Shown: piece after piece, positions 1-35,788 of the stretch
How positions within the stretch are numbered: the stretch's first letter is position 1
How the letters are laid out: each line of letters starts with the position of its first letter
Assembly (NCBI GenBank): GCA_040757205.1
Contig: JBFLXL010000014.1
Location: 1 to 35,788, forward strand
Origin: Bacillota bacterium
GTDB lineage: Bacteria; Bacillota; Desulfotomaculia; Desulfotomaculales; Desulforudaceae
Direction: 5' to 3'
Length of the DNA stretch: 35,788 nt
Translations under genes and position numbers: made by a program
Notes under the pieces: model-generated
What the model was told of the DNA's origin: nothing
The model's input: only the letters and a program-made list of their open reading frames with translations
Database searches by the model: none

Positions 1-81
1 GGCAAGGACCCGCTCCATGATGTCCAGTCTCCTGGCTTCCTTGGGTTTCAAGAAAACGTCTCCCTTCTTCATGAGTGACAT
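1..81 (-). CDS. Partial transposase N-terminus (insertion sequence, cut by window edge)
   Basis: The minus strand opens at an ATG at 81 (or an in-frame ATG at 72) and stays open to the window edge, giving 27 residues. The reading contains KPKEARRLDIMERVLA. This lysine- and arginine-rich helical start resembles the N-terminal helix-turn-helix region of ISNCY/IS481-type transposases, which often begin with a KEx(R/K)RLxxxxxVL pattern. No strong ribosome site is visible. The repeated motif just outside the gene (76-114) supports an IS end. The catalytic part lies outside the window, so the family is tentative. Confidence 0.5.
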   Translation of the reverse strand, partial: MSLMKKGDVFLKPKEARRLDIMERVLA

Positions 82-114
82 TTTCTCAGACCGCTTACGG
101 GGTGACAATATCAC
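76..114. repeat. Paired TGACAnTnTCnC motifs at the IS end
   Basis: TGACATTTTCTC (76-87) and TGACAATATCAC (103-114) are direct repeats sharing TGACAnTnTCnC. They start 27 bases apart and overlap or flank the transposase start. Spaced subterminal repeats of this kind are typical transposase-binding sites. The second copy is itself partly palindromic (GTGA-CAATA-TCAC). The exact outer boundary of the element cannot be fixed from one end. Confidence 0.4.
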
Positions 115-143
115 AGGCCAACAACACCGAAGGAAAATTTAAC

Positions 144-172
144 TTGTTAAATGGTTAGACTTTAGATAAGAT
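144..172 (+). promoter_or_regulatory. Candidate sigma-70-type promoter for the gene at 208
   Basis: TTGTTA (144-149), 17 bases, then TAAGAT (167-172). This lies in an AT-rich stretch about 35 bases upstream of the start at 208. The -35 and -10 boxes match the consensus at 5/6 and 4/6. Confidence 0.4.
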
Positions 173-207
173 AAGGTCTTGATGAATGTAAAGAGGGAGT
201 GACGGGC

Positions 208-792
208 TTGGCCGAAAGGATCAAAACCGCTCTGGAGAAGGCGATGGAACGGATCGCCGATATCCGGGTCTCCAATGAAGAACTCGAACAGGAGGAACAC
301 CGGGACGCCGGCAAATCGGCGGCGGCCCGGTTTCTCGTGGAGCGCAATTTCGACCTGGCGGCGGCACTGGCGGAGTACCCGGAGAACGGCGGCCCTTATT
401 TCCGGGGCGGTGCCGCCGAGATCCTGATTGAGAGCCTGCACCTGCCGGCCAACGAGGCCACGGCCGAGGCCAACCGGCGGGCGATGGAAGGGATTGGGCT
501 CCTAAAACGCGACCGGGAGACCATAATGCAGATCTTCAGCGAGTTGGAGTACCTCTTTGACTATTATCAGCAGGCGCTCCGCCAGGCGCAGCTGCATCTC
601 CGGGAGGCCTTTGAGCGCCGGGCGGGGGAGACGCAGCGACTGATCGAGGAGCAGACGGGGGTCAAAATGCGCGTGAACCCCGAGAACTCCCCTCAATTCC
701 GCGAGGAGTGGCTGCGGACCGCAAACCGGATCGACACGCAGTACGAGGAGTTCCTGAGGGAACACAAGGCCCGGCTGGCGGCCTGCCAATGA
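208..792 (+). CDS. Conserved coiled-coil protein of unknown function
   Basis: This 194-residue protein is not recognised as a known family. It is rich in Glu, Arg and Ala, with no predicted membrane segment or signal peptide. Long stretches around residues 1-45 and 105-190 look helical and coiled-coil forming, so the protein is probably soluble and cytoplasmic. The start is chosen as TTG at 208 because the AGAGGGAG ribosome site ends 9 bases before it; the in-frame GTG at 199 touches that site and is unlikely. A promoter-like pair lies upstream. The next gene, a DUF502 membrane protein, starts 40 bases downstream on the same strand, so the two may be co-transcribed. No function is proposed. 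Confidence 0.7.
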   Translation: MAERIKTALEKAMERIADIRVSNEELEQEEHRDAGKSAAARFLVERNFDLAAALAEYPENGGPYFRGGAAEILIESLHLPANEATAEANRRAMEGIGLLKRDRETIMQIFSELEYLFDYYQQALRQAQLHLREAFERRAGETQRLIEEQTGVKMRVNPENSPQFREEWLRTANRIDTQYEEFLREHKARLAACQ

Positions 793-832
793 CGGCAGGA
801 ACGCCGAACCGCCGACAGGGGGTCGTCGACCA

Positions 833-1462
833 ATGCTGAAAAGCATCCGCCGTTACCTGCTGACCGGGATCTTCGTCCTGCTGCCGGTCACCGTCACCGT
901 TTGGCTCTTGTGGAGCATCTTTGTCTTCATCGACGGGATAGTGGGCCGCATCATCATGTTTATGATCGGACGGCACCTCCCGGGGCTCGGTTTCCTGATC
1001 ACGGTGGTGGTGGTACTGCTGGCCGGCTTGTTGGCCACCAACCTGGTGGGCCGGAAGCTGTTCGAACTCTGGGAAGTGATCCTGCTCCGCATTCCGCTGG
1101 CCAACTCGATCTACAAAGTGACCAAGCAGATTGTCGACTCGATCAGCCGCCACGACAAGCAAGCGTTCCGGGAGGTGGTCCTGGTGGAGTTTCCGCGCCG
1201 GGGCTGCTGGGCTGTCGGGTTTCTGGTCGGCGAGGCCGAACCGGAGCTTTTCGGCCAGGCCGGTGAGGACATGGTCAAACTGTTCGCGCCGTCGGCCCTC
1301 AACCCTACCCAGGGCTATCTGCTCATCGTGCCGCGCAAAGACACCGTCCCTGTGCCCATTTCGGTGGAAGACGGCTTCAAGCTGGTGGTGTCCGCCGGAC
1401 TTGTGGCACCCAACCAGGCCGACCACAACCGCGCTGCGCAAATTGCCGCGACAGGCCGGTAA
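833..1462 (+). CDS. DUF502 family integral membrane protein
   Basis: This 209-residue protein has two strongly hydrophobic segments near residues 8-30 and 48-72, followed by a soluble C-terminal domain. The segment NSIYKVTKQIVDSIS and the later PRRGCWAVGFLVGE stretch are characteristic of the DUF502 family, which is widespread in bacteria and has no established biochemical role. The length fits the family. The ATG start has a GGGGG-type ribosome site about 10 bases upstream. The gene follows the coiled-coil gene at 208 with a 40-base gap and faces the rRNA methyltransferase gene convergently; no convincing terminator is visible in the 87-base gap. Confidence 0.85.
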   Translation: MLKSIRRYLLTGIFVLLPVTVTVWLLWSIFVFIDGIVGRIIMFMIGRHLPGLGFLITVVVVLLAGLLATNLVGRKLFELWEVILLRIPLANSIYKVTKQIVDSISRHDKQAFREVVLVEFPRRGCWAVGFLVGEAEPELFGQAGEDMVKLFAPSALNPTQGYLLIVPRKDTVPVPISVEDGFKLVVSAGLVAPNQADHNRAAQIAATGR

Positions 1463-1549
1463 AACCACGCCGTGAAGCGGCCTCACAGCCCGTCGGCGGG
1501 TGGATGAAGGTCATCGGCCGTTGGGACAGACCGGGGCGCGCCACCGGGG

Positions 1550-2692
1550 CTAAGCGCTGCTCCGGGGCGGCCGGGGGCCGAGAAACCAGTGGTAATGGCA
1601 CTCGAGGCGCCCGTTGTAAAGCTTGCGTTTTCGGTCCGCCCGCCGCCCGTACAGGCGCTCGAAGCCCCGGTGCGCGGTCAGGACGTAAACGGACCAGGTA
1701 TCGAGCCGGCTGAAGACCCGGCCCATTTCGGCATAAAGCCTCTCCACGGCCGCTTCTTCGCCCAGCCGTTCCCCGTAGGGCGGGTTGCAGACGACGCAAC
1801 CGTACTTGAGCCAGGAGCGGAAGTCTGCAAGGGGACGCCGGTGGAAGCGCACTTGTTCCTCCACTCCGGCTTCCCGGGCGTGGTAGCGGGCCAGGCTGAG
1901 CACCTCGCCGTCAGTATCCGCGCCCTCGATCTGCAACTCGCGGTCGTGAGCGATGGCGTGACGGGCGGCCGCCCGCGCCTCTTTCCAGAGCGCCGCCGGA
2001 ATCACCGGCCAGTGTTCGGCGGCGAACTCCCGCCCCAAACCCGGGGCGATGTTCAGCCCGATCAGGGCCGCTTCGATGGGGATGGTGCCCGACCCGCACA
2101 GGGGATCGACGAGCGGCCGGTCGGGCCGCCAGTAGCTGAGCTGCACCAGGGCGGCTGCGAGCGTTTCCTTCAGCGGGGCGAGGGCGGCCAGTTTGCGGTA
2201 GCCGCGCTTGTGCAGGCCGGCGCCGCTGGTGTCGATGGTCAGGGTGGCCTCGTCCTTCAAAAGCGCCACCTCGATGGTGTAGCGCGGCCCGTTCTCCTCG
2301 AACCACTCGCGGCGGTAGCGCCGTTTCAGCTTCTCCACCACGGCTTTCTTCACGATCGCCTGGCAGTCCGGCACGCTGAACAACTTCGACTTGACGGACT
2401 TGCCCTGCACCGGGAACGCGGCGTCGGCCGGAAGCCATTCCTCCCACGGCAGGGCCTTGGTCCGTTCAAAAAGCTCGTCGAAAGTAAGCGCCTGAAAACC
2501 GCCCATTTTCAACAGCACCCGGTCGGCGCTGCGCAGCCAGAGGTTGGCGCGGCAGATGGCCGCCGGAGCGGCTTTGAAAATGACCCGGCCGTTTTCGACG
2601 GTTACGTCTTGGTAACCGAGGTTTTGCACCTCACGGGCGACCACGGCCTCCAGGCCGAAGCCGGCCGTGGCGATCAGCTCAACGTTATCCAT
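1550..2692 (-). CDS. rlmL: THUMP-domain 23S rRNA (guanine-N2) methyltransferase, RlmL/YpsC type
   Basis: This protein is predicted to transfer a methyl group from S-adenosylmethionine to a guanine in 23S rRNA. It has 380 residues from the ATG at 2692. An N-terminal NELIATA-like segment and THUMP region (about 45-155) are followed by a Rossmann methyltransferase domain with the SAM motif DPLCGSGTIPIEA at about 196-208 and the catalytic NPPYGER motif at about 303-309. Length and motif order match the single-domain Firmicute enzymes rather than the fused E. coli RlmKL. The start at 2692 is chosen because family members begin just before (D/E)LIATA and GGAG lies 7 bases upstream. An extended TTG start at 2749 is possible but unlikely. 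The leader holds two further copies of the start region (see repeats 2681-2827). Confidence 0.9.
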   Translation of the reverse strand: MDNVELIATAGFGLEAVVAREVQNLGYQDVTVENGRVIFKAAPAAICRANLWLRSADRVLLKMGGFQALTFDELFERTKALPWEEWLPADAAFPVQGKSVKSKLFSVPDCQAIVKKAVVEKLKRRYRREWFEENGPRYTIEVALLKDEATLTIDTSGAGLHKRGYRKLAALAPLKETLAAALVQLSYWRPDRPLVDPLCGSGTIPIEAALIGLNIAPGLGREFAAEHWPVIPAALWKEARAAARHAIAHDRELQIEGADTDGEVLSLARYHAREAGVEEQVRFHRRPLADFRSWLKYGCVVCNPPYGERLGEEAAVERLYAEMGRVFSRLDTWSVYVLTAHRGFERLYGRRADRKRKLYNGRLECHYHWFLGPRPPRSSA

Positions 2693-2759
2693 AAACTGAC
2701 TCCGAACCAAACTTGATCGTCCGAATTTGTCGGCGCTCTTCGGGTTCAACGTTATTCAT
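2685..2759 (-). CDS. Upstream small ORF 2, overlapping the rlmL start
   Basis: The middle start cassette opens a 24-residue frame beginning MNNVEPEERRQIRTIK. Its TAA stop (2687-2685) lies inside codons 2-3 of rlmL, so a ribosome finishing this frame terminates next to the rlmL ATG. This geometry allows translational coupling. The peptide has no recognisable family, so it may be a leader peptide or a duplication by-product. Confidence 0.35.
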   Translation of the reverse strand: MNNVEPEERRQIRTIKFGSESVYG

Positions 2760-2778
2760 AGTTGACTCCAAACGTAAC

Positions 2779-2817
2779 TTACACTATCAGTTTTGTATTT
2801 TTTACAACGTTATTCAT
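2779..2817 (-). CDS. Upstream small ORF 1 of the rlmL leader (12 codons)
   Basis: The outermost start cassette opens a 12-residue frame, MNNVVKNTKLIV, ending in TAA at 2781-2779. GGAG lies 6 bases upstream of its ATG. It is AT-rich compared with its surroundings. It may be a translated leader peptide or only a by-product of the duplication; translation cannot be judged from sequence alone. Confidence 0.3.
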   Translation of the reverse strand: MNNVVKNTKLIV

Positions 2818-2979
2818 GGTTGACTCCGGACTCCCCGTCAATACCACCTTGCCAAAGTGCCGAAGCCGTTTGCTTGGGGCCCCGGACATCGCCATTGGCG
2901 CCGCCGCGTGTTGGGCAACGCCCGGCGCGCGGAGGTGACCGGCGTGGAGGCGGTATGCGCAATGGGCTCGGCTCACGAG

Positions 2980-4170
2980 CTAGCGGGCCTGCACGCGCGC
3001 CCCGTCTTGCACTTCGGACCCCGGGTGGACAATGACTTCTTCCCCCGTTTTCAGGCCGCCCGTTACTTCCGCCAAACCGGCCGCCTTGCGTCCCGGGACC
3101 ACCTCAACCTTCAGGGCCCGTCCGTCCCGGACGACGAACAGAAAGGTCCGGCCGTCCTGCCGGAAGAAGGCGGTCTCGGGCACCACCGTTTCACCCGGGG
3201 CCTCCTCGATAACGACCTCGACGTTTACCTGGAAGCCGGGCTTCAATTCGCGGGCGACCTCGGCGGCGACCTCGATCTCCACCCGGGCCTTGGATTCCCT
3301 TACTCCGAGTGCCGATACTGTCACGGTGCCCGAAGGGAACACCCGGGCCACCTTGCCGGCGGCGACGGTCGGCCCGCCGGCCAGGTGCCTGATGCGTACC
3401 GTTTGGCCCGCCGCTACCAGCGCCGCGTCCCGCGGTTCAATCTCGGCGTGGACTTCCAGGACCTCGGGATCGCCGAGTACGAAGAGCGGTGTTCCGGGAA
3501 CGACCGTGACCCCGGCCTCGACCATGCGCTCCAGGACCACGCCCGCCGCGGGGGCGGTCACCCGGGCCTGCCGCAGCTGGCGCCCGGCCTGCCGCTCCAG
3601 CGTGCGGGCGGCGTCCAGGCGGGCGGTAACGGTGTCCAGGGCCAGTTTTCCGGCTTCGGCCCGGGCCAAGTTCAGCGCCCCCACCTCCCTTGCCCGGCGC
3701 GCGTCTTCCAGGTCGGCGTCGGGGATCGCCTGGTGGGCGTGCAAGAACCCGGCGCGCTCAAGATTCGCCTCGGCGCGTTCCAGTTCCAGGGCGGCAAGCT
3801 CCAGCGCCACCCGGTTCTGCTCCGCGAGTTCGGCCTGCTGCGCTTCCAGGGTCCGTCTTTCGGCGGCGGCCAGCGCCAACCGGTCTTGGAGGACGGCGGT
3901 GTCGAAGGTGGCCAGCAGGTCGCCCGGCGCCACCCGGTCGCCCGCCGATACGGCAACCGAGACGACCTTGCCGCCGGCCTCCGCGTACACGTGTTCGGGC
4001 GCGGCGGCCTTCACGTCCCCGGTGCCCCGGACCGTGACCGTGAGGTCGGCCGCAACCACCGCGGCCGTCTGGACCGCCGCCGGCTGGAGCGCGGACGCCA
4101 AATAAGCGCCGCCCGCCAACAGCCCGGCAATGACGATCCCCAGTCCGACTTTCATTCTCCTGGACAGCAT
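2980..4170 (-). CDS. HlyD/MacA-type periplasmic-adaptor-like protein of an ABC exporter
   Basis: This 396-residue protein has one N-terminal membrane anchor (about residues 7-27). A lipoyl-like beta domain (AGGKVVSVAVSAGDRV, about 65-80) follows, then a long Ala/Glu/Arg-rich coiled-coil hairpin (about 95-200) and a beta-barrel C-terminal region with a G-rich end. This is the standard layout of membrane fusion proteins. It ends a three-gene unit ATPase, FtsX permease, adaptor; its start lies 15 bases after the permease stop. A second in-frame ATG at codon 6 is preceded by AGGAG at very short spacing, so the start is uncertain by five residues. In a Gram-positive-type cell it would link to the outer face of the membrane; the substrate is unknown. 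Confidence 0.85.
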   Translation of the reverse strand: MLSRRMKVGLGIVIAGLLAGGAYLASALQPAAVQTAAVVAADLTVTVRGTGDVKAAAPEHVYAEAGGKVVSVAVSAGDRVAPGDLLATFDTAVLQDRLALAAAERRTLEAQQAELAEQNRVALELAALELERAEANLERAGFLHAHQAIPDADLEDARRAREVGALNLARAEAGKLALDTVTARLDAARTLERQAGRQLRQARVTAPAAGVVLERMVEAGVTVVPGTPLFVLGDPEVLEVHAEIEPRDAALVAAGQTVRIRHLAGGPTVAAGKVARVFPSGTVTVSALGVRESKARVEIEVAAEVARELKPGFQVNVEVVIEEAPGETVVPETAFFRQDGRTFLFVVRDGRALKVEVVPGRKAAGLAEVTGGLKTGEEVIVHPGSEVQDGARVQAR

Positions 4171-4185
4171 CTCAAAGAAAACCCC

Positions 4186-6546
4186 CTATTCACGGTGTTT
4201 CGAGGCCTCCGCCAGGTTTAAGCGGTTCACATTGCGGATGGGCGGCCACTGGGCCATGGCCACCGCAATGATTATGCCCGTCACACTGAACAGGACCGTG
4301 GCCGGGTAAATGACCAGGCGGATGGTCATCAGGTCGCTGGAAAAGGCGGCGGCGAACCAGGCGGCCCAGGCGTAGCCGATGACGGTCCCCAGCACGAGGC
4401 CGGGAGCGGCGGGCAGCAGCCCCTCCGCGGCGACCAGCAGGCCAGTTCCTTTCCGGCTCATGCCCTGCAGGCGGAAACTCACCAGTTCGCGCGTCCGCTC
4501 GAGGGCGGTGATGGACGACATGCTGTACACGATGGCGCCCGCCAAAAACATACTGAATAAAAGCGCCACGCCCATGAAGCCGTACATCAGGTCCAACTGG
4601 CTCAGGATCTCCGCGCGCGCCTCGGCGATGCTTTGCACCCCGCCGACGAACGGGCGGTCCCGGGCGCGCTCCCGGAGCGCCTCCACGCCGCTCCCGGGAG
4701 CGGTGGTCACCAGGACTGCGGAGATGGGCGTGCCCGGTCCCAATACGGAGCGCGCTTCCTCGATCGGCAGGAAGCCGCCGATGCCGAACATTGTCTCGAC
4801 CGTGCCGGCCACCGTAACGTCACGGCTGGGCAGCCCGGCGACCATCGGTTCCAGGGTGACGGTGTCCCCTTCCTTCAGGTCCAGTTCCTTCAAAAGGTTC
4901 GAAGACAAGAGTATCCCGCCGCGTGACGGGGAGACCAGGTTTCCTTGCTCATGGCGCAACTCCAGGAGGCGGCCGTCCTCCGGCAGGCCGGTCAGTGGCC
5001 CTTCGTACTGCCGGTGCCCGTTGCGGTAGCGCACCGCTCCCTCGACCAGGGCTTCGGCTTTGTCGACCTCGGGCCAGAGGGCCACCTCGTTCACGGCGTC
5101 CCAGCCGGTGGGGCCGGTGAAATTGACGCGGGCTTCATAGCCGACCATGTCCCCGAAGTAGCGGTTCATCATGTCGTCGAACAAATCGTAGAAGGACCCG
5201 GAAAGCACCAGCAAGCCCAAAGCTACGCCCACGCCCGCGGCCGAAAAGTTGAACCGCCACGGGTTGCGGGTGATGTTCCGGACCGGAAACTTCCACAGCA
5301 CCGGCAGCCGGTCCATGAAGCCGAACCAGCGTTCCCCCCAGAAGCGACGGCCCAGCGGCGGGGCTGGGGCGCGCATGGCTTCCACCGGGTGGATGGAGGC
5401 GGCCGCCCGGGCCGAAAAGAACGAGGCGGCGAGACAGGTGCCCACTCCCAAGGCGACGGCGAAAAGCTGCACGTCCCAGTGGAACCCGCTGACCAGGTAG
5501 GGGATGTTGAAGTAGTCGGCGTACATGTTGGTCATGCTCACCGACAGCCAGTAGCCGAGGAGTGTCCCGGCCACGGAGCCCGTGCCTCCCACGGCCAGGG
5601 CGAAACCGAGGTAGTAGCCCATGATGTGCGTCCGGCTGTAGCCCAGCGCCCGCAAGAGTCCGATGTGGGAGCGCTGCTGCCGGACGATCCGCGCCAGGAG
5701 CACCAGGATGACCATCACGGCCGCGCCGAGGAAAATCACCGGCATCATGACCGACCAAGCCGAAAGCTGTTCCATCTCGCTCTCCAACATGCGGTAGCTG
5801 AACTGGTCCTCCCGCGCGACCAGGGTCCGGTACCCATAACCGGAAGCCAGTTCGCGCAACGCCTGCTCGACCGCGGCCGGGTCCGCTTCCGGACCGGTGA
5901 TCACGGCCAGTTCGTTGATCTGCCCGCCGCTGCCCAGGATCTCAGCCACGGTGTCGCGGGTCGCGAACATAACCGCGAACGAGTGACCGGAAAAGAACTG
6001 GTCGAGGCTGGGGGCCGCGAAAAGGTATTCGGGGCTCAAAACCAGGCCCCGGATCACCAGCTCCCGGCGCAGCCCCCCGGCGATCACATGGACCGGGTCG
6101 CCCGGTTCCAGCCCGTGGTGGGTGGCGAAATCACTGGTAATCAGGACGCCGCGCCGGTCCTCGGCGTCCAGGAAGCGGCCGCGGACCAGGTGCAGGTCGT
6201 TCACCGGGTCATCGCCGGGTCCGGGCCGGGAGATGATTCGGGCGTGCATCTTGTCGGGAGTGCCCGGGAGGTCCAGAGAGACGTCGTCCACGTACCGCCC
6301 GCTGACCAGGCGGACACCCTCGATGGCGCGGGCCGCCTCGGACAGGCCGGCGGGGGCGGCGGCGAAGTGCACGGTGCAGTCGGCCAGGAGCAGCCGGTCA
6401 AAGCTTGATTCCGCGGAGTCCCGCAGGTTGACCAGCGCCAGGTACATGGAGGAGAACATGGAGACACCCAGCGCCACCAAGAGGGCGACAGCGAGGAATT
6501 GTCCCTTGAAACTCCTGATGTCACGGAACAGTTTGCGCCCGAGCAT
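4186..6546 (-). CDS. FtsX/MacB-family ABC transporter permease
   Basis: This 786-residue membrane protein has an N-terminal transmembrane helix and a large extracytoplasmic MacB-PCD-like domain (about 45-230). Three helices form a first FtsX domain (about 265-390), then comes a second helix and extracytoplasmic domain (about 430-640) and a second FtsX domain with three helices near the C-terminus. This duplicated layout is typical of the long FtsX permeases that work as mechanotransmission exporters of lipids, peptides or drugs. The start ATG has GGTGA 6 bases upstream and lies 6 bases after the stop of the ATPase gene, indicating translational coupling. The HlyD-type adaptor follows directly. 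The substrate cannot be read from the sequence. Confidence 0.88.
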   Translation of the reverse strand: MLGRKLFRDIRSFKGQFLAVALLVALGVSMFSSMYLALVNLRDSAESSFDRLLLADCTVHFAAAPAGLSEAARAIEGVRLVSGRYVDDVSLDLPGTPDKMHARIISRPGPGDDPVNDLHLVRGRFLDAEDRRGVLITSDFATHHGLEPGDPVHVIAGGLRRELVIRGLVLSPEYLFAAPSLDQFFSGHSFAVMFATRDTVAEILGSGGQINELAVITGPEADPAAVEQALRELASGYGYRTLVAREDQFSYRMLESEMEQLSAWSVMMPVIFLGAAVMVILVLLARIVRQQRSHIGLLRALGYSRTHIMGYYLGFALAVGGTGSVAGTLLGYWLSVSMTNMYADYFNIPYLVSGFHWDVQLFAVALGVGTCLAASFFSARAAASIHPVEAMRAPAPPLGRRFWGERWFGFMDRLPVLWKFPVRNITRNPWRFNFSAAGVGVALGLLVLSGSFYDLFDDMMNRYFGDMVGYEARVNFTGPTGWDAVNEVALWPEVDKAEALVEGAVRYRNGHRQYEGPLTGLPEDGRLLELRHEQGNLVSPSRGGILLSSNLLKELDLKEGDTVTLEPMVAGLPSRDVTVAGTVETMFGIGGFLPIEEARSVLGPGTPISAVLVTTAPGSGVEALRERARDRPFVGGVQSIAEARAEILSQLDLMYGFMGVALLFSMFLAGAIVYSMSSITALERTRELVSFRLQGMSRKGTGLLVAAEGLLPAAPGLVLGTVIGYAWAAWFAAAFSSDLMTIRLVIYPATVLFSVTGIIIAVAMAQWPPIRNVNRLNLAEASKHRE

Positions 6547-6552
6547 GTCCGA

Positions 6553-7263
6553 TCACCAACTGATGAGTGTAGGGTCCAACGGTGACTCGTTGGCCTCGAT
6601 ACGATCGATCACCCCGTCGCGCATGTAAAGCACCCGGTCGCCCATCTTGCCGATGGGGGTGTTGTGGGTGATGATCACCACCGTCTTGCCCATCTCGCGG
6701 CTCGCGCGGTGGAGGAGCTGCAAAACCAGCAGGCCCGTACGGAAGTCGAGCGACCCGGTGGGTTCGTCGCAGAGCATCAGGTCCGGCTCCTTGGCGAGGG
6801 CGCGGGCGATGGCCACCCGCTGCTGTTCGCCGCCGCTCAGCTGGGAAGGGAAATTGCCTTCCTTTCCGGCCAAGCCGAGGCTCTCGAGGACGGGCGCGAA
6901 GGTGCCGCGCCGCCCAGCGATCTCCGCGCCCAGCGCAACGTTCTCGGTCACGGTGAGGTTGGAGATCAGGTCGAAGAACTGAAAGATGAAGCCGACGTGG
7001 TGGCGCCGGTAGGCGGTAAGCCGGTTGTCGCCGGCGACCGACAGATCCTGGCCTTCATACAGCAGCCGCCCGCCGCTGGGCTGATCGATGCCGCCCATGA
7101 GGTTTAACAACGTGCTCTTGCCCGAACCGCTGGGACCGAGGATGACCAGAATCTCACCCCGGTATACTGTCAAGTCGGTCGGTTTCAAGGCCGGGACCTC
7201 CACTTCGCCCATCCGGTAGGTTTTCCAAACCCCGGCCAGTTCCATGAGCACTTCCGGAGCCAT
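6553..7263 (-). CDS. ABC transporter ATPase, MacB/LolD type
   Basis: This 236-residue ATPase energises the adjacent FtsX permease. It shows Walker A (GPSGSGKST), the Q-loop region FIFQFFDL, the signature [15 protein letters not shown], Walker B ([12 protein letters not shown]) and the H-loop ITHN. The DEPTGSLD form and [11 protein letters not shown] near the N-terminus are typical of the LolD/MacB subfamily paired with FtsX permeases. The start at 7263 has GGTGA five bases upstream. A later ATG at 7245 lines up better with usual family starts and remains possible. It is the first gene of the exporter unit and is divergent from the beta-propeller gene at 7428. Confidence 0.9.
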
Positions 7264-7427
7264 CCAAATCACCCGCAATCCCGTCCGTAGCCGGTCCGAA
7301 CACCTTGTTCAATTTAATAACTTTCGGCAACGCTCGTCAAATCCATTCCGCATGGGAAAACGTCAAGCATTCAAAGATTGATTCCCGGGCCCCCGAGCGG
7401 GACCGGGCGGGAGGAGTGGATTTGGGG

Positions 7428-9431
7428 ATGTACCGGATGATGGGCGCGATAGTGGTGTTCGTATTGGCCCTGACGCTTGCGGTGGGCAAGCTGCCGGGGA
7501 CGGCGCAAGTACAGCCGGAGACGCCGAAGCTGCCAGCGGTGGCCTCCTGTACCGAACTGGCGGCGTTGCTGGACGAGAAAAGGGATGTCAATTATGGTTT
7601 CCCCTTGCGCATGGACGCCAAGGTGATGATGGAGGACCAGGCGGCAATGGAGTCCGCGGCCCCCGGGGCGCCGCCGGTCGCGAGAGACCGCGGCGCCGGG
7701 AGCGACTACTCCACGACCAACATTCAGGTTGAAGGGGTGGACGAGGCCGACATTGTGAAGACCGATGGCCGGTACATCTTCCAGGTCAATAACAAGCGGG
7801 TCATGGTCATCCGGGCCTACCCGCACGGCGAGTTGGCGGTGAAGAAGGTAATTCAGTTCAGTGATCAGTGGTTCCATCCGCGGGAGATCTACCTGGACGC
7901 CGAACACCTGGTCGTGGTGGGGACGTCGGCGCGGCCCGGGCGGGCGGTATACCCGCATCACCCGTACCCGATCTACGGTACCGTGAAGACGATGGTGTTT
8001 GACGTGCGGGACAAGGACGACATCACCCGGGTGCGGGAGGTGGAATTGGACGGCAACTACGTATCCTCGCGAAAAATCGGTAAAAACGTGTACCTGGTGG
8101 CGAACAAGTACCCGGACTACTACATGTTCCGGGAAGCGGGGCTTCCGGTCAAGGAGGGGCTGACGCCGGCCTACCGGGACAGCCTGGCGGGGGACGGGTT
8201 CGTGAATGTTGACTGCACCGACGTGTGTTACTTCCCGGGCTTTTGGCAGCCGAACTACCTCTTGATGGCCGGGTTCAGCCTGAACGAGGAGAAGGAAGTG
8301 GAAATCGGCACCTATCTCGGCGCCGGCGAGAATATCTACGCCTCCCGGGAGAACCTCTACGTCGCGGCCACCGAGCGCCACTACGGTCCGGTTGTGCCGA
8401 TGCCGATGCCGGGTGGGCGCGAGCCGGCCCCGGCCGTGGAGCCGGACAGGGCCCCGCTGGTCATGCCCCCGTTCGAGCCGCGGGAGCCGCGGGAGCAGAC
8501 CACGGTGTACCGGTTTGCCCTGAAGGACGGGGACGTCACTTACACCGGCAAGGGGGAGGTGCCCGGCACCATACTCAACCAGTTCTCGATGGACGAATAC
8601 GACGGCCACTTCCGGGTGGCCACGACCCTGAACACCTGGGGCCGCGACTCCCGGAACGCCCTGTACGTGCTGGACCGTGACCTCGGCATTTGCGGCCGGG
8701 TCGAGGACATCGCCCCTGGCGAGCGGATCTATTCGGCGCGTTTTATGGGGAAGCGGGTCTACATGGTGACCTTCAAGACCACCGACCCGCTGTTCGTGCT
8801 GGACCTGGCTGACCCCAAGAACCCGGCCATCCTCGGGGCGTTGAAGATCCCCGGGTTCTCGAATTACCTGCACCCTTACGATGAGCACCACCTGATCGGT
8901 TTCGGCAAGGACGCCGTCGAGGCGGTCGGCAAAGAGGGCGGGAGGGAAGTGCCGCTGGACTTTGCCTACGAGCAGGGAATGAAGTTATCCCTGTTCGACG
9001 TCACGGACGTCAAGAACCCGGTGGAGAAGTTCTCGGTCGGCATCGGCGACCGGGGCACCAACTCCGAAATTCTGAACAACCACAAGGCGTTGTGGTACCA
9101 CCGGGAGAAGAACCTGTTCGCTTTCCCGGTCACGGTGGCCGAGATCAAGCAGCGCACCAGCGCGACACCGCAGTGGGAATTCGGCACGTTCGTGTTCCAG
9201 GGGGCCTACGTGTACGAACTGACCCTGGAGCGCGGGTTTATGCTGAAGGGCCGGATCACGCACCTGACGGACGCCGACTACGTCAAGTCCGGCAACTGGT
9301 GGCCCGGGAACGACCGGGACGTCAACCGGATCCTGCACATCAACGACAATCTCTACACGCTCTCGAACGGGTTGGTGAAGGTAAACGACCTGAACACGCT
9401 GGCGGAAAAAAGGAACCTGGTTTTGCCATAG
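7428..9431 (+). CDS. Exported beta-propeller domain protein (PF09826-like)
   Basis: This protein has 667 residues. An N-terminal signal segment (YRMMGAIVVFVLALTLAVG) suggests secretion with possible membrane retention. The mature part begins with a low-complexity linker. It then enters the NIQVEGVDEADIVKTDGRYIF motif region (about residues 95-115), which is diagnostic of the Beta_propel family of secreted proteins of unknown function. Blade-like repeats with DV.D..NP (FDVTDVKNP, LDLADPKNP) follow. The start is ATG 7428, 11 bases after GGGAGGAG; TTG 7422 is an in-frame alternative at 5 bases. It is transcribed divergently from the exporter operon. Whether the two share a job is unproven. Confidence 0.85.
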   Translation: MYRMMGAIVVFVLALTLAVGKLPGTAQVQPETPKLPAVASCTELAALLDEKRDVNYGFPLRMDAKVMMEDQAAMESAAPGAPPVARDRGAGSDYSTTNIQVEGVDEADIVKTDGRYIFQVNNKRVMVIRAYPHGELAVKKVIQFSDQWFHPREIYLDAEHLVVVGTSARPGRAVYPHHPYPIYGTVKTMVFDVRDKDDITRVREVELDGNYVSSRKIGKNVYLVANKYPDYYMFREAGLPVKEGLTPAYRDSLAGDGFVNVDCTDVCYFPGFWQPNYLLMAGFSLNEEKEVEIGTYLGAGENIYASRENLYVAATERHYGPVVPMPMPGGREPAPAVEPDRAPLVMPPFEPREPREQTTVYRFALKDGDVTYTGKGEVPGTILNQFSMDEYDGHFRVATTLNTWGRDSRNALYVLDRDLGICGRVEDIAPGERIYSARFMGKRVYMVTFKTTDPLFVLDLADPKNPAILGALKIPGFSNYLHPYDEHHLIGFGKDAVEAVGKEGGREVPLDFAYEQGMKLSLFDVTDVKNPVEKFSVGIGDRGTNSEILNNHKALWYHREKNLFAFPVTVAEIKQRTSATPQWEFGTFVFQGAYVYELTLERGFMLKGRITHLTDADYVKSGNWWPGNDRDVNRILHINDNLYTLSNGLVKVNDLNTLAEKRNLVLP

Positions 9432-9473
9432 ATTGGGTGAAAAGGAGAGTAGGGGAATATGATTGACCGGGTT

Positions 9474-10535
9474 TCACGGAGGCCCGGCCGAAAACCCCAC
9501 GCCGTGAATCCGAACCACGTTGTTTTCTACGCCTGCCTTGGCGCCGAGAATCTTCTCCACCAGCCACAGGTTGGTTTCCAAATGTTCGGTGACCACTGGC
9601 ACCCGGTAGACGGATTCCCCCCGGGCCAGGGCGGCGAAGATCACCAACTGGTCGGCCGCGAAGCGGTCCACCGTGGCTCCGGCGGCCAGGTCCGCCAGCA
9701 GGGTCCGGGCCACGTGGCGTCCGATGTGTTCCGCGGGGCGGCGCGGCTGTCCCGCCTGGTCCGACCCGATGATGCACCCGGCGGCGGTGACCGCCCAGGC
9801 CGCCAGGGCGGCGCCGGGCTGCACGGATTGGGTGTCCTCGGTCACCTCGATGCGCGTCTCGTGACCTGCCGTCCGGAACACCTTGGCCGCGGCGGCGGCC
9901 ATGCGCTCACCCACCTGGCGGTCCGACAGGTGGGAACTCAAGGCGATTCCGGACACGGACTCGATACGCCCTTGCTCGGTCAGCACCAGCGGTTTCAAGC
10001 CCCCGACGGCCGGTCTTACCTCCAGGTACAATTCGCCGCCCCCCTTCGGCACGTAGCCGGGGCGAACAATCTCCAGGCGGGTGTCCGCCCCCATCCGGCG
10101 CAGGAGCGGAAGCAACACCTGCCGGAGGTGGAAGGCGGTGGGCGCGAAATCCTGAAAGAGTCCCCCGGTGATGTGGAACGAGGCCGGGGCGGCGGCAAGG
10201 ACGGACGGGGGCAAAATGGTGAGGGCCAGCATTACGGCCGAGCCGCCGGTCCCGATGTCCCAGCGGTGATTTCCTCCACGGAACGCTGTGCCCGGTCGGA
10301 ACAGGATTTCCGAGGCGCCCACCGCTGCCCCTTCCAGCCGGCCGCCGTACAGGTCACGGACCGCTTCGACCGCCCGCAGGTGCTGGGGGCGCAGCCCCGG
10401 TTTGTCACGCCGGGCCCGGATATTGGTCAGGTGCAGCTCCCGTCCGGCAAGAGCGCAAAGGGCGACCGCGTACCTGACGATGGTGCCGCTGCCGGACATC
10501 TGGGCGCCGTCAATGTGCAACCTTTTAATAGCCAT
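9474..10535 (-). CDS. RtcA-family RNA 3'-phosphate cyclase-like protein with altered glycine-rich loop
   Basis: Classical RtcA converts RNA 3'-phosphates to 2',3'-cyclic phosphates through a covalent histidinyl-AMP. This 353-residue protein keeps IDG at 8-10, R21, R40, R43 and Q51 at the same numbers as E. coli RtcA, and the C-terminal EHLETN segment with the expected nucleophile at about H318. The normally invariant GEGGGQ loop (13-18) reads MSGSGT instead, so the metal- and nucleotide-contacting Glu14 is Ser. No rtcB lies nearby. The start at 10535 lacks an ideally spaced ribosome site (GGGGAGG is almost adjacent), but an upstream extension looks non-homologous. It is convergent with the beta-propeller gene. 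Cyclase activity is plausible but not assured. Confidence 0.75.
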   Translation of the reverse strand: MAIKRLHIDGAQMSGSGTIVRYAVALCALAGRELHLTNIRARRDKPGLRPQHLRAVEAVRDLYGGRLEGAAVGASEILFRPGTAFRGGNHRWDIGTGGSAVMLALTILPPSVLAAAPASFHITGGLFQDFAPTAFHLRQVLLPLLRRMGADTRLEIVRPGYVPKGGGELYLEVRPAVGGLKPLVLTEQGRIESVSGIALSSHLSDRQVGERMAAAAAKVFRTAGHETRIEVTEDTQSVQPGAALAAWAVTAAGCIIGSDQAGQPRRPAEHIGRHVARTLLADLAAGATVDRFAADQLVIFAALARGESVYRVPVVTEHLETNLWLVEKILGAKAGVENNVVRIHGVGFSAGPP

Positions 10536-10605
10536 CCCTCCCCGGGCGCTTGACCCGGAATGTGAATCGGCTCTCAAGCCGGATGTTTGTCCCATCATAC
10601 CACAA

Positions 10606-10810
10606 CCGGGGTCAAACCTTTGTTTTCTTAAGGGCGGACTACCGGGCCACCTAAGCCTTGTGCCGGATCACAAGCAGTGTTATTCTGTCCTTGTGGTTCG
10701 AATCGCACGGCGGTTTTGGTGGTTGTTAATCGTCACTGTCGTGATTCAATAATGACGAACGTAGACTGTGCAGATATTCAGCAACTAAAAAACCAGAGGT
10801 TTGACCCCGG
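10606..10810. mobile_element. Candidate 205-bp miniature element with 14-base perfect terminal inverted repeats
   Basis: CCGGGGTCAAACCT (10606-10619) is a perfect inverted copy of AGGTTTGACCCCGG (10797-10810). The interior (about 177 bases) has no convincing reading frame and is more AT-rich than neighbouring genes. GGGGTCA(A/G)ACCT ends recall the arms of REP-like elements mobilised by Y1 (RAYT) transposases in many bacteria; that link is from memory. No target duplication is visible. The right arm runs straight into the ribosome site of the next gene. Confidence 0.45.
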
Positions 10811-10822
10811 AGGAGGGGGAGG

Positions 10823-11278
10823 GTGCAGTACCGCAAAGCCAGGATCACCGATGTGGAGGCTATCCATGGTTTGATCAGTCATTACGCCGCCAAGGGACTT
10901 ATGCTGGCCCGGTCACGGGCGCTGTTGTACGAGAGCATCCGGGAGTTCGCCGTCGCGGAGGAGAATGGGCAGGTGATCGGCGCGGGGGGCCTGCACATCA
11001 TCTGGGAGGACTTGGCCGAAATCCGTGCTCTGGCGGTGGTGGAGACAATGACCGGCCGCGGGATCGGCCGCGGGTTGGTGGGAATGCTGCTTGCGGACGC
11101 CTGGGAGCTGCACATCCCCAGGGTCTTCACGCTGACTTATCAGCCGGCCTTTTTCGAGAAGTGCGGTTTCCGCCGGGTGCCCAAGGAGCAGATGCCCCAG
11201 AAGGTCTGGAAGGAATGCATAAACTGCCCTCATTTCCCAAACTGCAAGGAGGAGTCCCTGATCATCGACCTGAAGTAA
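10823..11278 (+). CDS. GNAT N-acetyltransferase, short ArgA-like (N-acetylglutamate synthase type)
   Basis: This 151-residue single-domain GNAT protein has the acetyl-CoA-binding motif around GRGIGRGLVGMLL (about 75-87). LHIIWEDLAEIRALAV is the beta4 region, and PAFFEKCGFRRVPKEQMPQKVWKEC is typical of stand-alone ArgA-type enzymes, which acetylate glutamate as the first step of arginine synthesis in Firmicutes and related groups. The C-terminal CINCPHFPNC cluster of three cysteines is common in this subfamily. The start is GTG at 10823, preceded by AGGAGGGGGAGG. No other arginine gene is nearby, so the assignment rests on family resemblance and the substrate is inferred. Confidence 0.75.
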   Translation: MQYRKARITDVEAIHGLISHYAAKGLMLARSRALLYESIREFAVAEENGQVIGAGGLHIIWEDLAEIRALAVVETMTGRGIGRGLVGMLLADAWELHIPRVFTLTYQPAFFEKCGFRRVPKEQMPQKVWKECINCPHFPNCKEESLIIDLK

Positions 11279-11390
11279 AAACACTCCTGCTAAACCGGAG
11301 ATTTGCGGCGGTACCGGATTAAAACTTGGGCATAACCGGCAGAATGAGGGCGAAGGCATAAAACTTTGAGCCGGAAAGCTGGCGGAAAAG

Positions 11391-12272
11391 ATGGCGGAGC
11401 CGGAAGTGTATGATGTGGCGGTAATCGGCTGCGGGCCGGCCGGTCTGTCGGCGGCCCTGAACGCGGCGGTGCGGCGCAAAAAGGTGATTCTCTTCGGGGG
11501 GGAGTTCTGTGTATCGAAAGTGAACCGGTCCCCGCGGGTGGACAATTTCCTGGGCCGGCCCGGGGTCACCGGCGAGGCGCTGCACCGGGAGTTTGTCGCG
11601 CACGTCCGGGAATTTAACATTCCGATGGTCAACAAGCGAGTGATCAACGTTTTTCCGGACGAGGACGGATTGTTCGGCCTGGCGATCAAAGACCGCATCC
11701 ACCGGGCGCGCACGGTGATCCTGGCGGTGGGGATGGCCGTGGCCCGGACGCTGGAGGGGGAGGAGGTCCTGATCGGGCGCGGCGTCAGCTACTGCGCGAC
11801 CTGCGACGGCCCCTTATTTCAAGGGAAAACGGTGGCGATCATCGACTACACCAGGGAAGGCATCGAAGAGGCCGTATATATGGCCGGCTTTTGTACCCGG
11901 GTTTACTACGTGTGCATGCATACCGAGCCCCCGCGCTTTGAACAGGAAAACATCGAGCTGCTCAAGGGGATGAAGCCGGTCCGAATCCTGGGCGCGGACG
12001 GTACGGTGAGCGCGCTGGAACTGGATAAGCGGACCGTCGAAGTCGAGGGCGTGTTCGTTTTCCGGGAAGCCTTTCCGCCGCAGGACCTGGTGCCCGGCCT
12101 GGAGTTGGAAGGCAACCACATCAAGGTCGGCCGGGGTATGGAGACCAGCATCCCCGGGATCTTCGCTGCCGGGGACTGCACCGGCAAACCTTACCAATTG
12201 GGCAAGTCGGTGGGGGAGGGGCAGGTGGCCGCGCTGCACGCGGTCGCTTATCTGGATGCCGCGGGCAAATGA
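11391..12272 (+). CDS. Thioredoxin-reductase-like flavoprotein lacking an NADPH-binding motif (FFTR/DTR-like)
   Basis: This 293-residue FAD protein has the N-terminal dinucleotide motif GCGPAGLSAA (13-22), the redox-active C135-A-T-C138 followed by DG, and the C-terminal FAD motif AAGDCTGKPYQLGKSVGEG. All match the thioredoxin reductase fold. The second Rossmann site, usually GGGNSA plus a downstream HRR that binds NADPH, is replaced by IIDYTREG (about 150-157) and CMH. Loss of this site together with the PYQ..K..GEG ending is the hallmark of ferredoxin-dependent (FFTR) and deeply rooted (DTR) thioredoxin reductases. It may therefore take electrons from ferredoxin instead of NADPH. The ATG at 11391 has a weak GGCGGA site. 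No thioredoxin gene is adjacent. Confidence 0.8.
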   Translation: MAEPEVYDVAVIGCGPAGLSAALNAAVRRKKVILFGGEFCVSKVNRSPRVDNFLGRPGVTGEALHREFVAHVREFNIPMVNKRVINVFPDEDGLFGLAIKDRIHRARTVILAVGMAVARTLEGEEVLIGRGVSYCATCDGPLFQGKTVAIIDYTREGIEEAVYMAGFCTRVYYVCMHTEPPRFEQENIELLKGMKPVRILGADGTVSALELDKRTVEVEGVFVFREAFPPQDLVPGLELEGNHIKVGRGMETSIPGIFAAGDCTGKPYQLGKSVGEGQVAALHAVAYLDAAGK

Positions 12273-12314
12273 GTCATGCTAACCAAAACAACTCGCTATG
12301 GCGTTAGGATGGGT

Positions 12315-13037
12315 TTAGAGGATTTTGCTCAGGAACGACTTGGTGCGCTCTTCCCGGGGGGAGGTGAAGATCTCGGAGGGCAGGCCTTCTTCCACAATTT
12401 TGCCGTCGTCCATGAAGAGCACGCGGTCGCCGACTTCGCGCGCGAAACCCATCTCGTGCGTGACCACCACCATGGTCATTCCGTCACGCGCCAGGTCCTT
12501 CATCACCGCCAGGACCTCCTTGACCATCTCCGGGTCCAGGGCGGACGTGCACTCGTCAAACAGCATTACCTTCGGCTGCATCGCCAGGGCGCGGGCGATG
12601 GCCACCCGCTGCTGCTGACCGCCGGAAAGCTGCCCGGGGTAGTTGTCGGCCTTCTCCTGCAAGCCCACCTTCTCCAGCAGCGACCGGGCCCGTTCTTCGG
12701 CCTCGGCCCGGGAAAGCCGGGCCACCTTGAGGGGTGCCAGCATGATGTTCTGAATGGCTGTCTTGTGCGGAAAGAGGTTGAACAACTGGAACACCATGCC
12801 GACTTTCTGCCGCATCTTGTTGATGTTCGTACGCTTGTCGGTGAGCGACACGCCGTCGATGATGATCTCGCCCCTGGTCGGCTCTTCCAGGAGGTTCAAA
12901 CAGCGCAAAAAAGTGCTCTTGCCCGAACCGCTGGGACCGATGACGCAGACCACCTCGCCCTCCTTCACCCGGCAATTGATGCCCTGGAGCACTTTCAGGG
13001 ACTTGAAGTCCTTGTAAAGGTCCCTAACTTCGATCAT
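12315..13037 (-). CDS. glnQ: Polar amino-acid ABC transporter ATPase
   Basis: This 240-residue ATPase energises amino-acid uptake. It shows Walker [10 protein letters not shown] (34-42), [13 protein letters not shown] (Q-loop), the signature [15 protein letters not shown], Walker B VMLFDE and the H-loop THEM. Length and the [19 protein letters not shown] ending match the GlnQ/HisP/ArtP group. The usual FDEPTSALDPE reads [11 protein letters not shown]: residue 163 is Cys. The ATG start overlaps the end of the permease gene by 14 bases, with GGAGG 10 bases upstream inside that gene, so translation is probably coupled. It is convergent with the flavoprotein gene. The precise amino acid transported is not determinable. 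Confidence 0.92.
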
Positions 13038-13731
13038 CGGTCTTGAGCCTCCTTTCCAGCCAGTCCACGATGCGCGAAAAGGCGAGGGTCATGATCAGGT
13101 AGATCATGGCCACCGCGAACCAGACGGCCGCGGACTGGTAGTTCACGGCGATGATCAGTTGGCCCTTGCGCGTCAGCTCCTCTACGCCGATCACGGAGAG
13201 CAGCGAGGTGTCTTTCAGCATCGCGATGAACTCGTTGCCCAAGGGCGGGATCACCCGCTTGAAGGCCTGAGGCAGAATCACGTAGCCCATGGCCTGGTTC
13301 TGGGTCATGCCCAGGGAGCGCGCGGCCTCCATTTGACCCCGCTCGATGGACTGCACCCCGGCCCGGAAGATCTCGGCGATGTACGCGCCGCTGTTCAGGC
13401 TGCAGCCGAGGACCGCGATCCAGTACCGCGACAAGTTGCTGACGTCGACCATTTTCGGGATGCCGTATTCATTCAGCAGGTGGACCTGACCCATCTCGAT
13501 CACCTGCGGCAGCCCGAAATAGAGCATGAAGATCTGCACCAGCAGGGGTGTGCCCCGAAAAAAGTCGACGTAGCCGGTGGCGAGGTAGCGCAGCACTCGG
13601 CTCCGCGACAGGCGGCAAAGCCCGGCAAAGAGCCCGATGATACAACCGAAGCCGACCGAAAGGACGGTGATCTGGAGGGTCAGTTTCGCGCCGACCAACA
13701 GAAGGGGCAGCGCGTCGAGGATTACCTGCAA
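13024..13731 (-). CDS. glnP: Polar amino-acid ABC transporter permease
   Basis: This 235-residue inner-membrane permease has about five transmembrane helices. It carries the [15 protein letters not shown] motif of the HisMQ family and the EAA loop ([22 protein letters not shown]) that docks with the ATPase. The start is TTG at 13731 with GGAG 9 bases upstream. It overlaps the ATPase gene by 14 bases and is separated from the binding-protein gene by a strong hairpin (13759-13796). A single permease gene suggests a homodimeric channel. Confidence 0.92.
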
Positions 13732-13758
13732 AGGATTTCACTCCAGGGCGGTCAAACG

Positions 13759-13796
13759 CGAATGTGCGCGACACCGGGTGGTGTCACGCACATTCG
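13759..13796 (-). promoter_or_regulatory. Intercistronic 17-bp hairpin between glnH and glnP
   Basis: CGAATGTGCG-CGACACC, loop GGGT, then GGTGTCA-CGCACATTCG pair over 17 positions with one mismatch. On the minus strand this follows the glnH stop and has no U-run. It is therefore more likely to stabilise the upstream message or partly attenuate read-through than to be a full terminator, giving more binding protein than permease. Confidence 0.7.
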
Positions 13797-13809
13797 AGAG
13801 ACCAGGCTG

Positions 13810-14622
13810 TTAGAACTGCAGAATCGTGTCCGGCGGCTCCTGACCAAACCAGTCCATGTAGATCCGGTCGAAGGTGCCGTTTTCCTTCAGGGTCTTCAGG
13901 GCGCCGTTGATCTCGTCCAGGAGGTCCGGCTTGGCCTTGGGCACGGCGATGCCGTAGAACTCGCCGGTCAGGAGGCCGCCGACCACCTTGACGTCGTCAT
14001 TGCCCTGCTGGATGAAGTACAGGGTGACCGGGGCATCGTTGATGACGGCGTCGACCGCGCCTTTCTTCAGTTCCAGGAAAGCCAGGTCGATGGTGTTGAA
14101 GGTGGTAATCTTGGCGTCCGGCACTTCCTCGGCCTTCAGCGCGCCGGTGGTGCCGATCTGGACGGCGATCTTCTTGCCGGCCAGGTCCTCAAAACCATTG
14201 ATGTCGTTGTTGTCGGCCCGCACCGCGGTGATGAGGCCCGACTCGTAGTACGCCTCGGAGAAGTTGACCACTTTGGCCCGCTCTTCGGTGATGGTCATGG
14301 CGGAGATGGCACAGTCCACACTGCCGCTCTGCAGCGCCGGGATGATGCCGTCAAAGCCCATGCTGATGATCTCGACTTCTTTTCCTAACACCTCACCGAT
14401 CGCGCGGATCAAATCCATGTCAAAGCCGACGTAGGTGGGCTCTCCCGGCCCGCCCTGCATTTCAAAGGGGGCGTACGCCGTGTCGGACGCAACCGTCAGT
14501 TTGGTTGTTTCCGGGGCCGGAGCGGGAGTGGGGGTCTGCTGGCCGCCGCCACAACCGACGACCACGAACAAAAAGGTGACCAGAAAGAACAATGCTAGGA
14601 CTTTTTTGTTAACCTTGGGCAA
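13810..14622 (-). CDS. glnH: Amino-acid-binding lipoprotein of the ABC importer
   Basis: This 270-residue solute-binding protein has a lipoprotein signal peptide ending in VVVGC with the lipidated Cys at about 24, then a Thr/Pro/Ala linker. The family 3 binding-protein fold includes TVASDTAYAPFEM, GFDMDLIRAIGE, DGIIPALQSG and CAISAMTITEERAKVVNFS, typical of glutamine, arginine or general polar amino-acid binders. The start is TTG at 14622 with AGGAGG 7 bases upstream. It leads the importer operon, followed by permease and ATPase. The upstream region is long and holds inverted repeats and a promoter candidate. The ligand is inferred only as a polar amino acid. Confidence 0.92.
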   Translation of the reverse strand: MPKVNKKVLALFFLVTFLFVVVGCGGGQQTPTPAPAPETTKLTVASDTAYAPFEMQGGPGEPTYVGFDMDLIRAIGEVLGKEVEIISMGFDGIIPALQSGSVDCAISAMTITEERAKVVNFSEAYYESGLITAVRADNNDINGFEDLAGKKIAVQIGTTGALKAEEVPDAKITTFNTIDLAFLELKKGAVDAVINDAPVTLYFIQQGNDDVKVVGGLLTGEFYGIAVPKAKPDLLDEINGALKTLKENGTFDRIYMDWFGQEPPDTILQF

Positions 14623-14672
14623 GATTTTCCCTCCTCTCGTTTTCCCGAGCTAGTAGAAAGTCAAACTGGGGC

Positions 14673-14829
14673 GTACCCTTAAACTATTTGCTTCCTCAAC
14701 CTCCTTTCAAGCCGCTCAAAAATGCCCAACTTTCATAATTCGCTTTTAAGACTGAGATTCCTGCCCAAAATCGAGCCGGTTTTACATCTCTTGACTTTAG
14801 CAGGTGTCAATGTCAGAATTTAAGGGTAC
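14673..14829. repeat. Widely spaced 11-base inverted repeat in the glnH upstream region
   Basis: GTACCCTTAAA (14673-14683) is perfectly inverted as TTTAAGGGTAC (14819-14829). The enclosed 157-base stretch has no gene. It could be a degenerate miniature mobile element or a distal pairing in the glnH leader. Confidence 0.35.
14781..14810 (-). promoter_or_regulatory. Candidate promoter for glnHPQ
   Basis: On the minus strand TTGACA (14810-14805) is a perfect -35 box, followed after 18 bases by TGTAAA (14786-14781), which matches the -10 consensus at 4/6. It would give a leader of roughly 150 bases before glnH. The spacing and weak -10 box keep confidence low. Confidence 0.3.
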
Positions 14830-15018
14830 TTCGAAATTGGGCGAACAAGACGTGGCGCCCACCAGAATGCAAAAAATTACCGCTCCGTTGCCCGCCACCC
14901 GGACCCCGCCGGCCTTGGGCCGGAATCAGAGGGTAGAGGTTGAACCGCAAAAAGAATAGATTGATGCCAAAATCAGGGCATGCTACCTTTAAGTACGTAT
15001 GCTGGAGGATATCAGGAT

Positions 15019-15084
15019 ATGGATTTGAGAGAAGCGGTGATCCGTTTTCACTTCGGCGAGATGGTGAGAGAGTGTTTGGTCTGA
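15019..15084 (+). CDS. Possible 21-residue small ORF upstream of the EamA gene
   Basis: An ATG at 15019 with GGAGG 11 bases upstream opens MDLREAVIRFHFGEMVRECLV and stops with TGA at 15082-15084, ten bases before the EamA start. It may be a leader peptide coupled to EamA translation. Alternatively it is a remnant of a transposase N-terminus, since the wording recalls helix-turn-helix starts. No family is recognised. Confidence 0.3.
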   Translation: MDLREAVIRFHFGEMVRECLV

Positions 15085-15093
15085 GGCCGGGCA

Positions 15094-16038
15094 ATGGGTG
15101 AGGCGGTAAGCCGGGCTGCCCCGGGCCCCGAAAAGCCTTTCGTCAATCCTTACCTGGCGATCGTCATCGGGGTGGCGGCCGTCTCTTTTTCGGCGATCTT
15201 CACCAAACTGGCGGAGGCGCCGCCCCTGGTAATCGCGTTTTACCGCCTCGCCTTTACCGTGTTGCTGATTATGCCTTTTGCGCTCGACCGGGCCGGACAC
15301 CGGGAACTGAAGCAGATTTCGGGCCGTGACCTGGCTCTGGCCGCCCTGGCCGGCCTGCTTCTGGCGGCGCACTTCGCGGTCTGGATCTCCTCCCTGAACT
15401 ACACCACCGTGGCTTCCTCAACTATCCTGGTCACTATGCAGCCCCTGTTCGTGGTCACCGGGGCTTACCTGTTCCTGAAGGAGGGGCTGACCGCCCGGGC
15501 GTTGGCCGGCGCGGGGCTGGCCCTGACCGGCAGCGTCCTGATCGGCGTCAACGATTTTCAGGTGGGCGGAACGGCGCTGTACGGCGACCTCCTGGCCTTC
15601 TCCGGGGCCTTCTTCGTGGCCGGCTACGTGCTGATCGGCCGGAGCCTGCGCGCCCGACTGCCCATCGCGACCTACACCTTCGTGGTTTTCGGCACCGCGG
15701 CGGCGGCGCTGCTTTCCGCCAACCTGGCCACGGGCACCCCGCTCTATCCTTACCCCGGGCAAACTTGGGCCTGGTTTTTGGCCTTGGCCTTGATTCCGAC
15801 CATTCTGGGGCACATGGTTCTCAACTGGTCGTTGCGCTATGTAAAGGCAGCCGTCGTCTCGGTGAGCATCCTGGGCGAACCGGTCGGAGCCACCATCCTG
15901 GCCTACTTCATTTTCGCCGAGGTGCCGGGTGCTCTGCAGCTTGCCGGTGGTGCCGTGATTATCACCGGCCTATGCGTCTTCAGCACCTCGGTGGCCGGGC
16001 CGGGGAGACATGTGCCGGAAGAAGCGCGCCGGACCTAG
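15094..16038 (+). CDS. EamA/DMT-superfamily transporter
   Basis: This 314-residue integral membrane protein has about ten transmembrane helices arranged as two EamA repeats (roughly 15-150 and 165-300). Markers are FSAIFTKLAEAPPLVIAFYRL in the first helix pair, LNYTTVASSTILVTMQPLFV, and in the second repeat SLRYVKAAVVSVSILGEPVGATILAYFIFAEVP. These proteins usually export or exchange small metabolites such as amino acids. GAGG lies 7 bases before the ATG at 15094. It precedes the liv operon by 186 bases on the same strand, which fits a role in amino-acid traffic, but the substrate is unknown. Confidence 0.88.
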   Translation: MGEAVSRAAPGPEKPFVNPYLAIVIGVAAVSFSAIFTKLAEAPPLVIAFYRLAFTVLLIMPFALDRAGHRELKQISGRDLALAALAGLLLAAHFAVWISSLNYTTVASSTILVTMQPLFVVTGAYLFLKEGLTARALAGAGLALTGSVLIGVNDFQVGGTALYGDLLAFSGAFFVAGYVLIGRSLRARLPIATYTFVVFGTAAAALLSANLATGTPLYPYPGQTWAWFLALALIPTILGHMVLNWSLRYVKAAVVSVSILGEPVGATILAYFIFAEVPGALQLAGGAVIITGLCVFSTSVAGPGRHVPEEARRT

Positions 16039-16224
16039 GCCCGGAAGATACTCCCTGACCGCTAAAATGGGGAACTCCGGCAGGAAAACCGGAACATGCC
16101 GTTGAAAGAACTCACGTTATGGAGTTTTGTCCAGAGCATTGGAACCCGGAACCTGGGGGGTGAGAAGGGGTTCCCGGTCTTTTGCCGGCGTGTTGCTTTT
16201 AAACGGAATTAAGGAGGCACACAG

Positions 16225-17397
16225 GTGTACAGAAGAAGTAGGATTACCGCGCTCATCATCACCCTACTGTTCGTGTTCGGCGTCGTTGCCGGTTGCGGCG
16301 GCGGCGGGACCCCCACCCCCCAGGCGGAAGAGACCATCAAGATCGGTTTCCTCGGCGCCAAGACCGGGGGTCACGCGAGCTACGGCATTGAGACCCTCAA
16401 GGGAATGCAGATGGCCGTTGATGACCTCAACGCGGCCGGCGGTCTTCTGGGCAAAGAATTGGCAATTGTGGAAGACGACCACCGCAGCACCGGCACCGAA
16501 GGCGCAAACGTCACGCAGAAGCTGATCACCGAGGGTGTCGTCGCCATCGTCGGCGACCCGACCACCGGCATCACCAAGATCGCCGCGGAGATCGCCCAGG
16601 GAGCGGGCGTGGTCCTGATGTCCGCGGGTGCCGTGGGCGAAGGCGTGGTGGAAATCGGCGATTACATCTACCGCAACACGCTGCTCGACCGGGTGGGCGC
16701 GCCGGCGGTGACCAAGTACCTGGCTGAGGAGCTCGGCTGGAGCAAAGTGGCGCTGGTGACCTCCACCAACAACGACTACAGCGTGGGCTTAAGCAAGCTC
16801 TTCCGTGACAGCCTGCAAGTGAACAACGTTGAGATCGTCGCCGAGCAGAGCATCCAGGACGGCGACCAGAGCTTCGCCGCCCAGGTTACCGCCCTGAAGC
16901 AGAACACGTTCGACGGGATTATCTTCACCGGTTACTACACCGAGGGCGGCCTGTTCATGAAGGAAGTGCGCGCCCAGGGCCTGGACCACGTCATGGCCGG
17001 CGGTGACGGCCTGCTTTCGTCGGTCCTCTGGGAACTCGGTGAGGCCGCGGTGGAAGGCAGCATGGTCTACACCGGTTTTGCCGTTGACCTTGGCGGCGCA
17101 AGCCCCAAGACGCTGGAATTCATCAACAAGTACCAAGCCGAATACGGCAAGCTGCCCGACATGTTCTCCGCCCAGGGTTACGACGCCGTGATGCTGATCG
17201 CGGACGCCATCGTCGCCGCCAACAGCGCGGCGCCGGCCGACTTCAAGGAAACCCTGAAGCTCACGGCCGACTGGGAAGGCGTCTCCGGAACCATCACCTT
17301 CGGTCCCGACCGGGAGCCGATCAAGAGCCCGGTCTACCTGCTGGAGGTCAAAGACGGCGACTGGGCCGTCAAAGCCGTTATCCCCGTGGATATGTAA
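16225..17397 (+). CDS. livJ: Branched-chain amino-acid ABC transporter binding lipoprotein
   Basis: This 390-residue periplasmic-binding-protein-like lipoprotein has a signal peptide with lipobox VVAGC (Cys about 24) and a Gly/Thr/Pro linker. The type I binding fold contains IKIGFLGAKTGGHASYG, MAVDDLNAAGGLLGK and FSAQGYDAVMLIADAI. It delivers leucine, isoleucine or valine, or related amides, to LivHM. The start is GTG at 16225 with AAGGAGG 7 bases upstream. It leads a complete livJHMGF operon. The 72-base gap to livH contains a hairpin that could favour binding-protein production. In some anaerobes such proteins bind urea or short-chain amides, so the ligand is inferred. Confidence 0.92.
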   Translation: MYRRSRITALIITLLFVFGVVAGCGGGGTPTPQAEETIKIGFLGAKTGGHASYGIETLKGMQMAVDDLNAAGGLLGKELAIVEDDHRSTGTEGANVTQKLITEGVVAIVGDPTTGITKIAAEIAQGAGVVLMSAGAVGEGVVEIGDYIYRNTLLDRVGAPAVTKYLAEELGWSKVALVTSTNNDYSVGLSKLFRDSLQVNNVEIVAEQSIQDGDQSFAAQVTALKQNTFDGIIFTGYYTEGGLFMKEVRAQGLDHVMAGGDGLLSSVLWELGEAAVEGSMVYTGFAVDLGGASPKTLEFINKYQAEYGKLPDMFSAQGYDAVMLIADAIVAANSAAPADFKETLKLTADWEGVSGTITFGPDREPIKSPVYLLEVKDGDWAVKAVIPVDM

Positions 17398-17415
17398 CGT
17401 CCGGTGACCCGATTT

Positions 17416-17449
17416 GCGGCGGCCATTGCCTTTGCGCAGTGGCTGCCGC
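17416..17449 (+). promoter_or_regulatory. Intercistronic hairpin between livJ and livH
   Basis: GCGGCGGCCA (17416-17425) pairs with TGGCTGCCGC (17440-17449) over 10 positions including one G-U pair, followed by TTTAAG. It lies after the livJ stop and before the livH ribosome site, and may act as an attenuator or as an mRNA-stabilising end for livJ. Confidence 0.6.
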
Positions 17450-17469
17450 TTTAAGTGTGGAGGCCGCAG

Positions 17470-18351
17470 ATGGATCTGCAGACGTTCTTGCAGCAGCTGT
17501 TAAACGGAATCACGCTCGGCTCGGTCTACGCGCTCATCGCCCTGGGTTATACCATGGTGTACGGCATCATCAAGCTCATCAATTTCGCCCACGGTGACGT
17601 GTACATGATCGGCGCCTTCGTCGGGCTGACCGCGGTCGTGCTCGGCGCCGACGTCTGGCTCGCCCTTTGCGCGGCGATGCTGGCCTGCCTGATCGTGGCC
17701 GTGAGCATCGAACGCGTGGCCTACCGTCCCCTGCGCGGCTCCACCCGCTTGGCCCCGCTGATCTCCTCGATCGGCGTTTCTATTTTTATTCAGACGCTGG
17801 TCACCCTGATCAAAGGCCCTCAGCCCGTGGGTTTTCCCCAGGTGGTTAAGAACACCATCTACACCGTCGGGCCGCTGCACATCTCCACCGTCCAGATTGT
17901 GATTCTCCTGGTGGCCGCCGGCCTGATGGTCACTCTCCAGTTGGTCATCCGGCGGACTAAAATGGGCAAAGCCATGCGGGCCACCTCCGAAGACCTGCAC
18001 ACCGCCGGCCTCATGGGCATCAACGTGAACGCGGTGATCTCCTTCACCTTCGCCCTGGGTGCGGTGATGGCGGGGGCCGGAGGGGTGCTGGTGGGCATGT
18101 ATTTCAATTCCGTTTTCCCGCTGATGGGCGTCATGGCCGGACTCAAGGCGTTCTGCGCCGCCGTGGTCGGCGGCATCGGCAGCGTGCCGGGCGCGGTGCT
18201 CGGCGGGCTTTTCCTGGGTGTGGCCGAGGTGCTCGGGGTGGCCGCCGGTTTCGGGAGCTACCGGGACGCCATCGCCTTCGGGCTCCTGATCCTGGTCCTG
18301 CTGATCCGGCCTGCGGGCCTTTTGGGCCAGCCGCAGCAGAGAAAGGTGTAG
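17470..18351 (+). CDS. livH: Branched-chain amino-acid ABC transporter permease LivH
   Basis: This 293-residue permease has about eight transmembrane helices. It begins with LQQLLNGITLGSVYALIALGYTMVYGIIKLINFAHGDVYMIGAF, the signature start of the LivH family, and ends with GGIGSVPGAVLGGLFLGVAE. The start is ATG at 17470 with GGAGG 6 bases upstream. Its 3' end supplies the ribosome site for livM, which starts only a few bases downstream, so the two subunits are probably made in equal amounts. Confidence 0.93.
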   Translation: MDLQTFLQQLLNGITLGSVYALIALGYTMVYGIIKLINFAHGDVYMIGAFVGLTAVVLGADVWLALCAAMLACLIVAVSIERVAYRPLRGSTRLAPLISSIGVSIFIQTLVTLIKGPQPVGFPQVVKNTIYTVGPLHISTVQIVILLVAAGLMVTLQLVIRRTKMGKAMRATSEDLHTAGLMGINVNAVISFTFALGAVMAGAGGVLVGMYFNSVFPLMGVMAGLKAFCAAVVGGIGSVPGAVLGGLFLGVAEVLGVAAGFGSYRDAIAFGLLILVLLIRPAGLLGQPQQRKV

Positions 18352-18355
18352 CGTG

Positions 18356-19255
18356 ATGGACGACCTGATCCGCGAGTTCATCAACCCGTACCACGTCCAG
18401 GTCCTGATCCTGCTCGGGATTTTCCTGATCGCGGCCCTGGGGCTGCACCTCATCACCGGGGTGACCGGGCAGCTCTCGTTCGGCCACGCCGCTTTCCTGA
18501 GCATCGGCGCCTACACCGCCGCGCTCATGAACTTGCGGTTGGACCTGCCGTTTCTGGCCTGCCTCTTGGCGGGGGCCGTCGTGGCCGCCCTGGCCGGAGT
18601 GCTGGTGGGGTTTCCGAGCATGCGGCTCACCGGCGACTACCTGGGCATCGCCACGCTGGGCTTCGCCGAGATCGTGCGCGTGGTGTTCATGAACCTGGAG
18701 ATCACGGGCGGGGCCCGCGGCTTGGCCGGGATCCCCCGGGAGACGAACCTGGTCACCGTCTACGTGCTCGTGATCCTGACCGTCTGGGCGATGTACCGCC
18801 TGAACCACTCCCGGTTCGGCCGGGCGCTGGTCGCCATCCGGGAGGACGAGATCGCCGCCGAGTGCATGGGTATCAAGAGCCTGTGGTACAAGGTGGGGGC
18901 GTTCGCCATCGGCTCGTTTTGCGCCGGCCTGGCCGGCGGGCTCTACGCGCATCTCCTGCAGTACCTGAACCCGGCGGACTTCGGGTTTGCGCGTTCCTTC
19001 GAGATCCTGTGCTTCGTGGTTTTGGGCGGCCTGGGCAGCATCGCGGGCGCGGTGCTCGGCACCACGATCCTGACCATCGCGCCGGAAATGCTCCGGTTTT
19101 CGGCCGAGTACCGGATGATGATGTACGGGGTCCTGATGGTGCTCATGATGATCTTTCGCCCCGGCGGGCTCCTGGGCGGGGTAGACCTCGTGGCGAGCTT
19201 CAGGCTCCTGTGGTCGCGGCTGAGAAACACCGCCACACCGGCCGGTGGGGCGTAG
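18356..19255 (+). CDS. livM: Branched-chain amino-acid ABC transporter permease LivM
   Basis: This 299-residue membrane subunit has LHLITGVTGQLSFGHAAFLSIGAYTAAL near the N-terminus, GDYLGIATLGFAEIVRVVF and the EAA-type segment AIREDEIAAECMGI that contacts the ATPases, all typical of LivM. It starts at ATG 18356, four bases after the livH stop; the adjacent GTG at 18353 is an alternative. AAAGGTG within the end of livH serves as the ribosome site. Confidence 0.92.
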   Translation: MDDLIREFINPYHVQVLILLGIFLIAALGLHLITGVTGQLSFGHAAFLSIGAYTAALMNLRLDLPFLACLLAGAVVAALAGVLVGFPSMRLTGDYLGIATLGFAEIVRVVFMNLEITGGARGLAGIPRETNLVTVYVLVILTVWAMYRLNHSRFGRALVAIREDEIAAECMGIKSLWYKVGAFAIGSFCAGLAGGLYAHLLQYLNPADFGFARSFEILCFVVLGGLGSIAGAVLGTTILTIAPEMLRFSAEYRMMMYGVLMVLMMIFRPGGLLGGVDLVASFRLLWSRLRNTATPAGGA

Positions 19256-19274
19256 GTTAGGGAGGTGGGGGCGG

Positions 19275-20045
19275 ATGCCCGAGGTCCTGCTTGAACTGGA
19301 AAGCGTGACGGTGAACTTCGGCGGGCTCACCGCGGTGCAGCAGTTGGACATGAACATCGAGTCCGGCTCCATCAGGGCCCTCATCGGCCCGAACGGGGCG
19401 GGGAAGACCACGGTCTTCAACGTGGTCACCGGTATTTTCCGCCCGAGCTCCGGGAGCATCCGGTTCCGGGGCCGGGACATCACGCGCCTGAATCCTTACG
19501 ACATCGCCGCCGCCGGGATTGCCCGCACCTTCCAGAACATCCGCCTGTTCAAGAACGCTTCGGTGCTTGACAACGTCAAGGTGGGCCGCCATTCCCGGGG
19601 CAAAACCAACGTCCTGGGTGCGCTCATCCGCTACCCCGGGTTCAAGGCCGAGGAGCGGGATATGACCGGGGCGTCGCTGTCGGCCTTGGAACTGGTGGGG
19701 CTCGCCCGCAAGAAGGACGAACTGGCCAAAAACCTCTCCTACGGGGAGCAGCGGCGCCTGGAAATCGCGCGCGGCCTGGTGTCCGAGCCGGCACTTCTTT
19801 TGCTGGACGAACCCGCCGCCGGGATGAACCCGCAGGAAAAGCAAAGCCTTTTACATCTGATCAAGCGGATCCAGGAACAGGGCATCACCATCTTTCTGGT
19901 GGAGCACGACATGAAATTCGTGATGGCCCTCTCCCAGAAGATCACCGTGTTGGACTACGGACGGAAGATTTGCACCGGGACCCCGGCGGAGGTCCGGGCC
20001 GACCCGCGGGTGATCGAGGCTTACCTGGGGAAGGAGGTGGGGTAG
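19275..20045 (+). CDS. livG: Branched-chain amino-acid ABC transporter ATPase LivG
   Basis: This 256-residue ATPase has Walker A GPNGAGKTTVFN, IARTFQNIRLFKNASVLDNV (LivG-type Q-loop region), the signature LSYGEQRRLEIARGL, Walker B LLLLDEPAAGMNPQE and H-loop VEHDM. The LSYGEQ signature and AAGMNP are diagnostic of LivG rather than LivF. The ATG at 19275 has GGAGGTG 7 bases upstream. Its TAG stop overlaps the GTG start of livF. Confidence 0.93.
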   Translation: MPEVLLELESVTVNFGGLTAVQQLDMNIESGSIRALIGPNGAGKTTVFNVVTGIFRPSSGSIRFRGRDITRLNPYDIAAAGIARTFQNIRLFKNASVLDNVKVGRHSRGKTNVLGALIRYPGFKAEERDMTGASLSALELVGLARKKDELAKNLSYGEQRRLEIARGLVSEPALLLLDEPAAGMNPQEKQSLLHLIKRIQEQGITIFLVEHDMKFVMALSQKITVLDYGRKICTGTPAEVRADPRVIEAYLGKEVG

Positions 20046-20752
20046 TGCTGCTGGAACTCGACAACATCTCGGTTAACTACGGCAGCATTGAGGCTCTGAC
20101 CGGTGTGTCCTTGACGGTGAACGAGGGGGAAATCGTCGCCCTGATCGGGGCAAACGGCGCCGGGAAAAGCACCACCCTCTGGACCATTTCCGGCCTGGTC
20201 CGTGCCCGCAAAGGGCGGATTTTGTTCGACGGCCGGGACATCACCCGCGCCTCGCCCAGCAAGGTCGTGGCCATGGGCATCAGCCATGTGCCCGAGGGGC
20301 GCCGGGTATTCACCACCATGTCGGCACAGGAGAACCTCGAGATGGGCGCATACGTGGCGAGAGGAGGGCGGGAAACACGAGAGGCTATGAAGCGGGTTTT
20401 CGGACGCTTCCCGCGCCTTCTGGAGCGTCGCCGCCAGTTGGCCGGCACTTTGAGCGGCGGGGAGCAGCAGATGTTGGCCATGGGGCGGGCCCTGATGTCC
20501 AGGCCCAAGCTTTTGCTGATGGACGAGCCGTCCATGGGGCTCGCCCCGATGCTGGTGCGGGAAATCTTTGCCATTATCAGGGAACTTAATGAACAGGGGA
20601 CTACCATTCTCCTCGTGGAACAAAACGCCCACATGGCCCTGTCCGTCGCCCAGCGCGCCTATGTGCTGGAGACCGGGCAGATCACTCTTTTCGGGCCGGC
20701 GGCCGAACTGACCGGCAACCCGGACGTGCGCCGGGCCTACCTGGGCATTTAG
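20045..20752 (+). CDS. livF: Branched-chain amino-acid ABC transporter ATPase LivF
   Basis: This 235-residue ATPase has LNxI-type start LLELDNISVNYGSIEAL, Walker A GANGAGKST, SHVPEGRRVFTTMSAQENLEMGAY (LivF hallmark), signature LSGGEQQMLAMGRALM, Walker B LLLMDEPSMGLAP and H-loop VEQN. It starts at GTG 20045, sharing one base with the livG stop in TAGTG, with GGAGGTG upstream. It is the last gene of the liv operon. No clear terminator follows; only a weak GGCGC/GCGCC hairpin lies at the stop. Confidence 0.93.
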   Translation: MLLELDNISVNYGSIEALTGVSLTVNEGEIVALIGANGAGKSTTLWTISGLVRARKGRILFDGRDITRASPSKVVAMGISHVPEGRRVFTTMSAQENLEMGAYVARGGRETREAMKRVFGRFPRLLERRRQLAGTLSGGEQQMLAMGRALMSRPKLLLMDEPSMGLAPMLVREIFAIIRELNEQGTTILLVEQNAHMALSVAQRAYVLETGQITLFGPAAELTGNPDVRRAYLGI

Positions 20753-20962
20753 GCGCCGGCCAATGCGCCGATCACCCTCCCCCGAGAATAGGCCTTACGC
20801 CGGAATCAGCTCTTGCCGGTTTTATGCGTACCGTGCCTGTAAGGAGCGTAGGTGGTGCCCGCCCGGAGCGGAGGCGCGTGCCCGTCAGGGGCGTATGCGC
20901 GTAGGGCTCCTTCCGTATTTGGCCCGAGCCGGAAAAAGATTTGCTCTTGCCCGAGACAACGT
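20753..20962. other. Gene-free stretch after livF
   Basis: No gene is recognised here. A 7-base inverted repeat (AAGGAGC 20841-20847 and GCTCCTT 20906-20912) encloses a GC-rich segment. Together with 20963-21117 this makes a 365-base gap between livF and the ABC-2 exporter. Confidence 0.5.
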
Positions 20963-20969
20963 GCATTAT
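20941..20969 (+). promoter_or_regulatory. Candidate promoter for the ABC-2 exporter genes
   Basis: TTGCTC (20941-20946), 17 bases, then CATTAT (20964-20969). Each box matches the consensus at about 4/6. The -10 region overlaps the palindrome at 20963-20985. Confidence 0.3.
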
Positions 20970-20985
20970 ATAGCTATATGAATGC
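20963..20985. promoter_or_regulatory. Palindromic candidate operator
   Basis: GCATT-ATATAGCTATAT-G-AATGC: a perfect 12-base palindrome (20968-20979) flanked by inverted GCATT/AATGC arms with one unpaired G. It overlaps a promoter candidate upstream of the exporter genes and could bind a dimeric regulator. Confidence 0.4.
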
Positions 20986-21080
20986 ATGCCGGAAGACTGC
21001 TGCACCCTATGATCGGCACCCCCAGGTGGAAGGCATAGAACGCATAGCTTCATGAACGCATACCGGAAGGCTGCTGCACC
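20968..21080 (+). repeat. Duplicated 39-base unit upstream of the ABC-2 exporter
   Basis: The segments 20968-21006 and 21042-21080 match at 32 of 39 positions and start 74 bases apart. Both contain ATGAA(T/C)GCAT(G/A)CCGGAAG and CTGCTGCACC. Each opens a short frame beginning MNA(C/Y)RK(T/A)AAP: 20978-21055 (25 residues) and 21052-21105 (17 residues). The first stops within the second start (ATGA overlap). Neither has a clear ribosome site, so translation is doubtful. Confidence 0.65.
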
Positions 21081-21117
21081 GGAGGGCAGCCCTTTCTACG
21101 GTTAGGGGCGTCGCCTG

Positions 21118-22098
21118 ATGATCGAGGTCCGGAAGCTGACCAAGAAATTCAAGGAGTTCACGGCGGTCGACGAAGTCTCCTTCACGGTGGGGAAGGGGGA
21201 GTTCTTCGGCTTCCTGGGCCCGAACGGAGCGGGTAAGACCACGACCATCAAGGTCCTGGCGACGCTGTTGCGGCCCAGCGGCGGCATGGCCCGGGTGAAC
21301 GGTTTTGACGTGGTGCGCGAGCCGGCCGCGGTGCGGCGCTCCATCGGCATGGTGTTTCAAGACCCCAGCCTGGACGACCGCCTGACGGCGCGGGAAAACC
21401 TGCAGCTGCACGCCATGCTGTATGGGGTTGCCCGCCGGGAAACCGGGCCGCGAATCCTCGAACTCCTGGAGCTGGTCGGACTGGCCGACCGCCGGAACGA
21501 TTTGGTCAAGAAGTTCTCGGGCGGAATGAAGCGCCGCCTGGAGATCGCCCGGGGCCTTTTGCACCGGCCGGGCGTCCTGTTCCTGGATGAACCGACGGTG
21601 GGCTTGGATCCCCAAACCCGCAGGCACATCTGGGAATACATCGGCGAGATCCGCCGGACGGAAGGGGCAACCGTTTTCCTGACCACCCACTACATCGAGG
21701 AAGCGGAAGCCTGCGACCGGGTCGGGATTATCGACCACGGCCGGATCGTCGCCCTGGACAGCCCCGCGGCGCTCAAGGCCACGTTGGAGGCCGGCCTGAT
21801 TACCGTTGAAACCCGAAATCCGGAAGACGCCCTCCGCATAATCAGGGAGGAGCTGGGACTGGACGCGGTGCTGCAGGGTGACCGGGTGATTCAGGTGCCG
21901 GCGGTAAACGGGGCCGGCGGGCGACTAATGCCCCGCCTTGCGGCCGCCGTTCCGGATCTCACCGCGCTCGAAATCAGCAAGCCCACCCTGGAGGACGTGT
22001 TTTTGAGCCTGACCGGCCGGGCGATCCGTGAAGAAGCGGCCGATTCCCTGGAAAAGATACGCCAGTCCCGCAGAGCCAGGACCAGAAAGGGAAGATAG
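21118..22098 (+). CDS. ABC-2 type exporter ATPase, DrrA/daunorubicin-resistance type
   Basis: This 326-residue ATPase has Walker A GPNGAGKTTTIKVL, the Q-loop VFQDPSLDDRLTARENL, signature FSGGMKRRLEIARGL, Walker B VLFLDEPTVGLDPQTR and H-loop TTHYIEEAEACDR. A C-terminal DUF4162-like extension (about 235-326) is present. The DPSLDDRLT and TVGLDPQTR forms are typical of DrrA-like drug or lipid exporters. The start is ATG 21118 with AGGGG about 10 bases upstream. The permease starts three bases after the stop, so the two form one transporter. The substrate is unknown. Confidence 0.92.
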   Translation: MIEVRKLTKKFKEFTAVDEVSFTVGKGEFFGFLGPNGAGKTTTIKVLATLLRPSGGMARVNGFDVVREPAAVRRSIGMVFQDPSLDDRLTARENLQLHAMLYGVARRETGPRILELLELVGLADRRNDLVKKFSGGMKRRLEIARGLLHRPGVLFLDEPTVGLDPQTRRHIWEYIGEIRRTEGATVFLTTHYIEEAEACDRVGIIDHGRIVALDSPAALKATLEAGLITVETRNPEDALRIIREELGLDAVLQGDRVIQVPAVNGAGGRLMPRLAAAVPDLTALEISKPTLEDVFLSLTGRAIREEAADSLEKIRQSRRARTRKGR

Positions 22099-22101
22099 CG
22101 G

Positions 22102-22884
22102 TTGGAATTGAAGACCTTTGGGGTCACGGTGTACGTGATCTGGCTGCGCGAGATCAAGAAATACTTCCGGGAACGCACGCGCCTGCTGGCGATGGTGGGC
22201 CAGCCCCTGTTGTACCTGGTGATTATGGGGCAGGGGCTGCGGGAGATGTTCCAACTCAACATCGAAGGGTTCGACTACTTGAGCTTTATGTATCCCGGAA
22301 TCGTGGCGATGACCATCCTATTCACGTCAATGTTCGCCTCGGTATCCATCATTTGGGACCGTGAATTCGGTTTTTTGAAAGAGGTGCTGGTGGCCCCTGT
22401 GCCGCGCAGCGCTATCGCGGTCGGCAAGGCCCTGGGCGGGAGCACGACCGCCTTGCTTCAGGGCGCGATTTTGCTGGCGTTGGCCCCGCTGGCCGGGCTG
22501 GCGCTGTCCCCGTCCTCAATTATCCAGATCCTGCCCCTGCTCTTTCTGCTGGCTTTCGCCATCACCTCTTTCGGCACGGTGGTGGCCGCCAATACCGAGA
22601 GCATGGAGGGGTTCCACATGATCATGAACTTCATCATCGTCCCGCTGTTTCTCTTAAGCGGCGCCTTTTTCCCGATCGGCGTCGCCCCGGAATGGATGCA
22701 GGCCGTGATGAAGCTCAATCCGGTCGCCTACGGCGTCGACGCCCTCCGCAACATCATGTTCACCGACTCTCCGGCCAAGGATTTCGTGGTCTACTACCCG
22801 CTGTACTACGACGTCCTGGTGCTGGCGGGTTTTTCGGTCCTGATGGTCGCCCTCAGCATGCGCGCCTTTAACCGCGTGGAATAG
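22102..22884 (+). CDS. ABC-2 type exporter permease, DrrB-like
   Basis: This 260-residue membrane protein has about six transmembrane helices and the ABC-2 signature SGAFFPIGVAPEWMQAVMKLNPVAYGVDALRN in the C-terminal half. FLKEVLVAPVPRSAIAVGKALGG is the cytoplasmic coupling region. It starts with TTG at 22102, just after the ATPase stop, with AAGGGA about 10 bases upstream in the end of that gene. The pair probably works as a homodimeric permease with the DrrA-type ATPase. Confidence 0.9.
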   Translation: MELKTFGVTVYVIWLREIKKYFRERTRLLAMVGQPLLYLVIMGQGLREMFQLNIEGFDYLSFMYPGIVAMTILFTSMFASVSIIWDREFGFLKEVLVAPVPRSAIAVGKALGGSTTALLQGAILLALAPLAGLALSPSSIIQILPLLFLLAFAITSFGTVVAANTESMEGFHMIMNFIIVPLFLLSGAFFPIGVAPEWMQAVMKLNPVAYGVDALRNIMFTDSPAKDFVVYYPLYYDVLVLAGFSVLMVALSMRAFNRVE

Positions 22885-22954
22885 CCCCTGCCGCCGAAGC
22901 AAAATCGCCCACTTAGGCAACATAATATCTATTATCGGAAGTAGCGCGGAAAAC

Positions 22955-22986
22955 AAAAAACCCGGATTTTGCGTGGACCGCCCGGG
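22955..22986 (-). terminator. Rho-independent terminator of the gene at 22988
   Basis: On the minus strand CCCGG, an inner GCG/CGC pair, CCGGG and then six Ts form a compact hairpin with a U-run. It begins right at the end of the small membrane-protein gene. Confidence 0.6.
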
Positions 22987-22987
22987 A

Positions 22988-23509
22988 TCAGGGCTGAAGG
23001 CTCATAAACGCCCATTCCGGGACCAAGTGCCGGAGCCCCTCCAGGCCCAGTTGGCAGGCCACCCCCAGCACTACCCCCCAAACAAGAATCCCGATTGTGA
23101 CCCAGGCCAGCGTGCGGCCCGCCGAAGCGCCCAAGATCACGCACAGCACAACCGCCAGGTGCGTGCCGGTGACCACCGGCGCCCCCAGGCCCGCGCCGGG
23201 CACGCCGTACCGGTTCCAAAGGTATTGGAACCGCCTGTGCTGACCCGGGGCGCCCTCCCTTCCCTCCTGCCCCCGCGTCGGCAGGAAAGTTTTGGCAATC
23301 CAGTCCTTCAAACGCGGCAATACCGCCACCAACGCCACGACCGAGACGACGTTTCCGGCTACGGCGGCCGCCGCCGCCGCTGCCGGCGTCAGGCCCATCA
23401 CCACCCCTGCCGGCACGGCCGCGAAAATCTCGACCCAGGGCGCCGCGCCGAGGCCGAAAACCGCCGCCAATTTCAGCAGGTAGGCGGCGAGGGCATCGCT
23501 GTTTGCCAT
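22988..23509 (-). CDS. Small membrane protein, COG2426 (putative small multidrug export) family
   Basis: This 173-residue protein has about four to five hydrophobic segments. FGLGAAPWVEIFAAVPAGVVMGLTP near residues 18-42 and YGVPGAGLGAPVVTGTHLAVVLCVILGAS near 100-130 are typical of the COG2426 / PF06695 family, annotated as small multidrug export proteins without firm evidence. The ATG at 23509 has GGGAG 10 bases upstream. A terminator follows the stop. It lies downstream of the unrecognised gene at 23592 with an 82-base gap containing a duplicated gene end. Confidence 0.75.
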   Translation of the reverse strand: MANSDALAAYLLKLAAVFGLGAAPWVEIFAAVPAGVVMGLTPAAAAAAAVAGNVVSVVALVAVLPRLKDWIAKTFLPTRGQEGREGAPGQHRRFQYLWNRYGVPGAGLGAPVVTGTHLAVVLCVILGASAGRTLAWVTIGILVWGVVLGVACQLGLEGLRHLVPEWAFMSLQP

Positions 23510-23544
23510 GTATTGGTAACTCCCTTTAAAAGCACGTCTGAGGC

Positions 23545-23610
23545 GCGACCGCCGGTCACATGGTCTATTTCCTCTAAGGAGCGATCTCCGGTCACATGGT
23601 ATATTTCCTC
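23545..23610 (-). repeat. 36-base tandem duplication spanning a stop codon
   Basis: Unit one (23545-23580) and unit two (23581-23610, partial) share CCGGTCACATGGT and TATTTCCTC, with 22 of 23 core positions identical. The right copy contains the end of the gene at 23592 (YTM then TGA); the left copy is a non-coding echo of that gene end. Confidence 0.75.
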
Positions 23611-24593
23611 AAGTACCGGAAAAAGGCCGCCTCACAGGCCGCGTAGTCGAGGCCCCGCACGTGTGCCAGGAGCCGCAACTCCTCCGTCAGGTGCGGGTAC
23701 GCCAGGCGCACGGTCGGCACCTTTTCCTTCTTGCTCAAGAGGGCGGTATAGACAATGGCGCGCGCAGCCAGCAGTTCCTCCCCCGCCCTGCTGGTCGGGA
23801 TCCGGAAAACGGCGCGCAGTGTCAGGACGTCTCCGGGCGAATATAGCTGGCGCGGCGCCCGCGGCCCGGCGATCTCGTCCAGGGCCGCCTTCAAAAGGTA
23901 GCGCGGGCGGACCTGGACAGGGGCGTTAGGGTCGGGGTCCCCCACTCCCGCCGCCAACTGCTGCCGCAAGAAGATAAAGAACGCCAGGTGAATGTATCCG
24001 GCCTCCACGTAAACCTTTCCCCGAAAGGCGCCCGACCGCACCGCGTCGGCCACCGCCTCCGCCCGCAAACGCGCCCGCAGCCGCAGTCTGGCTGCGTCCG
24101 CGTGGGCAAACTCCCGGCAGGCCGCCACTGCGGTCCCGAAGTCCCCGCCCCCGATTTTCCGGTAGAAATTCATGAGCGCGGCGGTGGCGTGCGCCTCCGC
24201 CAGGTAGACTTCCCCCACCTCCGGCATCTCCCGGATCCGCTCCGGCCCGACGCCCTGGTTGTCCAGGAGGTCGTAAATCCGCTCCATACGCTCCAGGTAG
24301 GGCTCCACCTGCTCGATGCGCTGGCCGGCTCCGTATAGGCGCTGCAGGAGCAGGCACGTGTGTCGGGTGAACTCCGGAAAGGCCGGCACCATCTCTTCAA
24401 CGTAGGCCTCGACCCCCATCCGCCCCGCCAGCATCTCCCGGAACACCGGGTCCGGCGGCTCTTCCAGGATGATAAGGTTATGCGTCTCCATCTCCCGGGC
24501 TATGTGCTCCAGAGCCTCCACCCGGTGGGGCGAAAACCCGATGGTAATCAATAGCCGTCTCCCCTGCCCTGTCAAGTATCCGCCCCCGGTCAT
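23592..24593 (-). CDS. Conserved hypothetical protein
   Basis: This 333-residue protein is not recognised with confidence. It has no signal peptide and no clear membrane helix. LITIGFSPHRVEALEHI at the N-terminus is followed by LIILEEPPDPVF and later IEQVEPYLERM. The paired Glu-Pro motifs recall the TraB/ChaN/erythromycin-esterase superfamily, where acidic and histidine residues sit in similar contexts, but this is only a faint resemblance. The C-terminal half is helical and rich in Ala, Arg and Leu. The ATG start has AGGA about 7 bases upstream. A promoter candidate precedes it. The gene end is duplicated downstream (23545-23610). Confidence 0.65.
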   Translation of the reverse strand: MTGGGYLTGQGRRLLITIGFSPHRVEALEHIAREMETHNLIILEEPPDPVFREMLAGRMGVEAYVEEMVPAFPEFTRHTCLLLQRLYGAGQRIEQVEPYLERMERIYDLLDNQGVGPERIREMPEVGEVYLAEAHATAALMNFYRKIGGGDFGTAVAACREFAHADAARLRLRARLRAEAVADAVRSGAFRGKVYVEAGYIHLAFFIFLRQQLAAGVGDPDPNAPVQVRPRYLLKAALDEIAGPRAPRQLYSPGDVLTLRAVFRIPTSRAGEELLAARAIVYTALLSKKEKVPTVRLAYPHLTEELRLLAHVRGLDYAACEAAFFRYLRKYTM

Positions 24594-24664
24594 GCGTCAG
24601 TCCTGCCCCGGTCGGGACCTGAGGGCCGCATTCCTGAAAGCCTGATTTGCCGGAAGGTAACCCC

Positions 24665-24694
24665 ATGCTAACCGACACCCTCTTCCCAGGTCAA
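24665..24694 (-). promoter_or_regulatory. Candidate promoter for the gene at 23592-24593
   Basis: On the minus strand TTGACC (24694-24689), 18 bases, TAGCAT (24670-24665). The boxes match the consensus at 5/6 and 4/6. The predicted leader is about 65 bases. Confidence 0.35.
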
Positions 24695-24737
24695 TACAAC
24701 CTTGCATGACGGCCTGGTTCCATCCCAGCCGGCATGC

Positions 24738-24753
24738 CTTGCATAGATGCAAG
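24738..24753. promoter_or_regulatory. Palindrome upstream of the hsp20 promoter
   Basis: CTTGCAT-AG-ATGCAAG is a perfect inverted repeat with 7-base arms, 37 bases before the hsp20 -35 box. A further CTTGCAT half lies near 24702. It does not match CIRCE. It could be an operator for hsp20 or for the divergent gene. Confidence 0.35.
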
Positions 24754-24790
24754 CCGAGTACAAAATATGAGTCTGGGCCCATCCTCCCTC

Positions 24791-24819
24791 TTGATTTCGG
24801 GTACGGGGAATTTTATCAT
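24791..24819 (+). promoter_or_regulatory. hsp20 promoter
   Basis: TTGATT (24791-24796), 17 bases, TATCAT (24814-24819). This is a good housekeeping-sigma promoter placed about 30 bases before the hsp20 start, giving a leader of roughly 25 bases with GGAGGTG. Confidence 0.6.
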
Positions 24820-24849
24820 CTAGGTAAAAGAGCATTGGAGGTGTTCACA

Positions 24850-25272
24850 GTGCGTAAGGAGTTGTCACCGTTTGACGGGTTTGAGCTGTTGATCAGAAAG
24901 CCGGTGAAGAGTCTTTTCCGCCTTTTGGATGAGCCCTTTGAGGACGACGCAAAATCCGCAGTGGACGTGTACGAGGAAGGCAACGACGTGGTGGTCAAGG
25001 CCGACCTGCCCGGGTTCAAGAAGGAAGAGATCCGTATTCAGCTTGAAGACAACACCCTCTCGCTGGAGGCGAAGCGCGAACAGGAGGAGGAAGTGAGCGA
25101 AAGGAACTACCACCGTAAGGAGCGCCGCGAGGTTTATGTCAGAAAGGCGATCACCTTGCCAGCCGAAGTGGACCGGGAGAGGGCGGGCGCCAAACTGGAG
25201 GACGGCGTCCTGGTGATCCGCCTGCCGAAGACCGGGCCGGCCAAAGCGGAAACGACAATTAACATCGAGTGA
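24850..25272 (+). CDS. Small heat-shock protein, Hsp20/alpha-crystallin family
   Basis: This 140-residue ATP-independent chaperone binds unfolding proteins. The alpha-crystallin domain runs from about residue 38 to 130: AVDVYEEGNDVVVKADLPGFKKEEI, LSLEAKREQEEE, the NYHRKERREVYVRKAITLPAEVD segment, and AKLEDGVLVIRLPK. A C-terminal INIE resembles the IxI anchoring motif. The start is GTG at 24850 with GGAGGTG 6 bases upstream; a longer N-terminal extension would run through the promoter and is rejected. The gene appears monocistronic, with its own promoter and a terminator at 25366-25395. Confidence 0.93.
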   Translation: MRKELSPFDGFELLIRKPVKSLFRLLDEPFEDDAKSAVDVYEEGNDVVVKADLPGFKKEEIRIQLEDNTLSLEAKREQEEEVSERNYHRKERREVYVRKAITLPAEVDRERAGAKLEDGVLVIRLPKTGPAKAETTINIE

Positions 25273-25365
25273 GACAACCGTCCCGAGCGAGCTATGGTAA
25301 AACTGATGCTGTTCAGGATTTCGGCCAGGTTACCGCTTCTAAATCTAAAGGCAAGAAATAACGGC

Positions 25366-25395
25366 AAGGGGGGCGCATCAGAGGGCGCTCCCCTT
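25366..25395 (+). terminator. Terminator between hsp20 and mdh
   Basis: AAGGGGGGCGC (25366-25376) and GCGCTCCCCTT (25385-25395) pair over 11 positions with one G-U, loop of 8, followed by TTCCCC. It lies between convergent hsp20 and mdh and could serve both, though the U-run is short. Confidence 0.55.
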
Positions 25396-25433
25396 TTCCC
25401 CGTTATGATTCCGAAAATCAGGTGGGCGGGCGC

Positions 25434-26381
<948 letters not shown>

Positions 26382-26597
26382 CTATGCACTGCCGCTTCCC
26401 TTATTTCGTGACGCCCGCAGACCGGTTCGACCGCCCCGCCGCCCCCGAAAGGCTCCAGCCGCTGGTTCCCCGCTGCCGGTCCGGAGATTCACCCGCCCGG
26501 CAGGGCATAAAGCGGGCGACGAGGGCTTGTGCGGCCCCAGAGCCGCCGGAGCCCCCTGGGTGCGCGGCGAATCAGGCCGTGCGTCCCTATTGCGTTC

Positions 26598-27368
26598 CTA
26601 TGCGGTCTCGGCCGCCTCGGCCTCGCGCTCGGCCTTCTCCTGCGCTTTGGCCTTGCGCTTCTCCACCATCCCGACAATTAGGATGGACAACTCGAACAAG
26701 CCGTACATCGGCGTGGCCAGCAACAGACAGGTCAACAGGTCGGCCGGGGTAAGCACCGCCGAAATGACGACGATGACCAGCAGGGCGTGCTTGCGGATCT
26801 TGACCATAAACGCCCTGGTGATCACCCCGAGCTTGGCCAGCAGGTAGGCCGCCAAAGGCAATTCGGCCACCAGGCCGAACGGCAGGGTGAATCTGATGGT
26901 GAAGGACACGTAATTGGCCAGCGTAAGCGTGGGGATCAGCTCTTCCCCGGCGAACTGGAGCAGGAACTGCACGCCCAGGCGGAACACCACGAAGAAGGAA
27001 AAGGCGATGCCGCTGATAAACGCCAGGTAAGACAGGACCACAAAAATGGTAAAGTACTTCCGCTCGTCCCGTTTGAGCGCCGGCAGAATGAAACTCCAGA
27101 CCTGCCACAGGATGACGGGCAGCGCGGCCAGGAAACCCAAATAGATGGACATCCGGAAATAGGTCATCATCGGCTCGGTGACGTTGAGGAACTGCAAGTC
27201 GTAACCGAGACTGGCGACCGGTTCCTTGACGATCCCCAGGAAGAACTCCCGGGCGAAGAAGAAACCGATGGCGCACACCACCACGGCGATCACCGATACG
27301 ACCAAGGCGCGCCGCAGTTCGTGCAGGTGTTCGACCACGCTCAGTTCCTTATCGCCGATGTCTGCCAA
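26598..27368 (-). CDS. tatC: Sec-independent protein translocase TatC
   Basis: This 256-residue core receptor of the twin-arginine pathway recognises RR signal peptides and recruits TatA. Six transmembrane helices are visible. Motifs include the N-terminal VEHLHELRRAL, the FLNVTEPMMTYFRMSIYLGFLAALPVILWQVWSFILPAL loop and helix, and the later FGLVAELPLAAYLLAKLG. The charged Lys/Glu/Ala tail is longer than usual. It starts with TTG at 27368, GGAGGG 7 bases upstream. A hairpin separates it from the preceding tatA. No tatB gene is present, as is usual in Firmicutes. Confidence 0.93.
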   Translation of the reverse strand: MADIGDKELSVVEHLHELRRALVVSVIAVVVCAIGFFFAREFFLGIVKEPVASLGYDLQFLNVTEPMMTYFRMSIYLGFLAALPVILWQVWSFILPALKRDERKYFTIFVVLSYLAFISGIAFSFFVVFRLGVQFLLQFAGEELIPTLTLANYVSFTIRFTLPFGLVAELPLAAYLLAKLGVITRAFMVKIRKHALLVIVVISAVLTPADLLTCLLLATPMYGLFELSILIVGMVEKRKAKAQEKAEREAEAAETA

Positions 27369-27391
27369 CTGATGTCCCTCCAGTCAAACAA

Positions 27392-27428
27392 CAACCCCCA
27401 GGGAGCGTCTCCTTAATCCCAGGGGTTG
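27392..27428 (-). promoter_or_regulatory. Hairpin between tatA and tatC
   Basis: On the minus strand CAACCCC, T, GGGA pairs with TCCC, TG, GGGGTTG: 11 base pairs with a small internal loop, followed by TTGTTTGA. It may act as an attenuator and limit tatC expression relative to tatA. Confidence 0.6.
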
Positions 27429-27454
27429 AGGAAAGATGCCGTAGACCGGAATGC

Positions 27455-27706
27455 TTAGCTCTGCGCCGACTTCGGCGGTTCTTCCTCCTTGGCGACTTCC
27501 AGGGTTCGCTTCACGTCGTACACGTCTTCTTTAACTTCCTTGACGCTGTCGGTAACGTCCGCAAAGGTCTCCCGCGACGAATTCCGGAACTCGCGGATCG
27601 TCTTGCCCAGTGATTTGCCGACGTCGGGCAGCTTGCCGGGCCCAAAGACAATAAGGGCCACCACCAGGATCAGGATGAGTTCGGGTATGCCGATGTTTGG
27701 AAGCAT
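27455..27706 (-). CDS. tatA: TatA/E-family twin-arginine translocase subunit (copy 1)
   Basis: This 83-residue pore-forming subunit has one N-terminal transmembrane helix, [15 protein letters not shown], then the FGPGKLP hinge, an amphipathic helix ([17 protein letters not shown]) and a charged tail. It starts with ATG at 27706 behind GAGGGAG. It is the tatA copy nearest tatC and probably its main partner. The first residues LPNIGIPE are identical to those of the two following paralogues. Confidence 0.92.
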   Translation of the reverse strand: MLPNIGIPELILILVVALIVFGPGKLPDVGKSLGKTIREFRNSSRETFADVTDSVKEVKEDVYDVKRTLEVAKEEEPPKSAQS

Positions 27707-27820
27707 TCTCCCTCAGCCCCTCTTTTCGCATTAATTGCGGCCACAGTCTTGGTATTTCGCCGCGCAAGAGAGAATTCCTGCTTACGCTACTCTCCCCGCC
27801 TGGCTTTTCCGACAGTGCCG

Positions 27821-27845
27821 GCGGATCCGGTTTCCCGGAGTCCGC
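27821..27845 (-). promoter_or_regulatory. Hairpin after the second tatA gene
   Basis: GCGGA, T, CCGG, a 4-base loop, CCGG, AG, TCCGC: nine base pairs with a small internal bulge, located 9 bases past the end of the tatA copy at 27854. There is no U-run, so mRNA stabilisation or partial attenuation is likelier than full termination. Confidence 0.45.
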
Positions 27846-27853
27846 AACCGGCT

Positions 27854-28108
27854 TTAACTCTTGGCTGATTCGGACGGCTCCTCCGGCTTGGGCGCTTCCG
27901 CCGCCTGTCGGCCGTCCCCCGTCGGCAACTGCTTTTTCACCTCCACGGCTTCCTGCACTTCGCCGGGCTCCGTACGGGTGGATTTGCGGAACTCCTTGAT
28001 GGTCTTCCCTAACGACTTGCCCACCTCGGGAAGCTTCCCGGGACCGAAAATAATCAGGGCCACTACCAGGATCAGGATCATTTCGGGTATGCCGATATTC
28101 GGAAGCAA
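27854..28108 (-). CDS. tatA: TatA/E-family twin-arginine translocase subunit (copy 2)
   Basis: This 84-residue TatA-family protein has the same plan: [42 protein letters not shown], then an acidic/proline tail. It starts with TTG at 28108 behind AAGGTGG at 7 bases. The membrane and hinge region is nearly identical to copy 1, pointing to recent tandem duplication, while the tails have diverged. Confidence 0.92.
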
Positions 28109-28363
28109 CAGCCATCCACCTTTCTTACGCTAAAATGGTCAGTGCCTAAGATTTCGCCTTGCACCGGCCTTCTCCTGCACCGGCCGGCCGAAAACGAGGA
28201 CACTCTTTAAGAACACAACCGGTCCGCCGGTCAACCGGCGCCTAAGTACTACATTTCATAAGTACAATAACGAATTGTTCGGCGGCATAACGTTTTGGGA
28301 AACGACAGCTTGGCAGCCGACTACCAAAAAACAATACGTCACCTTAATTGCGTTTTGGAGTAC
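28109..28363. other. Spacer between tatA copies 2 and 3
   Basis: This 255-base spacer is partly AT-rich, with no gene recognised. TGCACCGGCC occurs twice near 28162-28185, and AAGTAC recurs around 28241-28265. A promoter for the two downstream tatA genes could lie here, but no good pair of boxes was found. Confidence 0.4.
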
Positions 28364-28723
28364 TCAAGGAAGCCTTCTTCGCCAGCGCCAGATCTTCCAG
28401 ACGAGTTGGAACACCCGGAACACGCCGGTAAAAACCCCGCGCCGCGCCGGGTCGGCCACGTAATCGCCGCCGGGCTCGGGGGCCGCCGCCCGCGGACGGC
28501 CCGCAGGCACTGCGGCCGCCTGTTCGCGCTCGGCTTTCTCCCGTTCCTCCCGCAGCTCTCTGCGGCTCTTGGGCGGGGGGAGCCCTTGGTGCGCTTCCTT
28601 CCGGTACTCCTTCACCGTCCGCCCGAGCGTCTTCCCCAGTTCGGGCAGCTTGCCCGGTCCGAGGATCACCACGATCACCGCCAGGATCAGGATCAATTCC
28701 GGGATGCCGATGTTCGGAAGCAA
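28364..28723 (-). CDS. tatA: TatA/E-family twin-arginine translocase subunit (copy 3, long form)
   Basis: This 119-residue TatA-family protein has [43 protein letters not shown], followed by a long Glu/Arg-rich charged region. A second hydrophobic/aromatic C-terminal segment (GVFTGVFRVFQLVWKIWRWRRRLP) is unusual for TatA. The start is TTG at 28723 with GGAGAGG 8 bases upstream, matching the N-termini of copies 1 and 2. The hinge reads LGPGKLP instead of FGPGKLP. It could play a TatB-like or specialised role, but this is inference. Confidence 0.88.
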   Translation of the reverse strand: MLPNIGIPELILILAVIVVILGPGKLPELGKTLGRTVKEYRKEAHQGLPPPKSRRELREEREKAEREQAAAVPAGRPRAAAPEPGGDYVADPARRGVFTGVFRVFQLVWKIWRWRRRLP

Positions 28724-28817
28724 GGCTTCTTCCTCTCCTCCCCGGGTCGGCCGCCGCAGCAAGCGCCGCATGGTTTACCTGATTCGCCGGCCCCGGCCGC
28801 AAACCCTCTCACGGCCG

Positions 28818-29930
28818 TCAGTTTCCGAACGACACCCCGATCTGGCGAGCCATGCGCACCATGTCGCTGCCCAGCGGGACGCGCCGCATCTCACCTACCG
28901 CCTCCACCAGCGGCACCGAGGCGATGTGCGGGGTACGCAGGCAGACCATCTCTCCAAACCGGCCCTCCATCGCCAGGTTCACGGCCGCTGCCCCGAGGCG
29001 GCTGCCCAATATCCGGTCGAACGGCGTGGGCGACCCGCCCCGCTGCAGGTGTCCGAGGACGGTCACCCTGGTTTCGATGCCGGTGATTTTTTCGATCTGT
29101 TCCCCGGCCTCGTTTCCGATGCCCCCCAGCCGGATTTTCTCGAAGCTGTCTGCAACCACTTTCCTGACCACCATTTCCCCGCCGATCGGCCGCGCGCCCT
29201 CGGCCACGACGACGATCGAAAACTGCTTGCCGGCCGCGCTCCGTTCCTTGATCTTGTCGCACACCTTGCGGATGTCGAAGGGGATTTCGGGAATCAGGAT
29301 GATGTCGGCCCCGCCGGCTATGCCCGCCTGCAGGGCGATCCAGCCGGCGTAGCGGCCCATGACCTCCAGCACCATGATCCGGTAGTGCGACTCGGCCGTG
29401 GTGTGCAGCTTGTCGAGCGCCTCGGTGGCCGTCCTGAGGGCGGTGTCGAAACCGAAGGTCTGGTCGGTGGCGGACAGGTCGTTGTCGATGGTCTTCGGGA
29501 CGCCGACCACCGGGACGGCGTACCTCTCCCAAAGCTGAGAAGCGATCTTCAGGCTGCCGTCGCCGCCGATCACGATCAAGGCCTCAATGGCGTGTTTCGC
29601 CAGCGTCTCCAGTACCCGGGCGGAAACGTCGCGGAACTCCGCCTCCCCGTTTTCCAGCCGGACCGGATAGTGAAAGGGGTTGTCCCGGTTGGTGGTCCCG
29701 AGAATGGTTCCGCCCCGGGGCAAAATGCCCATGACTTCTTTGGCGGTCAGCTTCCGGGTGCGGTCTTCGATCAAGCCGCCGAAACCCTGCTCAATACCGA
29801 CCACCCGGAGGCCGTAGTGGTTTACGGCCACCTTGACGGCGGCACGGATCACCGCATTGATCCCCGGAGCGTCTCCCCCCCCGGTCAGGATGCCGATCTT
29901 CTTGATGCCCTTCTTGCGCCCGGCGTACAA
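28818..29930 (-). CDS. pfkA: 6-phosphofructokinase, group III type
   Basis: This protein phosphorylates fructose 6-phosphate in glycolysis. It has 370 residues, longer than the 320-residue E. coli PfkA. Motifs are ILTGGGDAPGINAVIR (14-29), IGGDGS (121-126), PKTIDNDL with catalytic Asp149 (145-152), and LEVMGRYAGWIA. Gly at the GGDG position favours ATP as donor, while Lys in PKTIDND is the pyrophosphate-type residue; this mixture marks group III enzymes, most of which use ATP. The start is TTG at 29930 with GGAGG 7 bases upstream. It lies between UPF0182 and tatA copy 3 on the same strand. Confidence 0.92.
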   Translation of the reverse strand: MYAGRKKGIKKIGILTGGGDAPGINAVIRAAVKVAVNHYGLRVVGIEQGFGGLIEDRTRKLTAKEVMGILPRGGTILGTTNRDNPFHYPVRLENGEAEFRDVSARVLETLAKHAIEALIVIGGDGSLKIASQLWERYAVPVVGVPKTIDNDLSATDQTFGFDTALRTATEALDKLHTTAESHYRIMVLEVMGRYAGWIALQAGIAGGADIILIPEIPFDIRKVCDKIKERSAAGKQFSIVVVAEGARPIGGEMVVRKVVADSFEKIRLGGIGNEAGEQIEKITGIETRVTVLGHLQRGGSPTPFDRILGSRLGAAAVNLAMEGRFGEMVCLRTPHIASVPLVEAVGEMRRVPLGSDMVRMARQIGVSFGN

Positions 29931-29984
29931 CTTTATCCCTCCCGCTTGCTTCCGGTCCGGCAAGTGCCGTTACTCGCCTGGTTC

Positions 29985-32735
29985 CTATTGTCCGGCCTGT
30001 TTCAGCAGTTCTTCAAGTACCCGGCCCAGGTTGTCGATGGCGGCGCCGTAGCCGCTCCAGTCCCCTTCCCGCAAGCGCTCCTGGGCGCGTTCGTACTCAA
30101 GGCGCGCTTCCTCGATCAATTCCGCCGTGGTGCGTACCTCGGGCACGCCGTCCGCCGGCCCGGCGTCCGGGTCGCCTGCCGGCGGCGGGGCCGCCCCGGG
30201 CGCGCCCGGCGTTCCGAACATCGCGGCCAAGGCGCGCGGGAGGTCCGGTTCGAATACCACGCGCTCACCGTGCAGGAGCACCACCCGGCGCAACTCGGGC
30301 ATCCGGCCTTCCTCGGCCTGCAGATAAATCGGCTTGATGTACAGCAGGCTGTCCTCAATCGGGATGGCCAGCAGGTTGCCCCGGATCACCCGCGTACCCC
30401 GGTTCTCCCAGAGGGTAAGCTGCTGGGAAATGTACTGGTCCTGGTTGATGCGGGCCTCGACCTGCATCGGGCCGTACACCAGGCTGGCCTTGGGCATCTC
30501 GTACACCAGCAGGTTTCCGTAGTGTTCCCCGTCGGAACGGGCCGCCATCCAGCCGATCATATTCTCGCGGCCATGGGGAGTGAAAGGCTTGATCAGCACG
30601 AATTCAGGGGCCTCCTCGCCCGGGAGCCGCACAATAGTGTAGTACGGTTCCACCGGGACTCTTTCCTGCCCGACGACCTCGGCCGGCAGGCTCCACTTGT
30701 CCTCCCGGTTGTAGAAGATGGCCGCGTTCTGCATGTGGTAGGTGGTGTACATCTCGGCCTGCACCTTAAAGAGGTCGACCGGATAGCGGACGTGCGGACG
30801 CAAGCCGTCCGGCATTTCGTCCATTCCCTTGAACATGTCCGGAAAGATCCGGGCGAAGCTCTGGATGAGCGGGTCCTCGGGTTCGGCCACGTAGAAGTCG
30901 ACGTCGCCGGTGTAGGCGTCCACGACGACCTTCACGGCGTTGCGGATGTAATTGTTCCGCCCTTGGAAGGGTTCGGCGTAGGGAAACATATTGGTCGTCG
31001 TGTAGGCGTCCCATAGCCAGTACAGTTTTCCGCCGTTCACCACGATGTACGGGTCCTGGTCGAAGGTCAGGAACGGCGCGAGCTTCGGTACCCGCTCCCG
31101 TATATTCCGGTAGTACAGAATCCGGCTGTCTGGCCGCACGTCCGTGGACAGCATCAGCCTGTAGTCGCCCAGGGACACGGCGAACGCGAGGCGCTTCGGG
31201 ATCGATCCCAGCACCACCCCGCTGTCGGCCGCCGCGTGCGTGGTGTGCACGTTGGCTTCGCCTTCGGGGTAGTTGAACTCCAGCTGATTGGTATTCACGA
31301 TGACGTAGTTGTCGGTGGCTTCGCCGAAGTAGATCTCCGGTCTTTCCAGGTGAATGTCGGTGTCGGTCTTCGGCGGGATGTCCTTGATCAAAAACACCGG
31401 CAGGCCCTCGCGGGTCACCTCGTTCACCGGGCTCATCGCCACCCCGTAACCGTGGGTGTAGATCAGCCGCTGGTTCACCCACGTCTGGGCCTGTTCGGGC
31501 AGCCGACTCTGGTCCAGTTCCCGTCCGGCGAGCATGACCTGCCGGTACACGCCGTTGATCGTATACCGGTCAACGTCGACGTGCTTGAGCTCGTAGTAGG
31601 TCCGTATCTGCTGCAGCTGGGCGTAGCTGGCCTGCAACGGCTGCCGGTCCCAGAGGCGGATGTTGCCGGTCGTCTCGCCGTTCGCCTGAATCGCGTCCAG
31701 ACCCACCGTGCGTCCCGCCGGGAAAGCCTCTCTTTCCACCTGGTCCAGGTTGTACGCCTTCCTGGTGAAGGCGATGCTGTTTTCGATAAAAGGCGTTTCG
31801 CGGGCCAGCTCGTTCGGCACAACCACGAATCTTTGCAGCAGCGCCGGGTAAGCCGAGCCGAGCACTAGGGAGACCGCGATCAGGCCGCCCACGGCATAGG
31901 CCAAGACTCCCGGACGGCGCAGGAAGATATTCGCGATCACCGCCGCCGCGGCCAGCACGGCCAGGATCAGCAGCACCCGGTAGGCCAGCAGCGTGCCGTT
32001 GATGTCGGCGTAGCCGGGACCGAACACCACGCCCCGGGACGAGTAGAGCAACAGGTACTGTTGGAGCAGGTAGCCCCAGGCCTTGACCAAGAGTACGAAA
32101 GCCAACAAGACTGAAAGGTGCGTCCGCACCCGGCTGTTGGCCAAGAGGCCCCGCACGCCCTGAAAGGGGTTGGAGATGAAGTAGGCGACGCCTACGAACA
32201 GTATGGTGACGATGCCGCACCAGAAAAGGATGTTGAACAGGAAGATGTGGAACGGCAGGGTGAAGACGTAGAACCCGACGTCCTTCCCGAAAATGGGGTC
32301 GGCGACCCCGAAGGAGGCGGGGTTCAAGAACTTCTGGAGCACCACCCAGTCCCCGGCGACCGACAGGCTGAACATATAGGCCAGCACGGCGCTGACCGCC
32401 AGGAAAAACAGGGTGAGTATCCTGTTGTTCAAGATCTGCTTCCAGGGTATATCCTGTAATTGGATCACGCTCTCGTGCTGGAGCGTGACGTGGCCCTGTT
32501 CCAGGACCACCCTTCTGGTCAGCAGCAGGTTGACGAAGATGAAGGCGAAGAACAGCAGGCCGACCGCGATCCGGAGGCCCAAGTCGGAGAGGATGATGGT
32601 CACAAACACATTGCTGTAATCCAACGACTGGAACCAGAGCCAGTCCGTATACAGCCGGGCTCCGCCTCCCAGGAGCATCAGGAAAAGCGCCACCGCCGCC
32701 GCTGCGGCGTAAAAAGTCCACCGTCGGGCACCCAA
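29985..32735 (-). CDS. UPF0182 family large integral membrane protein
   Basis: This 916-residue protein has about seven transmembrane helices in the first 330 residues. RLYTDWLWFQSLDYSNVF near the start is the family hallmark. A large extracytoplasmic domain follows, with TRKAYNLDQVEREAFPAG, TYGYGVAMSPVNEVTREGLP-like text and IYFGEATDNYVIVNT. The C-terminus ends in a Pro/Gly linker and a helical tail (AELIEEARLEYERAQERLREGDW). The family is widespread in Actinobacteria, Cyanobacteria and Firmicutes, and its function is unknown. It starts with TTG at 32735 with AGGAGG 10 bases upstream. It is probably co-transcribed with the comFB and zinc-ribbon genes upstream. Confidence 0.92.
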   Translation of the reverse strand: MGARRWTFYAAAAAVALFLMLLGGGARLYTDWLWFQSLDYSNVFVTIILSDLGLRIAVGLLFFAFIFVNLLLTRRVVLEQGHVTLQHESVIQLQDIPWKQILNNRILTLFFLAVSAVLAYMFSLSVAGDWVVLQKFLNPASFGVADPIFGKDVGFYVFTLPFHIFLFNILFWCGIVTILFVGVAYFISNPFQGVRGLLANSRVRTHLSVLLAFVLLVKAWGYLLQQYLLLYSSRGVVFGPGYADINGTLLAYRVLLILAVLAAAAVIANIFLRRPGVLAYAVGGLIAVSLVLGSAYPALLQRFVVVPNELARETPFIENSIAFTRKAYNLDQVEREAFPAGRTVGLDAIQANGETTGNIRLWDRQPLQASYAQLQQIRTYYELKHVDVDRYTINGVYRQVMLAGRELDQSRLPEQAQTWVNQRLIYTHGYGVAMSPVNEVTREGLPVFLIKDIPPKTDTDIHLERPEIYFGEATDNYVIVNTNQLEFNYPEGEANVHTTHAAADSGVVLGSIPKRLAFAVSLGDYRLMLSTDVRPDSRILYYRNIRERVPKLAPFLTFDQDPYIVVNGGKLYWLWDAYTTTNMFPYAEPFQGRNNYIRNAVKVVVDAYTGDVDFYVAEPEDPLIQSFARIFPDMFKGMDEMPDGLRPHVRYPVDLFKVQAEMYTTYHMQNAAIFYNREDKWSLPAEVVGQERVPVEPYYTIVRLPGEEAPEFVLIKPFTPHGRENMIGWMAARSDGEHYGNLLVYEMPKASLVYGPMQVEARINQDQYISQQLTLWENRGTRVIRGNLLAIPIEDSLLYIKPIYLQAEEGRMPELRRVVLLHGERVVFEPDLPRALAAMFGTPGAPGAAPPPAGDPDAGPADGVPEVRTTAELIEEARLEYERAQERLREGDWSGYGAAIDNLGRVLEELLKQAGQ

Positions 32736-32844
32736 AATAGGAATACCTCCTTTTCGCAGACGACGGGGTCTGGCTCAAAACTCGTTGCGGTTTCTGGCCG
32801 ACCCCTGATTCAAAATCCCCCGTCCCGTGCCGGGCTCCGCTTCT

Positions 32845-33027
32845 CTAACCCACCGGCTTGGTCGGTTTTTGCGATTTGTCGGCCTCGTGCCTTAGCTTGT
32901 TCTGGCACAGCTCACAGATGGACACGCTCTTTTTCGGTTCCGGAGTGAAGAGATCATCATCCTCGGTGGTCGCGCTCATATCTTCGATAACGAACGTCCG
33001 GCCGCAGAGGATGCACCTTTTATCCAC
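32845..33027 (-). CDS. Small zinc-ribbon protein, DUF2197/YlaI-like
   Basis: This 60-residue protein has two CxxC pairs, C5-I-L-C8 and C38-E-L-C41, predicted to bind one zinc ion, with an acidic loop between them and a basic tail. The pattern and size fit the DUF2197/YlaI group of unknown function. The start is GTG at 33027 behind a run of GGGGGGAGA. It sits 19 bases after comFB on the same strand. Confidence 0.7.
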   Translation of the reverse strand: MDKRCILCGRTFVIEDMSATTEDDDLFTPEPKKSVSICELCQNKLRHEADKSQKPTKPVG

Positions 33028-33046
33028 TTCTTTCTCCCCCCTTTAC

Positions 33047-33337
33047 CTAACCGCGTACCTGGCGGACATGCCGCGGACGATTGCCGACTAACTTAAAAGC
33101 CGGTATCAGGTTGGCGATGATTTCGGCCTTTCCTCCAACCCGGCTGAAATCCACACTAGTAAATATTTCCCCTTTGTCGGAGGCGATATACTTGGGAGGC
33201 AGCCGGTTCAGGGCCACTGCCATCACGTCCTCGCGGCAGCGCTCACAACCGCACAAGTCCGGGTTGCTCTTGCGGAGTTCGGCCAGTACATCGTCAAAAA
33301 CTTCGGCCACCGCCACCTCGACATAGTTCTTCAGCAT
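33047..33337 (-). CDS. comFB: ComFB family late-competence protein
   Basis: This 96-residue protein opens with NYVEVAVAEVFDDVLAEL, then CGCERCREDVMAVALNRLPPKYI (Cys at 29, 31, 34), the diagnostic ComFB region. In Bacillus, comFB lies between comFA and comFC and its role is unclear; ComFB-like domains bind cyclic di-nucleotides in cyanobacteria. Here it is separate from comFA/comFC. ATG 33337 has GGGGGTGA 4 bases upstream. A strong promoter with an overlapping palindrome lies upstream. Confidence 0.9.
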   Translation of the reverse strand: MLKNYVEVAVAEVFDDVLAELRKSNPDLCGCERCREDVMAVALNRLPPKYIASDKGEIFTSVDFSRVGGKAEIIANLIPAFKLVGNRPRHVRQVRG

Positions 33338-33399
33338 CGGCTCACCCCCATCTCAAGAACTCAATCTCAGCGCCGCACCTGATTAGGGACGTACCATGC

Positions 33400-33419
33400 C
33401 CATTGTACCGGGACAATGG
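33400..33419. promoter_or_regulatory. Palindromic operator overlapping the comFB promoter
   Basis: CCATTGT, ACCGGG, ACAATGG is a perfect inverted repeat with 7-base arms and a 6-base spacer. It covers the -10 box and part of the spacer of the comFB promoter, a position suited to a repressor. The regulator is unknown. Confidence 0.5.
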
Positions 33420-33431
33420 ACGCAATGTCAA
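33402..33431 (-). promoter_or_regulatory. Strong promoter for comFB and downstream genes
   Basis: On the minus strand TTGACA (33431-33426), 18 bases, TACAAT (33407-33402). The -35 box is perfect and the -10 box matches at 5/6. It lies about 65 bases before the comFB start. Confidence 0.65.
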
Positions 33432-33516
33432 AACGGAAGTCCTGGACCGCCAGGGGGGGGTGGGCCGCCTGCTTCTGTCAGCCATCCCCGATTTTAGGAA
33501 GACCCCATACAAACTG

Positions 33517-33545
33517 TCAACTCCCGGAAGTATCCCGGGAGTTGA
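33517..33545 (-). terminator. Hairpin terminator after adk
   Basis: TCAACTCCCGG (33517-33527) pairs perfectly with CCGGGAGTTGA (33535-33545), 11 base pairs with a 7-base loop, 20 bases past the adk stop. The following U-run is weak (CAGTTTG), so termination may be partial or factor-assisted. Confidence 0.55.
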
Positions 33546-33565
33546 TGACGAAAATCTGTGGGTGC

Positions 33566-34210
33566 CTAGCGGCCCAGGCTCGCCAGCAGGTCCCGGGTCA
33601 CTTTGCCGATTTCCTGATCGCCGTCTATTTCCTTGAGCAGTCCTTGTCTGCCGTAGTATTCGATGAGGGGCTGGGTCTGGGCTTCATAGACGTCCAGGCG
33701 CTGGTTCACCGTGGCCTCGGTGTCGTCGCTGCGCTGGTACAGTTCCCCGCCGCACTTGTCACACTTGCCGTCTTCCTTCGGGGCGTTGAACAATACGTGG
33801 AAAGTCGCGCCGCAGGCGCGGCAGACCCGGCGGCCGGTCAGACGGTCCAGGAGCTTGCCCCGGGGCACCGCCACGTTCAGCACCGCGTCCAGGATGATAC
33901 CCATGTCCTTCAGGGTGGCGTCAAGTGCCTCCGCCTGGGGCACAGTCCGCGGGAAGCCGTCGAGCAAAAAGCCGTTGGCGCAGTCCGGCTTCAACAGCCG
34001 GTCCTTGACCATCGCCACCACCAGCGCGTCCGGAACCAACTGGCCGGAGTCCATGTACTCCTTGGCCTTCAACCCAAGTTCCGTTCCGCCCTTGACGTTT
34101 TCGCGGAACATGTCCCCGGTGGAGATATGGGTAATCTTAAGCTCCCTTACCAGCACTTCGCACTGCGTTCCCTTGCCGCCCCCGGGCGGACCCATGATCA
34201 GAAGATTCAC
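33566..34210 (-). CDS. adk: Adenylate kinase with zinc-binding LID
   Basis: This protein catalyses ATP + AMP = 2 ADP. It has 214 residues with the P-loop [10 protein letters not shown] (7-16), the AMP-binding [17 protein letters not shown] and the LID domain with C130-x2-C133 and C150-x2-C153, a zinc site usual in Gram-positive enzymes. The start is GTG at 34210 with GGAGGGG 7 bases upstream. It stands alone, with its own downstream hairpin, rather than in the usual secY-adk-map ribosomal cluster, and it lies next to an integrated element boundary. It may be the only copy moved, or a second copy. Confidence 0.93.
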
Positions 34211-34265
34211 AGCTCCTCTGCCCCTCCTGTTCTTTAGACTTCTTGTCCGCTTAAAGCCAAAAAAA

Positions 34266-34300
34266 TGGTCGGGATGACAGGATTTGAAGACCTACCCCCT
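34266..34300 (-). other. Truncated tRNA-Pro 3' end: probable attachment site
   Basis: On the minus strand AATCCTGTCATCCCGACCA followed by TTTTTTT matches the 3' end of a bacterial tRNA-Pro: T-arm 3' strand, acceptor stem ATCCCG, discriminator and encoded CCA, then a terminator-like T-run. No matching 5' half (CGGGATG start, anticodon arm) is found at higher coordinates in the window. The GGGGGT before it also fits the tRNA-Pro variable region. A lone tRNA 3' end beside a tyrosine recombinase is the classic signature of an integration end. Confidence 0.7.
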
Positions 34301-34332
34301 TCACAAAGCATAGCATTTTCAAGGCTTTCCCG

Positions 34333-35481
34333 TCAACTGTCCGCCGAATTGTCTGCCGTTTGGCTTGTAAAACCTTGTGGCTCCTTGCGCGACGGCCCTA
34401 ATTTGAGTATTTCGGCCAAGCTGGCCCCTTTTCGGACCGGGTGAGCGTATACCGCCGCCGTGGTGGCGGTGGATGAGTGACCCAGGAATGCAGACACCGT
34501 AGCCAACGGCTGCCCGGCGTCAAGCATAAGGCTGCCCGCCGTATGACGCAAATCGTGAACGCGAATGCGCACCAACCCGGCCCGATTCAGCATTCGCCAA
34601 AACGCTCTCCGAACCGCCATTTCCCGCACCGGCCGGCCGTCTTCGGCCCGGAAAACCAGCCCCTGCAAGTTGACCACCCTGGACTTCCCCTGCTCCCGGC
34701 GGTGCTCCGCCAGCAGCGCCAGGGTTTCTTGATCTAAAGTTAGTGTCCGACTGCTAGCCGGAGTTTTTAGCCGGTCGTTGATCTTGCGCGTGCGGACATC
34801 AACCGACTGGCGAACGGTCAATACCCCCTGGTCGAAGTCCACATCCCGCCACTCCAAGCCCAAAGCTTCACTCAGCCGTAGCCCGGTCAGCGCCAGCACC
34901 CTAATGACCAGGCCATGCTTGAATTTCCCAGCCACACCCAAGAGCCGGACCAATTCTCCCGGGTTTAGCACACGGCGCTCTTTCCGCGGCACCCTGGGCG
35001 CTTTCAGGCTGGCGGCCAGATCGTCGGCGATCACCCCGTCTACTTTCGCCGCCCGCAGGGCCGTCCGGGCCGTCCCGTAAATGCCCTTGACCGTGGCCGG
35101 GGCCAGCGGCTTGCGAAGTGACTTGAAGTGGTCTTTGAGCCGTGTCTTCAACTCAAAGCCGATCAGGCCGTACAACGCAAGGTCTCCTGTTGCTGCTATA
35201 AGGTGCTTCACATGCAAAGCGTAAGTCTTTAACGCTCTGTCCGAAACCGTTTCTTCGATGTTCGCCAACCACCGTTCCAGATACTCCCCCATTGTCATTG
35301 CCGCCACCCGTGGCCCCGAAGGCCGCCGGTGCTTGACTTCCAGTTCCGACATGCGATACCGGGCTTCCTTCTCAGCGCCACGGAAAGTCTCAGTGTAGTA
35401 CCGCCGCCTACCCTTGGCGTCTTTTCCCAGATAAACCGAAATTAAATAGCTCTCCCGCCCCCTTTTGCGGATTTGCGCCAT
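34333..35481 (-). CDS. int: Tyrosine recombinase / phage-type integrase
   Basis: This 382-residue site-specific recombinase has an N-terminal AP2-like arm-binding domain (SYLISVYLGKDAKGRRRYYTETF, about 11-33), then a SAM-like core-binding domain (about 60-160) and a catalytic domain with R202 (TGLRLSEAL), K239 (LKTPASSR), H309 and R312 (HDLRHT), H335 (LGHSS) and Y345 (AAVYAHP). All catalytic residues are present, so it appears intact. The layout resembles Tn916/ICE and temperate-phage integrases. The ATG at 35481 has AAGGGGAG 7 bases upstream. The gene end lies 33 bases from the tRNA-Pro fragment, the probable attachment site. Confidence 0.93.
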   Translation of the reverse strand: MAQIRKRGRESYLISVYLGKDAKGRRRYYTETFRGAEKEARYRMSELEVKHRRPSGPRVAAMTMGEYLERWLANIEETVSDRALKTYALHVKHLIAATGDLALYGLIGFELKTRLKDHFKSLRKPLAPATVKGIYGTARTALRAAKVDGVIADDLAASLKAPRVPRKERRVLNPGELVRLLGVAGKFKHGLVIRVLALTGLRLSEALGLEWRDVDFDQGVLTVRQSVDVRTRKINDRLKTPASSRTLTLDQETLALLAEHRREQGKSRVVNLQGLVFRAEDGRPVREMAVRRAFWRMLNRAGLVRIRVHDLRHTAGSLMLDAGQPLATVSAFLGHSSTATTAAVYAHPVRKGASLAEILKLGPSRKEPQGFTSQTADNSADS

Positions 35482-35487
35482 TTCATC

Positions 35488-35509
35488 GCTCCCCTTTCGG
35501 TTAGGGAGC
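35488..35509 (-). promoter_or_regulatory. Hairpin covering the integrase ribosome-binding site
   Basis: On the minus strand GCTCCC (35509-35504) pairs with GGGAGC (35493-35488) over six bases with a 10-base loop. The GGGGAG ribosome site of int lies in the 3' arm, so the structure could limit integrase translation. Confidence 0.4.
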
Positions 35510-35626
35510 CGGACAAGGGTTTATTTCGCCCCCGCCCGGCCCGTTTCCTGCAATAGCATTAAAACCTTCTACTTCATTGATAGAACCGCGACCAAAAGAC
35601 AAGTGTCGGAGCAATGAGCAACAAGT

Positions 35627-35666
35627 CACCCCGGGGGCTAACGCCCCCAGACCCCCGGGTCACCGG
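35627..35666. repeat. Nested G/C-rich inverted repeats
   Basis: GGGGGC, TAAC, GCCCCC forms an inner hairpin flanked by CCCGGG / CCCGGG segments, so that several alternative stems are possible. Such clustered inverted repeats near a mobile-element integrase are seen at transfer or replication origins, but no relaxase or Rep gene is visible in the window. Confidence 0.4.
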
Positions 35667-35678
35667 GGCACTGAAGGC

Positions 35679-35702
35679 GAAGAACCCCTGCCGGGGTTCT
35701 TC
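35679..35702. terminator. Perfect 10-bp hairpin, possible terminator
   Basis: GAAGAACCCC, TGCC, GGGGTTCTTC is a perfect 10-bp stem with a 4-base loop. The ends are A/T-mixed without a clean U-run. It could stop transcripts entering from beyond the window or be part of the structured region. Confidence 0.45.
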
Positions 35703-35788
35703 TTCTGGCCGTGACGCGGACGGGTACCGCGCTCACGGTCCGGCGGCCCGGGCGCGGACATTGGGTTCAACATGGCCAAATGGCCACC

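Follow-up and report, generated by a model that had tools for sequence, protein, structure and literature searches.

The leader of an rlmL-like gene in a Desulforudaceae genome carries three copies of one translation start, and this leader has probably been hit twice by off-target Cas1-Cas2 integration, the start unit being the duplicated target site. With somewhat less assurance we extend this reading to the genome at large: stray CRISPR integration appears, on balance, to be a regular and heritable natural mutation process in this Desulforudis lineage, leaving about 4 scars per 100 kb, growing one- and two-spacer arrays at gene boundaries, and making leader ORFs and doubled starts. The evidence comprises the anatomy of the leader, a relative with a single copy, the geometry of similar sites genome-wide, empty sites in related genomes, spacers derived from the chromosome itself, a G at the repeat borders, and the presence of cas1, cas2 and cas4. 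The window analysed here is the whole stretch of 35,788 nucleotides (contig JBFLXL010000014.1 of assembly GCA_040757205.1, forward strand) from a draft genome of 26 contigs (G000), and plain coordinates refer to it.

The triplicated start of rlmL

The features of the gene and its leader are as follows; the two short ORFs are readings of the sequence, and the terms target site, spacer and repeat are those of the proposed mechanism.

1550..2692, minus strand: rlmL-like 23S rRNA (guanine-N2)-methyltransferase, 380 aa (RlmKL model, E 1e-81)
2680..2710, minus strand: putative target-site copy 3 ('repeat 3'), TTGGTTCGGAGTCAGTTTATGGATAACGTTG; holds the real rlmL start; presumed oldest copy; one 1-nt insertion
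2685..2759, minus strand: short ORF from copy 2, MNNVEPEERRQIRTIKFGSESVYG, 24 aa
2711..2746, minus strand: putative inserted 'spacer' 2, AACCCGAAGAGCGCCGACAAATTCGGACGATCAAGT; taking repeat 3 as 31 nt, its length is 36 nt; no match found
2747..2769, minus strand: putative target-site copy 2 ('repeat 2'), 23 nt, of which 22 agree with copy 1; relative to a 30-nt repeat, the initial 7-8 nt are missing or diverged
2770..2804, minus strand: putative inserted 'spacer' 1, TAAAAAATACAAAACTGATAGTGTAAGTTACGTTT, 35 nt; no match found
2779..2817, minus strand: short ORF from copy 1, MNNVVKNTKLIV, 12 aa and stop
2805..2834, minus strand: putative target-site copy 1 ('repeat 1'), GGAGTCCGGAGTCAACCATGAATAACGTTG; 30 nt assuming the 30-bp geometry, of which 23 nt (2805-2827) are matched by copy 2

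Although the gene product matches the RlmKL model at E 1e-81, it falls under the curated cut-off of that model, and Trm14 matches too. On the minus strand 5' of the gene the unit GGAGTCA-spacer-ATG-(A/G)AT-AAC-GTT occurs three times (copy 1, 2806-2827; copy 2, 2748-2769; copy 3, 2681-2703), so that the three complete initiation signals described in an earlier note on this DNA are indeed there. Copies 1 and 2 are the same at 22 of 23 bases, which agrees with their description as near-identical (21/22 by the former count), while copy 3 (GGAGTCAGTTTATGGATAACGTT) is longer by one base in its spacer and departs further from the other two. The methyltransferase starts only from this innermost copy (ATG 2692), again as had been noted. 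The ORF from copy 2 stops within the rlmL start (ATGGATAA), with an overlap of 8 nt. Copies 1 and 2 are spaced 58 bp apart, and copies 2 and 3, 67 bp. The DNA between the copies had been called unrelated, and this stands: the outer interval is about 35-36 nt at 25% GC and the inner about 36-44 nt at 52% GC, with no likeness between them. When the window was simulated 100 times with a second-order Markov model, no 21/22 pair arose at a distance of 30-150 bp.

The start unit is present nowhere in the G000 genome beyond these three places, and at no other gene start. The suggestion of a small mobile or recombining start element, for which a search of other gene starts had been advised, is thereby rejected. 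What was inserted is most likely the pair of unrelated spacers of 35-36 nt, the start copies being target-site duplications. The window contains no Rfam match, the leader has no promoter or relevant terminator match, and its fold is nothing unusual when set against shuffled sequences (z 0.27). No source for the rlmL spacers was found in their own genome, in 113 genomes of the order, or among phages and plasmids, nor in IMG/VR by exact 20-21-mers. The hxlA plasmid matches and the matches to Burkholderia phage (E 0.4) were dismissed as chance; a match on contig C3 to the upstream intergenic DNA, in GC-rich coding DNA, is apparently chance as well.

The locus in related genomes

Genome G001 (the same as UBA911) belongs to the same genus and its RlmL is 95% identical. 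Its rlmL leader has a single copy of the unit (GGAGTTCGGAGTCAACCATGGATATGGATAACGTT) without insert, and copy 1 of the window is continuous with that leader (GGAGTTCGGAGTCAACCATGG). The third member of the genus, G002, is complete in one contig of 2,349,476 bp; rlmL is absent at the corresponding place and was not found in that genome, and other genes follow the adaptor gene in D. audaxviator (G002:C1 after 1204399). The leaders of more distant relatives are unrelated. With G001 as the one informative relative, a gain in G000 would be the simpler reading of the site, and a loss in G001 the less simple one. The earlier note had held that one copy and random leader sequence in relatives, with no initiation at the outer copies, would make this a chance local duplication; G001 does have one copy, and local duplication is treated below among the alternatives.

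Spaced repeat pairs in the genome

Solitary pairs consisting of repeat, unrelated spacer and repeat were collected from 1.26 Mb of the 2.03 Mb of G000 (ca. 62%), taken as stretches to which the L-numbers refer. Repeats had to be ≥20 bp long, ≥90% identical, of few copies elsewhere and 25-400 bp apart; detection was ungapped, and borders may be off by at least one base. The pattern surfaced in a background scan that was meant for a chance estimate. There are 74 such pairs, and 47 of them lie 64-79 bp apart from start to start, the other 27 being scattered over the 360 distances that are left in the range 25-400 bp. A few of the 47 are plain repeats or belong to the real array on contig C10, and three were left out of the border and location tests.

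The distances form two modes. The 65-67 bp mode (n=12) has repeats of 30-31 bp in 7 of 12 cases, with 35-36 bp between them. In the 69-78 bp mode (n=35) the best-preserved repeats measure 36-40 bp and the longest 37-40 bp, with 33-39 bp between; many pairs at 69-79 bp have repeats shorter than 37 bp, a point against the proposed mechanism for which divergence is the sole explanation offered. Well-defined sites thus have a repeat of 30-31 or 36-39 bp and an insert of 33-39 bp, and the target sequence differs from site to site. The control genomes G030, G039 and G004 have no pairs at 64-79 bp; G005 has two, those of G037 and G006 resemble repeats inside genes, and the complete genome G002 holds two examples of such sites. 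The earlier judgement that a single tandem duplication is insufficient agrees with the unrelated spacers and with the same anatomy at dozens of sites in G000: something was inserted.

Location and borders are also distinctive. Gene boundaries or intergenic DNA hold 32 of 44 sites, as against 24% of random segments, a bias that suggests the survival of those scars whose duplication left both neighbouring genes intact. Among the 19 repeats with clear borders, 18 have a border G on one strand, compared with 53% of random segments (p=1e-4); off-target sites of Streptococcus thermophilus Cas1-Cas2 in vitro likewise favour G (PMC6895254). The 37-bp-class repeats resemble the 37-bp CRISPR repeat weakly and at the ends only (p=0.002), and no likeness to CRISPR repeat ends was detected for the 30-bp class (p=0.38). 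Further sites with three 'repeats' occur in G000 at L146:7171-7370, L156:11983-12180 and L152:1522-1660; the repeats of the first two have a GAAAC end, like CRISPR repeats.

Insertions with empty counterparts

Seven insertions, at rlmL and six other sites, have a single-copy empty site in a relative. Those at L130:7948, L130:4256 and L130:19632 correspond to a single copy in both G001 and G002; that at L130:9532 is present in G001 and absent from G002; L139:2289 is a single copy in G002. The sixth is a second site within the window (features without strand), where the alignments of the flanks to G001 overlap by exactly 37 bp across 20970-21080:

20970..21006: putative target copy A, 37 nt; a single 37-bp copy in G001
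21007..21043: putative inserted spacer of 37 nt, CTATGATCGGCACCCCCAGGTGGAAGGCATAGAACGC; G001 lacks it
21044..21080: putative target copy B, 37 nt; 32/37 identical to copy A; lies directly in front of an ABC-transporter ATPase frame

At L132:5001-5220 (G000 contig C3) there are 0 spacers in G002, 1 in G001 and 2 in G000, and therefore such loci grow one unit per step; spacer 1 of this locus is also in G001. Likewise the same spacer is found in G000 and G001 at L127:3315. Three spacers are self-derived: those at L138:4752 (30/31 aligned nt) and L208:11729 (36/38) match distant places on the chromosome, and that of L143:16204 has a weaker match to a distant locus of its own genome (33/37). G001 and G002 each have extra DNA at the counterpart of L130:9367-9403, in G001 (C36:33862-33976) as an apparent 37-bp duplication 78 bp apart; this place is possibly a hot spot.

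CRISPR-Cas content

Two CRISPR repeats have been published for Candidatus Desulforudis audaxviator MP104C (PMC5217627), and G002 carries both. The array with the 30-bp repeat (GTTTCAATCCCTCGTAGGTAGGCTGGAAAC) has a period of 65-68 bp (G002), and that with the 37-bp repeat (CTTTCAGTCCCCTTTTCGTCGGGTCGGTCGCTGAAAC) a period of 71-77 bp (G001, G002). Contig C10 of G000 encodes cas1, cas2, cas4, csa1, csa2 and cas3 and gives a weak match for cas6; at its end the 37-bp repeat stands twice. Neither the 30-bp repeat or its array nor the Cas1 of that system was found in G000, the second Cas1 being in G002 only. The 65-67 bp mode would therefore need a system that has been lost or is unassembled.

Proposed origin of the leader

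Cas1-Cas2 is put forward as the agent because it best explains the anatomy. It would have joined a captured fragment of about 36 bp to a non-CRISPR site overlapping the rlmL start codon and its ribosome-binding site; two staggered strand attacks followed by gap repair would double a target of about 30 bp. With the 30-mer GGAGTYCGGAGTCAACCATGRATAACGTTG as the target, a first insertion would leave two copies, 1 and 3, at a distance of about 66-67 bp, and a second fragment entering the upstream copy would give copies 1 and 2. This order of the two events would explain why copies 1 and 2 are the most alike, since the second insertion duplicated the upstream copy. The outcome would be a two-spacer 'neo-array' (copy 1, spacer 1, copy 2, spacer 2, copy 3) in which a translation start serves by chance as the 'repeat'. 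From the innermost copy rlmL would go on being started, and the outer copies would open short ORFs of 12 and 24 codons, which may or may not be translated. The tripling of the start signal is most likely a mere side effect, and an influence on the expression of rlmL would be hypothetical.

The assignment of the leader to the class of sites described above is suggested by its geometry. The fit is good at 67 bp, an interval within the 65-67 bp mode, both spacers being 35-36 nt on that reading; it is imperfect at 58 bp, which fits neither mode unless copy 2 has lost its first 7-8 nt or has diverged there. Several features expected of off-target products were found in this genome: an insert of spacer length within a duplication of repeat length, relatives with empty sites, cas1 and cas2, and G at the borders.

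Alternative explanations

The leading competitor, though unlikely, is ordinary local duplication, by which slipped-strand or template-switch copying would have copied the start region twice with filler between. It is consistent with the single copy in one congener, G001, with the 58-bp spacing outside the CRISPR modes, and with the existence of plain tandem duplications in G000, at L130:11538 (98 bp) and at 23537-23608 of the window (36 bp). Slippage, however, would not be expected to leave unrelated spacers of 33-38 bp or spacers taken from distant loci, nor to give two sharp modes of the period, and the controls G030, G039 and G004 lack pairs at these distances. The 98-bp tandem duplication (L130:11538-11740) has two copies in G000 and apparently three in G001.

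Capture of a fragment during Ku-dependent end joining of staggered double-strand breaks, the duplication being the filled overhang, is very unlikely. Ku is encoded in G000 and G002, and fill-in with capture also yields a duplication and filler, but end joining has no ruler and leaves the duplications of 30 or 37 bp and the periods equal to those of CRISPR arrays without a reason.

Slightly more improbable still is a functional leader under selection, in which two uORFs with ribosome sites would regulate rlmL by translational coupling or attenuation. Every copy has a full SD-ATG, the second ORF ends within the rlmL start, and genes for 23S rRNA methyltransferases are known to be controlled by leader peptides (PMC6851288, PMC11264731). 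Against this, the arrangement is absent from the only close relative, the leader folds no better than its shuffles, the enzyme is a housekeeping RlmL-like one and not Erm, and the same anatomy recurs at many unrelated sites. Selection on extra initiation sites, as the earlier note had proposed, accordingly has no sign in its favour, G001 having one copy. A leader-peptide attenuator was discarded on the same grounds (absence in G001, fold z 0.27, no Rfam match), as was a canonical CRISPR array at rlmL, each site having its own repeat, the unit being unique and the window being free of Rfam matches.

An assembly artefact, with short-k-mer misjoins at a 22-bp overlap, is conceivable in a 26-contig draft but scarcely credible, since sites are common to the independent assembly G001 (L127:3315 with the same spacer, L132:5001 spacer 1, L130:9532) and two examples occur in the complete genome G002.

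Comparison with known systems

Off-target integration by Cas1-Cas2 remains the preferred reading, and it has a laboratory counterpart. In the 2018 work of Nivala, Shipman and Church (Nat Microbiol 3:310) off-target insertion reportedly duplicates the target to give repeat-spacer-repeat loci. Such 'non-canonical' integration was obtained there by overexpressing Cas1-Cas2 in E. coli, as two other sources describe (PMC11788318, PMC9456107). The sites in G000 are alike in that short captured fragments lie outside arrays and the target is duplicated. They differ in that the E. coli system was an overexpressed type I-E and that of G000 is of a different CRISPR type, and in being fixed in a natural genome, 47 in 1.26 Mb, and partly common to several species.

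With the Desulforudis CRISPR arrays the sites share repeat and spacer lengths, and therefore periods, as well as unique spacers and unit-by-unit growth; unlike those arrays they have a 'repeat' of local DNA and only 1-2 spacers, without a leader and without cas genes nearby. Leader-peptide attenuators (erm; B. subtilis yxjB/tlrB) also place short ORFs and ribosome sites before an rRNA methyltransferase gene, but the rlmL leader is without a conserved peptide, a supporting RNA structure or conservation in G001. Target-site duplication around inserted DNA is likewise seen in the direct repeats that flank transposons; at the G000 sites, in contrast, the duplication measures 30 or 37 bp, and the inserts, only about 36 bp long, share neither ends nor genes.

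Off-target integration is known from overexpression and in vitro; what would be new, if the mechanism is as proposed, is the preservation of dozens of scars in a natural genome. A search of open-access literature, most subscription papers being outside that scope, turned up no natural genome described as carrying such scars so densely. If true, the sites would document under natural conditions the frequency with which Cas1-Cas2 misses its array, its preferred targets, the DNA that it takes up and the way in which new CRISPR loci could arise. They would also account for puzzling doubled starts and short spaced repeats that might otherwise be misread as regulatory.

Additional observations

The first ca. 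50 bases of G000 contigs C1, C7 and C13 (L124, L157, L210) are the same sequence, AGGGGGTGACATTTTCTCAGGCCA, which has 9 copies in the sample and is a repeated element that breaks the assembly at contig starts. A high-copy palindromic element, AAAAAGGGGGACAGTCCCCCTTTTT, is found at many G000 loci, e.g. L130:1872, L132:4417, L136:15947 and L142:4714. Some 8.5 kb of the window (ca. 12270-20798) have almost no counterpart in the syntenic contig of G001 and are likely an island. Lastly, L131:17919-18080 contains an array of four-base tandem repeats of more than 70 bp, possibly a phase-variable tract.
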